NCBI GenBank assembly: GCA_903902705.1 | Contig: CAIUVX010000094.1 | Span: forward strand, 1-64,000 | DNA length: 64,000 nucleotides | Reading direction: 5' to 3' | Origin: an uncultured Methylococcales bacterium | Lineage (GTDB): Bacteria > Pseudomonadota > Gammaproteobacteria > Methylococcales > Methylomonadaceae | Shown here: positions 1 through 64,000 of the stretch, piece after piece | How positions within the stretch are numbered: position 1 is the first letter of the stretch | Layout of the letters: every line of letters begins with the position of its first letter | Program-made: the position numbers and the translations under genes | Notes under the pieces: generated by a model | What the model was told of the DNA's origin: nothing | What the model saw: the letters and a program-made list of their open reading frames with translations, nothing else | The model's database searches: none

Positions 1-250
1 AATGTTGGGTTTCGTTCCTCAACCCAACGTACGCGGTACGCGGTACGCGGTACGCGGTGAATACCCCGTCGCGCTTCGGTTGCGAAAAACCGCAACCCAA
101 CCAACACAAAAACTAAACCGCTTGTTGCCCCGTTTCCAGTGCCATAGGATGTTCCGACGATAGGAGGCGCATCATTCGCGTCATATTTCCCGAACGATGC
201 GCTTCGTACCTCAGCACATCCTATGTAGCCCATCTTACGAGTTTCGGTTT
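1..250. repeat. Palindromic repeat-rich intergenic segment
   Basis: No gene is visible here. Positions 1-28 form a short hairpin (gttgggt / aacccaac arms). Positions 30-57 hold four tandem copies of the 7-mer tacgcgg. Positions 91-130 carry a copy of the formate dehydrogenase gene end and the bases that follow it. Positions 145-223 form a nested palindrome: outer arms taggatgt/acatccta and inner 12-base arms at 167-178 and 191-202 with one mismatch. The sequence near 197-223 resembles repeats at 18690 and 44210, so this is part of a dispersed family. Confidence 0.6.
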
Positions 251-871
251 TCAGCGACGGTCAAACCACGCAGTAGGTATAATATCCAGTTTCATTTCGA
301 TATAATTATTATCCAATCTTACCCAGCCGCTCTGCACGTTGCGAGGCTCTGTGACTATACATTCAAAGTTTCTGTATTGCTCGTCTATTAAAAACAGACC
401 TTCGTGGTCGGTGGTAACGTTTAAGTTAGGGTCGGGTGATGACAGTTCTATTTCAATTTCCTGCGGGTTGGGGATATTTACACGCCAGTGGCTTTCTGGC
501 TGTCCATGACGAGGATGATCATCTCTACCGATATTAATCATAACATGTGCTGAAATTTTCAAGGCAACGGTAATCCCTGCCCCTAGGCTTCTAGGCTCAA
601 CCCCAGATGACAACATTACGGGAATGTTGAGAGTATCGCTTTCCCAGTTTTGCCATCCTCCCAGATGTAAATCCGTGAAGGTTTCGCCCTGTTCAATGTA
701 TTTGGGTTCTAAAATAAACTGAATGTTTCGATATTTTTCATCTATGGTAAATTGACCGTTTTCGTCGGTGATAACATTCAACTGATCTGAGCGCATAATG
801 TTTATTTCAATCGCCCGATAGGCGACAGGTTCTCCAGTCATTCTATTGGTCAAGGTAACGGTAAGGCTCAT
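251..871 (-). CDS. Hypothetical protein with two internal repeats
   Basis: This 206-residue soluble protein is not one I recognise. It has an internal duplication: a segment near residues 30-90 (N-V-I-T-D-E-N-G-Q-F-x-I-D-E-x-Y-R-N) is repeated near residues 147-205 (N-V-T-T-D-H-E-G-L-F-x-I-D-E-x-Y-R-N). The beta-rich 'tDenGqF.i' pattern resembles carboxypeptidase-regulatory or Ig-like folds in which a Gly follows a turn, but that is only a resemblance. No signal peptide or membrane segment is visible. The start is supported by an aggag ribosome-binding site 5 bases upstream. The gene lies between two 40-bp copies of the formate dehydrogenase gene end, so it may have been brought in or moved by recombination between them. 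Confidence 0.7.
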   Translation of the reverse strand: MSLTVTLTNRMTGEPVAYRAIEINIMRSDQLNVITDENGQFTIDEKYRNIQFILEPKYIEQGETFTDLHLGGWQNWESDTLNIPVMLSSGVEPRSLGAGITVALKISAHVMINIGRDDHPRHGQPESHWRVNIPNPQEIEIELSSPDPNLNVTTDHEGLFLIDEQYRNFECIVTEPRNVQSGWVRLDNNYIEMKLDIIPTAWFDRR

Positions 872-949
872 ATTTTTCTCCTAGGAAAGATAATTTTAAA
901 TAAAAATACTCGGAAAAGCTCAACACGAAAAATTGGGTTGCGAAAAAGT

Positions 950-1148
950 CGCAACCCAACCCGCAAAAACTAAACCGCTTGTTGCCCAGCCCTGTAGGTC
1001 GGAATAAGCCTTATTGAGCAGAGCGAAATAAGGCGTTTCCGACTTAATGTGATGTCGGAAACGCCCGTCCTGCGCTACCGCTTGAACGGTCTTATTCCGA
1101 CCTACGTTGTGTTGGGTTGCGAAAAACCCGCAACCCAACCCAAAAAAA
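950..1148. repeat. Inverted repeat plus copy of fdh gene end
   Basis: A perfect 15-bp inverted repeat (gtaggtcggaataag at 994-1008, its complement at 1091-1105) encloses about 80 bases. Positions 950-987 repeat the last codons and stop of the neighbouring formate dehydrogenase gene (A-G-Q-Q-A-V-stop on the minus strand) plus the cgcaacccaacc sequence after it. The open frame that can be read across 920-1138 is only translated repeat. Confidence 0.7.
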
Positions 1149-4001
1149 CTAAACCGCCTGTTGCCCAGCTTCCAGCAATTCTAATTGCTGCTCACTGAAA
1201 TCCGCATAGTTTTGTTGCCATTCTGACGGTGCGTAGACTTTACTGACTTGTACCGCTGTCACTTTGTATTCAGGGCAGTTAGTCGCCCAGTCGGAATTGT
1301 CGGTGGTGATGACATTCGCGCCTGATTCGGGGAAGTGGAAGGTGGTATAAACCACGCCCACTTGCACACGCTCAGACACTAAGGCGCGTAACACGGTTTC
1401 ACCTGCACGGCTTTTAATACCTACCCAATCGCCATCAACCACGCCACGGTCTTCGGCATCATGCGGATGGATTTCTAAACGGTCTTCGCTATGCCACGCA
1501 TTGTTTTCAGTACGACGAGTTTGTGCGCCGACGTTGTATTGCGACAATATCCGTCCTGTGGTCAAAATCAGCGGGAACATCTGGGTAATTTTTTCACTGG
1601 TTGCGACATATTCGGTCAGCATGAACAGCCCTTTGCCGTTATCACGCAGGAAATGCTCCTCGTGCAGAGTGGGTGTGCCTTCGGGAGCTTCTTCTGTGCA
1701 AGGCCATTGCACACTGCCGAGGTCATCGATTTTTTGATAACTGACATGGCTAAAAGTCGGTTTTAAGCTGGCAATTTCATCCATAATTTCCGATGGATGG
1801 CTGTAATTCATCGGATAACCTAAGGCGTTAGATAACATTTGGGTGACTTCCCAATCGGCATAAGTCGCCAAGGGTTTCATCACTTTACGCACAGGTGAAA
1901 TACGGCGTTCTGCGTTAGTGAATGTGCCGTCTTTTTCTAAGAATGAGGAACCAGGTAAAAAGACGTGGGCAAATTTTGCGGTTTCATTCAAGAAAATATC
2001 TTGGACAATAACGCATTCCATCGCACGCAACGCGGCATGAACGTGTTTAATGTCGGGATCAGATTGGGCAATGTCTTCGCCTTCACAATACAAGCCTAAG
2101 AAGCTACCATCGAGTGCCGCATCAAACATATTAGGAATGCGTAAACCAGGTTCACCGCTCAGATCAGCTTGCCATGCGTCTTCAAATAAAGCACGAGTGA
2201 CAGGATCAGCCACATTACGATAACCAGGAAACTCATGCGGGAATGAACCCATATCGCATGAGCCTTGGACGTTGTTTTGTCCGCGTAATGGATTGACACC
2301 CACGCCGCTACGTCCTAGATTACCTGTTGCCATTGCTAAGTTGGCAATGCCGATAACCATTGTTGAACCTTGGCTGTGTTCAGTCACGCCTAAGCCGTAG
2401 TAAATCGCGCCATTTTTTTCAGTGGCATATAAACGGGCGGCGGCTCTGATGTCAGCAGCGGGAACACCTGTAATGACTTCACTGGCTTCAGGTGAATTTT
2501 TATCTTGGGCGATAAATTTACGCCATTTTTCAAACGAGGCAACATCACAACGGGCTTTGACAAATTCTTCATCAACTAAGTTTTCTGTCACCACCGTGTA
2601 GGCTAAGGCATTGATTAATGCCACGTTAGTGCTAGGGCGTAGTTTCAAATGATAGTCAGCCTGAACGTGTGGCGATTTTTTCACTAAATCAATTTCGCGT
2701 GGATCAACGACGATTAACTTCGCGCCTTGACGTAAGCGTTTTTTCATCATTGAGCCAAACACAGGATGACCGTCGGTTGGGTTTGCACCTATGACCATAA
2801 TGACATCAGCATCCATCACTGAATCAAAATCTTGCGTACCAGAGGCTTCACCAAAAGTTTTCTTTAAGCCGTAACCAGTCGGTGAATGGCATACACGCGC
2901 ACAAGTATCGACGTTGTTGTTACCAAAACCAGCACGAATCAGTTTTTGCACTAAATAGGTTTCTTCGTTAGTGCAACGTGAGGAAGTGATACCACCGATA
3001 GAATCTTTGCCGTATTTGGCTTGGATACGTCTTAACTCAGACGCGGCGTGATTAATCGCCTCTTCCCAGCTCACTTCTTGCCACGCATCTTTAATGCTGG
3101 CGCGTATCATGGGTTTGGTGATGCGGTCTTTGTGGGTGGCATAACCAAACGCAAAACGCCCTTTCACACAGGAATGCCCGTGGTTGGCTTTGCCGTCTTT
3201 ATGCGGCACCATACGGATGACTTGGTCACCTTTCATTTCTGCGCGGAATGAACAGCCGACACCACAATACGCACAAGTGGTAATAATCGCGTGTTCGGGT
3301 TGACCGTTATCGATAACGGATTTTTCCATTAAAGTAGCCGTCGGACAGGCTTGGACACACGCGCCACACGAGACGCACTCGGAACTCAAAAAGTCTTGAT
3401 TTTGACTGGGTGATACTTTGGAATCAAAGCCGCGTCCGTCGATAGTCAATGCAAACGTGCCTTGGGTTTCTTCACAGGCGCGAACACAGCGTGAGCAAAC
3501 GATACATTTGCTAGGATCAAAACTAAAGTACGGGTTGCTGTTGTCTTTTTCAGCATTTAAATGGGTAGTAACAGGTTTATAACGCACTTCACGCAAACCC
3601 ACCGCGCCTGCCATGTCTTGTAATTCGCAATCGCCATTCGCTGAACAGGTTAAGCAATCCAGCGGATGATCGGAAATATATAACTCCATCACACCACGAC
3701 GTACATCAGCGAGTTTTTTGTTTTGCGTGACCACTTTTAGACCTTCAGCAACAGGCGTGGTACAAGAGGCAGGCATCCCTCGGCCGCCTTCAATTTGCAC
3801 AACACATAAACGGCAAGAACCAAATGGCTCTATGCTATCAGTTGCGCATAACTTGGGAATTTCAATACCTATACTTGCAGCCGCTCGCATAACAGACGTG
3901 CCAACGGGGGCGGTAACTTTAAAGCCGTCAATTTCTAAGTTGACAGTCTGTGTGGCAGTACTGGCGGGTGTGCCAAAATCTTTTTCTTTACTCATGCTCA
4001 T
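1149..4001 (-). CDS. fdhF: NAD-type formate dehydrogenase, alpha subunit
   Basis: Catalytic molybdenum subunit (FdsA/FdhA type) that oxidises formate to CO2, the last energy-yielding step of methylotrophic C1 oxidation. Seen in order: an N-terminal plant-type [2Fe-2S] domain (Cys52, 63, 66, 80), an NADH-dehydrogenase-like His/Cys region, two 4Fe-4S segments (C-I-V-C-S-R-C-V-R-A-C and C-V-S-C-G-A-C), then the molybdopterin oxidoreductase domain with a further CAYCGVGC cluster and the C-terminal dinucleotide-binding domain. The Mo ligand is Cys371 in ARVCHSPT, where E. coli FdhF has selenocysteine. I prefer the ATG at 4001 because gagga lies 8 bases upstream and the protein then starts just before the conserved FGTPA. 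A GTG at 4046 would add 15 residues. No beta, gamma or chaperone (FdsB, FdsG, FdsD) gene adjoins it. Confidence 0.92.
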   Translation of the reverse strand: MSMSKEKDFGTPASTATQTVNLEIDGFKVTAPVGTSVMRAAASIGIEIPKLCATDSIEPFGSCRLCVVQIEGGRGMPASCTTPVAEGLKVVTQNKKLADVRRGVMELYISDHPLDCLTCSANGDCELQDMAGAVGLREVRYKPVTTHLNAEKDNSNPYFSFDPSKCIVCSRCVRACEETQGTFALTIDGRGFDSKVSPSQNQDFLSSECVSCGACVQACPTATLMEKSVIDNGQPEHAIITTCAYCGVGCSFRAEMKGDQVIRMVPHKDGKANHGHSCVKGRFAFGYATHKDRITKPMIRASIKDAWQEVSWEEAINHAASELRRIQAKYGKDSIGGITSSRCTNEETYLVQKLIRAGFGNNNVDTCARVCHSPTGYGLKKTFGEASGTQDFDSVMDADVIMVIGANPTDGHPVFGSMMKKRLRQGAKLIVVDPREIDLVKKSPHVQADYHLKLRPSTNVALINALAYTVVTENLVDEEFVKARCDVASFEKWRKFIAQDKNSPEASEVITGVPAADIRAAARLYATEKNGAIYYGLGVTEHSQGSTMVIGIANLAMATGNLGRSGVGVNPLRGQNNVQGSCDMGSFPHEFPGYRNVADPVTRALFEDAWQADLSGEPGLRIPNMFDAALDGSFLGLYCEGEDIAQSDPDIKHVHAALRAMECVIVQDIFLNETAKFAHVFLPGSSFLEKDGTFTNAERRISPVRKVMKPLATYADWEVTQMLSNALGYPMNYSHPSEIMDEIASLKPTFSHVSYQKIDDLGSVQWPCTEEAPEGTPTLHEEHFLRDNGKGLFMLTEYVATSEKITQMFPLILTTGRILSQYNVGAQTRRTENNAWHSEDRLEIHPHDAEDRGVVDGDWVGIKSRAGETVLRALVSERVQVGVVYTTFHFPESGANVITTDNSDWATNCPEYKVTAVQVSKVYAPSEWQQNYADFSEQQLELLEAGQQAV

Positions 4002-4558
4002 TGCGGGATTCCTCGTATCAGTTGGCTTGTTATCTGTTGTGTTCACTCACTGCTTTATTATATAGCTTTGTCATCTACATGAGTGATAAGTGGTGCTTGT
4101 AATTTTTAGCTGTCGTTCGTTGTCGGCAAGCAATATAAGCTGTTTTCATGCTACCGTCCAACGTCACTAACTTCAAATTAGTCAGCAACACGGTAGCAAT
4201 AATAATGCTATTGGGTAATTTTCACAAAATCCGCACTGAACGCGTTATTTTGTAGGAATTTACAAAATCAGCGATGGGCAAATCTTCTACCTTTGAGCTT
4301 GTTTTCACTGTATCAATACTATCACTCTACGGCAACAATAATTCGCTAAAAGTCTTGTGTAGCATAGCTATTCGAGCGTTCCATGAATTTATTTTTACCA
4401 TTGTCCATTTTTTCAAAATTCAAATATTGGGTAAATACGGGGCTAAACACTATTTAGCCTACTCATGTTGCGCTACCACGCTATGATAAAATGAACCAAA
4501 GTAATTACAAACGGCATTCTATCAGCCAATTACCCACAATAAAGGTATAGCTCTCAAC
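4002..4558. other. Non-coding gap with a hairpin
   Basis: This 557-base space separates divergently transcribed genes and should hold both promoters. A perfect 9-bp inverted repeat (tgctaccgt 4149-4157, complement 4190-4198) encloses a second small stem (actaa/ttagt). No U-run follows on either strand, so it is not an obvious terminator. The short open frame at 4274-4486 has no ribosome-binding site and no recognisable protein features, so I do not call it a gene. Confidence 0.5.
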
Positions 4559-5629
4559 ATGAAACAAACAATCCTAGTCCGTAAACCCAGTGATTTGACC
4601 ATAGCTTGGGCGCAACGCGTGGCAAGCCAGCACGATAGCAATATAGTAGTATCTCATGTTGATATAGTGGCTATTGACGTTGGAACGACAACACGGATTA
4701 AGATTATAGTTGATCACAATGGTGCGAAATTACCCAGAAGCTGGTTTGTTAAATTGCCGTCATTGGCATGGCGAGCGCGAATGATTACCGCGCTGCCAAG
4801 ATTACTACATACCGAAGTACGTTTTTATAACGAATTGGCAGACTCCGTTCCTGTGACTATGCCTGTGTGTTTGGCAGCAGAAAGTCAATTAGGTCGTGGT
4901 TCAACCTTGGTACTTGCAGATATTACAGAGTTTGCGGGATTTCCCAGTAGTTCACATGAATCTTTAACTTTTGATCAGTCTACCTTAGTCATTGAACAAC
5001 TTGCTCATTTTCATGGGCATTTTTGGCAATCGGTACATCATCCAAATTACAAATGGTTAGCGGGTTCAGTGCGAAAACTGGAAGATTCACTGGGTTCAGC
5101 TCTTGCTGTCCCGCTAATGAAACGTGGACTTAAGCTGGCTGGGACAGTAATACCCTCAGCATTGCATAAGCCCGCCTTGCATTACGCCCATAATCGCCGA
5201 AAAATCATGCGTTTTCTTTCAACAGCTCCACAAACATTAATTCACCATGACTGTCATTCGGGTAATTTATTTTGGAACAGCGATAAATCACACGCAGGAT
5301 TTTTAGACTGGCAATTAGTGCGCATGGGTGAAGGTGTCAGTGATGTGGCTTACTTTTTATCAACAACGCTTAAGCCTGAAACTCGACAACAATATGAACT
5401 AGAGCTATTGGCTAGGTATGGTCAAATATTGACAGTTCGTGGCATTAAGGGGATTGATAATACTAACTTGATGCTCCGTTATCGCGCTCATTTGACTTAT
5501 GCGTTCGAGGCGATGATTATTACCTTGGCGGTCGGAGGCATGATGGAATTAGAGCATAATTTAGAATTAATACGGCGTACAGCGGCGGCGGTTGACGCGC
5601 TGGATGCGTTTTCGGCACTGCCCTTATAA
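4559..5629 (+). CDS. APH / EcKL-family phosphotransferase
   Basis: A 356-residue soluble kinase-like protein of the aminoglycoside-phosphotransferase / ecdysteroid-kinase-like superfamily. The catalytic loop is clear: H-H-D-C-H-S-G-N (the H-x-D-x-H-x-x-N Brenner motif, near residue 224), followed by G-F-L-D-W-Q as the metal-binding Asp segment. The N-terminal lobe carries the W-F-V-K-L-P lysine strand. Members phosphorylate small hydroxylated molecules such as antibiotics, steroids or choline, and the substrate here cannot be read from sequence. The start ATG follows aaagg. The gene stands alone between the formate dehydrogenase and an ABC binding protein, and nothing in its context suggests drug resistance. 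Confidence 0.8.
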   Translation: MKQTILVRKPSDLTIAWAQRVASQHDSNIVVSHVDIVAIDVGTTTRIKIIVDHNGAKLPRSWFVKLPSLAWRARMITALPRLLHTEVRFYNELADSVPVTMPVCLAAESQLGRGSTLVLADITEFAGFPSSSHESLTFDQSTLVIEQLAHFHGHFWQSVHHPNYKWLAGSVRKLEDSLGSALAVPLMKRGLKLAGTVIPSALHKPALHYAHNRRKIMRFLSTAPQTLIHHDCHSGNLFWNSDKSHAGFLDWQLVRMGEGVSDVAYFLSTTLKPETRQQYELELLARYGQILTVRGIKGIDNTNLMLRYRAHLTYAFEAMIITLAVGGMMELEHNLELIRRTAAAVDALDAFSALPL

Positions 5630-5709
5630 ACGTCTGTACCGATATATTTTTACCCCATCAGTTATAATGAATTCTCCACCTTTAACCCTCTCATTACTTT
5701 ATTAAGACC

Positions 5710-6666
5710 ATGAAAATGTATCATTTTTTTATCATGTTTTGCCTTATTATGACTAGCAACTGTTTTGCTAGTGAAAAAACCACCCTTCGTATCGGCGTAC
5801 AAGCAGGCGGTACAGTCGAATGGGAATTGTCCGCCTTAGCGGTTGATCCAACTGCTGATTTTCAAGTTGAACTCCATCCCGTTGCGACTGCTGAAGCGGG
5901 CAAAATCGCACTACAATCTAATGCTGTGGATATGATTGTTTCTGATTGGATATGGGTCTCTAACCTTCGAGCGCAAGGCGAAGATTTTACTTTTTATCCC
6001 TATTCCAGCACCGCTGGCGCGTTAGTTGTGCCTGAAAATAGTCCAATTCATTCGGTTAAAGACCTCAATGGTAAACACCTAGGTATTGCAGGCGGAGAAC
6101 TGGATAAAAACTGGTTATTGCTACAAGCCTTAGCACAAAAAGAGTCGGTGGATTTGAATAAAACGGTAGAAAAAACCTTTGGCGCACCGCCATTGATTAG
6201 CGAACAACTCAAACAAAATCGTGTGGATGCCGCTCTCACCTATTGGAACTTTGCCGCTAAATTAGAAGCGACAGGTTATCGCCAAATTATCGATGGCAAA
6301 GGCATATTAAAAGGCTTAGGGATAGCTGAAAACGTGCCTAGCTTAGGTTATGTGTTCAAACAAAGCTGGGCTTCGAGTCATTTATCAGCGGTGAATAATT
6401 TTTTCAAAGCCAGCTCAGCCGCTAAAAAACTGCTATGTAGCGATGATGCTGCTTGGCAAAAAGTTATTCCATTAACAAAAGTCGATGATGCCGCCACTCA
6501 AAAACTATTACGCCAGCGTTATTGTGAAGGCAGTATTGAACAATGGGGCGACAAAGAACAACAAGCTGCCGCACATATTTACACCCTGCTAAGAACCTTA
6601 AGTAATGACCACGCACAAAGTAAATCTGAAACGCTACAAGCGGGGACGTTTTGGCTGGGTAAATAA
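5710..6666 (+). CDS. ABC importer periplasmic binding protein (TauA/SsuA/NitT-like)
   Basis: A 318-residue exported protein. Residues 1-20 are a signal peptide (hydrophobic core, ending C-F-A-S). The rest is a type 2 periplasmic binding fold of the NMT1/SsuA/TauA class: the opening strand L-R-I-G-V-Q-A-G-G, a V-D-M-I-V-S-D-W segment, the V-K-D-L-N-G-K-H-L-G hinge and a G-A-P-P-L-I-S-E-Q-L region. Related proteins bind sulfonates, nitrate, thiamine precursors or other small anions, and the ligand here is unknown. Its likely partners are the permease at 9512 and ATPase at 10252, although a membrane O-acyltransferase and a partner gene lie between them, which is unusual for this family. Confidence 0.8.
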   Translation: MKMYHFFIMFCLIMTSNCFASEKTTLRIGVQAGGTVEWELSALAVDPTADFQVELHPVATAEAGKIALQSNAVDMIVSDWIWVSNLRAQGEDFTFYPYSSTAGALVVPENSPIHSVKDLNGKHLGIAGGELDKNWLLLQALAQKESVDLNKTVEKTFGAPPLISEQLKQNRVDAALTYWNFAAKLEATGYRQIIDGKGILKGLGIAENVPSLGYVFKQSWASSHLSAVNNFFKASSAAKKLLCSDDAAWQKVIPLTKVDDAATQKLLRQRYCEGSIEQWGDKEQQAAAHIYTLLRTLSNDHAQSKSETLQAGTFWLGK

Positions 6667-6833
6667 CAATTTGTAGTGTGAGCAAGCGTCTTTTTGCTTG
6701 TTCATCGATTACGCTAATTTCGGGTAGGCAAACGATACAGCCGTTTACCTACCTTGCTAAGATAAGCACGAAATATATGCACGGTATACCCAGCATGGAT
6801 TATCAACAGCGATAAAAATTAACTACCTAACCA
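6667..6833. repeat. Paired hairpin repeat (gcaagcgtctttttgcttg type)
   Basis: Between 6678 and 6757 two hairpins sit side by side: gagcaagcg-tctttt-tgcttgttc and gggtaggcaaac-gatacag-ccgtttacctacc. The same two-hairpin arrangement recurs at 14782-14879 and 15557-15655, so this is a dispersed element. A transcription-terminator role after the binding-protein gene is possible, but no long U-run follows. Confidence 0.6.
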
Positions 6834-8417
6834 ATGCTATTTAACTCTTATGTTTTTATTTTTGCCTTCTTCCCGATTGTATTTTTCGGGTTCTTTTGCA
6901 TCGGTAAACACAGTCACGCCTTAGGTTCTTTATGGCTTGTTAGCGCATCGCTGTTTTTCTATGGATGGTGGGATATTCGCTTTGTGAGTTTGTTGTTGGG
7001 ATCGATTGTATTTAATTACTCTGCTGGATATTTAATTGGACATAAAATCGCGCACACCTCAGCCAAGCAGTCGAAAACCATCTTAGCTACGGCTATCACT
7101 GCCAATCTAATTCTGTTGGGTTATTTCAAATATGCCAACTTTTTTGCTGACACTCTAAATCACCTCACTGGAACATTACTTCCCATCGGTGAGGTCATTC
7201 TCCCACTTGGCATTTCCTTCTTCACCTTCACTCAAATCGCCTTTTTGGTTGATACCTATCAAGGAAAAGTGAAGGAATTCAACTTTGTTCACTACACTCT
7301 GTTCGTTACCTACTTCCCTCATTTAATCGCGGGACCAGTGTTACATCATAAAGAAATGATGCCGCAATTCGCCAAGCGTGATGTCTGTCTTCTTAACTTG
7401 AATAATGTTGCCGTGGGCTTGAGTATCTTTGTGCTGGGGCTGGCGAAAAAAGTGTTAATTGCCGATTCATTGGCAGATTTTTCCACGCCGATTTTCACTG
7501 CTGTTGCCGCAGGTGGACAGCCAATGTTATTCGAAGCGTGGTTAGGTGCGCTGACTTATACGCTGCAATTGTATTTCGATTTTTCAGGCTACTCCGACAT
7601 GGCGATTGGACTATCGCTAATGTTCAACGTGCGCCTGCCGATGAATTTCAACTCGCCTTACAAAGCCACCAGCATTATTGATTTTTGGCGACGTTGGCAT
7701 ATAACGTTATCTCATTTTCTGCGTGATTATATCTACATTCCACTGGGCGGTAGCCGCAACGGCAAAGCCCAACGCTATTTAAACCTGATGATTACCATGC
7801 TACTCGGCGGACTCTGGCACGGTGCAGGCTGGACATTTGTGATTTGGGGTGGGCTACACGGATTTTACTTAATGGTGAACCACGCTTGGCGGGGTATCAA
7901 AAATAAGATAGGTTGGGGCGAAGGTGGCACAATGGCAAAACTAGGTTCGGGTGCATTGACTTTCTTGGCAGTGATTGTGGGCTGGGTGTTCTTTAGAGCG
8001 GATAGTTTTAGCTCGGCGATGACCCTGCTACACGGCATGTTGGGAATGAATGGGGTGACATTGCCAACCTCATTGCAAGCTAAACTAGGCGACTCTTTTT
8101 CTCAGTATGATTGGATTGTTTTCAATGACTTGGGAGGTGAGATAAAAAAAGCAAAATTAATAGTAAGCGTGAGCCTCCTCATTACATGGCTGTTACCCAA
8201 TGTGCGGCAATTATTTCAAGGCTATCGTCCTACCTGTGAAGATACAAAAGAAGACTTGGCATCAAAATCATTGCCGATATTACAGGGGCTATTCTACCGC
8301 AGCTTAAAATGGCAACCCAGTAAATTACAGGCAATAAGCTATGGAATTTTATTTTTCATCCTGATAGTTTTTATGGGATCCGCAGATAAATCAGAGTTTC
8401 TTTACTTTCAATTTTGA
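6834..8417 (+). CDS. MBOAT-family O-acyltransferase (AlgI-like)
   Basis: A 527-residue polytopic membrane protein of the membrane-bound O-acyltransferase family, close to AlgI/DltB-type acetyltransferases. Diagnostic segments are F-W-R-R-W-H-I-T-L-S-H-F, the D-Y-I-Y-I-P-L-G-G-S-R loop and G-G-L-W-H-G-A-G-W, which holds the expected catalytic His (residue 329). Such proteins pass acetyl groups across the inner membrane to a partner that esterifies a polysaccharide. The partner is probably the next gene, which begins at the stop codon. No polysaccharide biosynthesis genes lie nearby, so the acceptor is unknown. No strong ribosome-binding site is visible before the ATG. Confidence 0.88.
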   Translation: MLFNSYVFIFAFFPIVFFGFFCIGKHSHALGSLWLVSASLFFYGWWDIRFVSLLLGSIVFNYSAGYLIGHKIAHTSAKQSKTILATAITANLILLGYFKYANFFADTLNHLTGTLLPIGEVILPLGISFFTFTQIAFLVDTYQGKVKEFNFVHYTLFVTYFPHLIAGPVLHHKEMMPQFAKRDVCLLNLNNVAVGLSIFVLGLAKKVLIADSLADFSTPIFTAVAAGGQPMLFEAWLGALTYTLQLYFDFSGYSDMAIGLSLMFNVRLPMNFNSPYKATSIIDFWRRWHITLSHFLRDYIYIPLGGSRNGKAQRYLNLMITMLLGGLWHGAGWTFVIWGGLHGFYLMVNHAWRGIKNKIGWGEGGTMAKLGSGALTFLAVIVGWVFFRADSFSSAMTLLHGMLGMNGVTLPTSLQAKLGDSFSQYDWIVFNDLGGEIKKAKLIVSVSLLITWLLPNVRQLFQGYRPTCEDTKEDLASKSLPILQGLFYRSLKWQPSKLQAISYGILFFILIVFMGSADKSEFLYFQF

Positions 8418-8419
8418 TC

Positions 8420-9442
8420 ATGAAATATATTCAGCTATTCTTTGCCTCTAGCATAGTGTTTTACTTAAGCTATTTTTCAGTTGTATTGTTATTAATCGAC
8501 GCACCGATTCCAGCCGATTACTGGGTCAAAGAAATGATTACCGTTAAAAAGGAACTGGTTAAGAGCTATGCAGGAAAACGTAAAATTATCGTTGTGGGTG
8601 GATCAAGCACTTTGTTTGGCATTGATGCTGAATATGCAAGTAAGCAGCTTGGTATACCCGTCATTAATTTTGGCTTATATGCGGGATTGAGGCTGGATCA
8701 TATTTTCAAAGAAAGTATGGTAGTTGAGACAGGTGATTTATTGATTCTCCCATTGGAGCCACCATACTACGATTGCCATAAAAAAATGGACGCATCGCAA
8801 GTTACAAATATTATTGCTTGGGATCACGATGTTTGGAGAAACATGAGCTACATTAAAAAAGCTGAATTTGTGGCCTTGATTTCACCCAGCACTTTCAAGA
8901 AAATGATTATCTCTAAAAGAGAAAAAAAATTCGTCCCTTCCAAAGTTATCAACAGGTTAAACGTACTCGACGATTCCTTAGTCTTGTCCAAATTTCGTGA
9001 ACGAACCCCACCGACAGCTTTCAAATACTCTGCTTATAATTTAGATGATTATGGGGATATTCTAAAAACAGAAGGTACGCAATTTAAAGGGGCTGGATAC
9101 AACACCCGCCAACCAAATCATGTCTGCACAGAAACAGCAAAGCAAATTATGGAGTTTATCAAAAACATGAAACAGCGGGGAGTATCTGTTTATTTTGCAA
9201 ACACGCCTTACACCGAATCAGAGAATGCTAAAAACGAAGTAAGAAATAGTGAGCTTAGTTTTCAAAAAGAATTTATGGCAATAGGCTGTTTCATTGATAA
9301 GCGTGAAGATTTGGTTTTCAATAGGAAATACTTTTTTGATTCAAACCTGCATTTAAACAGTGAAGGACGGGCAATTCGAACAGAGCTATTCATTAACTCG
9401 ATACGTCGTAACGTATTCTCTGGAAAGTGTGATCAGATTTAG
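8420..9442 (+). CDS. SGNH/AlgX-like partner of the MBOAT protein
   Basis: A 340-residue protein with an N-terminal membrane anchor (residues 2-22) and an SGNH-hydrolase-like periplasmic domain. The nucleophile block is V-V-G-G-S-S-T-L-F-G (first candidate Ser at about residue 62), and the C-terminal catalytic pair sits in F-D-S-N-L-H-L-N-S-E-G. In AlgI/AlgJ, PatA/PatB and Dlt systems such a protein receives the acyl group from the MBOAT protein and transfers it to a glycan. The ATG at 8420 is two bases after the preceding stop, so the two are likely translationally coupled. An in-frame TTG at 8414 is less likely. Low similarity across this family leaves the acceptor open. Confidence 0.75.
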   Translation: MKYIQLFFASSIVFYLSYFSVVLLLIDAPIPADYWVKEMITVKKELVKSYAGKRKIIVVGGSSTLFGIDAEYASKQLGIPVINFGLYAGLRLDHIFKESMVVETGDLLILPLEPPYYDCHKKMDASQVTNIIAWDHDVWRNMSYIKKAEFVALISPSTFKKMIISKREKKFVPSKVINRLNVLDDSLVLSKFRERTPPTAFKYSAYNLDDYGDILKTEGTQFKGAGYNTRQPNHVCTETAKQIMEFIKNMKQRGVSVYFANTPYTESENAKNEVRNSELSFQKEFMAIGCFIDKREDLVFNRKYFFDSNLHLNSEGRAIRTELFINSIRRNVFSGKCDQI

Positions 9443-9511
9443 CATTGCCATCGTGCGGGTTACCGCTACGCCTAACCCTAGCTACCGACTCATACAAAAC
9501 CAAGGCTAATA

Positions 9512-10255
9512 ATGCAATCCAATAAATACCTGCCCAGCTTATCATTACTGATTTTTTTAGCCTTATGGCAAGGCGTGGCAAGTTATCTTCATAGCAACAC
9601 TTTACCAACGCCGCAAGTGGTAGCGGTAGTCTTCTGGCAAGCTATTGTTTCAGGGCAACTGCCGTTTCACTTAGGCATGACATTGTTACGTTTGGTGGTC
9701 AGTTTTTCCATTTCCATGTTGTTAGGCTGTGCTATCGGTATAGCTCTAGGACGTAATAAAGCATTGAATGCGTTTTTTGATAATTGGCTGGTGATTTTTC
9801 TCAACGTTCCCGCGTTAGTGACGATTATTTTGTGTTACGTTTGGTTTGGTTTGGTTGAACCTGCTGCGATTCTGGCGGTGGTGATTAATAAACTACCCAA
9901 TGTTATTGTCACTATCCGTGAAGGCACTCGCTCTTTAGATACCGATTTAATGGACATGGCGCGGTGTTATCATTTCAGCAAAACCAAAACGATACGCCAC
10001 GTTATTTTGCCGCAATTACAACCGTTTCTCATGGGTGCAACTCGCTCAGGACTGGCATTGATTTGGAAAATAATTTTAGTAGTGGAATTGTTGGGGCGCA
10101 GTAACGGCATGGGCTATCAACTGCATTTATTTTTTCAGATGTTTGATGTGGCGAGTATTTTGGCTTATACCATCGCCTTTGTTGCGGTGATTCAATTGAT
10201 AGAATGTTTTATTTTAAAGCCTTTGGATAAAAAAGCCTTACGGTGGCGGCGATGA
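9512..10255 (+). CDS. ABC importer permease (TauC/SsuC/NrtB-like)
   Basis: A 247-residue inner-membrane permease with about six hydrophobic segments. The ATPase-docking EAA loop is seen as D-M-A-R-C-Y-H-F-S-K-T-K-T-I-R-H-V-I-L-P (near residues 150-170), and the P-T-P-Q-V-V near residue 32 matches the start of the family fold. It belongs to the binding-protein-dependent inner-membrane component family. Its stop overlaps the next gene's ATG (ATGA), so permease and ATPase are coupled. The binding protein at 5710 is the most plausible partner. Confidence 0.85.
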   Translation: MQSNKYLPSLSLLIFLALWQGVASYLHSNTLPTPQVVAVVFWQAIVSGQLPFHLGMTLLRLVVSFSISMLLGCAIGIALGRNKALNAFFDNWLVIFLNVPALVTIILCYVWFGLVEPAAILAVVINKLPNVIVTIREGTRSLDTDLMDMARCYHFSKTKTIRHVILPQLQPFLMGATRSGLALIWKIILVVELLGRSNGMGYQLHLFFQMFDVASILAYTIAFVAVIQLIECFILKPLDKKALRWRR

Positions 10256-10980
10256 CCGATGTGCAAATTACCATCGATAATAAAACTTACGCAGGGGCGA
10301 CACAACCGACCATTAAGAATTTTCAGTTGTCGCTAAAAGCCAATGAATTTGTGTGCTTGGTGGGTTCATCTGGATGTGGCAAAACCACCTTATTAAATTG
10401 TCTATCGGGTTTGGACACGCACTATGAGGGTGATATTCAAGTAGGTGAGCAACACACCACGCCTAAAATTGGCTACATTTTTCAAAATCCGCGTTTATTA
10501 CCGTGGCGCACAGTGCGAGAAAATATTGAGCTGGTGTTAGCACCCAATCAATCCCCCGCTGTGATTGATGTGTTATTAGATTTTATGCAGCTTACTCAAT
10601 CACAACACGAATACCCCGAACGCTTGTCTGTGGGTATGAATCGCCGTGTCGCCATCATTCGTGCTTTTGCGGTCAATCCAGATTTATTACTGATGGATGA
10701 GCCATTTGTATCGCTAGACCCACCGACCGCACGAGATGTGAGAGCATTATTATTACAACTGTGGCAACAACGTCCCCACACGGTGTTATTTGTGACTCAT
10801 GATTTACGCGAAGCCATTACCCTCGCGGATAGACTGATTTTTCTAGCCTCGACACCGATGAGGGTGATTAGTGATATTGTCGTCCCCATTCCAAGAACAC
10901 AACGCCACGATGAGACAGCAATTGAAAGTTTTCGTCAACAGTTACTGAATAACTACCCAGATATAAAACTGCTACTATAG
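10252..10980 (+). CDS. ABC importer ATPase (TauB/SsuB-like)
   Basis: A 242-residue nucleotide-binding subunit. Walker A is G-S-S-G-C-G-K-T-T, the Q-loop Y-I-F-Q-N-P-R-L-L-P-W, Walker B L-L-L-M-D-E-P-F, the D-loop S-L-D-P and the H-loop V-T-H-D. The signature is R-L-S-V-G-M-N-R-R in place of the usual LSGGQ: the second Gly is kept, but Val replaces the first Gly and Met replaces Gln. I chose the ATG at 10252, which overlaps the permease stop. A GTG at 10243 is the alternative. With the permease it would energise uptake of the ligand bound by the protein at 5710. Confidence 0.87.
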   Translation: MTDVQITIDNKTYAGATQPTIKNFQLSLKANEFVCLVGSSGCGKTTLLNCLSGLDTHYEGDIQVGEQHTTPKIGYIFQNPRLLPWRTVRENIELVLAPNQSPAVIDVLLDFMQLTQSQHEYPERLSVGMNRRVAIIRAFAVNPDLLLMDEPFVSLDPPTARDVRALLLQLWQQRPHTVLFVTHDLREAITLADRLIFLASTPMRVISDIVVPIPRTQRHDETAIESFRQQLLNNYPDIKLLL

Positions 10981-11102
10981 TTAAAGCACAATAAAATTGT
11001 GCCGTTCGTGCTGAGCTTGTCGAAGTGTGAATGTGGTTCGACTGTTCGACAAGCTCACAACTCACCACGAACGGTATCATTTCATTGTGCGTTAGCTCTA
11101 TA
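10976..11102. repeat. MITE-like element, copy 1
   Basis: This 127-bp element has terminal inverted repeats of about 40 bp: tatag..gcacaat.aaat..ccgttcgtg at the left and its near-complement at the right. The centre is the ttcgac-aagctca palindrome. Related full-length copies lie near 27001, 29907 and 49501. It overlaps the 3' end of the ATPase gene by a few bases. Confidence 0.75.
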
Positions 11103-11193
11103 ATTTGCCTTATAGCCTGCTTGTAGGTATTGAGAAGTTACAAAAAAGTAGGTGTCAAACAACTTTTTCCAACAACACTCTAGTGAGAATATT

Positions 11194-11904
11194 ATGGCAA
11201 ATGATCAAGAATCAGCGACTCATCAGGAAAACACATCATTTTTAGGGCGACTCAAAGCCGAAGTAAGTGAGGCTTTGTTTACAGATGACGATCCCAAAAA
11301 ACCGAAAGCGGTCTCGGAAAAATCCACGCCTATGCCTGTTGCCCAAGCTACCGTTGCACCCGCAGTAGTGGGTACGCAAACAGTGAGCAAAGAAGATCGT
11401 GCTAATGCAGTTAAAATCCTTTCTGCTCAGGTTTTTGCTGATAAGTCAGCCTATCTTGATTATCGGGATACGTTTGACGCACTAGAAGGTACGGTTGTAC
11501 CCGATGAAAATCGACGTAAAGCAGCAATGGCGGTGGTCTCTAAAAAACACGGCATTGCAGCGGTCGCACAAGCGATAAACGCACATAAAACTAAGCTGAT
11601 ACAAGAACGCTCTGTTTTTGAAGCTAGTCTTAGTCCAAAGGCGGGAAGTTCTATTGAGGCGTTTGAAAAAAACGTTCAAACCAATGAGCAATTGATTCAG
11701 ACGAAACAGAAGGACATAGAGCGGTTGCAAAATGAGATTGCCGCGTTAACACAAGAAAATACGGCTTTGCAGGATAATATTTCTGTGGAACAGGCAAAAC
11801 ACCAACACGCGCGTGCGGTTTTTGAAGTAGCGTATCAAGAGCTGGAACAAAGTATGCAAGCGGACGAAGCTTTAATCACATCACAAACGCCTAAGGAGGC
11901 TTAA
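11194..11904 (+). CDS. Acidic coiled-coil protein of an OmpA-linked ABC system
   Basis: A 236-residue soluble protein that I cannot assign to a named family. The N-terminal 75 residues are charged and Ala/Pro/Val-rich. Residues 80-145 form a helical region containing Y-L-D-Y-R-D-T-F-D-A-L-E-G. Residues 145-235 are a long predicted coiled coil (repeated E/Q/L/A heptads such as L-Q-N-E-I-A-A-L-T-Q-E-N-T-A-L-Q-D). There is no signal peptide or membrane segment, so it is probably cytoplasmic. I prefer the ATG at 11194 over a GTG at 11152. It ends with aaggaggcttaa, so its stop lies between the ribosome-binding site and start of the next gene. That tight coupling suggests it acts with the membrane coiled-coil protein that follows. 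Confidence 0.75.
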   Translation: MANDQESATHQENTSFLGRLKAEVSEALFTDDDPKKPKAVSEKSTPMPVAQATVAPAVVGTQTVSKEDRANAVKILSAQVFADKSAYLDYRDTFDALEGTVVPDENRRKAAMAVVSKKHGIAAVAQAINAHKTKLIQERSVFEASLSPKAGSSIEAFEKNVQTNEQLIQTKQKDIERLQNEIAALTQENTALQDNISVEQAKHQHARAVFEVAYQELEQSMQADEALITSQTPKEA

Positions 11905-12930
11905 ATGAATAAATCACCCATGATGCTTACAAACGAGAGATTGCTGAAACCAAAATCTTTCTGGGAAAAAAATGAAGGCACTACAGGGATGATAATTATA
12001 GCGTTAGCACTGACTTTTGGGGGATTTGTCTTATTCACATTTCTTCCGCTTGTCATTATGCTGTTGTCTAATATTATCACAGCATCTGTTTTAGCAGCTA
12101 TTGTTGCCTTGATAGTCTATATCGGTACTTCTCCGCGTACTTCGTTCGTTATTGGCTATGTGTTCAAAAAAATAAGCCGATTAATCACTTATGCGATCAT
12201 TAAAGATGATCCGTTTGAATTTTTGCGCTATTGCCGCGATAGAATAGCAAAACAGGCGGCGATTCTTGAAACGCAGGTCAACAATTTACACGGTCAAAAG
12301 ATTGCATTAAAAAGGGTTATTGATGGCAATACCAATGAACGCGCCAAAGCGGCTGCTATTGCTAAAAAATCCCCCGAAACGTCTGTGGGTAAAGTGAACC
12401 GCCGTCAGTTTATGAGGCTTTCTGAATCAAACGAAAAACTGGCAAAAGTGTATCGTGTTATGGAAGTTCTCGGTGCGGCTTTGGGAAAATATCAAGAAGC
12501 TTGTAATATGCTTATCGAAGATACTGATAATGAAATCACTGTAAGAGAAACAGAATACCGCGCCCTTTCAACGGGGTATTCAGCAATCCAAGCCGCAAAA
12601 AAGATTATTAGCGGTGGTTCTGATGCGCAGGAAGATTTTGATCTGACGATTCAATATCTGGAACAAGATGTCGGTCAAAAAATGGGAGAAGTTGAAGGAT
12701 TTTTGAAAACGTCTCAAAATTTCATCGCAGGATTTGATTTACAGAACGATATGTATGACCAACAAGCTCTTGAAGAGTTAGAACGTTGGACGAAACAAGG
12801 CGATTCACTTTTACTCAGTGATAAAAGTGACTTTATGTTACTTGGCCCTGACCTCACGGTTCAAGGGTTAAATGAGTCGAATGGCACTACGCCGAATTAC
12901 CTTGAATTACTAAATAAAGTAAACAACTAA
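11905..12930 (+). CDS. Two-TM coiled-coil membrane protein of the same operon
   Basis: A 341-residue protein with no name I recognise. A hydrophobic hairpin spans residues 29-74 (two membrane segments). A long helical, coiled-coil-rich cytoplasmic region of about residues 100-290 follows, then a tail ending in N-Y-L-E-L-L-N-K. The arrangement (membrane hairpin, extended helices, E/Q/K/A-rich composition) loosely recalls stress proteins such as PspA that sit at the membrane, but no specific motif supports homology. An ideal aggagg site lies 5 bases before the ATG. It sits between the acidic coiled-coil gene and the binding-protein/OmpA fusion, with 15 bases to the latter. I infer that it links that periplasmic subunit to cytoplasmic partners. 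Confidence 0.75.
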   Translation: MNKSPMMLTNERLLKPKSFWEKNEGTTGMIIIALALTFGGFVLFTFLPLVIMLLSNIITASVLAAIVALIVYIGTSPRTSFVIGYVFKKISRLITYAIIKDDPFEFLRYCRDRIAKQAAILETQVNNLHGQKIALKRVIDGNTNERAKAAAIAKKSPETSVGKVNRRQFMRLSESNEKLAKVYRVMEVLGAALGKYQEACNMLIEDTDNEITVRETEYRALSTGYSAIQAAKKIISGGSDAQEDFDLTIQYLEQDVGQKMGEVEGFLKTSQNFIAGFDLQNDMYDQQALEELERWTKQGDSLLLSDKSDFMLLGPDLTVQGLNESNGTTPNYLELLNKVNN

Positions 12931-12945
12931 TCTTTGGAGGTCAAA

Positions 12946-14748
12946 ATGGCTCTTAAACCTATCCCAAAAGCGATTCTTATTTTTGGATGTGTTGGTGCAA
13001 TCGTCTATGGGGCGCACTATTACATAAACAATTTCGCACCAGCTCATCAAGAAGCTGTAGTGCCACAGAAAAATATACTTCCCTCTGGTTCTTCATCGGT
13101 AAATCCTACAGTGATTACACCGCCCGTTGCTTCGGCGATTCCAAGAGCTTCTGCAATCATTCCAAAATCGTCTACTCTTGGGGTCGCACGCGAAATTCGC
13201 CTTGCGACGATTCCTTGGAATGCGACTATGGGATTAATGAACGCCAATGGTGGTGTATCGACACAAGCTGGCAGTTTGATGTCACATACAGGCATTAATC
13301 TGGTCATTTCTCGTCAAGATGATTATGGTCAAATGCAAAAAGATTTAGTTTCTTTTGCACAAAGCTATAAATCGGGTGATAAAAATTCAAAAGAGGGTGT
13401 GCAGTTCGTTGTTATTATGGGCAACGGTGCGCCAAACTTTTTAGCAGGTCTTAATAGTCAACTTGAGCGTTTGGGTTCTGATTACACCGCCGAAATTATC
13501 GCGGGTATTGGTTATTCACGCGGTGAAGACAAGTGTATGGGTACATTAGACATGGTTAGTAACGGCAAAGTTGATCCCGAAAAATTGAAGGGTTCGCTTA
13601 TTGCTGAAGTCAAACTCGATGGCGACCAAGACTTATGTTTATCACTTGCTGCGGATAATAATATCCCCGTCAACGTTGATGAATCCGTGTTTGATCCCCA
13701 TGCGATGAACTTTTTGTCCACTTCGACGTTTGTCGATGCAGGACAAAAATATATTGCTGGCTATTGTGAAAGTAGAAAAGTCATGATTGACGGTAAACTC
13801 ACGGGTGACACTAAAAAAGTGTGTGTGAATGGTGTGGCTACTTGGACACCTGGCGATGAAGATGTGGTGAGAAATCGTGGCGGACTGGTTACTCTGGCAT
13901 CAACGCTGGATTACTACTGGCAAATGCCATCGACCATTATCGGTATCAAAAAATGGAATACTGAAAATCGTCCAACGGTGGAAGCGATGCTTACCGCGAT
14001 TTATGCGGGCGGTGAAGCCGTACAAGAAAGTGATCAAGCCCTTAACATGGCAGCAGGTGTAAGTGCGTTAGTCTATAAAGAAAAAGATGCTCAGTATTGG
14101 GCGAGTAATTATAAAGGGACGGTTCTTTCTGGTGTAAAAATCGGCGGATCATTTGCTAATGGGCTTGCTGATGGAATGTTTCTTTTCGGTCTTACCGAAG
14201 GATCAAACAACTTAATGCAGCAAATATATGAAGCACGAGGCGAAGTCGCCAAAGCCCTTTATCCCGATTTACTTCCATCCTATCCAGCCGCAAGTACGGT
14301 TATCAACACCTCTTTTGTAAAAGCAATTGCGAATAAATCGACGGTTACTTCGGCACCCGTTGTACCTGCATTTACACCCTCGTCTGAATCTAAAGAAGTC
14401 GTAGCGGATAGACCGTGGGGAATATCTTTCCAAACAGGAAAATCTTCTTTTACGCCTGATGCACTGGTGGTATTGAATCAACTGTTGGCGACTACTCAAA
14501 TGGCAGGTGGATTGAAAATTGAAGTCCACGGTCATACCGATAGTAAAGGCAAAGCGGCGTTAAACATGAAATTGTCAGAACAACGTGCGCTTGAAGTGAA
14601 AAAATGGCTGATGCAACAAGCACCTGCTCACTATCCAGACAATCGTATTTCTGTCGTGGCACATGGTGATACTCAACCTTTGGATACCAACGATACCGAA
14701 GCGGGTCGTGCGAAAAATCGTAGAGTAGAGATTAAGTTGATACGTTAA
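12946..14748 (+). CDS. Periplasmic binding domain fused to OmpA peptidoglycan-binding domain
   Basis: A 600-residue envelope protein. Residues 8-27 are an N-terminal membrane anchor or uncleaved signal. A Pro/Ser/Val-rich linker leads to a large periplasmic-binding-protein-like domain (about residues 80-450) that starts R-E-I-R-L-A-T-I-P-W-N. The C-terminal 115 residues are an OmpA-like domain: G-H-T-D-S-K-G, L-S-E-Q-R-A, N-R-I-S-V-V-A-H-G-D-T-Q-P and G-R-A-K-N-R-R-V-E-I, including the Asp and Arg expected to hold diaminopimelate in peptidoglycan. A binding domain pinned both to the inner membrane and to the wall is unusual for an ABC importer. The start at 12946 has ggagg 5 bases upstream; an in-frame TTG at 12934 overlaps that site. 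The permease and ATPase at 19340-20970 are its probable partners. Confidence 0.85.
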   Translation: MALKPIPKAILIFGCVGAIVYGAHYYINNFAPAHQEAVVPQKNILPSGSSSVNPTVITPPVASAIPRASAIIPKSSTLGVAREIRLATIPWNATMGLMNANGGVSTQAGSLMSHTGINLVISRQDDYGQMQKDLVSFAQSYKSGDKNSKEGVQFVVIMGNGAPNFLAGLNSQLERLGSDYTAEIIAGIGYSRGEDKCMGTLDMVSNGKVDPEKLKGSLIAEVKLDGDQDLCLSLAADNNIPVNVDESVFDPHAMNFLSTSTFVDAGQKYIAGYCESRKVMIDGKLTGDTKKVCVNGVATWTPGDEDVVRNRGGLVTLASTLDYYWQMPSTIIGIKKWNTENRPTVEAMLTAIYAGGEAVQESDQALNMAAGVSALVYKEKDAQYWASNYKGTVLSGVKIGGSFANGLADGMFLFGLTEGSNNLMQQIYEARGEVAKALYPDLLPSYPAASTVINTSFVKAIANKSTVTSAPVVPAFTPSSESKEVVADRPWGISFQTGKSSFTPDALVVLNQLLATTQMAGGLKIEVHGHTDSKGKAALNMKLSEQRALEVKKWLMQQAPAHYPDNRISVVAHGDTQPLDTNDTEAGRAKNRRVEIKLIR

Positions 14749-14781
14749 TCAATAAGGGCTTTCTTGCGGTTTTAACTGACA

Positions 14782-14879
14782 AGTTTCGTAGGGTGGGCAA
14801 GCGTCTTTTTGCTTGCCCACCGTTTCAACAGTACCGCGTGGGCAAACGATAAAGCTGTTTGCACACCCTACTCGGCTAA
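14782..14879. repeat. Two-hairpin repeat, copy flanking DUF4160/DUF2442 (left)
   Basis: About 98 bases running from agtttcgtagggtgggc to ctcggctaa. It contains the gtgggcaagcg-tcttttt-gcttgcccac hairpin and a second gggcaaac..gtttgc.c hairpin. A near-identical copy at 15557-15655 lies on the other side of the two small genes, so the pair is bracketed by direct repeats. Confidence 0.75.
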
Positions 14880-14942
14880 AACACCTAGACATCATCAAAA
14901 ACGCGGTAACAATGCAAAATCTTAAACCTTAAGGAAAAAACC

Positions 14943-15212
14943 ATGCCCACTATCAGTATGTTTTACGGCATCTTAATCATGATGTATTTCAAAGATATAG
15001 ACCAACACAAATCACCCCATATTCATGTTGAGTACCAAGATTTTAGCGCGGTATTAAAAATTCCTGACGGTGAATTACTCAGTGGCGACTTACCGTTAAA
15101 AAAGTTAAGAATGGTGCAGGCATGGATTGCGATTCACGAAGATGAGTTAATGGCGGACTGGACATTAGCCGTGCGCGGTGAGCCGATATTTAAAATAGAC
15201 CCACTCCGTTAA
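14943..15212 (+). CDS. DUF4160 family protein
   Basis: An 89-residue protein matching DUF4160: M-P-T-I-S-M-F-Y-G-I at the N terminus, the H-x-x-P-H-I-H-V-E-Y segment (residues 22-31), a G-D-L-P-L-K-K-L motif and an A-W-I-A-I-H-E-D-E-L-M helix. Its biochemical function is unknown. Such genes often occur next to a DUF2442 gene, as here, and are abundant in accessory regions. A toxin-antitoxin-like role is suspected but not shown. The stop is two bases before the DUF2442 start. aagga precedes the ATG. Confidence 0.82.
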   Translation: MPTISMFYGILIMMYFKDIDQHKSPHIHVEYQDFSAVLKIPDGELLSGDLPLKKLRMVQAWIAIHEDELMADWTLAVRGEPIFKIDPLR

Positions 15213-15214
15213 TC

Positions 15215-15454
15215 ATGAATCCGCGTGTCATTTGTGCAGAAGTGCTAAATCATCATCAACTTTTAGTCACTTTTACTAACCAAGAGCAACGGATTTTTGA
15301 TATATCAGAGTATTTAACGCTGCCAGTTTTTCAAGGCTTGCGCAATCTGAATTATTTTAAGCAGGTACAAGTTAAGCACGGCACGGTATGCTGGGGGGAT
15401 GATGTTGATTTTTGCCCCGATACCGTTTATTTAAAATCCAAACCGATAAACTAA
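15215..15454 (+). CDS. DUF2442 family protein
   Basis: A 79-residue protein of the DUF2442 family: an N-terminal beta sheet (V-I-C-A-E-V-L-N-H-H-Q-L-L-V-T-F-T-N), R-I-F-D-I-S-E-Y-L, a V-F-Q-G-L-R-N-L-N-Y-F-K-Q-V stretch and the closing V-C-W-G-D-D-V-D-F-C-P-D-T-V-Y. Molecular function is unknown. It is coupled to the DUF4160 gene upstream (two-base gap), and the pair recurs in a decayed form at 21046-21584. Confidence 0.82.
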   Translation: MNPRVICAEVLNHHQLLVTFTNQEQRIFDISEYLTLPVFQGLRNLNYFKQVQVKHGTVCWGDDVDFCPDTVYLKSKPIN

Positions 15455-15490
15455 AATCACCATGCCCAAACGACAAACACAAAGGTTTTT

Positions 15491-15628
15491 ATGAGCGATA
15501 ACAAGAATTTGCCACAGAAGAAAGACAGTGCGGCGGTGGCTTTACAGAAAACCACCAGTTTCGTAGGGTGGGCAAGCGTCTTTTTGCGTGCATCGCCGTT
15601 TCAACAGTACCGCGTGGGCAAACGATAA
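15491..15628 (+). pseudogene. Gene start truncated by a repeat (possible FlhB/YscU C-domain-like)
   Basis: A ribosome-binding site (aaagg) and ATG at 15491 begin a 45-codon frame. Only the first 22 codons or so (up to A-A-V-A-L-Q-K-T) look like a protein start. From about 15557 the frame reads through the 98-bp intergenic repeat. The K-D-S-A-A-V-A-L-Q run recalls the opening of small FlhB/YscU C-terminal-domain proteins, but this is too short to be sure. It is best read as the 5' end of a gene cut off when the repeat was duplicated or inserted. Confidence 0.4.
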
Positions 15629-15685
15629 AGCTGTTTGCCCCCCCTACTCGGCTAACGATTTAACGGTACGCACAGCGTACCCTAC
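15557..15685. repeat. Two-hairpin repeat (right copy) and ggtacgcacagcgtacc palindrome
   Basis: Positions 15557-15655 are the second copy of the 98-bp element at 14782, differing mainly in the first hairpin's right arm. Positions 15665-15685 are one arm of the ggtacgcacagcgtacc palindrome family that also occurs at 18579-18671 and 20990-21008. Confidence 0.7.
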
Positions 15686-15705
15686 CTGACTTATTGGAGA
15701 AAGTT

Positions 15706-17625
15706 ATGAAAAAACCACTTTTTATTGCAATAGGTGTGCATAAGGCACAAGGTATGCAAGTTTTGGACGGCGTAATCAAAGGTATAGATGATCTAACATC
15801 TTGGGCGAGAAATTGTGGCTATGATGTTATCAATATTGATGACAGAAAAGAAAAAAAAGAAAAAGTTGACATCTCTCGGATTCAAAATTGTCTTACGCCG
15901 TTTGAAGGTGATGAGCGTTCTTACGCAATATTATTAGAGCGACCTAGGATTGTTGTCTATTTTTGCGGTCATGGATTACATGCACCGCAAGACCAATACT
16001 GGATATTGTCTGCTGGTTCAAATCAGCCTAAAGAACGAATAAGTGCAGTCGGATTTAGAGATACGCTTGCAACGTATGGTCCCAAACAAATTGCGATTAT
16101 AAGTGATGCTTGCCGAAGCCCCTTAGCAGTCATAGGACAGGGCGATTGTGTTGTTAATGCTTATGAAGCGGACGTTAGACCTCCTCAGAAAGACATGTTC
16201 TTTTCATCCTGTGATGGTGCCGCTTCTTTTGCTGTTCCAGCTCAAAACGGCATACCTTCTTATTGCGTGTTTTCTGAAACACTGTATAGAGCACTTAGTA
16301 AACCTGATGGTGATAATTTAGATAAACTTTATTTTCAGTTAGGTAGAAAAGTTGTTACAAGTCAAAGTTTAGCAAACTATTTAGAAAATCAAGTTCCAGA
16401 AACAGCTTTGAGCGTGGGCAAATTCCAGACACCGCAATGTGATACAGGGTTTCGACCAGTAAAAAATGATTATATTGAATTTCTGGGTGATTTTAGTCCC
16501 GTTGATCCTAAATCTCATGGAGATGACCCTAAATTCCGTGGAAACGATATGCCAATTAATCCGTTGCCTGAAATTGACCCTAAGATTTTTGAAAATTTTT
16601 TTACAGAGACATCACAAGCGCGGCAGGTTGAAAGAATCAATAATTCCCGTTCTGAATGGCGTGCTCCATTTGTAGAAGAAGTTCAAGATTTTATCAGGAG
16701 TAGTATCAGACCATTCTATGATGAATTTGGACCAGTATTGGTAGTTAGTGATCAATGGTCGATATTGGTGGGTCAACACACCTATGAAAGCCATGATGGC
16801 TGGCTGAGACCACTTTCTTTTCGTGAAAGATCAATGGGGCAATGGTTTTGGAAGCCAGTTGGATTTTTTGAGACAAACAGAAGTAATGTTTTGATAGCAA
16901 AATCTGAAGATTTATACTCTCCAATACCTGTTTTTAAGGATTTATGGTGCTCCCTGATTTTTAACCATATTTTAGATCAGAAAGACGATTCTAACGCTAA
17001 AGGGGGCATTGATTTGTTAGCTTGGGGAGAATATCTCGTTGAGAGATTCTCAAATGTTGAAAGAGTTTCGAGGGGTGAATTACACGCGACTGAGGCTCTT
17101 AAAGGGCTTTCAGCGGGAATCCTCAATTCAGATGACATAAGACTTTTCACTCAAAATATGCGTATTTGTAAGCACGCTGATCCTATGCTGGGTATTGTGT
17201 CCGCCTATCTCTATAATGGCATTGGAGATATCGATAATATTCGTCGAATGTGTTACTACTATTACCATCATCAACAGGATGTTCCGTTTGATATTGCAAT
17301 GCTTGCGGGTGTGCCGTTTGAACGGGATGGTAAAAATGGTTGTTTCGTTATTACTGTTCCTGAAGTTCAAGAAATTCCAAAAGCACATCGTGCTGAAAAC
17401 GCACCAGAGTTTACATGGAGGGGTACGCCTTCAGTAAATGTAAATGTTGCTGGTGTTACACCTATACTAAGAGTTGGGTGGCAACATATTCGAAATAGCA
17501 AGCACCGAATACATAAGCAATGTTGGGAATTGGTTGACGATTTGACTGAGGCACCGATATCAACATTTGCTGGTGTTGAAACTGGAGAAACTTTAATTAA
17601 AATATTTAAGGAGTTTAGATTATGA
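15706..17625 (+). CDS. Caspase-like (C14 fold) protease with unknown C-terminal domain
   Basis: A 639-residue protein. Residues 1-215 form a caspase-like domain: a strand with F-I-A-I-G, then V-V-Y-F-C-G-H-G carrying the catalytic His89, then I-I-S-D-A-C-R-S carrying the catalytic Cys136. The spacing fits prokaryotic metacaspase/paracaspase (Peptidase_C14) enzymes. A Pro/Asp-rich linker (about 260-300) leads to a C-terminal region of some 330 residues that I do not recognise, with W-R-A-P-F and G-Q-W-F-W-K-P segments. The ATG at 15706 has ggag 6 bases upstream; a TTG at 15694 overlaps that site. The next gene overlaps its stop by four bases, so the protease and the alpha/beta hydrolase are made together. 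Bacterial caspase-like proteases are often triggered executioners in immunity or regulated cell death. That role is inferred here. Confidence 0.82.
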   Translation: MKKPLFIAIGVHKAQGMQVLDGVIKGIDDLTSWARNCGYDVINIDDRKEKKEKVDISRIQNCLTPFEGDERSYAILLERPRIVVYFCGHGLHAPQDQYWILSAGSNQPKERISAVGFRDTLATYGPKQIAIISDACRSPLAVIGQGDCVVNAYEADVRPPQKDMFFSSCDGAASFAVPAQNGIPSYCVFSETLYRALSKPDGDNLDKLYFQLGRKVVTSQSLANYLENQVPETALSVGKFQTPQCDTGFRPVKNDYIEFLGDFSPVDPKSHGDDPKFRGNDMPINPLPEIDPKIFENFFTETSQARQVERINNSRSEWRAPFVEEVQDFIRSSIRPFYDEFGPVLVVSDQWSILVGQHTYESHDGWLRPLSFRERSMGQWFWKPVGFFETNRSNVLIAKSEDLYSPIPVFKDLWCSLIFNHILDQKDDSNAKGGIDLLAWGEYLVERFSNVERVSRGELHATEALKGLSAGILNSDDIRLFTQNMRICKHADPMLGIVSAYLYNGIGDIDNIRRMCYYYYHHQQDVPFDIAMLAGVPFERDGKNGCFVITVPEVQEIPKAHRAENAPEFTWRGTPSVNVNVAGVTPILRVGWQHIRNSKHRIHKQCWELVDDLTEAPISTFAGVETGETLIKIFKEFRL

Positions 17626-18500
17626 GATTAGTATTTGTGCATGGCATTAACAATGAAGAAAACACAGCTGAATCAATTGAGAAAGAGTGGTGGGAGGCAC
17701 TCACTCGATCATGGGTGAAAATGGAGTTAGAGCTAAAACCCAAACCATCTATCAATGTAGCCTATTATGCAGACATCTTAGCCGAAGCAGCTAAAGGCGG
17801 GGCGGGTAAAGCTGTAGAGATGGGACCATCTGAGGTTTCTACAGGCTACGCGCTAGAATTGCTTACCGAATATGCTGAGGCAGCAGGAGTTACCCAAGAG
17901 GATCTGAATACTGCTGCTGATACAAAGGGGATTCCACTGGCTGCTGTTGGGATGAGTGTTCCGCATGAGGGATGGGTGATCGCGTTTGCTGATTTACTTG
18001 AGGATATATTGCCAGATAAGGGTAAGTTTATTGCCAAGCTTTTTCTGCGTCAGGCGGCTACTTACATTAGTGACAAAGCACTTGCTGCTGAAATAGATAA
18101 AAAAGTAAAAGCTCAAATTTTTGATGAATTGTCCGACCCTACAATTGTAATCGCCCATTCACTAGGAACTGTTGTTACTTATCGACTTCTGGCAAATGCT
18201 CAACAGGCTGCAAGAAATATTCCACTTTTTATGACACTAGGATCGCCTCTCAGCCTTAAAATATTTAAGCCTATTCTACCCGCTAGGGGAACATTGCCTC
18301 AACCTCCGATTGCCAAATGGATAAATGGTCGCCACGAGGAAGATTTTGTGACGCTAAATAAGGCAATAACTAGGAGAAGTATTGGTTTTGACGGTGTGAC
18401 TGACGAAACAAGGATTATTAATCCTGATTCTGATAAACATTCTATTGTGCGATATTTAGAAAGTCCAGCTATCGCAAAAGCGATATATGATGAGTTGTAG
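17622..18500 (+). CDS. Alpha/beta hydrolase, partner of the caspase-like protease
   Basis: A 292-residue hydrolase. The N-terminal L-V-F-V-H-G-I-N-N-E forms the oxyanion-hole strand. The nucleophile elbow is A-H-S-L-G-T (Ser180), and a late His273 in S-D-K-H-S-I-V-R-Y-L completes a plausible triad. The arrangement resembles lipase- or esterase-like proteins that start with 'vHGi' and carry AHSLG. No signal peptide is present, so it acts in the cytoplasm or on the inner membrane face. It overlaps the caspase-like gene by four bases. If it is a lipase it could be the membrane-damaging effector released or activated by proteolysis. That is inference; a substrate cannot be read from the sequence. 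Confidence 0.82.
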   Translation: MRLVFVHGINNEENTAESIEKEWWEALTRSWVKMELELKPKPSINVAYYADILAEAAKGGAGKAVEMGPSEVSTGYALELLTEYAEAAGVTQEDLNTAADTKGIPLAAVGMSVPHEGWVIAFADLLEDILPDKGKFIAKLFLRQAATYISDKALAAEIDKKVKAQIFDELSDPTIVIAHSLGTVVTYRLLANAQQAARNIPLFMTLGSPLSLKIFKPILPARGTLPQPPIAKWINGRHEEDFVTLNKAITRRSIGFDGVTDETRIINPDSDKHSIVRYLESPAIAKAIYDEL

Positions 18501-18766
18501 TAGTTAGCTAAGTAGATACGCTGTGCGTACCGAACAAATCGATGAATCTGGGTAATCCCGTGTTCATGGATAAGCCCTGTAGGGTACGCTGTGCGTACCA
18601 TATTCATGACACTGGATTATCTATTACTCTGTAGATTCATCGACTTTTTTGGTACGCACAGCGTACCCTACTCATTAGCACGATAGGATGGGCTGAGGTA
18701 CGAAGCCCATCAATCGCGAGCCGTAATCACACAAACTTAAACCCTAAAATGTAAGGAATCTTTAGC
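18501..18766. repeat. Long inverted repeat and palindromes
   Basis: A perfect 21-bp inverted repeat (18579-18599 and 18651-18671; core gtacgctgtgcgtacc) encloses about 50 bases. A third half-copy lies at 18516-18532. At 18691-18715 a separate palindrome has arms gatgggct and agcccatc around gaggtacga, a relative of the repeats at 145-223 and 44190-44236. No gene is visible. Confidence 0.7.
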
Positions 18767-18967
18767 ATGATTGACATTCACAACCTGCATTTAAACTACA
18801 TAACTAACCCACAAGGCGAACAAACTGCCGTTATGTTACCAATGAATGAGTTTCTTGAATTAATGGAAGACTTTGAAGATTTGATTAGCATCGCCAGCCG
18901 CAAAAATGAACCTACTACCTCCCATGAAGATTTATTAATCGAGTTGGCTAACGATGGGCTTATATGA
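18767..18967 (+). CDS. Antitoxin-like protein of a RelE-type pair
   Basis: A 66-residue acidic protein placed directly before a RelE-like toxin and overlapping it by 14 bases. It has an N-terminal strand region, Q-T-A-V-M-L-P-M-N-E-F-L-E-L-M-E-D-F-E-D-L near residues 20-40 (the V-x-L-P-x-x-E-F pattern of Phd/YefM- and RelB-type antitoxins) and a charged C-terminal tail that would wrap the toxin. The family name is uncertain and the assignment rests on size, charge and position. The segment taaggaatctttagc before the ATG supplies the ribosome-binding site. Confidence 0.75.
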   Translation: MIDIHNLHLNYITNPQGEQTAVMLPMNEFLELMEDFEDLISIASRKNEPTTSHEDLLIELANDGLI

Positions 18968-19232
18968 AATTCAATGGAAAGACTCTGCCAAAAAAGAATT
19001 AAAAAATCTCGATAAAGCCATTATTAAACGCTTGTTAGCGCATATTGATTTATTAGCTGAAAATCCACGCCCTGTAACCAGTAAAAAACTACAGGGAATC
19101 GATAATTTTTATCGTATCAGAGTGGCAGATTATCGCGTGGTTTATTCGATAGAAGACGATGTTTTAGTGGTTGAAATTATTCGCCTTGGACATCGGCGTA
19201 AAATTTATCAAAATATCGGCAAATTGAAATAA
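18954..19232 (+). CDS. RelE/ParE-family toxin
   Basis: A 92-residue basic protein with the RelE fold pattern: Y-E-I-Q-W-K-D-S-A-K-K-E-L-K-N-L-D at the start, L-A-E-N-P-R-P near residue 37, K-L-Q-G-I-D-N-F-Y-R-I-R-V-A-D-Y-R-V-V-Y in the middle and I-R-L-G-H-R-R-K-I-Y at the end. RelE proteins usually cleave mRNA in the ribosome, and the conserved basic and Tyr residues here fit that. It overlaps the antitoxin gene. The module sits in the accessory block between two halves of the OmpA-linked ABC system. Confidence 0.88.
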   Translation: MGLYEIQWKDSAKKELKNLDKAIIKRLLAHIDLLAENPRPVTSKKLQGIDNFYRIRVADYRVVYSIEDDVLVVEIIRLGHRRKIYQNIGKLK

Positions 19233-19339
19233 TCAACACTATTTAGCACGATAGGATGGATTCCAGCATCCATAGTAGAATGACGACTCTCTACTAAGCT
19301 AGGCTGAGTAGTTACCTTTTTTCTCATTGGAAACAACAA

Positions 19340-20119
19340 ATGAAAAAATATATTCCAGAGTGGCTTTATCTGCCGAATATGAAACCGAGTGACCAAATAA
19401 TGTGGGCGATTATCGCCGTTGAATTTGTGATTGGTATTCTACTTTGGCAGAATCAAACATTCGAACTTCTCCCAAAACCACTGGAAGTTATGGCTGCGTT
19501 TCCTAAACTGTTGAAACAGGATTTGATTTACCATCTTATGGTGAGTTTTATGCTTTTTCTTGAAGCCTTAGGTATTGCAACTCTCTTTTCCTTATTTTTT
19601 GCCTATTTTTCACGATTTTCGGTGGGTTATCCCATTGCGACAGGCGTGGGATTGTTGCGATTTTTGGGTATGACAGGATTAACCTATCTTTTCCAAGTCA
19701 CTCTGGGTGGTGGGTATATATTAAAACTCTCCATGCTGGTTTTTGGTATCACCGTGTTTTATACGGTCGGTATGGTTTCGGTGGTGCATGATATTCCCGA
19801 AGAAGAATTCGATCACGCCAGAACTCTTAAAATGGGTGAATGGCACGTTTTGTATGAAGTTGTTATTCTTGGAACACTCGACAAAGCGATTGATTTATTG
19901 CGACAAAATTCAGCGATGGGCTGGATGATGTTGACGATGGTTGAAGGGCTGGTACGTTCAGATGGCGGTATTGGTACGTTACTTTTGAACAACGACAAAC
20001 ATTTCGATATGGCTTCTGTCTATGCGATTCAGTTGTGCATACTCGCGACGGGAATTTTGATTCAGTTTATTATCGATTTATTGCAACGTGCGATCTGTCG
20101 TTGGGAGGTGAGATTATGA
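19340..20119 (+). CDS. ABC permease of the OmpA-linked system
   Basis: A 259-residue inner-membrane permease with about six membrane segments and an N-terminal cytoplasmic stretch. The EAA-type loop is D-H-A-R-T-L-K-M-G-E-W-H-V-L-Y-E-V (about residues 157-173), which docks the ATPase. It is a distant TauC/NitT-type permease. It overlaps the ATPase gene (ATGA). I infer that it belongs with the binding/OmpA fusion at 12946, because no other binding protein is near and the order recalls a five-gene operon that has been split. Residues 185-226 are duplicated as a fragment at 21532-21657. Confidence 0.82.
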   Translation: MKKYIPEWLYLPNMKPSDQIMWAIIAVEFVIGILLWQNQTFELLPKPLEVMAAFPKLLKQDLIYHLMVSFMLFLEALGIATLFSLFFAYFSRFSVGYPIATGVGLLRFLGMTGLTYLFQVTLGGGYILKLSMLVFGITVFYTVGMVSVVHDIPEEEFDHARTLKMGEWHVLYEVVILGTLDKAIDLLRQNSAMGWMMLTMVEGLVRSDGGIGTLLLNNDKHFDMASVYAIQLCILATGILIQFIIDLLQRAICRWEVRL

Positions 20120-20970
20120 ATAATCCAATTCATTACCGTGAAGCAGAACCACTTCTGCGTATTCAAAACGTCGGTCTAACCTTGAATGGTCAAGTCATAC
20201 TGCGTGATGTCAATGCAGAAATTCTCGATGTCATACGCGATGTTGACGAAGTGGATAGAGTAAATAAGGTCAAACAAGGTCAAGTCATAGGATTCCTTGG
20301 ACGTTCGGGTATCGGGAAAACACAACTTTTCCGCATATTAGCAGGATTACAAAAACCAACGACAGGTCAAGTGCTTTTGGGAGAGCAAGGCATTCCTGTC
20401 GAACGCGGAATGGTCGGTGTGGTCGCGCAAAATTATATTTTGTTTGATAAACGCACCATACTGAGCAATCTCATGATCGCCGCAACACAAGCAGGAGACA
20501 CGAAGCAGGTAGCAAAAGAACGAGCGATGACTATGCTCGAACGATTCAAACTAACAGATAAAGCCAATGCGTATCCCAAACAACTCTCTGGCGGTCAGCG
20601 TCAGCGTATCGCTATCGCACAGCAAATTCTCTGTAACAATCATTACCTATTAATGGACGAACCCTTTAGCGGACTCGATTTAGTCATGAAAGGTAAAGTA
20701 TCAGAATTGATTCAAGAAATTGCTCAGATGGACGAAAAAAATACCATTATCGTGGTGACTCACGACGTATCAGAAGCATCAAGCGTAGCAGATGAACTCT
20801 GGCTTATGGGTCGAGACCGCGATTCAGATGGGAATGAAATCGCAGGGTCAAAAATTAAAATGACCTACGACCTGAAAGTACGCGGACTTGCGTGGCAACC
20901 AGGCATAACCCTTACGCGTGAATTTTTGGATTTCACCACCGAAGTGAAGGAAAAATTTTTATCGTTATAG
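20116..20970 (+). CDS. ABC ATPase of the OmpA-linked system
   Basis: A 284-residue ATPase. Walker A is G-R-S-G-I-G-K-T, the Q-loop V-V-A-Q-N-Y, the signature L-S-G-G-Q-R-Q-R, Walker B Y-L-L-M-D-E-P-F and the H-loop V-T-H-D. The first 60 residues contain an insertion (about residues 35-55, D-V-I-R-D-V-D-E-V-D-R-V) between the first strands and Walker A, and the C terminus extends about 50 residues beyond the H-loop. Both are atypical for TauB/SsuB. The start at 20116 has ggaggtga upstream and overlaps the permease stop. A longer frame from 20035 has no support. Confidence 0.87.
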   Translation: MNNPIHYREAEPLLRIQNVGLTLNGQVILRDVNAEILDVIRDVDEVDRVNKVKQGQVIGFLGRSGIGKTQLFRILAGLQKPTTGQVLLGEQGIPVERGMVGVVAQNYILFDKRTILSNLMIAATQAGDTKQVAKERAMTMLERFKLTDKANAYPKQLSGGQRQRIAIAQQILCNNHYLLMDEPFSGLDLVMKGKVSELIQEIAQMDEKNTIIVVTHDVSEASSVADELWLMGRDRDSDGNEIAGSKIKMTYDLKVRGLAWQPGITLTREFLDFTTEVKEKFLSL

Positions 20971-21045
20971 CCAGATATTCACCCACCAAAGGTACGCACA
21001 GCGTACCTAGGCTAAAATACTAATGAATAATAGCGGAATAATAAA

Positions 21046-21294
21046 ATGCCAGTCATAGCAAAGTTTTATGGAATCATTATTAAATTATTTTTCAGTGACC
21101 ATTCTCCGCCTCATTTTCATGTAATCTATGGCGAATATAACGCGCTTTTTAATATAAAAACATTAGAAATGATAGAAGGTGATTTACCAAACCGAGCAAA
21201 AAAATTAGTGATTGAATGGGCAACACGCTATCAAGATTAATTATTAGAAATGTGGACAACTCAACAGTTTCATAAACTCCCGCCTTTGGAATAA
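21046..21294 (+). pseudogene. DUF4160 gene with premature stop
   Basis: A second DUF4160 gene (M-P-V-I-A-K-F-Y-G-I, then P-P-H-F-H-V-I-Y-G-E-Y). The frame stops at TAA 21238-21240 after R-Y-Q-D, but the same frame continues for 17 more codons (L-L-E-M-W-T-T-Q-Q-F-H-K-L-P-P-L-E) to a second TAA at 21292-21294. Those residues are what a full-length family member would carry, so TAA most likely replaced GAA. A 64-residue product may still be made. It is a diverged paralogue of the gene at 14943. Confidence 0.75.
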
Positions 21295-21299
21295 TTATT

Positions 21300-21584
21300 A
21301 TGAATCCGCCTAAAATAATTTCTGTACAGCCGCTTGATGATTATTTGTTAATGATTGAATTTTCTAATCATGAATATCGTCGATATAACGTTAAACCGTT
21401 ATTAAAAAAAGAAATGTTCGCGCCCTTAAAAAATCGTGCTTTTTTCAAAAATGTGCAAATAGAAACGGGGGGTTATGCCGTTAGTTGGAATGAAGATATT
21501 GATATAAGCGAGTATGAGCTGTGGATCAATGGATTTGTTGCGACAAAATTTAGCGATGGGTTGGATGATGTTGACGATGGTTGA
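21300..21584 (+). CDS. DUF2442 protein with foreign C-terminal tail
   Basis: A 94-residue frame. Residues 1-77 are a DUF2442 protein (P-L-D-D-Y-L-L-M-I-E-F-S-N-H-E-Y-R-R-Y-N-V at the N terminus, V-S-W-N-E-D-I-D-I-S-E-Y-E-L-W later). The last 16 or so residues are translated, out of frame, from a duplicated piece of the ABC permease gene that begins at 21532. The natural stop has evidently been lost and replaced. It may be functional with a junk tail. It pairs with the truncated DUF4160 gene five bases upstream. Confidence 0.7.
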   Translation: MNPPKIISVQPLDDYLLMIEFSNHEYRRYNVKPLLKKEMFAPLKNRAFFKNVQIETGGYAVSWNEDIDISEYELWINGFVATKFSDGLDDVDDG

Positions 21585-21657
21585 AGGGCTGGTACGCTCT
21601 GATGGCGGTATTGGTATGTTACTTTTGAACACCGACAAACATTTCGATATGGCTTCT
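21532..21657 (+). pseudogene. Duplicated 126-bp fragment of the ABC permease gene
   Basis: Comparison with 19892-20017 shows 119 of 126 bases identical by my count, and in the permease frame 39 of 42 residues match (D-L-L-R-Q-N to H-F-D-M-A-S). Nothing of the permease before or after this piece is present. Its 5' boundary falls inside the coding region of the DUF2442 gene. Confidence 0.85.
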
Positions 21658-21974
21658 ACTAGGCTTTGCAGGTTTGATTTTTTGTAGGTTGGATTGCGGC
21701 TTTTTGCAACCCAACAAACACGATGGACAAATAATAGTTGCAATCATAATGGTTGGGTTGCCAAAAAACGGCAGCTCAACCTACGACCTGATCGTTCGCC
21801 TTGAGCTTGTCGAACCGATTAACCTCACAACTAATACCAGAAAACTTTTGTTCAATTACTTATTTGTGATACCGTTAATGCACGAAACACGCTCTTTCGA
21901 GTGAATTAATTATAGTGATGCGCCTGCTATCTTCGACACATCTTATTGCTCTTTAATCCAAAAAACTAAAAATA
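21658..21974. repeat. Imperfect inverted repeat and partial MITE core
   Basis: Positions 21684-21784 form an imperfect inverted repeat with gtaggttg..gcaacccaac arms, like the one near 950-1140. Positions 21788-21808 hold cgttcgccttgagcttgtcga, a fragment of the MITE family described at 10976. The rest (21840-21974) is AT-rich and probably carries the promoter of the kinase gene downstream. Confidence 0.6.
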
Positions 21975-24900
21975 ATGCAATCAATAGAAGATAGCGTTGA
22001 AACAAAATTAGATGAAACGCAGTTAATACTTTTTACCCGCTATGTGAAAATAATATCAGCGACTATATTGGCAATTACTTTGTTTGTTTTCATAATCTGG
22101 TTTTTTAATATCGATTATTTTAAAAATACCAATCCAGTTTGGCGGTTAATGAGACTTCAAGCTGCTTTTGGCTTTGTCTTTATTGCCTTATCATTGTATT
22201 TATTAACCTTCAAAGAAAAATTACAAGGCACAAAAAAACGCCTATTTTATTTTTCGAGTGTAGTCATCGCCTTAGAAAGTATTTTATCTATTTTAGAATA
22301 TGCCACAGGTGTTGATTTATTAATGGATTTGAATGGTCAAATGACTTTATTCACGGCAATTAGTTTTTTGTTTTGTAGCCTAGCGTTATTATCTGCACTA
22401 AAACAGCCGCACTACGCACTACGCTTAATTATCATACCACTGATTATTTCTGATATTATTTTTTTAAATTTCCTGTTTGGAGAAACAGCGTATCTGGACA
22501 ATCCGTTAATCTCAATGAGATTACCGACTGCATTTTGTTTTCTTCTCTTTACAATAGGCTTTTTTTTAGTAAACCTAGAAAATAGTTCTCTGTGGTTTGT
22601 CGCAGAAAAGACATTAAGTGCAAAACTATGTAAACGTTTGCTGTTATTATTTTTCGTGTTAATTCCTTTTGTTGGCTGGTTAAGATTACAAGGACAATTA
22701 TCAGATTGGTATGGTCTAGGATTTGGCTTGTCGTTATATACCGTAGGTGTAATTTTGTCTGTTAGTTATTTCATTATGTGGACAGCCAAAAGGATTAAGA
22801 CAATTGAGCTTAACGCTCTGATTGTAGAAAAAGAAAAATATTTTTTATTGGAAATAATAGAAGAAGCGCATGATTACATTGGCATGGCAGAGTTGAATGG
22901 AACTTTAGGTTATCACAATTCAGCCGCTAAAAGGATGGTTGGCTTTCCAGAAGATACTAATTTCTCACAGTTCACAATGAAATCTGTTTTTTCTGATTCG
23001 ATATATAAACAGCTGCAAGAAGAGATTATCCCTATTGCAATAAAACAAGGTTATTGGAAAGGAGAAACATCATTATTACACCAAGAGGGTTATGAAATTC
23101 CTGTTTCTTTAATTGGCATTTGTCATAAAGATAAACAAGGAAAACCCGTTCGCTTATCTGCCATTATGCGTGATATTAGCGAAGAAAAAGAATTACGCAA
23201 TTTAATGGCAGAAACTGAAAAAATGGCGTTGGCAAATGAATTTCGTTGGAAATTTGCTGTTGAAGGATCAGGTGACGGGCTTTGGGATTGGAATCTTGAA
23301 AATGATGAAGTGTTCTATTCTAAACAATGGAAATCAATGCTTGGCTTTGCTGATGACGAAATTGAAAATATTTTAGCAGAATGGGAAAAAAGACTGCATC
23401 CCGATGATAAATCAAACGCTATGTTAGACATCCAAAATTATTTGGAAGGTAAGGCAGAACACTACAGCAACGAACATCGCCTGCTTTGCAAAGACGGCAC
23501 TTATAAATGGATACTGTCTCGCGGGGTGGCTGTTAGTCGTGATGAAGAGGGTAATCCTTTTCGTTTAATTGGTACACATTCAGATATTAGCGAACGTAAA
23601 AATACCGAAAACGTTCTGCGTGAGGCTAAAAAAATGGCGGAAGTGTTAGCAGCATCGAAGGCTGAATTTTTATCCAATATGAGTCATGAAATTCGCACGC
23701 CGATGAATGCTATTTTAGGATTAGCGTTTATGCTTGAAAAAAGTCGGTTATCTGAAGACAACAAAGCGATGGTTCTCAAAATTCAACGTGCTGGGAAATC
23801 CTTATTAGATATTGTCAATGATGTACTGGATATATCAAAAATTGAAGTGGGTAAACTTGAACTGGAGGTTGCTGTTTTTAACTTGCACGATATTTTAGAT
23901 AATTTAGCCACCATTATGATGCTTAATGCAGATAATAAAAATCTGGATTTAATTATTCACCCGCCTATCTCCCGTTGTGTCCATCGGTTAAAAGGCGATG
24001 CCCCCAGATTACAACAAGTGCTGGTCAATTTAGTGAGCAATGCCATTAAATTCACCCATCAAGGTCAAGTGATTGTCACTATTACAGAGCAATACATTAA
24101 TGAACAGGGTATTTATTTGAATTTTTCGGTATCCGATACAGGTGAAGGCATTTCTAAAGCCGCACAAGAATCTATTTTTATGGCATTTTCTCAAGCGGAT
24201 AATTCCATTGCTCGCCGTTATGGCGGAACAGGTCTTGGTTTGAGCATTTCACGTCAATTAGTCAGTTTAATGGGCGCGGATATAGTGCTAAGCAGTGAAA
24301 TAGGCAAGGGAAGTTGCTTTTCATTTGGTTTATATTTTGATATTGCCGATGATGTTGATGATGTTGCTTTGGCGGTTGATAATCGAAATATCGAGGTTAT
24401 TATTGCCGATGATAATGAAATAGCGCGTAACGCCTTGCTTTCAACGACTAAAGTAATCGGTTTTCCTGCGCTAGTGGTTGATTCTGGTCAAGCGGTGTTA
24501 AATTATATTTTAAACCGTCAAGAGGATGTCAACCGACAAGAGATTATCATTTTAGATTGGCAGATGCCAGAAATGGACGGCTTGCAGACCGCCGAAATTC
24601 TTCATGAAACAATGCAGCCGAGCAAGAAAAAGCCTATTATCATCATGGCCACCGCGTATGAAAAAAAAATCCTACAGGAACACCCAGAAGCCAGCCTTAT
24701 TTTTGATGCCATTTTAAGTAAGCCTGTCACCGCTTCTTCGCTTTGTCAGGTTATTATAAAAACAACGCAAAAACGTAAAAAACCACTTTCAACTGTGTTG
24801 CCATTAAAACACCTTGAAGGAGTTACTCTTTTAGTTGTCGATGATAATGACATCAATCTTGAAGTGGCGAGTCGGGTATTTAAAGCTGAAGGTGCGGTAG

Positions 24901-25826
24901 TTATAGCAGTTGATAATGGTCAAAAAGCCGTTGACTATCTGAAAAATAATATTGATAACGTTGATCTTGTCTTGATGGATATTCAAATGCCTATCATAGA
25001 TGGTTATGAAGCCACCCGTTTAATCCGTCAAATACCAGCGTTAATGGATTTGCCTATTGTTGCATTGAGTGCAGGGGTTTTTAAATCACAAATTGAAAAA
25101 GCAAAATCGGTGGGTATGAATGATTTTATTACTAAACCGTTTAATGTTGAAGTGGCGGTGAATTTAATCGCAAAACTTGTCAATAAAACAGATTTGGTGA
25201 CAGTAAATCAAGAAACACCCTTGATTGAAAAATCATTGAGTGCTGATAGTCAATTCTCTGGTGTTGATATAGACTTTGCCCTAAAAACGTGGGGGGATGT
25301 TGATACTTATAAACGCTATCTTGTTATATTTTCAAATTATTGCCAGTCACTGAAAATTATGACTGATAGCAATTCTGAAGAATTTGCCGTTTTAATACAC
25401 AAAATTAAAGGCACTGCAAAAATGCTTGGATTGATTGAAATAAGTGATATTGTTTATGAAATAGAGGAACTGATAGTCAATAATCAGGATACTAATGAAG
25501 TTTTTGGATGCTTGAAAATTGCCATTGAAACAGCACAGAACTTTATTCATCAATATACCAGTGCAAAACAAACGATAGAATTAGCTGTAAAAGACTTTGA
25601 CGGTAAAATTATTGCAGAATTGCTTACCGTGGTTTTGCAAACCGTAGAACGAGATACTCCCGATGGTCTGACTGCTACACTCAACGAATTGAGTGGCTAT
25701 TTAACGGTAAAACCTATTGAACCACTTAAACTTGCACTTGATTCCTTTGATTTTTCATTAGCGAAAGCAGAGGTCATAAAATTAGCTAATGAATATCATC
25801 TTTTTATAGGAGCTGAAAATGTTTGA
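21975..25826 (+). CDS. Hybrid histidine kinase (7-8 TM, PAS-PAS-HisKA-HATPase-REC-REC-Hpt)
   Basis: A 1283-residue sensor kinase. Residues 25-270 hold seven to eight membrane helices with no clear ligand motif. Two PAS domains follow (about 285-405 and 425-545; the second has the G-D-G-L-W-D-W-N and H-P-D-D-K-S motifs). The dimerisation domain has S-H-E-I-R-T-P with phospho-accepting His571. The ATPase lobe shows N-A-I-K-F and G-G-T-G-L-G-L-S. Two receiver domains carry D-W-Q-M-P-E-M-D-G and M-D-I-Q-M-P-I-I-D-G. A C-terminal Hpt domain has H-K-I-K-G-T-A-K. The layout predicts a multistep phosphorelay. The next gene, an HD-GYP regulator, overlaps it by eight bases and is the probable output, so the signal would end in cyclic-di-GMP turnover. 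Confidence 0.93.
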   Translation: MQSIEDSVETKLDETQLILFTRYVKIISATILAITLFVFIIWFFNIDYFKNTNPVWRLMRLQAAFGFVFIALSLYLLTFKEKLQGTKKRLFYFSSVVIALESILSILEYATGVDLLMDLNGQMTLFTAISFLFCSLALLSALKQPHYALRLIIIPLIISDIIFLNFLFGETAYLDNPLISMRLPTAFCFLLFTIGFFLVNLENSSLWFVAEKTLSAKLCKRLLLLFFVLIPFVGWLRLQGQLSDWYGLGFGLSLYTVGVILSVSYFIMWTAKRIKTIELNALIVEKEKYFLLEIIEEAHDYIGMAELNGTLGYHNSAAKRMVGFPEDTNFSQFTMKSVFSDSIYKQLQEEIIPIAIKQGYWKGETSLLHQEGYEIPVSLIGICHKDKQGKPVRLSAIMRDISEEKELRNLMAETEKMALANEFRWKFAVEGSGDGLWDWNLENDEVFYSKQWKSMLGFADDEIENILAEWEKRLHPDDKSNAMLDIQNYLEGKAEHYSNEHRLLCKDGTYKWILSRGVAVSRDEEGNPFRLIGTHSDISERKNTENVLREAKKMAEVLAASKAEFLSNMSHEIRTPMNAILGLAFMLEKSRLSEDNKAMVLKIQRAGKSLLDIVNDVLDISKIEVGKLELEVAVFNLHDILDNLATIMMLNADNKNLDLIIHPPISRCVHRLKGDAPRLQQVLVNLVSNAIKFTHQGQVIVTITEQYINEQGIYLNFSVSDTGEGISKAAQESIFMAFSQADNSIARRYGGTGLGLSISRQLVSLMGADIVLSSEIGKGSCFSFGLYFDIADDVDDVALAVDNRNIEVIIADDNEIARNALLSTTKVIGFPALVVDSGQAVLNYILNRQEDVNRQEIIILDWQMPEMDGLQTAEILHETMQPSKKKPIIIMATAYEKKILQEHPEASLIFDAILSKPVTASSLCQVIIKTTQKRKKPLSTVLPLKHLEGVTLLVVDDNDINLEVASRVFKAEGAVVIAVDNGQKAVDYLKNNIDNVDLVLMDIQMPIIDGYEATRLIRQIPALMDLPIVALSAGVFKSQIEKAKSVGMNDFITKPFNVEVAVNLIAKLVNKTDLVTVNQETPLIEKSLSADSQFSGVDIDFALKTWGDVDTYKRYLVIFSNYCQSLKIMTDSNSEEFAVLIHKIKGTAKMLGLIEISDIVYEIEELIVNNQDTNEVFGCLKIAIETAQNFIHQYTSAKQTIELAVKDFDGKIIAELLTVVLQTVERDTPDGLTATLNELSGYLTVKPIEPLKLALDSFDFSLAKAEVIKLANEYHLFIGAENV

Positions 25827-26799
25827 TACCCAACCACCACTTATTCTGATTGTGGATGATGAACCCGCTAATTTAGCGGTGATGCGTGAAGTACTCGGCG
25901 ATAAGTATCAATTAGTGTACGCAAAAAATGGTGCAAGTGCCTTAGCTGCCGCAGAAAAATATAATTTATCGCTTATTTTATTAGATATTAATCTTCCTGA
26001 TATGGATGGTTACGAGATTTGTAAACAATTGAAAGGAAATCCAAATACACATCAGATACCAATTATTTTTGTGACTGCGATGAACAGTAATCAAGATGAA
26101 GAAATTGGTTTAAAAGTTGGCGCAGTTGATTACATTACCAAACCTTTTTCACCTGCTATTGTGTTAGCGCGGGTGCGAATTCATTTGTCATTAGTTAAAA
26201 TCGAAAAATTAGAAGCAAGTTATAGAGAAGCTATTTATATGTTAGGTGCAGCGGGGCATCATAACGATACCGATACGGGTGTGCATATTTGGCGAATGGC
26301 AGCTTATGCCGCACGGCTTGCCGATGAATGTGGTTGGGGATTAAAAAGTAAATTACTCGAATTAGCCGCGCCCATGCACGATACAGGAAAAATCGGCATC
26401 CCCGATGCGATATTACGAAAACCAGCGTCATTAACGCCTGATGAATGGGCGATAATGAAAACACATTCACAAATTGGTTATGACATTCTTAGTCGAGGTA
26501 ATTCATCCGTATTTAAAATGGCAGCAGAAATTTCTCTTTACCACCATGAAAAATGGGATGGTAGCGGATACCCACAAGGGCTTAGCGGAGAAGCAATACC
26601 TGAATCAGCGCGTATTGTGGCTATTGCTGATGTTTTCGATGCTTTAACGATGGATAGACCCTATAAAAAAGCATGGTCAGTTGAAGAGGCTATCGCTGAA
26701 ATTAAGAAAGGCTCAGGAAAGCATTTTGAACCGCAATTAGTGAATAAATTTGAAAATATTTTACCTGATATTTGTAATATCAAAAAACAATGGGGTTGA
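25819..26799 (+). CDS. Response regulator with HD-GYP c-di-GMP phosphodiesterase domain
   Basis: A 326-residue two-domain regulator. Residues 8-125 are a receiver (V-D-D-E at the start, phospho-acceptor Asp in L-L-D-I-N-L-P-D-M-D-G, K-P-F late). Residues 145-320 are an HD-GYP domain: H-D-T-G-K-I-G-I-P-D, H-H-E-K-W-D-G-S-G-Y-P and D-V-F-D-A-L-T. HD-GYP enzymes hydrolyse cyclic-di-GMP, and the metal-binding His/Asp residues are present. Translation is coupled to the upstream hybrid kinase (eight-base overlap, aggagc before the ATG), so the two form a signalling unit. Confidence 0.93.
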   Translation: MFDTQPPLILIVDDEPANLAVMREVLGDKYQLVYAKNGASALAAAEKYNLSLILLDINLPDMDGYEICKQLKGNPNTHQIPIIFVTAMNSNQDEEIGLKVGAVDYITKPFSPAIVLARVRIHLSLVKIEKLEASYREAIYMLGAAGHHNDTDTGVHIWRMAAYAARLADECGWGLKSKLLELAAPMHDTGKIGIPDAILRKPASLTPDEWAIMKTHSQIGYDILSRGNSSVFKMAAEISLYHHEKWDGSGYPQGLSGEAIPESARIVAIADVFDALTMDRPYKKAWSVEEAIAEIKKGSGKHFEPQLVNKFENILPDICNIKKQWG

Positions 26800-27195
26800 T
26801 TTGCCAGCACTTAAATAACGCGATAAGGTGTTGTTGGGTCACTGCCCACAGTTAAGGATTTTTCCGTTCGCCCTGAGCGGTGAGCTTGTCGAACAGGCGA
26901 AGCATGAATGGCTTATTAGGTTTTTAAGCGCGATTGCCCTGCTAACTTAAGCCTAAAGCATTACGAATGCTGTTATTGAGTGTTAGAATGCTTGGCATAA
27001 CTATATAGCTAACAGCGAATAAAATGATTAAAAAACTGTTCGCGCTGAGCCTGTCGAAGCGTGAATGTGGTTCGACTGTTCGACAAGCTCACAGCTCACC
27101 ACGAACGTTATCATTTTATTGTGCGTTAGCTATAGGGTTCAGACCGTCTATTACTCGCTACTGTTCACTACGCATTCTACTTAAAAGAGGATTCT
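26800..27195. repeat. Intergenic region with MITE-like element, copy 2
   Basis: Positions 27001-27137 are a MITE copy with ctatatagctaac at the left, gttagctatag at the right and the ttcgac/aagctca centre. A partial core of the same family lies at 26867-26902. The open frame that starts at 27024 is translated MITE and is not called. The segment 27140-27195 leads into the UPF0182 gene and has aaagagga before its ATG. Confidence 0.7.
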
Positions 27196-29856
27196 ATGCG
27201 GAAACTTACGCTTTTCCCTGCGTTGATTGGAGTAACACTTGTTGCTGTTATTGTATTTTTCGCTTTTCACTTCATATTTCGCGATTTTTTCGTTGATCTA
27301 TGGTGGTATCAATCATTAAACATTGATGGTTATTTTTGGCTGAGATTACTGTATAAGTTTTTTATTTTCGGTGGTGTGACGCTGTTCTTCTTTGCGATTT
27401 TCTTTTCACATTTTTGGTTTGCATCCCGCTATATAGGCTTAAATCCAACCGATGAGATTGTCGACAATGTTGCTAAGCGGCTGCGTTTTCAACGTATCGC
27501 TGATCTATTCATGAATTGGTCGATAAAAATATATACCCCCATATCGCTAATACTCGCTATTTTTGTTGCCATGCCTTTTTACAAAGAATGGAAGTTAGCC
27601 TTATTGTTCTTTTTTAGTAAGAACTCAGGGGTAACTGAATCCATTTATGGCAATGATGTCAGCTTTTATATGTTTTCTTATCCAATGTATATGCTGATTC
27701 AGCAAGAATTATTGATAACGGCAACGCTGATATTCTTTTTTGTGGGTATCTTATATTGGCTAGAACATATTTTCGTACCCAGTCAACGTAAAGAATACCA
27801 TACGGGTGCGAAGGCACATTTAACGACTTTAATTGGTTTTGTGGTGATTTTTGTCGTTTGGGGCTTTTTGCTGGAACGCTTTTCTTTGCTCCATACCAAC
27901 GCCCATGAGCCTATATTTTATGGTCCTGGTACGATAGAAATACGCTATCGACTACCTATTCTTTGGCTGGGTATTGCTACTTTTCTAGCGACCGCAATCT
28001 CGGCAAGCTTATTTATTTTTTCGCCAAAGCACCGAATTAAAGCCCCTTTTTTAATCTCATTGCTGGCTTTTGTATTCATGCTGGTCTTATCAAAAGTAGA
28101 GTTTTTACCGCAGCTCATTGAAAAGTTTATTGTGATTCCTAATCCTGTCGCCATAGAAAGACCGTTTATGCAGGCGAATATTGATTCAACATTAAAGGCA
28201 TATAATTTAGATAATATTACGGTTGAAAATTTGGATATTAAACAAGATGCCACGGAAGATATTAAATCGTGGGCGACACAAAAACGCTTTGAAAATATTC
28301 CGATTTGGGACAGAGAATTTCTCATTCATGCCTATCAACAATTACAAGAAATTAGACCTTATTATCATTTTAATTCGGTAGATGAAGACCGTTATGATTT
28401 ACTCGGACATATTCGACAGGTCAATCTTGCTGCCAGAGAAATTAATATCTCTAAATTACCTATGGCGGCTCAAAATTGGGAAAATACCCATTTGCGCTAT
28501 ACCCACGGTGTAGGTGCGGTAGTATCACCCGCAGCTCAAGATGCAGGTAAACCACTGGTGTGGTATTTACGCGATTTAAATATGAATTCTGATGTGAGTG
28601 ATTTCACTATTAAGAACCCAGATATTTACTTCGGTGAAGCCAAATATAATTACGCGATAGTACCTAATAATCTTAAGGTACTTGGTATCGAAAGTTCAGA
28701 TCAGAGTGAAGAGCATGATTATACTGGCAAAGGTGGAATACCTATTTCCAATATTTTCAAAAAAGCCTTATTCTCGATATATTTTAACGATTTAAAAATA
28801 TTCTTCTCACCTAATATTACTGACAAAAGTCAGCTTATGATACGCAGAAATATCGTTGAGCGCGTTCAGCATATAGCTCCGTTTCTTCAGTTAGACAAAG
28901 ACCCTTATTTAGTCGGAACAAAAGATAGGTTTTATTGGATATTGGATGCTTATACCATCTCTAATTGGTATCCGCTTTCAAAGCCTGCCGCCGATGATTA
29001 TTTAGCGAGTGATGAAAAATTTAACTACATTCGTAATTCAGTTAAAGTAGTGGTCGATGCTTTTGACGGCACAGTTGATTTTTATCTATCAGATCCCTCT
29101 GATGCTATTATTCAAACCTACAATCGTGCCTTTCCTGGCTTACTTAAAGACTTAAGTTCCATGCCTAAAGAATTACGCGCACATTTGCGTTATCCGCGTG
29201 ATCTTTTCTATATGCAAATGAAGATTTACGCAAAATATCATCAAACTAGCCCTGAATTATTCTATGAACAAGGCGAAACATGGCAGTTTGCTAATGTGCG
29301 TGGTGAGCCTGTCATGCCCTATTATCAAACTATGGATTTTCCAGTCACAGATGCCTCTGCTAGCTCGGATTGTAAAGACCAAGAAGAGTTTGTCATGATT
29401 AACCCTATGACTCCCATTAACAGAAATAACCTAAGTATGATTGGTGTTGCTAGCATATTAGATAAAACTAATTGCGCCCTAGATTACAAACCCAATATTA
29501 GAGTCTATAAATTTGGTAAAGACGTGCAAGTCAACGGCCCTGCCCAAGTTGAAGCCTTGATTAATCAAAATGCCGAAATTTCAGAAAAGCTAACTTTATG
29601 GGATCAGCATGGTTCAAAAGTTGAACTGGGACGGATGATTATTTTACCGATGGGTAATACCATTCTTTATGTGCAACCTGTTTACTTAACCTCGGTCAAT
29701 AACCAAATCCCAGAATTAACCCGCATGATTGTATCAATGGGTAATCAAGTTGTATGGGATACCTCATTATGGTCAGCGTTTGGAAAATTAGAACAACTGT
29801 ATGCAAAAACAAAAGCTGATCAAGGTGGTACAGGAACTAGACCTAAACAAAATTAA
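27196..29856 (+). CDS. UPF0182 family membrane protein
   Basis: An 886-residue protein matching UPF0182 (COG1615). About seven membrane helices lie within residues 1-310, with the D-L-W-W-Y-Q-S-L segment after the first and the paired Trp typical of the family. A large domain outside the cytoplasm (about 320-870) contains the conserved stretches A-Y-N-L-D-N-I-T, R-P-Y-Y-H-F-N-S-V-D-E-D-R-Y, T-H-G-V-G-A-V-V-S-P and Y-I-R-N-S-V-K-V-V-V-D-A-F-D-G. Its molecular role is unknown. Length fits the family. The start is supported by aaagagg upstream. Flanking MITE copies on both sides make it a stand-alone transcription unit. Confidence 0.92.
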   Translation: MRKLTLFPALIGVTLVAVIVFFAFHFIFRDFFVDLWWYQSLNIDGYFWLRLLYKFFIFGGVTLFFFAIFFSHFWFASRYIGLNPTDEIVDNVAKRLRFQRIADLFMNWSIKIYTPISLILAIFVAMPFYKEWKLALLFFFSKNSGVTESIYGNDVSFYMFSYPMYMLIQQELLITATLIFFFVGILYWLEHIFVPSQRKEYHTGAKAHLTTLIGFVVIFVVWGFLLERFSLLHTNAHEPIFYGPGTIEIRYRLPILWLGIATFLATAISASLFIFSPKHRIKAPFLISLLAFVFMLVLSKVEFLPQLIEKFIVIPNPVAIERPFMQANIDSTLKAYNLDNITVENLDIKQDATEDIKSWATQKRFENIPIWDREFLIHAYQQLQEIRPYYHFNSVDEDRYDLLGHIRQVNLAAREINISKLPMAAQNWENTHLRYTHGVGAVVSPAAQDAGKPLVWYLRDLNMNSDVSDFTIKNPDIYFGEAKYNYAIVPNNLKVLGIESSDQSEEHDYTGKGGIPISNIFKKALFSIYFNDLKIFFSPNITDKSQLMIRRNIVERVQHIAPFLQLDKDPYLVGTKDRFYWILDAYTISNWYPLSKPAADDYLASDEKFNYIRNSVKVVVDAFDGTVDFYLSDPSDAIIQTYNRAFPGLLKDLSSMPKELRAHLRYPRDLFYMQMKIYAKYHQTSPELFYEQGETWQFANVRGEPVMPYYQTMDFPVTDASASSDCKDQEEFVMINPMTPINRNNLSMIGVASILDKTNCALDYKPNIRVYKFGKDVQVNGPAQVEALINQNAEISEKLTLWDQHGSKVELGRMIILPMGNTILYVQPVYLTSVNNQIPELTRMIVSMGNQVVWDTSLWSAFGKLEQLYAKTKADQGGTGTRPKQN

Positions 29857-29906
29857 CGGTTTGTAGTAGCGAATTGTTACAGCGTGTTGCCTAGCGACTG
29901 CCAAGA

Positions 29907-30040
29907 TATAGCTAACGTATTTAAATGGATTAAAAAAACCGTTCGCACTGAGTTTGTCGAAGTGTCAATGTGGTTCGACTTATTCGATAAGCTCACAGCT
30001 CACCACGAACGGTATCATTTTATTGTACTTCAGCTATATG
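29907..30040. repeat. MITE-like element, copy 3
   Basis: It begins atatagctaac and ends cagctatat, with a ccgttcgc..ttcgtgg inverted core. The centre reads tggttcgact-tattcgataagctcac, slightly degenerate compared with copies 1 and 2. Confidence 0.7.
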
Positions 30041-30112
30041 TACCTTACGATTTATCGTAAAATCGCTACTATTAGCTAATTAAATTATCACAGTCTTAAC
30101 TTAGGAGTTGTT

Positions 30113-31177
30113 ATGTCAAAAGCCAAAGCGTATGCCGCATTTAACCCGCATGACCCATTAGCACCATTTGAATTTGAACGCCGTGAGTTGAACGCCACCG
30201 ATGTGCAAATTGAGATTCTGTATTGCGGCGTTTGTCATTCCGATATTCATCAAGTGCGTAATGAATGGGGCAATTCCTCATTTCCGATGGTGCCAGGTCA
30301 TGAAATTGTCGGTAAGGTTATTAATTTGGGCAGTGAGGTTAAAAAATTTACTATCGGTGACAACGTAGGCGTGGGTTGCATGGTGGACTCTTGCCGTACT
30401 TGCCCAGACTGTCTGGAACAACAACAGCAATATTGCAATCACTCTGTGTTTACTTATAACTGTCCAGACCCGCACAGCAACGGGACAGTTAGCACTTATG
30501 GCGGTTATTCCAATCACATTGTGGTTGAGCAAGATTTTGTGTTAAAAATCGCTGATAACTTAGATTTAGCCGCTACTGCCCCCTTATTATGTGCAGGAAT
30601 TACCACTTACTCCCCGTTAAAACATTGGAAAGTCGGCGCAGGACAAAAAGTTGGCATAGTTGGTTTAGGCGGTCTGGGACACATGGGCGTTAAATTCGCC
30701 CGCGCCTTAGGTGCGCACGTCGTGTTGTTCACCACCTCGGCAAACAAAGTCGAAGATGCCAAACGCTTAGGTGCGCATGAAGTGGTGATTTCAAAAAATG
30801 ATGATGAAATGGCGGCTCACACACAAAGTTTTGACTTCATTTTAAATACCGTTGCCGCACCGCATAATCTGGATGCTTTTACCAACTTATTAAAACGTGA
30901 TGGCACACTGTGTTTAGTCGGCGTACCCGATCATCCACATCCATCCCCTACGGTTGGCAACCTGATTTTCAAACGCCGTTCCATTGCAGGTTCATTAATC
31001 GGTGGCATACAAGAAACGCAAGAAATGCTCGATTTTTGTGCGGCACATAACATCACATCCGATATAGAGCTAATCCCGATTCAACAAATTAATCAAGCCT
31101 ACGAGCGAGTGTTAAAAAGCGATGTCAAATATCGGTTTGTTATTGATTTAGCTAGTCTTAACACTGGAACAGCATAA
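30113..31177 (+). CDS. Zinc-dependent alcohol/aldehyde dehydrogenase (YahK/CAD-like)
   Basis: A 354-residue medium-chain dehydrogenase. Catalytic zinc ligands are Cys in C-G-V-C-H-S-D, His-Glu in P-G-H-E-I-V-G and a late Cys in L-L-C-A-G-I-T. The structural zinc site is C-R-T-C-P-D-C with a further Cys in Q-Y-C-N. The NAD(P) fold has G-L-G-G-L-G-H. The whole matches the cinnamyl-alcohol-dehydrogenase/YahK group, which reduces a broad range of aldehydes with NADPH. In a methylotroph it might detoxify aldehydes, but no context fixes the substrate. A taggag site precedes the ATG, and the next gene follows after 25 bases. Confidence 0.9.
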   Translation: MSKAKAYAAFNPHDPLAPFEFERRELNATDVQIEILYCGVCHSDIHQVRNEWGNSSFPMVPGHEIVGKVINLGSEVKKFTIGDNVGVGCMVDSCRTCPDCLEQQQQYCNHSVFTYNCPDPHSNGTVSTYGGYSNHIVVEQDFVLKIADNLDLAATAPLLCAGITTYSPLKHWKVGAGQKVGIVGLGGLGHMGVKFARALGAHVVLFTTSANKVEDAKRLGAHEVVISKNDDEMAAHTQSFDFILNTVAAPHNLDAFTNLLKRDGTLCLVGVPDHPHPSPTVGNLIFKRRSIAGSLIGGIQETQEMLDFCAAHNITSDIELIPIQQINQAYERVLKSDVKYRFVIDLASLNTGTA

Positions 31178-31202
31178 TCTTCATCAAGCTAGGAGATAAC
31201 TC

Positions 31203-32585
31203 ATGTCAGGCGGAATAAATTTTGAATTTGGCTTTGGACAACAAACACCATCACACCAAGATGAAGACAACCAAACGTGCTTTTATTGTTGTGGTGATTT
31301 CTGCGGTCAAACTGCCAGTTCATCGATAACAGACAAAATACTCAGAGTTGATGTGGATAATTTTGATTCAGTGATGGCGAAAATTTCGCCTACGCTGACC
31401 TTGAGTTCACGTCAGGTATTGGTTTTTAAGGAGCTGGATGATTTTCACCCTGACCGACTGGTGACAATAATCCCTGAGTTTGTTGAGCTGCGCCGTTTAA
31501 AACGTGAGCTGGACAACCCCCAAACTGCTGCATCAGTCGCTGCTGAAATCTGGCAAAAATATCAACCGAAAGCCACAGAAAGTTCAGACGATGTCACTAT
31601 GACGGAAACTGAATCTATGGCAGATACTCTGGAGCGGTTATTAGATCGTAAAACAACCTTAGCAACACCAGCAACCCAGTCGAAAAATACAGTCGATAGT
31701 CTGTTACAGCAGTTAATCACGCCCGTCATCGTTGCCGATACCCTGCCAGAACATCAAACCTTAAGCGTGTTCATCGATTCAGTGATGGCTGAGTTAATGA
31801 ATACAATCCTGCATAACCCTGAGTTTCAGGCATTGGAGTCTATTTGGCGTTCTGTTCACGCGTTACTTTTTAACGAAGACGCAGATGAAAATCAGAGCTT
31901 CTATTTAGTTAATATCAGCAAACAAACCTTGCTTGCTGATATGTGCAGCGGAATGACTTCTACTTTTGCCAATTTGTTAGTGAATCACGGCATAAAAACT
32001 GTCGATAGCGTCATTATTGGCAGTTATTATTTTTCGGGCAATGCTGAGGATTTGGCATTACTGGGTTTGTTAGGAATGCTGGCTGGACAGTTACACAGCC
32101 GCTTTATCAGTGCCGTCGATGAAGCCTTTGTTAACAAGCAAATTCTGGGCGAACAGCCGCTAAGTCAGCATTGGCAGAGTTTACGAGAATCACCCGTAGC
32201 AGGGTTTATCGGTCTTTGTTATCCCCGCATTTTGTTACGTTTGCCTTATGGCAAAAAACGCGAACCCGTTGAAGAATTTGCCTTTGAGGAATTTGGCAAT
32301 CTTCCGCAACATGAACAGTTATTATGGGGTAATCCAGCCTTTGATTTTGCCCGCTTGTTAGTCAGACAACAAGCGGGTTATCAAGGCAATGGAGCTAACG
32401 ATATTGAAGGTCTGCCTGCGCTGGTGTACCTAAAAGACGATGAACAGCATTTATATGCGTGTGGTGAATGGTTTTTGTCTGAGCAGAACATAAATAAACT
32501 GCTTACCGCTGGGATTGTGCCGTTTATTAGTTTTCATAATCGTAACAGTGTCAGGCTTATTACCAGTCAATCGCTTAAGCTATAG
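31203..32585 (+). CDS. Lone TssB/TssC-like contractile-sheath protein
   Basis: A 460-residue protein joining two type VI secretion sheath-like regions. Residues 45-115 resemble TssB/VipA (L-V-F-K-E-L-D-D-F-H-P-D-R-L then P-E-F-V-E-L-R-R-L). Residues 185-460 resemble TssC/VipB (I-L-H-N-P-E-F-Q-A-L-E-S-I-W-R-S-V-H, P-R-I-L-L-R-L-P-Y-G, L-W-G-N-P-A-F-D-F-A). A Cys-rich motif, C-F-Y-C-C-G-D-F-C-G, lies near residues 26-35 and could bind metal. A low-complexity Thr/Ser linker separates the halves. No other secretion or phage-tail gene is in the window. An aggag site precedes the ATG, 25 bases after the dehydrogenase gene. Whether it assembles into a tube is unknown. Confidence 0.78.
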   Translation: MSGGINFEFGFGQQTPSHQDEDNQTCFYCCGDFCGQTASSSITDKILRVDVDNFDSVMAKISPTLTLSSRQVLVFKELDDFHPDRLVTIIPEFVELRRLKRELDNPQTAASVAAEIWQKYQPKATESSDDVTMTETESMADTLERLLDRKTTLATPATQSKNTVDSLLQQLITPVIVADTLPEHQTLSVFIDSVMAELMNTILHNPEFQALESIWRSVHALLFNEDADENQSFYLVNISKQTLLADMCSGMTSTFANLLVNHGIKTVDSVIIGSYYFSGNAEDLALLGLLGMLAGQLHSRFISAVDEAFVNKQILGEQPLSQHWQSLRESPVAGFIGLCYPRILLRLPYGKKREPVEEFAFEEFGNLPQHEQLLWGNPAFDFARLLVRQQAGYQGNGANDIEGLPALVYLKDDEQHLYACGEWFLSEQNINKLLTAGIVPFISFHNRNSVRLITSQSLKL

Positions 32586-32797
32586 GGTAAATAATATCAA
32601 GCAGATAGGTCAACAGCCAAGTAAGACTTACAGAAAAAGTACGGAAAATACTGCGTAATGAAAGACACTCTAATAATATGTGGTTTCAAAAAGAAATCAG
32701 GTTAAAAGCCAGAATTCGTGGTTTTGCACAGTAATCAAATCAGCGGGTACATAGCTTTGTAACGTGCCAAAAAAGGAGATATTTATATTATGCGGCT

Positions 32798-34234
32798 TTA
32801 ACTTAAATTATTAGGCAGAGTAATATAAAAACTTGTTCCTTTACCCATTTCTGAATGTACTTTAATACTCCCTTCTAAAACACTAGTAATTAAATTATGT
32901 ACAATAGCCAAGCCTAAACCTGAACCGCCTTGCATACGTCCAGTGGTAAAAAAGGGGTCAAAAATTTTAGCTACATTTTCACTACTGATACCCTGACCAA
33001 AATCAGTGACCGTAATTACAAAATAAGCCTGATTATTTTGCTGCTGATCTGCAAGATCAATAATAACTTTTCCACCTTTGTTATTTGGATAAGCATAACG
33101 CTCTATATTAGTTAAAAAATTAATAATAATTTGTGTTAAATAACCTGGATAACCTAACCATGCTCTACTCTGTTTAACATTATCTTGCACTATAATTTCT
33201 AAGTTAGCCTGACGGGCATTGATTTTAAATAATTCAATACTTTCTTTTATAGTATCTAAAATATTGACACTTTCTTTTATGTCAGCTGTTTGATTAACCG
33301 ATATTTTCTTAAAATTTTGTACTAAATTATGCGCCCTAGTAATATTCCTTTTAATTAAATCAGTTGCTTCCATAATATCTTCTAATGCTTCTTTATTATC
33401 AGAAAACAAATTGCTAATATCTTTATTATTTACCCTGCTATCTAATATAGTAGCAGCGGTATTAATTACCCCAAGTGGCGTATTAATTTCGTGTGCTACG
33501 CCTGCTACCATTTGCGCTAAAGAACGATGCCTTTCTAAGGTTGCTTCGGTTTGTAATCGTTCTGATAGGTAATTTTTTTCCTGTTCAAGTAGGCGTTTTT
33601 TTTCTAAACAGGCTTGTACTCTGGCATATAATAAAGTGGCATTAAAAGGCTTGGGTAAATAATCTTCTGCGCCCATTTCAATACAACGCACAATACTGTC
33701 AATTTCAGTAATGGCAGAAATAATAATCACAGGTATATTGCGTAACACCTTATCGGCTTTCATGGTTTGCAATACCGTATAACCATCAATTTCTGGCATC
33801 GTTATATCCAGTAAAACTAAATCAAATTTTTCTTGAGTTAATTTATTTAGAGCAATTTTACCATTTTCTGCTATCTCATAGAGATAGCCACGTTTTTTTA
33901 AACGACGGGATAATATATCGCGATTTTCTTCAATATCATCTACGATTAAAATTTTTCCCGTTAAATCATTAACGCTGTTTTCTGGGTTAATGATTTCTGT
34001 AGGAATAGGACTAGTATTCGGTACTGTATCTGTTTTTACTTCACTGAGTTTAAACAGTTGATTAATCTGTTCCGTTAAATTTCTGCCTGCTTGAGTAATT
34101 TTTTTTAAATCAGCTAAATATTGAGTTCGCCCATCTTTATTTATATCTTCTACCAACATTTCGCTGTAACCAATAATTTGATTAACAGGGGTTAATAAAT
34201 CGTGGCGGATTTTTGACTCATCTTGAATAGTCAT
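32798..34234 (-). CDS. Atypical hybrid kinase (DHp - REC - HisKA - HATPase)
   Basis: A 478-residue soluble protein. Residues 5-60 look like a stand-alone kinase dimerisation helix pair with a candidate His in I-R-H-D-L-L-T-P, similar to that of the MHYT kinase upstream (shared I-I-G-Y-S-E-M-L). A receiver domain follows (about 92-210; phospho-acceptor in L-L-D-I-T-M-P-E-I-D-G). Then comes a complete kinase core: V-A-H-E-I-N-T-P-L-G-V near residue 245 and an ATPase lobe with G-S-G-L-G-L-A. There is no membrane segment. It is the last gene of a three-gene minus-strand signalling cluster (36705 to 32798), and aaggga precedes its ATG. Confidence 0.88.
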   Translation of the reverse strand: MTIQDESKIRHDLLTPVNQIIGYSEMLVEDINKDGRTQYLADLKKITQAGRNLTEQINQLFKLSEVKTDTVPNTSPIPTEIINPENSVNDLTGKILIVDDIEENRDILSRRLKKRGYLYEIAENGKIALNKLTQEKFDLVLLDITMPEIDGYTVLQTMKADKVLRNIPVIIISAITEIDSIVRCIEMGAEDYLPKPFNATLLYARVQACLEKKRLLEQEKNYLSERLQTEATLERHRSLAQMVAGVAHEINTPLGVINTAATILDSRVNNKDISNLFSDNKEALEDIMEATDLIKRNITRAHNLVQNFKKISVNQTADIKESVNILDTIKESIELFKINARQANLEIIVQDNVKQSRAWLGYPGYLTQIIINFLTNIERYAYPNNKGGKVIIDLADQQQNNQAYFVITVTDFGQGISSENVAKIFDPFFTTGRMQGGSGLGLAIVHNLITSVLEGSIKVHSEMGKGTSFYITLPNNLS

Positions 34235-34351
34235 GTTGTTTCCCTTCGTAAATAATCTATTTTTAGTGATTACGGTATAGAATTAAGAGAGCATCTCAAC
34301 TTTATTAAGCTAATACTGTTTAATTCCAGAATACCTGTAGTTTTATTTTAA

Positions 34352-34714
34352 TTACTTAAGTAAAGCTGCAATTTTCCCTAATAATCTTTCTATTTCAATG
34401 GGTTTGGTATCATAATCATCACAGCCTGCAATTAAGGCTTTTTGTCTATCACTTTCCATGACATGAGCAGTTAAAGCAATAATAGGAATATGGGAGGTGG
34501 CTTGATGGGCTTTAACTTTTTGTGTGGCTTCCCAACCATCGATAATCGGTAAACTCATATCCATTAAAATTAAATCGGGTAAATGAACGATTGCTAATTC
34601 AATGCCTTTTTCACCATCCATAGCGGTAATAATTTCATAACCACGTCGGCTAAGACGACGCGACAGCATATCCAGATTCATTTCGTTGTCTTCAACAATT
34701 AAAATTCTTGTCAT
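34352..34714 (-). CDS. Single-domain response regulator
   Basis: A 120-residue CheY-like receiver with nothing attached. Acidic pocket V-E-D-N-E, phospho-acceptor Asp in L-M-D-M-S-L-P-I-I-D-G-W, conserved Thr in A-L-T-A-H and Lys in Y-D-T-K-P. The start lies two bases after the stop of the MHYT kinase gene, so they are co-translated and it is the obvious first phosphate acceptor. It probably shuttles phosphate to the receiver-kinase downstream. Confidence 0.92.
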   Translation of the reverse strand: MTRILIVEDNEMNLDMLSRRLSRRGYEIITAMDGEKGIELAIVHLPDLILMDMSLPIIDGWEATQKVKAHQATSHIPIIALTAHVMESDRQKALIAGCDDYDTKPIEIERLLGKIAALLK

Positions 34715-34716
34715 TA

Positions 34717-36705
34717 TTATAGCCCCACAAATTTTTTGGTCACTTTTTTATAAAAAGTAGGTAATGTAATAATAAATTCTGATCCTTGTCCTACTAAACT
34801 ACTTGCTTCAATACTACCACCAAGCACATTACAAAACTTTTTAGTAATAGTTAATCCTAATCCAGTACCACCATATTTACGCGTTGTTGAATTATCTGCC
34901 TGAGTAAATGATTCAAATATTTTATCTAATTGTTCTGCTGTCATGCCAATACCTGTATCTTTAACGCTAAATATGACCCATCCATCACCATTATTAGATG
35001 TTTTGGTAATCGTCAGATTAATTTCACCAGCATCAGTAAATTTATTGGCATTACTTAATAAGTTGAATAAAGCTTGTTTAACTTTGGTTAAATCGGTATA
35101 AAGCGTGCCAATATTATCATTTATATTAATAATTAATTTATTTTCTTTTTTATCTAATAACGGTTGAATAGTAGACGCTATTTCGTGAATAGTTTTAGTT
35201 AAATCAAAGTTTTCAGGATAAATCTCCATTTTACCTGCTTCAATTTTTGATATATCCAGAATATTATTAATCACATCGAGTAAATGTTTACCTGCAATGC
35301 GAATTTTAGTTAAATCAGCAATAAAATCGTTTTGTCCTAAGTCTTCGGCTTCTTCAAGTAACATTTCACTATAGCCAATAATAGCATTCATCGGTGTTCT
35401 TAATTCATGTGACATATTGGCTAAAAAAGCACTTTTAGCCGAATTAGCTTGTTCAGCAACAAGCTGAGCTTGTTGAGCTTTTTGCATGGCTTGTGCTAAT
35501 TCTTGTTCAGTCTGTTTTAATTCAGTAATGTCGGTATGTACTGCGACTGTACCCACATTCCAAACCCGCCGTTCACAGACTTGCATCCATTTTTCATTTT
35601 TCCAGTGATGTATAAAATCTTTTTGTGGATTGTAATGCTTGGCTAGACGTTCTTTTACCCATTCATGACTATTTTCAGTACCATAAACTAATTGATTGTC
35701 CGCTAGGTTTTGAATTAAATCTTTAAATTGTATGCCTTCTTTAACTTTAAAGTGTTCGGTACTCATTAAATTGCGATACATATTGTTACAAACAATTAAA
35801 TGATCATTCATATCATATAAAGCAAACGCATTGGGAATACTTTCAATGGCGGCTAAGGTATGCGTACGACTTATTTGTTCTGATAAGGCGGCTTTTTCCA
35901 GACGTATATCGACAACAGTCACTACTATGGCTAATGAAATAATAAAAAACGCTGCTAGACTGATTCCTAATGTTAGATATTGCGGATTTAATAAAAAATC
36001 AGTGTCGTTAATTGTATTATTACCTAATGAAAAAGTAGTAGATGACATGGCAATATAGTGCATGGCTGCGCCTGCAAATCCCATGGTAATAGCGGAAACG
36101 ATTTTAGCCCATTTAGTGCGGGTATATTTATCAGTGCTTAATACCTTATTGGCATAGAGTGAGGTAATACCCAGCATAGCGGCAACGACCACCGAAATAA
36201 CAAAGCCAGTCATGTCTATTAGCATAATAAGCTCTTTATCACTTTGCATTGTCATCATGCCAATGTAGTGCATCATGCCTATACCTGCTCCCATCAATAC
36301 ACCGTAAAACAACAGTCTTTTTTGACTGACCGTTCTACGGCTAGCAATGTTTAACACAACCACCCCTGCTAGAATGGCAGGAACAACTGAACATAAAGTC
36401 GTTACAAGATCGTATAAAACAATGATGGGGGCGTTATCAGCGGTCTTTAAGGTAAAGGCTAACATACCAATAAAGTGCATCGCCCATACTCCCGTCCCCA
36501 TCGTTAATGCGCCAGCACTTAACCATATTTTTTCAGTCAGGGGATTATCGTCTAACGCGCGGATACGATCTGCTATGCCTAGGGTGGCATAAACGCCTAG
36601 GCAAGAGATAATGACAGAAAGTAAAACTAAACTTTCATCGTAAGAATCATACAGCGTAATTCCACTATGGTGTGGTGTGAAGAGATGCAGTAAATTCACG
36701 TCCAA
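34717..36705 (-). CDS. MHYT-domain sensor histidine kinase
   Basis: A 662-residue membrane kinase. Residues 15-270 carry the seven-helix MHYT sensor, with the motif seen three times (M-H-F-I-G-M, M-H-Y-I-G-M, M-H-Y-I-A-M). This domain has been proposed to bind copper and sense O2, CO or NO. A PAS-like domain (about 285-395), a coiled coil and a kinase core (S-H-E-L-R-T-P-M-N-A and an ATPase lobe with G-G-T-G-L-G-L-T) follow. The start is uncertain: TTG at 36705, or GTG at 36699 with aagg eight bases upstream. A gas- or copper-sensing kinase makes sense in a methanotroph, but the target is unknown. A terminator separates it from the gene upstream. Confidence 0.88.
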   Translation of the reverse strand: MDVNLLHLFTPHHSGITLYDSYDESLVLLSVIISCLGVYATLGIADRIRALDDNPLTEKIWLSAGALTMGTGVWAMHFIGMLAFTLKTADNAPIIVLYDLVTTLCSVVPAILAGVVVLNIASRRTVSQKRLLFYGVLMGAGIGMMHYIGMMTMQSDKELIMLIDMTGFVISVVVAAMLGITSLYANKVLSTDKYTRTKWAKIVSAITMGFAGAAMHYIAMSSTTFSLGNNTINDTDFLLNPQYLTLGISLAAFFIISLAIVVTVVDIRLEKAALSEQISRTHTLAAIESIPNAFALYDMNDHLIVCNNMYRNLMSTEHFKVKEGIQFKDLIQNLADNQLVYGTENSHEWVKERLAKHYNPQKDFIHHWKNEKWMQVCERRVWNVGTVAVHTDITELKQTEQELAQAMQKAQQAQLVAEQANSAKSAFLANMSHELRTPMNAIIGYSEMLLEEAEDLGQNDFIADLTKIRIAGKHLLDVINNILDISKIEAGKMEIYPENFDLTKTIHEIASTIQPLLDKKENKLIININDNIGTLYTDLTKVKQALFNLLSNANKFTDAGEINLTITKTSNNGDGWVIFSVKDTGIGMTAEQLDKIFESFTQADNSTTRKYGGTGLGLTITKKFCNVLGGSIEASSLVGQGSEFIITLPTFYKKVTKKFVGL

Positions 36706-36729
36706 TACCTTGCTTGTGTGCTAAACATA

Positions 36730-36765
36730 TAAAAAAAGCGTATAAAACGAGGATGTTTTATACGC
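36730..36765 (-). terminator. Rho-independent terminator after the DUF3369 gene
   Basis: A perfect 11-bp stem (gcgtataaaac 36738-36748, complement 36755-36765) with a 6-base loop. On the minus strand it is followed by a run of T (complement of the a-run at 36731-36737). It lies ten bases after the stop of the DUF3369-type gene and so ends the hypX transcript before the kinase cluster. Confidence 0.9.
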
Positions 36766-36775
36766 CTTCTACAAG

Positions 36776-37642
36776 CTATTCTGTGCTGGTGTTTTTCCAA
36801 ATACTGGCTAACGCTTGCACAAAACTATACATCAAGGAAATAATGTGATCAGGCGGATTAAACTGGGTTTTAAATAGATAACCCACTTCTACTTGATGCG
36901 GTTTCGCGGTGACTTGAATCAGGTGAAAATTGCCTTCGCTGCGTACATATTTATCACCCGAAAAATCCAGTGGAAAGCCTTCACACTGCGCTAGTTTTTT
37001 ATACAACGCCAAGCCACCATTCGCTAAATACAGAGCCGCTCCGCCTTTAGCATTCACTTCGTCAGCAAATAATACTTGTCCATCAACAATTAGCCATGTA
37101 CTTTCATCCACACCGCCTACGGCAATATGGTGGATAGTTTCAAGTAAGTCGGCACGACTCGCATGGCTATTGACTATCATTTCATTGAGTAAATTAACTG
37201 TTGCCAATGCCATGCCCGAAGATAAAAATTGCCGTACACTGCTTTTAACCAAGGAATACAATTTGTTTTCCGTGGTTTCAACTTTGGTAAAATAACCGCT
37301 GATGTCGTAACGGTCTATGACTTCACGTTCAGGTGCCATACCAGGTTGACCTGTGCGAATAAAAAGCTGACTGACCTTATTTTCCATTTCTTCACGAATA
37401 TACTGACAAAGTTCCAAGCCCGCGCTGTCTGTTTCCATCACCACATCAATAAACGCAACCGCCAAACAACTGCTTAACTCCAGATTATCCTGAAATAACG
37501 CAATCGCTTCAGCTTTACTGGCAGCGGTGACAATTTTTAACGGCAAGTCATAAACCTTGATTGAGCGCATCGCAAGCTTTGAAACACTCAGCACGTCTGG
37601 TTCATCGTCTACTAATAGCACAACCCATTCTTTAAAAAACAT
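36776..37642 (-). CDS. DUF3369-type response regulator without output enzyme
   Basis: A 288-residue protein. Residues 8-135 are a receiver-like domain (L-L-V-D-D-E-P-D-V, then A-F-I-D-V-V-M-E-T). It is followed by the R-T-G-Q-P-G-M-A-P-E-R-E-V-I segment typical of proteins that carry a DUF3369 domain, and by a DUF3369-like region to the C terminus. Family members often end in HD-GYP or EAL domains; this one does not. It follows hypX after 24 bases on the same strand, with gaggag before its ATG, and a terminator comes straight after it. It may link the hypX product to signalling, but no partner kinase is certain. Confidence 0.8.
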   Translation of the reverse strand: MFFKEWVVLLVDDEPDVLSVSKLAMRSIKVYDLPLKIVTAASKAEAIALFQDNLELSSCLAVAFIDVVMETDSAGLELCQYIREEMENKVSQLFIRTGQPGMAPEREVIDRYDISGYFTKVETTENKLYSLVKSSVRQFLSSGMALATVNLLNEMIVNSHASRADLLETIHHIAVGGVDESTWLIVDGQVLFADEVNAKGGAALYLANGGLALYKKLAQCEGFPLDFSGDKYVRSEGNFHLIQVTAKPHQVEVGYLFKTQFNPPDHIISLMYSFVQALASIWKNTSTE

Positions 37643-37666
37643 AATATCCTCCTCATTACCCTGAAT

Positions 37667-39460
37667 TTAATAATTCAACGGTTTTCTCAGTTCATGGAAA
37701 TTAGCGGTATTTAGTTGTAAATGTTTCGCTAAATAAGCCGCTGTTTCTTTGGGACGAATCTTGTGAACAAAGTTGTAACGTGCTTCGTGATAAGTATGAT
37801 CGCCGCCGTAAAAGCTGGGATAAAAATTCATTTTCATGCGTTTTAATTCGGCGGCACGGTAAGCAGACAGTGGCTTAATGGCTTCATCTTTTTTGCGCAA
37901 CTCATTTTTAGCCTGTAACTGCTGAGCAAAATCTGCGCTATTGGCAAGTGCTTCTGCACGTTGGCGTAATTCTGCTAAATAGTCATCCCACTCTTCAGGC
38001 AAGGTGTCATCGATTAAGCCAATTGCTTTGGCTTTTTGCATTCCAATCGGTAACGGAATATCAGTCAATTCGATAGCGTGTCCAATGCCGACCCGCTTGG
38101 GCAGTAAATACGTCCAATATTCTGAACCGTATAAGCCCATGGTTTTATAATGCGGGTTCATCATCACACCTGCGCGAGCAAATACTTTATCTGCTGCCAA
38201 GGTCATAATCACACCGCCCGCACCCGCTGAACCATAAACCGCTGAAATGACCAACTGATTTGGCGTATTGATAATTTCCAACACCGCATCATCAATCGCA
38301 TTGATGTTGCGCCATGATTCATCGGCAGGTTTTTTTGCCACTTCAATCATATTGAGATGAACGCCGTTTGACCAAAAATCCGTGCCGCCCATGAGTACAA
38401 TCACTTTGGTAGCGCGTTTTTTGGCTTCACTGTACGCTAGACGTAAGCGTTGGCATTGCTCGGTACTCATCGCGCCATTGTGGAAATTAAAATATAAATA
38501 ACCGACTTGATTATTTTCCTCGTACCAAATTTCTTTAAAGGTTTCCGCTTTGTCCATGTACAACAATTCGATAGGCGATTCTGGCACGTCTTTGAGTTTG
38601 GCTTCGCCCAATATGAGCGTAGCGGGTAATTTATAATCGGGTTTATTCAGTGAGGTTATGCGCGTGAGAAAGGATTGCCCATCTATTTTTTTGCGTTTTA
38701 AATGTGAAATCCAGATTGCACCATCAACAGCGGCACGGCAAATTGCACCATGCCGTTTAGCAATAATCTCACCTGGTTTCCAACCGCGTAAGCACTCTTC
38801 TTTGTGAACACCAAACAGATAAAACTCTTCACCGCCAATAGTGTCTAAGACACCTGGAAAACTATCAGCCGCATTAATTTTGCGCATAATTATGTCAACG
38901 GTATCGGTTTCCCAGTTGATTTTTCTTTCTGGCTGTTTCATTAAAGGACGCAACGTGCCTTTTACATCGGGTTTACCGACATCGAGTTTTTCGGGTGTGA
39001 AGGATTTGCTGATAAATTTTTCCAACATCTCCAATATTACTTTAATCGCAGTTCCAGTGACTTCATGCCGATAAAGACTGGCTTTGGCTGCCTTACGCAT
39101 TTTGAAAGTTGCTGTTGCCCAAATATCACCTGCATCCATTTCCTCGGCTGCTTCTAAAGCGGTGACTCCCCATTCGGTTAAATTGTCGGTAATTGCCCAA
39201 TCCAATGAAGACGGCCCTCTGTCGCCTTTAATACCTGGGTGGATAATGATACAAAGATGCTTTTGCCAAATCGTTTCTGGCACACGTTCTTTTAAAAAAG
39301 GACAGATAATCAAATCGGGTTGGAATAATTCCACCGAATGTTCCATGACTTCTGCGCTGATGGCTAAGGTGATTGACACTTCATAACCGCGTGACACTAA
39401 TTCGATATGAGTACGCTGGCATAAACCGTTATAAGATGATGTTATCAGTAATATTCGCAC
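37667..39460 (-). CDS. hypX: HypX/HoxX hydrogenase maturation protein
   Basis: A 597-residue bifunctional enzyme. The N-terminal half resembles methionyl-tRNA formyltransferase: I-I-H-P-G-I-K-G-D-R-G-P-S-S-L-D-W and W-G-V-T-A-L-E-A. The C-terminal half is an enoyl-CoA-hydratase fold (G-G-T-D-F-W-S-N-G-V-H-L-N, A-V-Y-G-S-A-G-A-G-G-V). HypX takes a formyl group from N10-formyl-tetrahydrofolate through formyl-CoA and releases CO, which becomes the CO ligand of [NiFe]-hydrogenase made in air. The start is a GTG preceded by gggg. No hydrogenase structural or hyp gene is in the window, so those must lie elsewhere if the protein is used for this purpose. Confidence 0.9.
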   Translation of the reverse strand: MRILLITSSYNGLCQRTHIELVSRGYEVSITLAISAEVMEHSVELFQPDLIICPFLKERVPETIWQKHLCIIIHPGIKGDRGPSSLDWAITDNLTEWGVTALEAAEEMDAGDIWATATFKMRKAAKASLYRHEVTGTAIKVILEMLEKFISKSFTPEKLDVGKPDVKGTLRPLMKQPERKINWETDTVDIIMRKINAADSFPGVLDTIGGEEFYLFGVHKEECLRGWKPGEIIAKRHGAICRAAVDGAIWISHLKRKKIDGQSFLTRITSLNKPDYKLPATLILGEAKLKDVPESPIELLYMDKAETFKEIWYEENNQVGYLYFNFHNGAMSTEQCQRLRLAYSEAKKRATKVIVLMGGTDFWSNGVHLNMIEVAKKPADESWRNINAIDDAVLEIINTPNQLVISAVYGSAGAGGVIMTLAADKVFARAGVMMNPHYKTMGLYGSEYWTYLLPKRVGIGHAIELTDIPLPIGMQKAKAIGLIDDTLPEEWDDYLAELRQRAEALANSADFAQQLQAKNELRKKDEAIKPLSAYRAAELKRMKMNFYPSFYGGDHTYHEARYNFVHKIRPKETAAYLAKHLQLNTANFHELRKPLNY

Positions 39461-39880
39461 TTTTTTCCCCTGTCTATAGCTGGTTTTTATTTTATTATTT
39501 TCGCTACAAGTTGCCAGTTCGATGCGTGGTAATCGTAAACTCTATAAATTTAGAATTACGTTATTACAATATTTTTAGATACTTTCAGTGAACTGGACTT
39601 ACATGAGCCTAGCATAATAATTTTATCGCCTGCAATATTAAAAATAGAATGGTATTTTAAGTGAGTTACAGGTTTTACCCACTACCCGACAGCCGACCAT
39701 CTTACGGGTTGATTTTGAACAGATTATCTACGCGCTTTCGTCATAAATCAATATCGGCTAGTTATCAGTTTTATCCAAAGGCTATTATTGGCTCGCCATT
39801 GTGAATAGTTTCTTGAATTTGTTTGATACATCCCGCTATCAAAAAATACATCGCCTGTTTTAACTAATGCCAACCAATTT
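39461..39880. other. Non-coding region upstream of hypX
   Basis: About 420 bases with frequent stops in all frames. The part next to 39460 should contain the hypX promoter. The part near 39661-39880 may be the eroded 5' half of the Uma2 gene that follows, but I cannot align it convincingly. Confidence 0.4.
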
Positions 39881-40236
39881 TTTTATCCTGATGTGATGGT
39901 GGTCTGTGACGATAAAACCGACAATTCCTATTACACCGAATCACCGATTTTATTAGTTGAAGTGCTGTCAAAATCCACGCGCCGCACCGATGAAACCATT
40001 AAGCGCGTAGCTTATTCGTCATTACCGAGTGTGCAGGAATAGGTATGTGTGAGCAGGATTTTGTTGACGTAGAAATATGCAGACGCTCTTCGGGTTGGGT
40101 ATCGAATCATTATTTTCTAGGCGATGATGTGTGGTTTGAATCCTTGGATTTTAACTTAGCGGTAGAGGAAATCTATCGCTGGGTTGAAAATGAAGACATG
40201 GCGGCGTTTTTACAGGCGCGTAAGTTGGGTGATTAG
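39881..40236 (+). pseudogene. Broken Uma2-family (DUF820) nuclease gene
   Basis: From 39881 the frame reads F-Y-P-D-V-M-V-V-C-D then I-L-L-V-E-V-L-S-K-S-T, which are the catalytic Asp and Glu segments of Uma2-like PD-(D/E)XK proteins, and on to S-S-L-P-S-V-Q-E. A TAG at 40040 stops it where a Tyr codon is expected, and the remaining C-terminal part (V-D-V-E-I-C-R-R, Y-F-L-G-D-D-V-W-F-E-S-L) continues in another frame from 40045. So there is one nonsense change plus a frameshift. The N-terminal portion is not recognisable. Confidence 0.75.
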
Positions 40237-40239
40237 AAT

Positions 40240-40498
40240 GTTTCGTTTCCAAACTGGAGTTTGGAAACGAGACATTTGGAATAATCATTTAGCAGTGACT
40301 TGTAAAGCGCGAAGCGAAACCTATCATTTACGCGGATTTGTGATGTGTTTCGCAAGCTCTACCCATCTTAGGGGTTCAAAAAACATCAAAACGTTATTTT
40401 TTAACTTATTGATTTATATATGATACTGGAGTCAAAACTCATAATTTTTGACTCCAAAATCGAATACTTTCACAGTCTCCAGAGCTTGGGAACGAGAC
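40240..40498. repeat. Hairpin repeats (ttggaaacgagac family)
   Basis: Positions 40240-40273 form a 16-bp hairpin with one mismatch and a two-base loop (arms gtttcgtttccaaact / agtttggaaacgagac). A related half (ttgggaacgagac) occurs at about 40485-40498, and another (ttggaacgagac) at 58254-58265. A separate perfect 10-bp hairpin, ggagtcaaaa / ttttgactcc, lies at 40428-40455. None has a terminator-like T-run. Confidence 0.65.
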
Positions 40499-40509
40499 AA
40501 TCTACACAG

Positions 40510-42867
40510 CTACGCGGTGTTTTCCGTTTGAATTTCTAAAGCACTCCAAAATGCTGGATTTATATGATATATGATATTTTTTCCATTCATGCTGCGCTTA
40601 CTTTGCAACGCTTTTAATCGCTTCATATCATAATCGACCGTGTAAACATATGCTATTTCACCATTGTCACGCATCACTCCAAAAACACCAAACCACATTA
40701 AAGTATCAATTATCTCTTCATTTCTACTTGGTTCTTTTAACGATTCTGTTAATAAGTGATTAACATCGTCTCTTGTTATTATGTTGGTACATTCTGTAAA
40801 AACATATAGTAAACCATCAACATTTTTTACAACATCCTCTATTTCAAGATTTATTTCAGATACACAATCCTTTGAATACAATGACACGCCTTTATCTATA
40901 TCGCCTTCTTCAATTCTTGTGTGACCAAGGTTCATTGCAATGCTTTTGCAGTGATTGATAAGATTTAATAGATATCGTGGTCTCATTAGACTTCTATCAA
41001 TAATATACTGAGACGTTTCCTCGCCTCGAATGTGGGTAACAAACACTTGAGCCCATAAGTCATTAAAACTATCGTTTTCGCGACCATGACTTATCATCCG
41101 TTTTCTTAACATTTCTCTTAATAAATCCGCATCCTGCCAGTCAACTGATATCACAAATTCTTTACCACGATCTGCTGTTTCTCGTATCAATAAGTCATAG
41201 ACATCATTTCTCAGAAACACAATTGTATGACATTCAAACCCTCTCCTAGATATCCAATGCTCTATTTTTCTGCTTGCATCCAGTAAACACCTGATTATTA
41301 TTAAGTCTATAGCTTCTAATCCATGTGTTGGCCAACCTTTATCAAGATTATCTATCAATATCCATAAGCCTTCTTTGTAACGCATATAGTTGAGTATGTC
41401 ATTGCGTACGATATCCAAATCGTACCGATAAATAAGTTCAGTTATCTCTGCATTGTTTAGTGAAATATTACAACCTTCTTTTCCTAGCTCTAAATATTTG
41501 TTCTCAAGACTCTGGGTTAATTTAAGTAGTCTTTCTGCAAAATCACCTTCAAATAAAAGAGTATCTTGTTTATATCTGTTATATATATCAAGATACGCTT
41601 CTGAAATTTTATGGTCATATTCATGGTATTTGCGATCATATTTGACAATTCCCGCGCATACTTCCATTAATAAAACGTACTCCCAAAAAGCAGTTACCGT
41701 GTGTTCCAATGTCCCCCTATCTAACATATTTAACACTTGTCTTTTAAAGTTAAGCAGTTGGTATCCTTCTGGCTTAAGATCAAGCACTACTTTCTTTCGT
41801 TGTGCATAGATAGCGTTTCTCACCATAAAGAAAATTGCACTTTTTCCTGTTCCTTTTCTTCCTTTTACTAAACGCCCTTCACCTCGTAAAACTCTGTTAA
41901 ATTCACTGGTTTTCAGATAGTAAGACCTTAGATTTGTGAGCTCGTTTTCTGCGGCACTGGCACCCAAATCCAATTCTTGAAGAAATGACTTGCTGTTAGC
42001 GAACCACTGATTACGATCTTTGTACAATTTATTTTGTACATCAACTGCAAACTTGTGAATATGCGCATCAATTTGGTCGGGAAACTTATATGTTTTCACT
42101 AAGTCGCGATAATCCAGTGGAATAGGTGCATCGCCTGACTGGATTAGTAATACAATTTTGTTCATTGCAGCCCCTAGCCCAGCGATGAAGGCAGCTCTAA
42201 GGTTGTGTAGTTTCGAATCTAAGTTCTGAGGAGGTAACAATGGAATAATGATTCCAATAGATTGAGAAACTTGCCTTATGGCTTCGTCACATGAAATACG
42301 CATTTGTTCATTCGGATCAAAGCTCCTGTAAAACAAACGTGCTTTTTTTACATTAGATTTAAGACGAGAAATTGCGTCTGAATTATATAGTGCCCCCAGC
42401 ATGTATACAGGTGAACCCCTGTTAGTCTCTGTCTCTATTGTGAGCGAATATAGAGGCGACAAATTATCCACATCCTCAAGATATTTCAACAGTTCGGCAG
42501 AATTAGCATACTCGACATACCCAATCGTATCTAGTAATCCAAGCTTATTGAATTCATCTTGCTCAATAAAATATTCTGGATTTAGTGTTAGCAGTATTTT
42601 TTTTCGTAAACCAATAGCATAACCTATTTCATAGATGACATTAAAATTAAGTACCGATATATCGGCAGCAAAAATATCACTTTCTTTAATTTGCCTCATA
42701 ATTTCATGAATAATAAATTGTCCATTTACATTACTTTCTTTCCATGTTTTATAATTAACTAGTGCAGAGTTTCTGTTTACGTTTTTAACAGATCGTTCTA
42801 TACAGTCACCTAAAATATTAGGAGATGATGGATACGCAAAGAATCCCTTTTCTTTTTTTATGCTCAT
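40510..42867 (-). CDS. Sll1717-type P-loop ATPase with N-terminal TIR/NDT-like domains
   Basis: A 785-residue protein. Residues 5-105 form a Rossmann-like nucleotide-hydrolase domain: D-I-F-A-A-D-I-S-V-L-N-F-N-V-I-Y-E-I-G-Y-A-I-G-L-R-K, with the conserved Glu of TIR-like and nucleoside-deoxyribosyltransferase-like folds. A second similar region follows at about 150-290. The P-loop ATPase starts near residue 330 with Walker A G-R-K-G-T-G-K-S (336-343) and Walker B L-W-I-L-I-D-N-L-D near residue 510. A helical C-terminal part (about 600-785) may contain a winged helix. The whole fits the 'P-loop ATPase, Sll1717 family', which is STAND-like. It is the last gene of a three-gene operon with a membrane protein and a TIR-like protein. 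Such composition points to phage defence, inferred only. Confidence 0.8.
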   Translation of the reverse strand: MSIKKEKGFFAYPSSPNILGDCIERSVKNVNRNSALVNYKTWKESNVNGQFIIHEIMRQIKESDIFAADISVLNFNVIYEIGYAIGLRKKILLTLNPEYFIEQDEFNKLGLLDTIGYVEYANSAELLKYLEDVDNLSPLYSLTIETETNRGSPVYMLGALYNSDAISRLKSNVKKARLFYRSFDPNEQMRISCDEAIRQVSQSIGIIIPLLPPQNLDSKLHNLRAAFIAGLGAAMNKIVLLIQSGDAPIPLDYRDLVKTYKFPDQIDAHIHKFAVDVQNKLYKDRNQWFANSKSFLQELDLGASAAENELTNLRSYYLKTSEFNRVLRGEGRLVKGRKGTGKSAIFFMVRNAIYAQRKKVVLDLKPEGYQLLNFKRQVLNMLDRGTLEHTVTAFWEYVLLMEVCAGIVKYDRKYHEYDHKISEAYLDIYNRYKQDTLLFEGDFAERLLKLTQSLENKYLELGKEGCNISLNNAEITELIYRYDLDIVRNDILNYMRYKEGLWILIDNLDKGWPTHGLEAIDLIIIRCLLDASRKIEHWISRRGFECHTIVFLRNDVYDLLIRETADRGKEFVISVDWQDADLLREMLRKRMISHGRENDSFNDLWAQVFVTHIRGEETSQYIIDRSLMRPRYLLNLINHCKSIAMNLGHTRIEEGDIDKGVSLYSKDCVSEINLEIEDVVKNVDGLLYVFTECTNIITRDDVNHLLTESLKEPSRNEEIIDTLMWFGVFGVMRDNGEIAYVYTVDYDMKRLKALQSKRSMNGKNIIYHINPAFWSALEIQTENTA

Positions 42868-42958
42868 TTTATTTTATCCTTCAAAGGCAACTATTTAGTA
42901 TGGTAGATACAAGCCCGCATGAATTAGATGCGAAATGTGGGAAAACGATGTACTTCCT

Positions 42959-43642
42959 CTAGCGAATCCGCAAAATTCGCAAGATTTCGTGGAGTTTGTT
43001 GGACAGAATTGTTGGTAACTCGCGTAATAGTGAATTGTGCCGATTATAAAGATAAAGAATTGTCGATATACCAACAAGTAAACAGGGAACAATTCCTAGT
43101 ATCATTGACGGACTAAGTGTTTTAAGTGTTTGGTACTTTGATATATCACTGTCAATTCTGATTTTAATGCACAGTAAGACTATCAATGGAAACGCAAGAG
43201 TATATAGTAACCCTATCCATTTCGAGAATATTGGATATTCATTGAGATATGATTTTCCTTCTCTTGTAAATGCAAGTGTTCCCGCGTAGTTGCGGTTAAT
43301 TATATCCTCCAGATTATGGAGGTAGTTATATTGCCGTTCAATTTGAATAACAGTTTGATAATACCTAGAAGAAAATCCAAATAGAAGAAGCGAAAGTAGC
43401 GTTTCAAATAGGCTTGAATGCTTGTCGATGCTTATATCTAATTGCTTGTTAAGGAGACTACTCATATTGTCATTCACCAATTCGGTTGAAGTCACTTGCA
43501 ACGAAAAAAGTGCAAGTATAACTAACAGCGCATAAAACAACATTTCGCGTTGTTTCACGCTGGCAAGGTGAATTTCGTAGCTATCTTTGTAATGAGAGCA
43601 GAGATTATTCAACTCTGCTTCTTGTAATTTATTTTGCGGCAT
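42959..43642 (-). CDS. Small polytopic membrane protein, putative effector
   Basis: A 227-residue protein I do not recognise by name. Hydrophobic segments lie near residues 33-52, 83-98, 140-160 and 178-200, with a charged helix (Q-I-E-R-Q-Y-N-Y-L-H-N-L) between the middle two. This recalls SLATT-type two-TM modules that act as membrane effectors beside nucleotide-signalling enzymes, but similarity is not firm. Its start overlaps the stop of the TIR-like gene by 14 bases, and the ATPase gene begins 91 bases further on. In this setting it could be the pore or membrane-disrupting arm of the system. Confidence 0.7.
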   Translation of the reverse strand: MPQNKLQEAELNNLCSHYKDSYEIHLASVKQREMLFYALLVILALFSLQVTSTELVNDNMSSLLNKQLDISIDKHSSLFETLLSLLLFGFSSRYYQTVIQIERQYNYLHNLEDIINRNYAGTLAFTREGKSYLNEYPIFSKWIGLLYTLAFPLIVLLCIKIRIDSDISKYQTLKTLSPSMILGIVPCLLVGISTILYLYNRHNSLLRELPTILSNKLHEILRILRIR

Positions 43643-44060
43643 CGTTTAACGCCTTGACGATTGCTTCTTGAGTAAAGCTCATCGCCCAACTAGCACCAGA
43701 ATTTAGTAGCTGTTCTGGACTTTCGTATGCCTTATCAAGTTTGACTGCAACTAGCTTGTTTTTATGTTCTTTGCTTTTTGCGACTTCATAATTCAGCCAG
43801 TTTTTATAGCCAATCTCTTTATGATCCTTGTGTTGCTTATTGGCTTCTTTGCCAACGAGGACAACCGTGTAGTTGGCTTCGTTAATTTTTTTGGATAAAA
43901 CTTGCTTAACAACAGGCACTGACCAACTATTAATTTCAGTAGAGGAAAGGTCACTGAAATAAAAATCAAAATTTGGATTTGCATCCCACGCTTTTAACAG
44001 AGCTTTATAGTGTTTGTCATTATCGTAGTCAAAACTGACGAAAACTTTTTTCTTAGCCAT
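43629..44060 (-). CDS. TIR-like (MTH538/ThsB, DUF1863) protein
   Basis: A 143-residue protein of the MTH538 TIR-like family: K-K-V-F-V-S-F-D-Y-D-N-D at the N terminus, then A-W-D-A-N-P-N-F-D-F-Y-F-S-D, a K-K-I-N-E-A-N-Y-T-V-V-L-V-G segment and Y-K-N-W-L-N-Y-E-V-A-K-S-K-E with the Glu expected in the active site. In Thoeris defence, ThsB proteins of this class turn NAD+ into a cyclic ADP-ribose signal when phage attacks. I prefer the ATG at 44060 with aggtga five bases upstream; a GTG at 44069 overlaps that site. It is first in the operon and overlaps the membrane-protein gene. Confidence 0.85.
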   Translation of the reverse strand: MAKKKVFVSFDYDNDKHYKALLKAWDANPNFDFYFSDLSSTEINSWSVPVVKQVLSKKINEANYTVVLVGKEANKQHKDHKEIGYKNWLNYEVAKSKEHKNKLVAVKLDKAYESPEQLLNSGASWAMSFTQEAIVKALNDAAK

Positions 44061-44299
44061 TTTTATCACCTATGTGAGTTACTGATGGTTTAATTTTATT
44101 AACAATCTATTTGCGGGAATGTTGTCCAACCACCCCATACTAACAAACTCCCACTATTTTTTATAATTTTGCGATTTTATTTATCAACACGATAAGATAG
44201 GCATAGGATATGCTGAGGTACGAAGCGCATCTTATCGCATTGATACGTTTTTAGTCATTCATTCATGACACTCTGGGTAAAATCATTTTTAGCACTGTT
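44061..44299. repeat. Intergenic region with palindrome
   Basis: Positions 44188-44239 hold a cgataagat..atcttatcg palindrome enclosing atgctgaggtacgaagcgcat, a relative of the repeats near 200 and 18700. The promoter of the TIR-like operon should lie in 44065-44180. No gene is visible. Confidence 0.55.
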
Positions 44300-44452
44300 C
44301 TAAAATATCATTACTGCCCCGCCTTGCTCAAAAGCGGAATATAAAATCCCAGCATTTGCCAATGTAATGCTACTTGGTTCATTTGCTGCACATTCCCAAT
44401 AGCCTTTGCCACAAGCCGTTTGGTTCTGCTAAATCAATCGCCATTGGTTCAG
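44300..44452 (-). pseudogene. 3' remnant of a broken gene, copy A
   Basis: On the minus strand this reads E-P-M-A-I-D-L-A-E-P-N, then, after a shift caused by a 10-base deletion relative to copy B, K-G-Y-W-E-C-A-A-N-E-P-S-S-I-T-L to a stop at 44300. It matches 45211-45328 over roughly 110 bases. The two copies lie on either side of the toxin-antitoxin module. Confidence 0.7.
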
Positions 44453-44474
44453 AAATAATTTATCCCTCGACTTG

Positions 44475-44798
44475 CTAAGCCAATATTTTTAATCCGTGTT
44501 TCTGCACTACTGCCAAGAGCTTAAGAGCCATCCCACTAGGACGCTTCGCGCCTGTTTCCCATTTTTGTATGGTTGATTCGCTGGTGTTGAGATAACGGGC
44601 AAAAATAGGCTGACTGACGTGGTTGTTTTCACGGATGCGCTTTATTTGTTGCGGTTCGATTTCTGTAGGAACAACAAGACAGGATTCATCAAACTCACGC
44701 AGGGTGGTTTTATCAATTGCCTCTGCATGGTATAACCCTTGGACTGCGCTGTGTATGGCGGCAAAAGCATCACTTTTGAATTTAGGTTTGTTGGGCAT
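44475..44798 (-). CDS. HigA2-like helix-turn-helix antitoxin
   Basis: A 107-residue protein with a C-terminal XRE/HigA2-type helix-turn-helix: Q-I-K-R-I-R-E-N-N-H-V-S-Q-P-I-F-A-R-Y-L then T-S-E-S-T-I-Q-K-W-E-T-G-A-K-R-P-S-G. The N-terminal third is variable and would bind the toxin. It overlaps the toxin gene upstream by 17 bases, the usual HigBA order with toxin first. It likely represses its own operon together with the toxin. Confidence 0.87.
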   Translation of the reverse strand: MPNKPKFKSDAFAAIHSAVQGLYHAEAIDKTTLREFDESCLVVPTEIEPQQIKRIRENNHVSQPIFARYLNTSESTIQKWETGAKRPSGMALKLLAVVQKHGLKILA

Positions 44799-45162
44799 GG
44801 CAAATCTCCACTAAATCACCGTTTTTTATTTGGGTGTTGATTGTTTTATCGGTCTGACGACCATAGAGCGCGGCTAACTTTTTGAATTCGGCAAGCTCAT
44901 CTGTATCAATATTGCTTCGGTCTTTTTTGGCAAATAGATAGGTATAAATCCAGTATTGTCCGCCTTTGGCAATGATGATTGAACGGTGTCTATTGTCGTT
45001 AAGACGTTTTTTGAACACGCCGCCGCCCAAATCATCCGCCTGACCCTGCATGACTTGACGCAGTGCCGCACAAAGTTCTTCATCACGGATACGCGCTTTT
45101 TGGGCTGCTTTTGCAAACCAAGCGGTTTTAAAAATTCGGGCAGTTGTATGGGTGTCAGTCAT
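44782..45162 (-). CDS. RelE/HigB-family toxin
   Basis: A 126-residue RelE-like protein (COG4737 type). It contains F-K-T-A-W-F-A-K-A-A-Q-K-A-R-I, G-G-G-V-F-K-K-R-L-N-D-N-R-H-R-S and W-I-Y-T-Y-L-F-A-K-K-D-R-S-N-I, the last being the hallmark of this subgroup. Such proteins cleave mRNA or block translation. I use the ATG at 45162, since the longer frame from 45198 begins with TTG and lacks support. It precedes and overlaps the HigA2-like antitoxin. Confidence 0.85.
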   Translation of the reverse strand: MTDTHTTARIFKTAWFAKAAQKARIRDEELCAALRQVMQGQADDLGGGVFKKRLNDNRHRSIIIAKGGQYWIYTYLFAKKDRSNIDTDELAEFKKLAALYGRQTDKTINTQIKNGDLVEICHAQQT

Positions 45163-45210
45163 GGCTGATTTATAGCATAGTGGTAGCACTGGGTGCAACG
45201 AAAATTAAAC

Positions 45211-45490
45211 CCCCAGCATTTACTAATGTAATGCTATTGGGCTTCATTTACTGCACATTCCCAATAGCCTTTGCCACAAGCCGTTTGGTAGGTGTTTGGT
45301 TCTGCTAAATCAATCCCCATTGGTTCAGCATTCCAATCAAGGTCATTATCGGTACAATCCATTCATAATTATCATGGTTCGATAGTTTAACAGCTAACGC
45401 GCCTTTGCTGGTGTTAATACGGGCTAATAAAATAGCGTAATCTGGTTTTCCATCGCCGTTAAAATCCGCTTCTACGCTTGCGCAAGCCAA
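45211..45490 (-). pseudogene. Frameshifted gene remnant (FG-GAP-like calcium motif), copy B
   Basis: From about 45490 the minus strand reads A-D-F-N-G-D-G-K-P-D-Y-A-I-L-L-A, an FG-GAP or EF-hand-like D-x-N-x-D-G loop, then K-L-S-N-H-D-N-Y-E-W. After a frameshift it continues D-C-T-D-N-D-L-D-W-N-A-E-P-M-G-I-D in the next frame to a TAG at 45234. The 3' part is repeated at 44300-44452. The missing N-terminus is not visible. Confidence 0.65.
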
Positions 45491-45682
45491 GTAGGTCGAA
45501 TTAGCGTAGCGTAACCCGACAGATTCGTTGATTAATGTCGGGTTACGGCAAGCCTAACTCGACCTACACGACTTGATACTGTTGGATATTTTTAAGTTTA
45601 GGGTAGTAAGAGGATAACTGGGATTGACACGCCATCCTTGGCTTCTGGAGAAATACCTAAGATTTTATAGAGCGGTATTAAA
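45491..45682. repeat. Inverted repeat, intergenic
   Basis: Positions 45493-45567 form an imperfect inverted repeat: gtaggtcgaattagcg..aacccgaca on the left and tgtcgggtt..taactcgacctac on the right. No gene is seen between it and 45682. Confidence 0.65.
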
Positions 45683-45922
45683 TTAAGCAGGATGTAACAA
45701 AGTTAACAGCGTTTGCGCTTGTTCTGCTGCTTCATGTCCTAAGTGCGTTAAATAACCGCCATCTTCTTGGGTAACTAAACCTTTTTCATATAAACGTTTG
45801 GTTGCCGCGACTATATCGGCTGCGGCTTCTTTTTTATGAACTTTTATTCCTTCTTGTGTGGTGCTTAAGTTGTAACGAACCAGCATATTCAGTTCATCGA
45901 CAATCTCTTGGGTATAGGGCAT
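45683..45922 (-). CDS. TIGR02647 family protein
   Basis: A 79-residue protein that matches the TIGR02647 family through most of its length: M-P-Y-T-Q-E-I-V-D-E-L-N-M-L at the start, T-T-Q-E-G-I-K-V-H-K in the middle and K-G-L-V-T-Q-E-D-G-G-Y-L-T-H-L-G-H-E-A-A-E near the end. The fold is probably a winged helix-turn-helix. Function is unknown, and the family is widespread in Gammaproteobacteria as a single-copy gene. Confidence 0.9.
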   Translation of the reverse strand: MPYTQEIVDELNMLVRYNLSTTQEGIKVHKKEAAADIVAATKRLYEKGLVTQEDGGYLTHLGHEAAEQAQTLLTLLHPA

Positions 45923-46017
45923 AACAAATCCTCATGATTTATTGAGTTAAACGAGCTGGCTATAGTAACCTGAGTTCGATATAAACACTATGCGAATACG
46001 CTGAACACGCCACTACT

Positions 46018-46566
46018 TTAATTTAATAGCCATTGCTCAAAATGGGTTTTAATGTTTTTCGCAATCAGTTCAGGTGCTATAAAAGAACTATCAACTACTA
46101 AGTCGTAATTGTTAAGCTCTCTAAATTTGATCGTGTAAAGTTTATAAAATCGCTCATCTTCAAAGGCTTGTCGCTTGGCATTATTTTCCAGTGTGGCTTG
46201 TAATGATGGATTATCCTCATCACTGCGAGAGGCATGAAATACCCGTTCAGCCCCTATCATCGGATCAACCGACAAAAATACTTTAAAGGCATTGGGAATA
46301 AAATGCCACGCCAGCCTTGAATCGATAATCAGTTTATCGCCTGTTTTACCTAAATTAATCACGAAATTATCAATTTCATCATCAATACTACGATCTGTTT
46401 GCGAGATTTTGTTTAACTCAAGGGTGGTAACACCTCGTTGTTTGGCAATAGTCCGTTGTATCGCGCCCGTGCCGATAACATCATAGCCTGTTATTTCTTG
46501 TAGCGCGGTGGCTACCGATGATTTTCCCCCACCAATATCACCTGACAACGCAATTATATGTTTCAT
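46018..46566 (-). CDS. Cytidylate-kinase-like P-loop nucleotide kinase
   Basis: A 182-residue P-loop kinase. Walker A is S-G-D-I-G-G-G-K-S-S near residue 10. An I-I-D-S-R-L-A-W-H segment carries the substrate-side Asp/Arg, and S-R-S-D-E-D-N is in the lid. The pattern fits the cytidylate-kinase-like or AAA_33 small kinases and not the main Cmk (G-P-S-G-S-G-K). The nucleotide or other substrate is unknown. I start at the ATG 46566, since the longer frame to 46611 adds a hydrophobic, unsupported leader. It is divergent from the DUF445 gene. Confidence 0.75.
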   Translation of the reverse strand: MKHIIALSGDIGGGKSSVATALQEITGYDVIGTGAIQRTIAKQRGVTTLELNKISQTDRSIDDEIDNFVINLGKTGDKLIIDSRLAWHFIPNAFKVFLSVDPMIGAERVFHASRSDEDNPSLQATLENNAKRQAFEDERFYKLYTIKFRELNNYDLVVDSSFIAPELIAKNIKTHFEQWLLN

Positions 46567-46720
46567 ATCTATTAAACCATGCCAAAAGCTCAAGTATAAA
46601 GCGTGTAGCACTCAGTTAGCAAAAACAACTGCACTCACATTGCACTTTGGAGTTGAATCCAGCTTGCTTTAGAATGAGTGTCTTTATAACCTAAACAGCG
46701 TGTCACTTTTAATCAATACC

Positions 46721-47440
46721 ATGAAAAAACTCTGCAACAAAAGCGTTATTACCAATTTTACAGCCGTTATTATTATTGTTATTGGTTATATTTTTAGCGC
46801 ACCCTTCATTAAATCCATTGGTTTTTTTGCACTGTCTGGCGCGATTACCAACTGGTTAGCAATTTATATGCTATTTGAAAAAGTGCCTTATTTATATGGT
46901 TCTGGGGTAATACCTGAGCGTTTTGAAGAATTTAAACTTTCTATCAAGAAACTGATGATGGAGCAGTTTTTCACAGTCACTAATATTGAACAATTTATTG
47001 AAACCGAAGAACAACAGGGGGGCAAGCTATTGGATTTACAGCCGTTATTAAATGCGGTTGATTATGACAAAATTTATGAAGGCTTAGTGTCATCAATTAT
47101 GGAATCTTCGTTTGGTGGAATGTTAATGATGATGGGCGGTACGGAAGCCTTAGTGCCATTAAAAGAACCGTTCACCGAAAAAATGCGTGCCACTTTAGTC
47201 GCTACGGTTGAATCCGATGCCTTTAAAGCTGCACTCCAGCATGGCTTGAATGCTCACAAAATTGGTGAAGATATTGTCAGTAAAATTGAAACCGTGATTG
47301 ATAAACGCCTGAGTGAATTAACCCCGCAATTGGTTAAAGAAATGGTACAGCTTATTATCAGCGAGCATCTTGGCTGGCTGGTGGTGTGGGGCGGTGTTTT
47401 TGGTGGGGTAATGGGCGTGTTATTGGCGTTTGCTTTATGA
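46721..47440 (+). CDS. DUF445 family membrane protein
   Basis: A 239-residue protein of DUF445. A membrane hairpin near residues 13-50 contains the S-G-A-I-T-N-W-L-A-I-Y-M-L-F signature. A helical domain follows, and a C-terminal membrane segment lies at about 215-237. Its function is unknown. It starts at ATG 46721; an earlier GTG at 46700 is less likely. Its stop overlaps the ATG of the hydrolase gene (ATGA). Confidence 0.85.
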   Translation: MKKLCNKSVITNFTAVIIIVIGYIFSAPFIKSIGFFALSGAITNWLAIYMLFEKVPYLYGSGVIPERFEEFKLSIKKLMMEQFFTVTNIEQFIETEEQQGGKLLDLQPLLNAVDYDKIYEGLVSSIMESSFGGMLMMMGGTEALVPLKEPFTEKMRATLVATVESDAFKAALQHGLNAHKIGEDIVSKIETVIDKRLSELTPQLVKEMVQLIISEHLGWLVVWGGVFGGVMGVLLAFAL

Positions 47441-48219
47441 CATTAGCGTTTGAAGAGTTTGGCAATTCACAACATCCGCCACTGATTATCCTGCATGGTT
47501 TTTTTGCATCAGCGCGTAATTGGCGTGGTGTGGCAGAAAAATTAGCAACACAATTTCACGTTTATGTCCTCGATCAGCGTAATCATGGCGCGTCTTTTCA
47601 CCATCCTGAGATGGATTACCCAATAATGGCGGCGGATTTATTGCTGTTCATTGAGCAACAGGGGTTAACGACCGTCAGTTTATTAGGTCATAGCATGGGC
47701 GGCAAAGTAGCGATGTGGTTCGCGCTGTATCATCCTGATAGGGTAAATAAGCTGATTATTGCCGATATTGCTCCTGTCAGTTATCGTCATTGTTTCAATG
47801 CCACGATTGGCGCGTTACAAGCGTTACCGCTGGCACAAATTAGCAATCGAAAACAGGCGGAAGAACAGTTGGCAGCGGCTATACCCGAATTAAGTTATCG
47901 ACAGTTTCTGTTACAAAACCTAGTGCTAGTGGATGGCGCGTATCGTTGGCGTGTGGATTTGGATATTTTTTATCAAACTGCCCCCGCTATTATTGCCTTT
48001 CCTAATAGTGAAGGTGTCGCGCCATTTGTCGGCAATGCGTTGTTTATCGCGGGTGAATTGTCTAATTATGTGAAGGAAACAGAGTTAAGCCCGTTATTTC
48101 CAAACGCGAACTTAACCATTGTTGCTAAAGCGGGGCATTGGTTACACGTTCAACAAGCTGAGGTTTTTATCACCGAAGTAGAACGTTTTTTAAGGCAAAG
48201 CCAAGTAACTAAACTATGA
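47437..48219 (+). CDS. Alpha/beta hydrolase (YbfF/esterase-like)
   Basis: A 260-residue hydrolase: oxyanion strand L-I-I-L-H-G-F-F-A-S-A-R-N-W, D-Q-R-N-H-G, nucleophile elbow G-H-S-M-G-G-K (Ser near residue 87), an Asp region and late His in A-G-H-W-L-H-V-Q. It matches the YbfF esterase group acting on short acyl esters or acyl-CoA. It overlaps both neighbours by four bases (DUF445 before, O-antigen ligase after), so the three are one transcript. Confidence 0.9.
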   Translation: MTLAFEEFGNSQHPPLIILHGFFASARNWRGVAEKLATQFHVYVLDQRNHGASFHHPEMDYPIMAADLLLFIEQQGLTTVSLLGHSMGGKVAMWFALYHPDRVNKLIIADIAPVSYRHCFNATIGALQALPLAQISNRKQAEEQLAAAIPELSYRQFLLQNLVLVDGAYRWRVDLDIFYQTAPAIIAFPNSEGVAPFVGNALFIAGELSNYVKETELSPLFPNANLTIVAKAGHWLHVQQAEVFITEVERFLRQSQVTKL

Positions 48220-49433
48220 TTAATTATAACAACATACAAGCAAGCGCACTCAAAGCGGGTGGCTTTTGCGCGGTACTATTGATCCCAGCTATTTATTTTT
48301 CTACTGCCTTAGCCATTATTTTATCGGCGATTATTGCTTTATTATGGCTAATCTCCGCGCAATTTATTCGCCTCCCCAGCCTATTAAAAGACTATCCTGT
48401 TGCGCTGTGGTCATTGTTACTGTTTGCCTATTTTATAGTTGGGTTCAGTTATGGCGATGCCACCAGTAGTGATGCTTTTATGATGCTACGAAAATACAGA
48501 GAGTTAGTGTTTATTCCGCTGTTAATACCCTTTTTAAGCATAGAACGCTATCGTCAGTGGGCTTGGTATGCCTTTATTTTTGCTTCGATTATCTCTTTAG
48601 TCGGTTCACAATTAATGGCTATGAAATTATTTTGTCTGCACTCGCCAGCGTGCTTGCCTTACTTCAAAAGCTATATTACCCACGGCATTTTTATTGCATT
48701 TTTTGGCTTCTTTATGGCGCATAAAGCCTTGGATAGTCGTGGCTATGTAAAAACCTTGTACATAGCAATAGCCTTATTATGCCTTTACAACATTTTTTTC
48801 GTTTCACTGGGACGTACAGGGCAATTGATTTTTTTGGTGCTAGTTTTATTATTTGCTATGCAGCGATTTAACAAAAAAGGTTTTTTACTCTCTGTGTTGG
48901 CAATAGCAATCTTTTTAGGCGTTTTTATCAACTTCTCCGATAAATCTACACGCATTAAACAGGGAGTTGTGACTGCACAAGTCCATCTTCAAGATCACCC
49001 AGAACAAGGTGAATTTTCAATGGGTGAACGCTTTACCTTTTGGAAATACTCAACACAATTGATTGCCGAAAAGCCATTATTTGGTCATGGTACGGGCGGT
49101 TATAAAAAGGCTTATCAGCGAGTTGCTAATAAAAACTCTGAAAATCCACACAACGAATTTTTCTTGATTAGCGTGCAGTTAGGGGCAGGGGGCTTATTTT
49201 TCTATTTAGGCTTTTTGGCTAGTCAATACTACTGCGGAAAAACCTTGCCTAATCGAGAAAAATGGCTGGCTCAAGGGCTGTTAGCCACTTTAATTATTAC
49301 CAGTTTATTTAATTCACCTTTGTTAGATCACACCGAAGGACACTGGTTTACTACGCTGATAGCCTTGTGTTTTGCAACCCGTACTATCAAAACCGAAGAC
49401 CAAAGTGATTCGCCTCCAGCAAGGTTGGAGTGA
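48216..49433 (+). CDS. O-antigen ligase family protein
   Basis: A 405-residue membrane protein with ten or more helices. It has the Wzy_C/WaaL features: a long periplasmic loop (about residues 240-300) with the conserved pattern F-G-H-G-T-G-G-Y and the E-N-P-H-N-E-F motif whose His is essential in ligases. Such enzymes move polysaccharide from undecaprenyl diphosphate to lipid A core, or polymerise it. No other LPS gene adjoins it. It starts at the stop codon of the esterase gene. Confidence 0.85.
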   Translation: MINYNNIQASALKAGGFCAVLLIPAIYFSTALAIILSAIIALLWLISAQFIRLPSLLKDYPVALWSLLLFAYFIVGFSYGDATSSDAFMMLRKYRELVFIPLLIPFLSIERYRQWAWYAFIFASIISLVGSQLMAMKLFCLHSPACLPYFKSYITHGIFIAFFGFFMAHKALDSRGYVKTLYIAIALLCLYNIFFVSLGRTGQLIFLVLVLLFAMQRFNKKGFLLSVLAIAIFLGVFINFSDKSTRIKQGVVTAQVHLQDHPEQGEFSMGERFTFWKYSTQLIAEKPLFGHGTGGYKKAYQRVANKNSENPHNEFFLISVQLGAGGLFFYLGFLASQYYCGKTLPNREKWLAQGLLATLIITSLFNSPLLDHTEGHWFTTLIALCFATRTIKTEDQSDSPPARLE

Positions 49434-49500
49434 GCTTACGAACCCCCAATCTATACATACGACAGAAAAAATTTTCAATGAAAATAAGTGTGATAGGTGA

Positions 49501-49619
49501 TATATAGCCAAAGCACAATAAAATGATGCCGTTCGTGGTGAGCTTGTCGAACCACTATAGCCCTTCGACAAGCTCAGGGCGAACGGCTTTATAATCACAA
49601 ATACTGCGTTAGCTATATG
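49501..49619. repeat. MITE-like element, copy 4
   Basis: It starts tatatagccaaagcacaataaaat and ends gcgttagctatat, with ccgttcgtgg/cgaacgg arms around a ttcgac-aagctc centre. It is about 119 bp, slightly shorter than copies 1-3. Confidence 0.75.
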
Positions 49620-49711
49620 TGATCGTTTTGACGCATTAAAAACGGCTGTTAATCTTCTTGAAGAAATATGACCTCTAACTACGTTGCCCTCTCTACACTG
49701 GATTCACACAC

Positions 49712-50974
49712 ATGACTGAACTAGAAAACTTCAAATTACTGGGGGTCGCTTTAGCAATCGGATTGCTGATTGGCTTGGAACGTGGCTGGCGGGCGCGTGA
49801 CCGTGTCGAGGGTATGCGCGTTGCAGGATTGCGTACTTACGGGTTGATTGGTTTGTTGGGGGGCTTGTCGGGGATTTTGGCTCAACAAGGTAACGCTTTT
49901 TTAGTGGGCTTTGTGTTTCTGGGGCTGACTTCAGTTTTGCTGGTTGCCTACAGTAAAAGTCTCGAAAAATTTGAAGATGTCAGTATCACCAGCCTCATTG
50001 CCTCGCTGATTACCTTTACCTTAGGCGCGTTGACGGTGTTTGGTCATATTACGCTGGCATCTGCCAGTGCGGTGGTTATTACTTCGCTACTTAGTTTTAA
50101 ACCTTTGCTACATGGTTGGGTGAAAAAACTAGAACAACATGAATTGAATGCAACACTGGAATTGTTACTGATTTCGGTGGTTATGTTGCCGATACTGCCC
50201 AATCAGGGTTATGGCCCTTGGGAGGTGTTTAATCTATATCATATTTGGTGGATGGTGGTGCTGATTGCGGGCATTTCCTATCTGGGCTATTTTGCCATAA
50301 GGATTGGCGGTAATCAGCATGGTCCTGTGTTGACGGGAGCATTAGGTGGATTGGTGTCTTCGACCGCCGTTACCCTTAATCTTTCTAAATTGTCATCGTC
50401 ATATCCAAACATGGAAAATGTGTTAGCAGCGGGTATTTTAACTGCGTGTGCCACACTATTTGCGCGTACACTGCTAATAACGTGGGTGATGAATCCAGTC
50501 TTGTGTCAAACACTACTGCCTGCGTTTTTAGTCATGAGCCTTGTTACTTACCTCGTTGCGTTTCTATTATGGAAAAACGCCCGCGACTTTCGTACCAATG
50601 AAGAAATAACGCTGAAAAACCCTTTTCAATTGGGCATGGCATTAAAATTTGCGGCATTTTTAGTTCTCATCCTATTACTGTCCAAGTTACTGAAAGATTA
50701 TTTTGGTGACATGGGAACTTACTTTTTAGCGGCGACATCGGGTCTGGCAGATGCTGATCCCATTATCATTTCAATGTCGCAAATGAGCAAAGAAGGCATG
50801 GAAGTTGGAGTCGCGGCTAAGGCAATTCTTATCGCTGTGTCCGTTAATTCGGCTATCAAAAGCATTTTTTCATGGGTTATAGGCAGCCGTGCCTTAGGGT
50901 TCAGAGTCGCTGGTACGTTGCTGATAGCTGTTGTCGCAGGTTTATTGATTACCTATAAAATCAATGGATTTTAA
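49712..50974 (+). CDS. MgtC/SapB and DUF4010 membrane protein
   Basis: A 420-residue membrane protein. The N-terminal 140 residues are an MgtC/SapB domain (A-I-G-L-L-I-G-L-E-R-G-W, G-L-R-T-Y-G-L-I-G, L-G-A-L-T-V-F-G). The C-terminal part is DUF4010, with G-A-L-G-G-L-V-S-S-T-A-V-T and A-A-T-S-G-L-A-D-A-D-P-I. The family (COG3174) is of unknown transport or regulatory role; MgtC relatives are linked to Mg2+ limitation. It stands alone downstream of a MITE. Confidence 0.9.
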   Translation: MTELENFKLLGVALAIGLLIGLERGWRARDRVEGMRVAGLRTYGLIGLLGGLSGILAQQGNAFLVGFVFLGLTSVLLVAYSKSLEKFEDVSITSLIASLITFTLGALTVFGHITLASASAVVITSLLSFKPLLHGWVKKLEQHELNATLELLLISVVMLPILPNQGYGPWEVFNLYHIWWMVVLIAGISYLGYFAIRIGGNQHGPVLTGALGGLVSSTAVTLNLSKLSSSYPNMENVLAAGILTACATLFARTLLITWVMNPVLCQTLLPAFLVMSLVTYLVAFLLWKNARDFRTNEEITLKNPFQLGMALKFAAFLVLILLLSKLLKDYFGDMGTYFLAATSGLADADPIIISMSQMSKEGMEVGVAAKAILIAVSVNSAIKSIFSWVIGSRALGFRVAGTLLIAVVAGLLITYKINGF

Positions 50975-51074
50975 AAATTGGGTCATGCAAAAAAATGAGT
51001 GACAGTAATTGGAGGTCAGACAAAGCTTGATTGCCAACATAACTCAGTCACTTTTTATGATTACCAAAATACGA

Positions 51075-51542
51075 TTAATAAAGTTCGTCGCTACCATCCA
51101 TATCCCCTGTTTGACCATACAACAACGGACTTCCTTGATTCAGTGTCGTGCCAGAAATGACGTGACAAACCACGATTTTATGATCGCCAGCATCGGTGTA
51201 ATGGCTCACTTGGCAATCAAAATACGCCAAACTGTTCGCCAATATGGGGGCGGTGGATAAACCTTGTTGCCAATCAAAACCTGCCATTTTGTCCTTCACA
51301 TCAGAACGACCAAAATGTTCAGCAATATCAGACTGCCCTTTTCCCAGTACATTAACCGTACATACACCACCCGCTTGTAATAAGCTGTATGAATAATGCT
51401 CAGGATTGATGCTAATCGCCAATAACGGCGGATCAAACGATACTTGCATCACCCACGCGGCCGTAAAGGCGTTTTGATGTACGCCATCACTAACCGCCAC
51501 CACATAGACACCATGACTCAGTTGTTTAAATAATTCATTCAT
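51075..51542 (-). CDS. Flavin reductase family protein
   Basis: A 155-residue FMN-binding split-barrel protein: H-G-V-Y-V-V-A-V-S-D, the flavin-binding T-A-A-W-V-M-Q-V-S-F-D-P-P-L and F-G-R-S-D-V-K-D-K. It resembles HpaC-like reductases, which supply reduced flavin to a partner monooxygenase, or diffusible flavin-binding proteins. No partner oxygenase is adjacent. It starts two bases after the nadC stop, so the two genes form an operon. Confidence 0.88.
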   Translation of the reverse strand: MNELFKQLSHGVYVVAVSDGVHQNAFTAAWVMQVSFDPPLLAISINPEHYSYSLLQAGGVCTVNVLGKGQSDIAEHFGRSDVKDKMAGFDWQQGLSTAPILANSLAYFDCQVSHYTDAGDHKIVVCHVISGTTLNQGSPLLYGQTGDMDGSDELY

Positions 51543-51543
51543 C

Positions 51544-52374
51544 TCAAAATACCAGTTGAATACGCATGGATAAATCTACGGCTTTGATGTGTTTGGTTAA
51601 TGCGCCTATGGAAATAAAATCCACCCCTGTTTCTGCGATAGTGCGAATATTGGCTAAACCAATATTCCCCGATGCTTCCAATTCAACTTGCCCTGCGGTT
51701 AAGGCAACGGCTGTTTTTAAATCTTCAAGACTAAAATTATCTAGCATAATGCGGTCGGGTTGTGCGGCAAGAGCTTCTTGCAATTGTGCGAGTGATTCAA
51801 CCTCAACTTCTACCGCCACTGTGCTAAGTTGACGTGCTGTTTGAATGGCTTTAGCGATAGAGCCTGCCGCTATAATATGATTTTCTTTAATTAACACGCC
51901 GTCATATAAACCCATACGATGGTTATAACAACCTCCACACAGCACTGCATATTTTTGCGCATCGCGTAATGCAGGAATGGTTTTGCGAGTATCTAATACT
52001 TTGCAGTGTGTGCCTTTAACGGCTTCGGCATAGTGTCTGGCGATGGTTGCCGTTGCTGATAAAGTTTGTAATAGATTTAACGCGGTACGTTCACCTGTTA
52101 ATAATCCTCTGGCTGAACCTTGCAGTTTACACAGTACGGTATTTTCAACCACGCTATCGCCTTCTTTAACCTGCCAGTCAATTTGAATATCAGCATTTAA
52201 CTGTTTAAACACCGCGTCAAACCACGCTTGACCACATAGCACCATGTCTTCGCGGGTGATGACTTGTGCTTGTGCTTGAGTGGCTTCGGGAATAATAGCG
52301 GCGGTTATATCACCCGTGCCTAGGTCTTCTGCTAGGTAGGAGCTGATGTCGATAGGTTTTTGTGGATGGGTCAT
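51544..52374 (-). CDS. nadC: Quinolinate phosphoribosyltransferase
   Basis: A 276-residue NadC enzyme, which converts quinolinate and phosphoribosyl diphosphate to nicotinate mononucleotide, CO2 and diphosphate in NAD synthesis. Seen: E-D-L-G-T-G-D-I-T near residue 15, the T-R-K-T-I-P-A-L-R catalytic strand, H-R-M-G-L-Y-D-G-V-L-I-K-E-N-H and E-V-E-V-E-S-L, then E-A-S-G-N-I-G and S-I-G-A-L-T-K-H. Length and order are as expected. It precedes the flavin-reductase gene. Confidence 0.96.
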   Translation of the reverse strand: MTHPQKPIDISSYLAEDLGTGDITAAIIPEATQAQAQVITREDMVLCGQAWFDAVFKQLNADIQIDWQVKEGDSVVENTVLCKLQGSARGLLTGERTALNLLQTLSATATIARHYAEAVKGTHCKVLDTRKTIPALRDAQKYAVLCGGCYNHRMGLYDGVLIKENHIIAAGSIAKAIQTARQLSTVAVEVEVESLAQLQEALAAQPDRIMLDNFSLEDLKTAVALTAGQVELEASGNIGLANIRTIAETGVDFISIGALTKHIKAVDLSMRIQLVF

Positions 52375-52573
52375 GATGATAGCCTGCTTATGATGATTGA
52401 ACCACTATATTGCCCACTGCCCACGATGTCAATTTACTACTTTCATTCAGTTAATAATTGTTATTGTGCCGTGGCTATAGAATATAGCTTGTTGAAAACA
52501 AGTTTGGTGTACTGTGTTGAGCGGGCGTTTTTATGTGATAATTCGGTAATCTCAACTAACTAAAAATGCCAAT

Positions 52574-53464
52574 ATGACTTATCCAACGATTGAATCATTT
52601 GTTCGTAATGCTCCTTTAGCTAGACTGCAACGGCTAGCTGGTACAACAACTAATACTATTCTCGCCAAGTTAGAGGGCAATAATCCAGCAGGTTCAGTGA
52701 AAGACTTGCCTGCATTGAGTATGATTAAACGCGCTGAAGAACGCGGCGAAATTAAAGCAGGCGATTGCTTAATTGAGGCAACTAGCGGCAATACAGGCAT
52801 TGCCTTGGCAATGGTAGCGGCGATTAAAGGTTATAAAATGACCTTAATTATGCCTGACAATATGAGCATGGAACGTATCGCCTCCATGAAAGCCTACGGG
52901 GCTGAGATTATTTTAACCCCCGCTGCTGGCAGTATGGAAGCGGCAATAGATTTAGCACGCGACATGGAAACGGCAGGTAAAGGACGCATTCTGGATCAAT
53001 TCGCTAATCCTGATAATCCACGCGCCCATTATGAAAGTACAGGACCTGAAATTTGGAATGATACCGACGGGCAAGTGACTCATTTTGTCAGTGCAATGGG
53101 TACAACTGGCACGATTATGGGAACGTCGCGCTATTTGAAAGAACAAAATGAGGCGATTCAAATAGTTGGTGTACAGCCCGAAGGTGATGCAAAAATTCCA
53201 GGTATTCGCCGATGGTCTGAAGAATATTTACCAAAGATTTATGAGCCGAATAGAGTGGATCGTATTATGGATATGGATCAACACAGCGCGGAAACCACCA
53301 TGCGGGCGTTAGCGTCTGAAGAAGGTATTTTTGCGGGAGTGTCATCGGGTGGTGCGGTTGCGGCAGCCTTACGATTGTCTAAAGAGGTTGAAAACGCGGT
53401 GATTGTGGTGATTATTTGTGACCGTGGGGATCGCTATTTATCAACGGGCGTATTTCCGAGTTAA
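52574..53464 (+). CDS. cysM: Cysteine synthase B
   Basis: A 296-residue PLP enzyme of the CysM group. The PLP lysine is in G-S-V-K-D-L-P-A. S-G-N-T-G-I-A-L-A-M binds the substrate carboxylate. G-T-T-G-T-I-M-G-T holds the cofactor phosphate. The G-V-Q-P-E-G and G-V-S-S-G-G motifs are also present. It makes cysteine from O-acetylserine and sulfide (or thiosulfate). It ends four bases before the GTG of the fructosamine-kinase-like gene, so the two are probably cotranscribed. Confidence 0.95.
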   Translation: MTYPTIESFVRNAPLARLQRLAGTTTNTILAKLEGNNPAGSVKDLPALSMIKRAEERGEIKAGDCLIEATSGNTGIALAMVAAIKGYKMTLIMPDNMSMERIASMKAYGAEIILTPAAGSMEAAIDLARDMETAGKGRILDQFANPDNPRAHYESTGPEIWNDTDGQVTHFVSAMGTTGTIMGTSRYLKEQNEAIQIVGVQPEGDAKIPGIRRWSEEYLPKIYEPNRVDRIMDMDQHSAETTMRALASEEGIFAGVSSGGAVAAALRLSKEVENAVIVVIICDRGDRYLSTGVFPS

Positions 53465-53468
53465 TCGT

Positions 53469-54359
53469 GTGAACTGGAATAGTATTACAAAAAATATTGT
53501 TGCGGCAACGGGACAGGAGTTTACTGCGCGTTCTGTGCAGCCATTGTTAGGCGGTGACATTAATGCAGCTTTTCGTCTGCAAGATGGACATAGAGACTAT
53601 TTTGTTAAACTTAATCGCCCTGAATTGGCGGCGATGTTTGCGGCTGAATTTGCAGGCTTGCAAGAGTTAGCGGGTACGCAAACCCTGCGTATTCCTAAAC
53701 CAGTGATTTATGGGCAAAGCGACACGCATTCTTTTTTGGTGTTGGAATATCTTGAATTGAGTCGTGCTAGTCCAGCTTCAGAGCGTTTATTAGGGCAACA
53801 ACTCGCTCTTTTACATCAACGAGTGCAACCGTATTTTGGTTGGCATCGTGACAATACTATTGGCAGTACCTTACAGCGTAATACGCAAACAAATGACTGG
53901 GTGAGTTTTTGGCGTGAACAACGTTTAGGCTTTCAATTACAATTAGCGGCAAAAAATGGTTATGGCGGTCGTTTACAAACAGTAGGCGAGCGACTTGGTA
54001 ACGAATTGACCGCATTGTTTGCGGGTTACACGCCATCGCCTTCGTTATTACACGGCGATTTGTGGGCGGGTAATGCTAGTGCTGACAAACAGGGCAATCC
54101 TGTTATTTTTGATCCCGCTTGTTACTATGGCGATAGAGAAGCTGATTTAGCGATGACTGAATTATTCGGTGGTTTTAGTCGAGATTTTTATGCGGCTTAC
54201 GAAGATGTTTGGGCTTTGGATGAAGGTTATAAGGTGAGGAAATTACTTTACAATTTGTATCATATTTTGAACCATCTGAATTTATTTGGCGGCGGTTATT
54301 TACGACAAGCTGAAAATATAATGACTAAGTTGTTGGTGGGAATAGACATCGTTTTATAA
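53469..54359 (+). CDS. Fructosamine kinase family protein
   Basis: A 296-residue kinase of the fructosamine/ketosamine-3-kinase family. N-lobe: L-G-G-D-I-N-A-A-F-R and F-V-K-L-N lysine. Mid segment: N-T-I-G-S-T-L-Q-R-N. Catalytic loop: L-L-H-G-D-L-W-A-G-N. Metal-binding: F-D-P-A-C-Y-Y-G-D-R-E-A-D. Bacterial members phosphorylate glycated amines to repair or use them. In a cell rich in sugar phosphates and formaldehyde this may be protein repair, which is inferred. I start at GTG 53469, four bases after cysM; a longer frame overlaps cysM. Confidence 0.9.
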   Translation: MNWNSITKNIVAATGQEFTARSVQPLLGGDINAAFRLQDGHRDYFVKLNRPELAAMFAAEFAGLQELAGTQTLRIPKPVIYGQSDTHSFLVLEYLELSRASPASERLLGQQLALLHQRVQPYFGWHRDNTIGSTLQRNTQTNDWVSFWREQRLGFQLQLAAKNGYGGRLQTVGERLGNELTALFAGYTPSPSLLHGDLWAGNASADKQGNPVIFDPACYYGDREADLAMTELFGGFSRDFYAAYEDVWALDEGYKVRKLLYNLYHILNHLNLFGGGYLRQAENIMTKLLVGIDIVL

Positions 54360-54698
54360 GAAAATGATTGTATCAAAATAAGTTCATTGTTCTTAGAATA
54401 TCGTCGTTTATGGCTTTCCAAGTAACCCATACAGTGAAAACACACGGTTAAACTTTAAGTGGTGATTCTTAGTAAATAGCATGAAAGCAATTGTTTTATA
54501 AAATATTTGTATTTTGTACTACTCCTGTACTAGCGAGATGCTTTGTTCATTGAGTATTGGGCATTGACATCCGTCCCCTTTCTACTTTACAGTTATGCCC
54601 GCAAAACAAGTTATTTACTTTCATAAAAACCAAAAATATAACGAAGTTTAAGGTAAAAATATAAAACACAAGCGATCGGTTTACCTGAAACGACAGCA
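54360..54698. other. Non-coding spacer upstream of the RuMP operon
   Basis: AT-rich sequence between the fructosamine kinase gene and the promoter at 54699. The minus-strand frame that can be read across 54547-54753 spans the promoter and has no ribosome-binding site, so it is not called. I see nothing else definite. Confidence 0.5.
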
Positions 54699-54726
54699 TT
54701 GATAATGCTAAGGTATCGCTTATAAT
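54699..54726 (+). promoter_or_regulatory. Sigma-70 promoter of the RuMP operon
   Basis: ttgata (54699-54704), a 16-base spacer and a consensus tataat (54721-54726). Transcription would start near 54733, giving an untranslated leader of about 190 bases before the first gene. The match to consensus (5/6 and 6/6) is the best I see in the window. Confidence 0.7.
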
Positions 54727-54732
54727 GCAAAC

Positions 54733-54921
54733 ACTTCTATTTGGAAGAAGCACTGAGAGTTAGCGGTGCTATACGAACGCAGAGTGAATGTCAGACTGAA
54801 ATGGCTTACCATGTCAGCAGTTTGCGTTGAAGCGTTTAGAGAATCATAGGCTACTTTAGCTATGAAACTCATAACTATGTAGTCAAAATTAAACTAATTA
54901 TAACCCTTCGGAGCATTTATC
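54733..54921 (+). promoter_or_regulatory. Long 5' leader of the RuMP operon
   Basis: About 190 untranslated bases between the predicted start of transcription and hxlA. It contains short stems such as agcac..ggtgct (54750-54771) and a cttct..agaag arm pair at 54732-54749. It does not match a riboswitch class I can name. cggag precedes the hxlA ATG. Confidence 0.4.
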
Positions 54922-55563
54922 ATGGCAAGACCGTTAATACAAATGGCATTAGATTCATTGGATTTCGACGCAACAGTAAACCTTGCTACCTTAGTAGCAC
55001 CTCATGTTGACATTTTCGAAATCGGAACTCCTTGTATCAAACACAACGGCGTTAACTTAGTTAAAGAACTAAGAGCAAGATTCCCAAACCACCTTTTGTT
55101 AGTTGACTTAAAAACAATGGATGCGGGCGAGTATGAAGCAACACCTTTCTACGCAGCGGGTGCTGATATTTGTACCGTTTTGGGCGTATCTGGTCTTGCG
55201 ACTTGTGTAGGCGTTATTAAAGCTGCCAACGCACACGGTGCAGAAGCTCAAATTGACTTGATTAACGTTGAAGATAAAGTAGCTTGTGCGCGTGCAACTG
55301 TTGAAGCTGGTGCTCAAATTATGGGTATTCACACAGGTCTGGACGCACAAGCGGCTGGTCACACTCCTTTTGCTGACTTAAATGCGATTGCTGCATTAGG
55401 TTTACCTGTTAGAATTTCAGTTGCTGGCGGCATCAAAGCATCAACTGTTCAAGACGTAGTCAGAGCAGGCGCAAACATTATCGTTGTGGGTGCAGCAATT
55501 TATGGTGCAGCTTCTCCTGCTGACGCAGCGCGTGAAATTCGCGAATTGGTTGACGCTGTATAG
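54922..55563 (+). CDS. hxlA: 3-hexulose-6-phosphate synthase
   Basis: A 213-residue enzyme (Hps) that condenses formaldehyde with ribulose 5-phosphate to give 3-hexulose 6-phosphate, the first step of the RuMP cycle. It belongs to the OMP-decarboxylase suprafamily. Motifs: M-A-L-D-S-L-D near the start, E-I-G-T-P-C-I-K, the D-L-K-T-M-D-A-G catalytic block (Asp-Lys-Asp), G-I-H-T-G-L-D and V-A-G-G-I-K plus I-I-V-V-G-A-A-I for phosphate binding. Length is typical. It opens the operon behind a strong promoter and is followed by hxlB after 11 bases. Confidence 0.97.
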   Translation: MARPLIQMALDSLDFDATVNLATLVAPHVDIFEIGTPCIKHNGVNLVKELRARFPNHLLLVDLKTMDAGEYEATPFYAAGADICTVLGVSGLATCVGVIKAANAHGAEAQIDLINVEDKVACARATVEAGAQIMGIHTGLDAQAAGHTPFADLNAIAALGLPVRISVAGGIKASTVQDVVRAGANIIVVGAAIYGAASPADAAREIRELVDAV

Positions 55564-55574
55564 AGGCAGAAACC

Positions 55575-56108
55575 ATGCATCAGCAACTTATCTTAGATAA
55601 AATCACAAGTATTTTAACGGCTACCGATGATTCTTATGATGAAAAGCTAGTTGAAATGCTTGATAAAGCCAAGCGTATTTTTATCGCAGGTGCTGGGCGT
55701 TCCAAGTTAGTTGGCAACTTTTTTGCTATGCGATTAGTACATGGCGGTTACGATGTCAGCGTAGTTGGCGAAATTGTAACGCCGAGTATTAAAGCAGGTG
55801 ATTTATTGATCATTATCTCAGGTTCTGGAGAAACTGAGCAATTGATAGCGTTCACTAAAAATGCTAAAAAAATCGGTGCTAACATCGTGTTAATCTCTGC
55901 GAAAGCCAGTTCAACTATTGGTGATATGGCCGATGGTGTTTTCCAAATTGGACAACAAGAACTGTATGGTAAAGTTGTGGGAATGCCGATGGGGACTGTG
56001 TTTGAACTGTCCACGCTGTGCTTTTTGGAAGCCTTAATCTCACACATAATATGGGAAAAAGGAATTCCTGAAGAAATAATGAGAGAAAGACACGCTAACT
56101 TAGAGTAA
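55575..56108 (+). CDS. hxlB: 6-phospho-3-hexuloisomerase
   Basis: A 177-residue SIS-domain isomerase (Phi) that converts 3-hexulose 6-phosphate to fructose 6-phosphate, the second RuMP step. G-A-G-R-S at residue 40, V-G-E-I-V-T-P-S, I-S-G-S-G-E-T-E and the M-G-T-V-F-E-L-S segment with the active-site Glu are as in the family. It directly follows hxlA. A hairpin (cgagtgg 56120-56126, ccactcg 56133-56139) lies just after its stop and may stabilise or partly terminate the hxlAB message. Confidence 0.97.
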   Translation: MHQQLILDKITSILTATDDSYDEKLVEMLDKAKRIFIAGAGRSKLVGNFFAMRLVHGGYDVSVVGEIVTPSIKAGDLLIIISGSGETEQLIAFTKNAKKIGANIVLISAKASSTIGDMADGVFQIGQQELYGKVVGMPMGTVFELSTLCFLEALISHIIWEKGIPEEIMRERHANLE

Positions 56109-56119
56109 CACTTTAGGGG

Positions 56120-56139
56120 CGAGTGGTGATAGCCACTCG
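56120..56139 (+). other. Hairpin after hxlB
   Basis: A 7-bp perfect stem (cgagtgg / ccactcg) with a six-base loop, 12 bases after the hxlB stop. The following ttctctag is a weak U tract, so this could be an attenuator or a 3' stabiliser and not a full stop. Differential expression of hxlAB and tkt would fit. Confidence 0.45.
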
Positions 56140-56239
56140 TTCTCTAGCTTTGTTTATAATATCAAAGAACAACTGTGACCAAATCGATAAAATTGATGAG
56201 AGTCACTCACTAGAATTTACTAATCAGTAGGAGAAAAAT

Positions 56240-58234
56240 ATGACTTTGCGCCGAGAACTAGCGAACGCCATACGCGCTTTAAGCATGGATGCAGTACAGA
56301 AAGCAAACTCAGGACACCCAGGCGCGCCTATGGGTATGGCGGACATCGCCGAAGTCCTGTGGAACGACTACATGAGACACAACCCAACTAACCCAAAATG
56401 GTCAAATCGTGATCGGTTTGTGTTGTCCAATGGTCATGGTTCAATGTTGATTTATTCATTATTGCACCTGACAGGTTATGATCTTTCTATCGAAGATTTA
56501 AAACAATTTCGCCAACTGCATTCCAGAACCGCTGGGCATCCTGAATACGGTTACGCACCTGGTGTAGAAACGACTACAGGACCTTTAGGTCAAGGCATTA
56601 CCAATGCAGTCGGCATGGCAATCGCTGAAAAAGCATTAGCTGCGCAATTCAACAGAGATGGACATAAAATTGTTGATCATCACACCTATGTATTCTTAGG
56701 TGATGGTTGCTTAATGGAAGGTATCTCTCATGAAGCCTGTTCATTAGCTGGCACATTAGGACTAGGAAATCTGGTTGCATTCTGGGATGACAACGGTATT
56801 TCTATTGATGGTCACGTTGACGGCTGGTTTACTGATAATACCCCGCAACGATTTGAAGCCTATGGCTGGCACGTTATTGCTGACGTTGATGGTCATGATC
56901 CTGTTGCCATCTCTAAAGCTGTAAAAATGGCGAAAGCCATGACTGATCAGCCTACTATGATTTGCTGCAAAACTACTATTGGTTTTGGTTCACCGAACAA
57001 AGCAGGCTCTCATGCTTGTCATGGTGCGGCTTTAGGTCAAGACGAAATTAACTTAACTAAAGCGGCATTAGGCTGGGATCACGAAGCGTTCATCGTTCCA
57101 GAAAATGTATATGCAGGTTGGGATGCTAAAGCAAAAGGTGCTAAAGCAGAAGCAGAATGGAATGAAAAATTCGCAGCTTATCAAGCAGCACATCCTGAAT
57201 TAGCGGCTGAATACGAACGTCGTATGGCGGGTGATTTGCCTGCAACATGGGCAGCCGATGCTGACGCATTTGTAGCAGCAGTCAATGCAGAAGCAAAAAC
57301 CACTGCAACTCGCTTGTCATCATTAGCAGCTATTGAAGGGTTCGCGAACTTACTACCAGAAATTTTTGGTGGTTCTGCTGACTTAGGTTGTTCTAATATG
57401 ACCGAGTGGAAAGGTTATAAGCCAATGCGTGCTGATAAACCTGATGCCAACTACATCAATTATGGTGTGCGTGAATTTGGTATGTCTGCCATCATGAACG
57501 GCTTGGCTCTGCATGGCGGTGTAATTCCATTTGGTGCAACTTTCTTGATGTTCTCAGAGTATGCGCGTAATGCGTTACGCATGGCATCATTGATGAAAAT
57601 TCGTTCAATTTTCGTTTATACCCATGATTCTATCGGTCTAGGCGAAGATGGTCCAACTCATCAACCTGTTGAGCAAACGGCTACCTTGCGTTTAATTCCA
57701 GGTATGCAAGTGTGGAGACCCTGTGATGCGGTAGAAACAACTGTTTCTTGGAAAGCAGCGATTGAACGTCAAGACGGTCCTTCTGTGTTAGTTTTCTCAC
57801 GTCAAAATCTGCCACATGTACCACGCACAGAAGCGCAAATTGCAGCGATTTATCGTGGTGGCTATGTGTTGAAAGACACTGATGGTCAAGCTGATGCGAT
57901 TATCATTGCGACAGGTTCTGAAGTTGAATTGGCATTAAAAGCAGCAGATGAACTCGCGGCAAAAGGCAAAAAAATCCGTGTTGTTTCTATGCCTTCTACC
58001 AATATTTTTGATGCACAAGATGCAGCTTACCGCGAATCTGTATTGCCAGCGGCTGTCACACAGCGTGTAGCAGTAGAAGCAGGTGTAACTGATCTGTGGT
58101 GGAAATATGTTGGCACCAACGGCAAAATCGTAGGTCTTGATCGTTTTGGCGAATCAGCACCTGCACCCGCACTGTTCAAAGAGTTCGGCTTCACCGTTGA
58201 GAATGTAGTCAAAAACGTAGAAGCGGTACTTTAA
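56240..58234 (+). CDS. tkt: Transketolase
   Basis: A 664-residue thiamine-diphosphate enzyme that moves two-carbon units between sugar phosphates and regenerates ribulose 5-phosphate for the RuMP cycle. Motifs: [18 protein letters not shown], the G-D-G-C-L-M-E-G cofactor-binding motif, D-D-N-G-I-S-I-D, then the C-terminal domains with [14 protein letters not shown] and the closing domain. aggag precedes the ATG. It lies between hxlB and the repeat-protein genes on the same strand. Confidence 0.97.
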
Positions 58235-58349
58235 TTCTAAAACGATAATAAACTTGGAACGAGACACCTCTAAACTTTAGATGCGGCTGTCGCTAGCCGA
58301 CATCCTGTCGGGGGTCTCGAACCACTTCTTCCGACTCATAGGTGAACGC

Positions 58350-59060
58350 GTGAACAAGAATAATTTGACGAAAGGTCTATTTACAGCGTTGCTGCTAGTC
58401 AGCAGCGTGGTAAGTGCAGACGAAAAATACCCAGCAGCAGACTTCCAGCCTTCGGTTGTTTATCAAAGCGATGCCGTTAAAAATGGCTCATCAACTCAAA
58501 CAGCAGTTAAAGCGGCAGCACCAGTGACTGCTCAGGCAAGTCACGAAGTAGATTCAAAATATCCAGCAGCTGATTTCCAGCCTAAGGTTCTTTATACTGA
58601 TGATAAGTATCAGCACAATAAAGCATTGCCAGCAAGTGCATCTAAAAATGTAAGCGTCTCTTCCGTCACAGAAGAAGCTACAGTTGAAAGCACAGTCAGT
58701 GTTGAGAAAAAGAAAGAAGACTCCAGTGTGACTTACTTACTTGGTTTAGTTGGTTTAGGCGCGGTAGGTTTTTTCTTATTCAGAAAACAAACAACTCCTG
58801 CACCTACTAAAGCTAAAACAGCCAGTATTGCTCCTGCAAGTAGCAAAACTGCTGCAACAACAGGTGTTGGTAAATATATCAACAAAGTGTCTGGCACAGG
58901 CGTTTCTCGCTATGTAGATCAACAAGTTAAAACTGAAAAATCAGCCACTGGTGTTGCTAAATATGTTGCACAACAAACATTAGCTGAGAAAGCAAGAGCC
59001 GCAGAAGAAGCAGAAAAAAAAGCGACAGGCGTTGAAAAATATATGCGTAATCGGGGGTAA
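58350..59060 (+). CDS. Membrane-anchored GVxKY-repeat protein of the RuMP operon
   Basis: A 236-residue protein with no family I know. Residues 1-23 are a signal peptide (cleavage after V-S-A). The exported part has two copies of K-Y-P-A-A-D-F-Q-P (26-34, 70-78), each followed by a V-x-Y strand. Residues 127-145 are a membrane helix followed by R-K, so the C-terminal tail should face the cytoplasm. That tail holds four G-V-x-[KR]-Y motifs (172-176, 184-188, 201-205, 227-231) in Ala/Thr/Lys-rich, probably disordered sequence. The next gene encodes a soluble protein made of the same motif. The GTG start has aggtga upstream; the longer frame from 58281 is unsupported. I infer that it ties a cytoplasmic assembly to the inner membrane. 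Confidence 0.75.
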   Translation: MNKNNLTKGLFTALLLVSSVVSADEKYPAADFQPSVVYQSDAVKNGSSTQTAVKAAAPVTAQASHEVDSKYPAADFQPKVLYTDDKYQHNKALPASASKNVSVSSVTEEATVESTVSVEKKKEDSSVTYLLGLVGLGAVGFFLFRKQTTPAPTKAKTASIAPASSKTAATTGVGKYINKVSGTGVSRYVDQQVKTEKSATGVAKYVAQQTLAEKARAAEEAEKKATGVEKYMRNRG

Positions 59061-59063
59061 ACA

Positions 59064-60014
59064 ATGAGCCAGAATTCCTTGAACAGTTCATTTTTATCTG
59101 CTGTTGCAGCGTTTTTTTCGTTTGGAACTGAAGCAAAATCTCAAACAGAGAGTATGTATCGCGTTTGTGCGGGTGACCCCGACGGACTTAGTGGCGTAGA
59201 AAAATATCTGCAAAGCCAAGAAGCGTTGTTAGCAAGACAAAAGGCTGAGCAATTGGAAAAACTGGCAGCCCAAGCCGCAGCTATTGCAGCTCAAGCATCA
59301 GCTAGTGGTGTTGCGAAGTATCTTGCAGAGCAACCAACGCTGACCAGCGTGGAGCGTTACGCACTTAGACAAGCGATTGCTGACAAACAAGCACAGAAAG
59401 ATAACCCAGCAACTAGCGTGGGTGGAGTAACAGGTGTTGATAAGTACTTGAAAGGGTTGAAATCAGCACCTGTATTAAGTGGCGTTGAAAAATACTTAAG
59501 ACATCAAGACAGCTTACCCCAACCTAGTAAAGTTGCTAAATACATGGCAAAACAAGCTCTGATGGCTAAGCAAGGTAAATCAGGATCAGCGATTGTCCAG
59601 ATTGAAGCAACAGGTGTCGCTAGATACTTACAGCATCAAGCCAGTTTACCGCAGCCAACTAAAGTTGCCAGATATATGGCAAAGCAATCTGCTTTAGCGG
59701 CATTGCAAGTTAAGTCTATAGTTGTTGAAGTGCAACCAACGGGTGTTGCCAAATATTTACAGCATCAAGACAGTCTACCGCAGCCAAGTCGAGTCGCTAA
59801 ATATATGGCAAGACAGGCTTTATTAGATGCGCAACAGGCAAAGCCAATCTCTGTGAAACGTAGTGACACAGGTGTTGATAAATATGTGAAACATCAAGAC
59901 GAGTTACCACAACCTAGTCGCGTAGCCAAGTATTTAGCAAGACAGGCATTAGCAGAACAACAAAAAGTAGACGCTGAGACTAGCGTTGAAAGATATATGC
60001 GTCATCAAGGTTGA
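59064..60014 (+). CDS. Soluble GVxKY-repeat protein of the RuMP operon
   Basis: A 316-residue, Ala/Gln/Lys-rich protein. It carries 13 copies of [GSKR]-V-[AED]-[KR]-Y, at residues 44, 82, 95, 124, 140, 156, 184, 200, 227, 243, 270, 286 and 307. From residue 140 the motifs form four tandem modules of 43-44 residues: G-V-x-[KR]-Y-[LV]-x-H-Q, L-P-Q-P-[ST], [KR]-V-A-[KR]-Y-[ML]-A-[KR]-Q, then a variable spacer. No catalytic domain, signal peptide or clear membrane helix is present, although residues 10-20 are hydrophobic. It starts three bases after the stop of the anchored partner and is followed by transaldolase. Evenly spaced identical short motifs are what is seen in multivalent scaffolds such as CsoS2 or EPYC1. 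A scaffold for RuMP enzymes is my inference. Confidence 0.75.
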   Translation: MSQNSLNSSFLSAVAAFFSFGTEAKSQTESMYRVCAGDPDGLSGVEKYLQSQEALLARQKAEQLEKLAAQAAAIAAQASASGVAKYLAEQPTLTSVERYALRQAIADKQAQKDNPATSVGGVTGVDKYLKGLKSAPVLSGVEKYLRHQDSLPQPSKVAKYMAKQALMAKQGKSGSAIVQIEATGVARYLQHQASLPQPTKVARYMAKQSALAALQVKSIVVEVQPTGVAKYLQHQDSLPQPSRVAKYMARQALLDAQQAKPISVKRSDTGVDKYVKHQDELPQPSRVAKYLARQALAEQQKVDAETSVERYMRHQG

Positions 60015-60108
60015 TGACGCAGTTACTTTTGTAGGTTTGTGAGTTGCTTCATGACGATTGTAGTTGCAATCCTATCAATTTTTTAAAATAACCATAAAGG
60101 TACCATTC

Positions 60109-61095
60109 ATGGCGCAAAACTTACTTGAACAACTGAAAGCAATGACTGTTGTTGTCGCTGACACAGGCGATATTGAAGCGATCGAAAAATTTACACCGCG
60201 TGATGCGACTACTAATCCATCACTGATTACCGCAGCATCACAAATGCCGCAATACCAAGCAATTGTTGACGATACCTTAAAAGCGGCGCGAGCAACTTTA
60301 GGCGCGGCGGCATCAGCTGCTGACGTAGTTTCTTTAGCTTTTGATCGTTTAGCTGTTTCTTTCGGCTTAAAAATTCTGGAAATTATTCCAGGTCGTGTAT
60401 CAACTGAAGTTGATGCAAGATTATCATTCGACACTGATGCAACTATTGCTAAAGGTCGTGATTTAATTGCTCAATACGAAGCGGCTGGCGTTGCTCGTGA
60501 CCGTGTATTAATCAAAATTGCAGCAACGTGGGAAGGTATCCAAGCGGCAGCGGTTTTAGAAAAAGAAGGCATCCACTGCAACCTGACATTATTGTTCGGC
60601 TTGCACCAAGCGGTTGCTTGTGCTGAAAACGGCATCACATTGATTTCTCCTTTCGTTGGTCGTATTTTAGACTGGTACAAAAAAGACACAGGTCGTGATT
60701 CTTACGCCCCTGCTGAAGATCCAGGTGTAGTATCAGTCACCGAAATTTATAACTACTACAAAAAATTTGGTTACAACACCGAAGTAATGGGTGCTAGCTT
60801 CCGCAATGTTGGTGAGATCACCGAATTAGCAGGTAGTGATTTATTGACTATCGCACCTTCTTTGCTAGCTGAGTTACAAGCGACTGAAGGTGAATTACCA
60901 CGTCGTTTAGACCCAGCAAACGCTGCTACGCTAGAAATTGAAAAATTATCAATCGACAAAGCCACTTTTGATAGTATGCACGCGGTAAACCGTATGGCAA
61001 CTGATAAATTAGCTGAAGGTATTGATGGTTTTTCTAAAGCATTGGTATCACTAGAAGAATTACTTGCTGATCGTTTAGCTAGCTTAGAAGCTTAA
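60109..61095 (+). CDS. tal: Transaldolase
   Basis: A 328-residue class I aldolase-type transaldolase (TalB group). It moves a dihydroxyacetone unit between sedoheptulose 7-phosphate or fructose 6-phosphate and acceptors in the regenerating part of the RuMP cycle. The Schiff-base lysine is in [22 protein letters not shown] lies near residue 30, and N-L-T-L-L-F-G and F-V-G-R-I-L-D-W also match. The ATG at 60109 has aaagg upstream. The reading frame extends to 60064, but the extra residues are not typical of the family. Confidence 0.96.
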
Positions 61096-61160
61096 GTTAT
61101 TAATGATAGCCTCTAGGCTATAGATACTTCGGTATCGATAGTCTGGAGGCTTTCGCTTTT
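61096..61160 (+). other. Long UUCG-loop hairpin between tal and fba
   Basis: Positions 61108-61151 can fold into an imperfect stem of about 19 bp (arms gcctctaggctatagatac and gtatcgatagtctggaggc) capped by a c(ttcg)g tetraloop, one of the most stable RNA loops. tttcgctttt follows, a weak terminator-like tract. It could end part of the transcripts after tal or protect them from decay. Confidence 0.6.
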
Positions 61161-61188
61161 GTAATAGATAGAAACAGGATTACTCTCC

Positions 61189-62268
61189 ATGTCACAAAAA
61201 ATTTCAGATGTCGTTAAAGCGGGTGTTGTTACTGGCGAAGACGTAAAAAAACTCTTTGCTATTTGCAAAGCCAACCAATTTGCTTTACCTGCGGTTAATG
61301 TTATTAACACTGATTCGATTAACGCAGTATTAGAAGCAGCAGCAAAAGTTAAATCAGCAGTTGTTATTCAGTTCTCTAATGGCGGTGCTGCTTTTTTCTC
61401 AGGCAAAGGTTTAAAACTGGAAGGTCAACAAAACGCAATTTTGGGGGCAATTTCTGGGGCGCAACACGTTCATTTAATGGCAGAACATTATGGCGTACCT
61501 GTCATAGTACACACTGACCATGCAGCAAAAAAATTATTGCCTTGGATTGATGGCTTGTTAGATGCAGGTGAAAAACATTTTGCGGCTACTGGCAAACCTT
61601 TATTCAGTTCACATATGCTGGATTTATCAGAAGAAAGTCTGCAAGAAAACATTGAAATCTGCGCCAGCTATTTAGAACGTATGTCAAAAATGGGCATGAC
61701 CTTAGAAATTGAATTAGGTTGCACAGGCGGCGAAGAAGATGGTGTCGATAACAGCGGCATGGACCATTCAGCACTGTACACTCAACCTGAAGACGTGGCT
61801 TATGCTTATGAAGTCTTGAGTAAAATCAGTGACCGTTTCACCATAGCGGCTTCTTTCGGTAATGTACACGGTGTGTATTCACCTGGTAATGTCAAATTGA
61901 CACCAACCATTTTGGCAAATTCACAAAAATTCGTTTCTGAAAAATTCGGCGTAGCACACAACACTTTAGACTTCGTATTCCACGGTGGTTCAGGTTCTAC
62001 ACCCGAAGAAATCAAAGAATCTATCAGCTATGGCGTGGTGAAAATGAACATTGATACTGATACCCAATGGGCGACTTGGGAAGGTATCATGAATTTTTAC
62101 AAGAAAAATGAAGGCTATTTGCAAGGTCAAATCGGCAACCCAGACGGTGCAGATAAACCTAACAAAAAATACTATGACCCTCGCGTTTGGCAACGTGAAG
62201 GCGAAGTCGGTATGGTGAATCGCTTGGTGCAAGCTTTCCAAGATTTAAACGCAGTTAATTCGCTATAA
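61189..62268 (+). CDS. fbaA: Class II fructose-bisphosphate aldolase
   Basis: A 359-residue zinc-dependent aldolase of the FbaA type, which splits fructose 1,6-bisphosphate to triose phosphates (the EMP branch of the RuMP cycle). Metal and catalytic residues: H-T-D-H-A-A-K-K near residue 105, L-E-I-E-L-G, G-N-V-H-G-V-Y and H-G-G-S-G-S, with N-I-D-T-D-T-Q-W near residue 286. It is last in the RuMP operon and is followed 15 bases later by a strong terminator. Confidence 0.96.
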   Translation: MSQKISDVVKAGVVTGEDVKKLFAICKANQFALPAVNVINTDSINAVLEAAAKVKSAVVIQFSNGGAAFFSGKGLKLEGQQNAILGAISGAQHVHLMAEHYGVPVIVHTDHAAKKLLPWIDGLLDAGEKHFAATGKPLFSSHMLDLSEESLQENIEICASYLERMSKMGMTLEIELGCTGGEEDGVDNSGMDHSALYTQPEDVAYAYEVLSKISDRFTIAASFGNVHGVYSPGNVKLTPTILANSQKFVSEKFGVAHNTLDFVFHGGSGSTPEEIKESISYGVVKMNIDTDTQWATWEGIMNFYKKNEGYLQGQIGNPDGADKPNKKYYDPRVWQREGEVGMVNRLVQAFQDLNAVNSL

Positions 62269-62283
62269 GCGAATAATCTGATA

Positions 62284-62314
62284 AAAAGCCGATGTTTATA
62301 CATCGGCTTTTTTG
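62284..62314 (+). terminator. Rho-independent terminator of the RuMP operon
   Basis: An 11-bp perfect stem (aaaagccgatg / catcggctttt) with a six-base loop (tttata) and a T-run, 15 bases after the fbaA stop. Confidence 0.93.
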
Positions 62315-62365
62315 TTTATAGCCAACACTAAAAATTTAATCCACAATCCATAACAAGGAGCTATT

Positions 62366-62794
62366 ATGAAACGTCGTGACTTTATTCGCTTAACTGCCGC
62401 AAGCGCGGGCGCGAGCCTTATTGTTCCTACTATCTCATGGGCTGAAGAAGCTAAACCTGTAAGCCCGTCACAGGATATTTATTACACCAAAGAAGCCTCG
62501 GGTCGCTGGGCAGGAAAAGCAGCTACCCATGTTCCTGTGATTGAAGTGACCAAAGCCGAAGGCAGTGCGACGGTAAAAATTACCACGCCTCATGAAATGA
62601 AAGGCTACGAGCATTACATCGTTAAGCACGTTTTGTTAGATAAAAACTATAAATTTCTTGATGAACATCTGTTCGATCCAACTAAAGAGACATTAGCCGT
62701 TTCAAGCTATACACTTAAAGACTACAGCGGTACAGTGTACGCACTCAGTACCTGTAATAAACATGATCTTTGGTTAAGTAGCGCGGAAGTATAA
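62366..62794 (+). CDS. Tat-exported superoxide reductase-like (desulfoferrodoxin-family) protein
   Basis: A 142-residue protein with a twin-arginine signal (K-R-R-D-F-I-R-L, Ala-rich, to about residue 26) and a neelaredoxin/superoxide-reductase-like domain. The expected iron ligands are visible: His in T-H-V-P-V-I-E-V, two His in Y-E-H-Y-I-V-K-H, and Cys and His in T-C-N-K-H-D-L-W. Superoxide reductases reduce superoxide to peroxide with an outside electron donor, and a Tat-exported, periplasmic form is less common. Some related proteins with the same fold act in sulfur oxidation (SoxZ-like), so activity needs direct proof. aaggag precedes the ATG. Confidence 0.75.
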   Translation: MKRRDFIRLTAASAGASLIVPTISWAEEAKPVSPSQDIYYTKEASGRWAGKAATHVPVIEVTKAEGSATVKITTPHEMKGYEHYIVKHVLLDKNYKFLDEHLFDPTKETLAVSSYTLKDYSGTVYALSTCNKHDLWLSSAEV

Positions 62795-62892
62795 CGACTC
62801 GTTTAACAGGAACAGGGACGTTTCATCATTACTCGTTTTCCTAATATCCATTAATATCCGCTATTTTCTTTTAACCTGTATGGGAAAATATT

Positions 62893-63252
62893 ATGAGTGC
62901 GAAAATCATCAGTCACACTGACGGCATTGTTACCCTCAAAATCACAGGATTATTTACCTATCCTGATCAACTCGTCTTCCAAAATGCGTTAATCGATATG
63001 ATTCCAGTGCAAAAAATAAGCGTTCTTACTATTTTTGAAGATTTTCAAGGTTGGAGCAACGACGATAGATGGGAAGATATATCGTTTCAGGAACAAAGCG
63101 ATCCATATATCAAAAAAATGGCGTTAGTCGGTGAAGAAAAATGGCGAGAATTAGCACTCATGTCTGTTGGTGCAGGTTTTCGGGATTTTCCGATTGGGTA
63201 TTTTCAACCCGCAGAGCTGGACAGGGCGAAAGATTGGTTGATGAAAGATTAA
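62893..63252 (+). CDS. SpoIIAA-like (STAS/SEC14-fold) protein
   Basis: A 119-residue protein of the SpoIIAA-like/DUF3478 family. It opens S-H-T-D-G-I-V-T-L-K-I-T-G, has D-F-Q-G-W-S-N-D-D-R-W-E-D and K-K-M-A-L-V-G-E-E-K-W in the middle, and ends F-Q-P-A-E-L-D-R-A-K-D-W-L. Members are small cytoplasmic proteins of unclear role. A terminator follows directly. Confidence 0.85.
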   Translation: MSAKIISHTDGIVTLKITGLFTYPDQLVFQNALIDMIPVQKISVLTIFEDFQGWSNDDRWEDISFQEQSDPYIKKMALVGEEKWRELALMSVGAGFRDFPIGYFQPAELDRAKDWLMKD

Positions 63253-63269
63253 CTGATATATTGCCAGCG

Positions 63270-63293
63270 TCGGTGGTTTAACCACCGATTTTT
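63270..63293 (+). terminator. Rho-independent terminator
   Basis: A 7-bp stem (tcggtgg / ccaccga, 63270-63276 and 63282-63288) followed by ttttt, 18 bases after the SpoIIAA-like stop. It separates this gene from the convergent alanine dehydrogenase gene. Confidence 0.85.
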
Positions 63294-63329
63294 GCGGCTA
63301 AAATTAGTTCCCTAGATTGTTATTTTTCA

Positions 63330-64000
63330 TTAACTCGCTAATGCTTGCAAAGGCGCGGTATAAGGTAATGCGAAGGCATTCGCTACTGCTTCATAAGTGA
63401 TTAAACCACGATGGGTATTAAGCCCCTGTTGTAAGGTTGTGTGCTTGCGTACTGCGTCTAAACCGTTATCAGCTAACAGTAAAGTGTATAACGCAGTTTC
63501 ATTATTCAGCGCGAAAGTGCTAGTACGCGGTACTGCACCTGGCATATTGGCGACACAATAATGCACGATACCATCGATAGTGTAGGTGGGATTGCTGTGC
63601 GTGGTCGGGTGAGTGGTTTCTATACAACCGCCTTGATCGACAGCGACATCAACAATTACCGCGCCTTGTCGCATACTCGACAACATATCTCGGGTAATTA
63701 AACACGGAGCGCGACCGCCTGTAATCAACACTGCGCCGATAACTAAATCAGCTTGAGCAATCGCTTCTTCGATGCTGTATTCATTGCTACTGCGGGTTTG
63801 TAATTGCCCACGATAAATATCATCCAAGTATTTTAAGCGTTCATGACTGACATCTAACACGGTGACTTGGGCTCCTAAACCAACAGCAATACGCGCTGCA
63901 TTGGTGCCAACAATACCGCCGCCTAAAATGACTACATTAGCAGGGGCAACGCCTGGAACGCCGCTGATTAATACCCCACGTCCACCATTATTTTTTTGTA
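63330..64000 (-). CDS. ald: Alanine dehydrogenase, C-terminal part (cut by window edge)
   Basis: About 223 residues of the C-terminal side of alanine dehydrogenase, which interconverts pyruvate, ammonia and NADH with L-alanine and NAD+. The nucleotide-binding [10 protein letters not shown] segment lies near 63880-63950. [27 protein letters not shown] and [13 protein letters not shown] follow, all characteristic of Ald. The reading frame runs off the right edge, so the start is outside the window. In methanotrophs this enzyme is one route for ammonia assimilation. Confidence 0.93.

Follow-up and report, generated by a model that had tools for sequence, protein, structure and literature searches.

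Multivalent disordered proteins serve as enzyme scaffolds in carbon fixation, and the closest described systems to the proteins reported here are EPYC1, the algal Rubisco linker, and CsoS2, the scaffold of the alpha-carboxysome. EPYC1 is disordered, bears evenly spaced, repeated, helix-forming motifs, is tied to a carbon-fixing enzyme and clusters it by valency. CsoS2 is a multivalent, disordered bacterial protein with more than one class of motif, encoded beside the enzyme presumed to be its client. Type I methanotrophs hold free formaldehyde low although it is produced across the membrane from 3-hexulose-6-phosphate synthase (Hps); how they do so is an open question, and the same formaldehyde step also limits synthetic methylotrophy. 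PMC8879981 cites, as its reference 103, an enzyme assembly engineered for methanol utilisation without a scaffold (Price et al. 2016). It resembles the arrangement proposed below for two proteins, A and B, in the idea of placing the enzyme that makes formaldehyde next to Hps so that flux rises, and differs in that it crosses no membrane, whereas A and B are a natural candidate. The engineered assembly was reportedly man-made and placed in a heterologous host.

Protein B shares with EPYC1 the disorder, the even spacing of repeated helix-forming motifs and the tie to a carbon-fixing enzyme, and it may likewise act by clustering through valency. Unlike EPYC1, A and B are bacterial, concern formaldehyde rather than CO2 and comprise a transmembrane partner with the same motif; no sequence relation to EPYC1 was found. 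With CsoS2, A and B have in common that they are multivalent, disordered and bacterial, show more than one class of motif and are encoded beside a presumed client enzyme. In contrast to CsoS2, the membrane would separate the two motif classes of A, and no shell protein genes were seen in the operon. Membership of A or B in the EPYC1 or CsoS2 families was rejected on sequence, and any kinship would thus lie, by analogy, in the way of working. A survey of the literature on RuMP metabolons, scaffolds, particulate Hps and M. capsulatus found nothing on A, B or a third protein, C, introduced below; the three are real and conserved, and apparently undescribed. Ferenci is said to have reported particulate Hps in M. 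capsulatus in 1974, to which we give no weight as evidence.

Two repeat proteins are encoded within a RuMP operon

The window, by which we mean the whole 64,000-nucleotide stretch of Methylococcales DNA that was analysed, contains an operon with the gene order hps-phi-tkt-A-B-tal-fba, all on the forward strand. The hps gene (hxlA, 54922..55563) was assigned from PDB relatives of its product (3ajx and 3f4w, E ≤ 1e-42), and the operon further comprises phi (hxlB, 55575..56108), coding for 6-phospho-3-hexuloisomerase, tkt (56240..58234), coding for transketolase, tal (60109..61095), coding for transaldolase, and fba (61189..62268), coding for fructose-bisphosphate aldolase. A previous, sequence-only reading of this DNA had described two adjacent genes between tkt and tal, and both are present and intact: A (58350..59060) codes for 236 residues from a GTG start, a start codon that many of its orthologues also use, and B (59064..60014), which begins 3 bp downstream of the stop codon of A, codes for 316 residues.

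That reading had also seen no catalytic domain in either product, and searches of Pfam, NCBIfam and the PDB agree. Neither A nor B is covered by a family in Pfam or NCBIfam, the matches apart from DUF6292 being partial or sub-threshold, and no solved relative of either protein was found in the PDB. DUF6292 (PF19809) scored 30.5 against B, above its cut-off of 27.1, but its best stretch takes in only profile positions 57-87 (31 of 88) and no single stretch passed E 0.1 in a separate domain search; this assignment was rejected. The match of A to PEP-CTERM (PF07589) remained below the curated cut-off (15.2 versus 20.7 bits). A resembles this family in having a transmembrane (TM) helix followed by basic residues, hence the weak match, but its helix lies in the middle of the protein and a long conserved tail follows it.

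Protein A is predicted to expose two repeated motifs on opposite sides of the membrane

Protein A had been described as membrane-anchored, in keeping with the single TM helix predicted at residues 127-143 (58728..58778). Two further elements, which the earlier description had not included, precede this helix. The first is a signal peptide (residues 1-23, 58350..58418, ending ...SSVVSA, with the cleavage site judged by eye), the hydrophobic core of which is present in 31 of 32 orthologues. The second is a pair of YPAADFxPxVxY repeats, YPAADFQPSVVY (58428..58463) and YPAADFQPKVLY (58560..58595), both backed by orthologue comparison and a DNA pattern; residues Y27, P28, A29 and P34 of the first are invariant across 32 orthologues. 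Behind the helix, the C-terminal side of which is basic, comes a tail with four copies of TGVx[KR]Y (V173, V185, V202 and V228; 58860..59042), for which orthologues, shuffled sequences and selection all provide evidence.

The order of these parts is well kept. All YPA motifs are N-terminal to the TM helix in 32 of 32 orthologues and all VxKY motifs are C-terminal to it in 31 of 32. Mean counts of flanking K+R residues in the same 32 proteins are 1.2 before the helix and 3.9 after it, and those of D+E residues 3.5 and 0.75, respectively. Motif order around the helix, together with the positive-inside distribution of charges, predicts that the YPA part is periplasmic and the GVxKY part cytosolic, which would place the two repeated motifs on opposite sides of the membrane.

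A conserved, evenly spaced motif is repeated in B

V-x-[KR]-Y occurs four times in A and 13 times in B, whereas 20,000 shuffles of each protein at the same composition gave a mean of about 0.15 copies and a maximum of 3 for A and 4 for B. The five-residue motif GVx[KR]Y, once thought common to both proteins, describes all four copies in A, but a strict G is found in only 7 of the 13 copies in B, which read [TS]xVx[KR]Y with K, R or S in place of G in the remainder. The 938 motifs of 111 related proteins share the consensus [TS]-[GS]-V-x-[KR]-Y-[LVMI]-x-x-Q, in which position -2 is T or S in 97% of cases and V is present in 99%; their modal spacing is 20 residues, and chains carry 5 to 19 copies in B and 2 to 5 in A. 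The four tandem modules of 43-44 residues ascribed to B are likewise present (GVxKYLxHQxSLPQPSxVAKYMAxQA..., at V141, V185, V228 and V271; 59478..59978), and whole modules are missing from its relatives at L036, L037, L038 and L042.

B has no TM segment, as expected of the soluble protein that it had been taken for, and its short hydrophobic N-terminus is also present in its relatives. AlphaFold2, run for B with 11 relatives, predicted no fold (pLDDT 54.6, pTM 0.17), in line with a disordered chain, and placed the beginning of a short helix at 12 of the 13 motifs, which matches the expectation for an N-capped docking helix. Both intrinsic disorder, in the AlphaFold2 prediction, and evenly spaced short motifs, in the set of 938, are thus found, as would be looked for in a scaffold.

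In comparisons among close relatives, differences at motif positions amount to 5.3% for B and 1.2% for A, and at YPA positions to 2.7%, against 20.6% (B) and 30.4% (A) at non-motif positions, so that change at motif residues is 4-25 times rarer than in the linkers. The dN/dS ratio ranges from 0.09 to 0.19 in B and from 0.14 to 0.34 in A, if one very close A pair is set aside whose value of 0.72 has few changes behind it. Conserved motif residues and low dN/dS, combined with gain and loss of whole modules, make up the pattern expected of a valency-driven scaffold. Taken alone, the gain and loss of tandem modules would also suit functionless low-complexity or repeat-expansion debris, but such an origin is scarcely credible for sequences that are kept across families with dN/dS mostly of 0.1-0.3 and nearly invariant motif residues. 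We also considered a regulator of RuMP flux resembling CP12, in which the motif would inhibit or activate an enzyme depending on the cell's state and no cluster would form. Small disordered proteins with a tightly conserved motif, encoded in an enzyme operon, would fit this role; however, up to 19 copies per chain and the turnover of modules point to valency rather than switching, and cysteine pairs of the CP12 kind are absent, making this explanation highly improbable.

hps is the constant neighbour of the motif genes

The nearest named matches are from Crenothrix sp. D3, Methylobacter and other Methylococcales. Relatives of B were found in 128 of the 151 genomes of the family, which we take to be Methylomonadaceae, and matches to the A profile in 264 of the 301 genomes of the order. 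In a class-wide sample of 369 genomes, which took in neither Methylophilaceae nor RuMP bacteria of other classes, the motif profile was detected in six and a close Hps in exactly those six (Fisher p = 3e-13, nominal and not corrected for relatedness); since the six genomes span three families and share ancestry, this value overstates their independence. A search of plasmids with B returned no match, and all plasmid relatives of Hps are below 60% identity.

In at least three families, and in differing gene orders, repeat proteins accompany hps; the refuting condition named in the earlier reading, a lack of conservation with RuMP genes in related genomes, clearly does not hold. Variants of the order include hps-phi-tkt-B-hps-phi-tkt-A-tal-fba, hps-phi-B-hps-phi-tkt-A and hps-B-hps-phi-tkt-A, as well as hps-B alone (L079), hps-phi-B without tkt (L056, L069) and A-hps-phi (seven Methylococcaceae-like loci). 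At six further loci (L066, L067, L070, L071, L074, L077) a second RuMP operon reads hps-tkt-C-B, without phi. A second hps, very highly expressed, has been reported in Methylomonas sp. DH-1 (PMC6373157). The distant family f4, which is likely Methylophagaceae and lacks pmoA, has the order hps-Rep-tal-hps-phi, where Rep is a soluble repeat protein of 97-187 residues. A repeat-profile match was obtained in 54 of 57 f4 genomes, and hps lies at most 1.5 kb away at all 30 f4 loci examined, among which a simple scan found the repeat protein in 29 and tal in 28.

Only hps is present in every intact RuMP-linked motif locus; an apparent exception in G431 was removed once a short reading frame resembling A, with two copies of the motif, was recognised between tkt and tal. 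Each motif-bearing genome examined in full has at least one copy within an hps operon. The genetic link to an enzyme that a scaffold should show is therefore found with hps at loci in at least three families, with unlinked extra copies besides. Phi, Tkt, Tal and Fba were rejected as the constant partner, each being missing from some motif loci, and the retention of hps while phi, tkt, tal and fba each drop out favours Hps. Of the two partners initially suggested, Hps is favoured by every intact RuMP-linked locus, but Phi is not, being absent from the hps-tkt-C-B and hps-B loci. In 53 Hps sequences taken from loci with the motif, positions 107, 108, 142 and 191 are invariant or almost so, and in 10 sequences from loci without it these positions mostly differ. 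The comparison, which separates the two groups in part, is confounded by relatedness and may provide a weak lead to residues linked to the presence of the motif.

Identical stretches of the RuMP locus were observed in genomes of two families (L214:5814-6248 in G424 and L215:6050-6484 in G437). One of the two assemblies is probably contaminated, and for this reason the strong A1 match of G437 was left out of the f175 count.

Motif proteins unlinked to hps and the case for a scaffold

In f4, the ChpA-type chemosensory kinase of the Pil-Chp system has T-[GS]-V-x-[KR]-Y-[IL] three to six times in an inter-domain linker; these copies were seen in seven f4 genomes examined (L230:5745-11852, L273-L278). 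Some genomes of families f2 and f174 have further motif proteins unlinked to hps (L208, L279, L281, L282, L283), and the extra copies outside hps loci include those of some Methylococcaceae-like genomes. In one of these proteins, a B-like one from f174 (L283:7442-8272), the C-terminus includes a cysteine/histidine stretch, which may form a small domain that binds zinc. The motif was not found in some hps-bearing genomes, namely those of f175 and G442, G448 and G457.

ChpA is not an obvious client of Hps. Its motif copies and those in the hps-unlinked proteins imply that the receptor may not be Hps, or that an Hps assembly has further clients. In the former case, the motif would bind another hub, such as a RuMP-specific organiser of the pole or the membrane, with A, B and ChpA as clients or cross-linkers and with a RuMP linkage that reflects co-expression and placement instead of direct Hps binding. 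The repeats in ChpA and the unlinked proteins of f2 and f174 are what such a hub would lead one to expect. We nevertheless judge it unlikely, as the motif profile in the class sample is restricted to genomes with Hps, no motif-bearing genome examined in full is without a copy in its hps operon, and FimV/HubP hubs are far more widespread in Gammaproteobacteria.

Observed at these loci are the motif, the order of parts, conservation, purifying selection, linkage to hps and phyletic co-occurrence with hps. We consider it moderately probable that A and B constitute a disordered, multivalent RuMP scaffold for Hps that A tethers to the membrane. The interpretation first suggested from the sequence is supported in part: a scaffold would accommodate the disorder, the even spacing, the membrane anchor and the tie to formaldehyde fixation, whereas ChpA and the unlinked copies leave room for a receptor other than Hps. 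Most likely, the short T/S-capped helix of [TS]-[GS]-V-x-[KR]-Y-[LVMI]-x-x-Q would dock on Hps or on an assembly that contains it. Through its 5 to 19 copies, B would cross-link many Hps into a cluster, which A, whose 2 to 5 copies follow its one TM helix, would tie to the inner or intracytoplasmic membrane. Formaldehyde could then be caught where it enters the cytosol and its path shortened. If the scaffold is real, formaldehyde fixation would join, after Rubisco, the short list of carbon fixation organised by disordered linkers, and a natural part for engineering RuMP flux would be at hand. For a multivalent set encoded with Hps, one member of which is predicted to span the membrane, the loci already put names to the genes, define a motif and point to residues that can be probed.

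The YPA motif, protein C and methanotrophy

The second conserved motif, YPAxxFxPxVxY, is common to A and to a small exported protein, C, of about 90 residues. C contains YPA repeats only, its chain usually ends at a YPA motif, and in the genome of the window it is encoded away from the operon. A DNA pattern for YPAxxFxPxV was present in 21 of the 21 family genomes tested, with a control near 0, and its matches lie in A and C, plus a few chance-like ones. C is often encoded directly after an operon for an NMT1-type ABC transporter, and its usual neighbour is an ABC transporter rather than methanol dehydrogenase genes. In genus g12 it sits between tkt and B, inside the hps operon, thereby tying the YPA and GVxKY motif systems together.

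Families f172 and f175 have YPA-TM proteins whose cytosolic tail is a different one and lacks GVxKY; in f172 pmoA is present and hps was not detected. Three such A-like proteins, each of which combines a TM helix with two YPA motifs, are encoded at L216:7223-7867, L218:7031-7654 and L153:1004-1648. No YPA motif was found in three f4 genomes that have the cytosolic repeat protein and lack pmoA, and among the genomes tested only likely methanotrophs of the order have the motif. No pmoA was found in the assembly to which the window belongs, which we put down to its incompleteness. Since YPA-TM proteins occur without GVxKY in f172 and f175, and GVxKY occurs without YPA in pmoA-less RuMP genomes, the simplest reading is a modular one, in which YPA tracks methanotrophy and GVxKY tracks Hps, with A as the bridge between them.

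A protein with repeats on both sides of a membrane, and a YPA motif confined, in the genomes tested, to probable methanotrophs, which build intracytoplasmic membranes, could also indicate a structural role in these membranes for A, B and C, with YPA linking them on the lumen side, GVxKY self-associating on the cytosolic side and the RuMP operon being merely a convenient expression unit. This is improbable in view of f4, in which such membranes are not expected and which nonetheless keeps its soluble repeat protein between hps and tal.

To return to the scaffold, the YPAxxFxPxVxY motifs of A and C would most likely bind a methanotroph-specific periplasmic partner, for which the methanol-oxidising side is the obvious candidate. 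It is possible, if rather doubtful, that A links periplasmic methanol oxidation, together with C, to clusters of Hps formed with B, as a transmembrane metabolon in which a two-sided disordered linker would hand formaldehyde from producer to fixer across the membrane. We know of no two-sided linear-motif device for a toxic intermediate, and the system would be categorically new only if this two-sided arrangement were proven.

An exported SRPBCC protein of G086 (Pfam Polyketide_cyc2; L131:8353-9135) carries two YPA motifs as a C-terminal tail, and a paralogue at 5420-6091 of L131 is without the tail; we take the SRPBCC superfamily to include MxaD of methanol oxidation. Forms of C with two or three copies of YPAxxFxPKVIY are encoded at G000:C105:51841-52113 (L085, L136) and at L118-L135.
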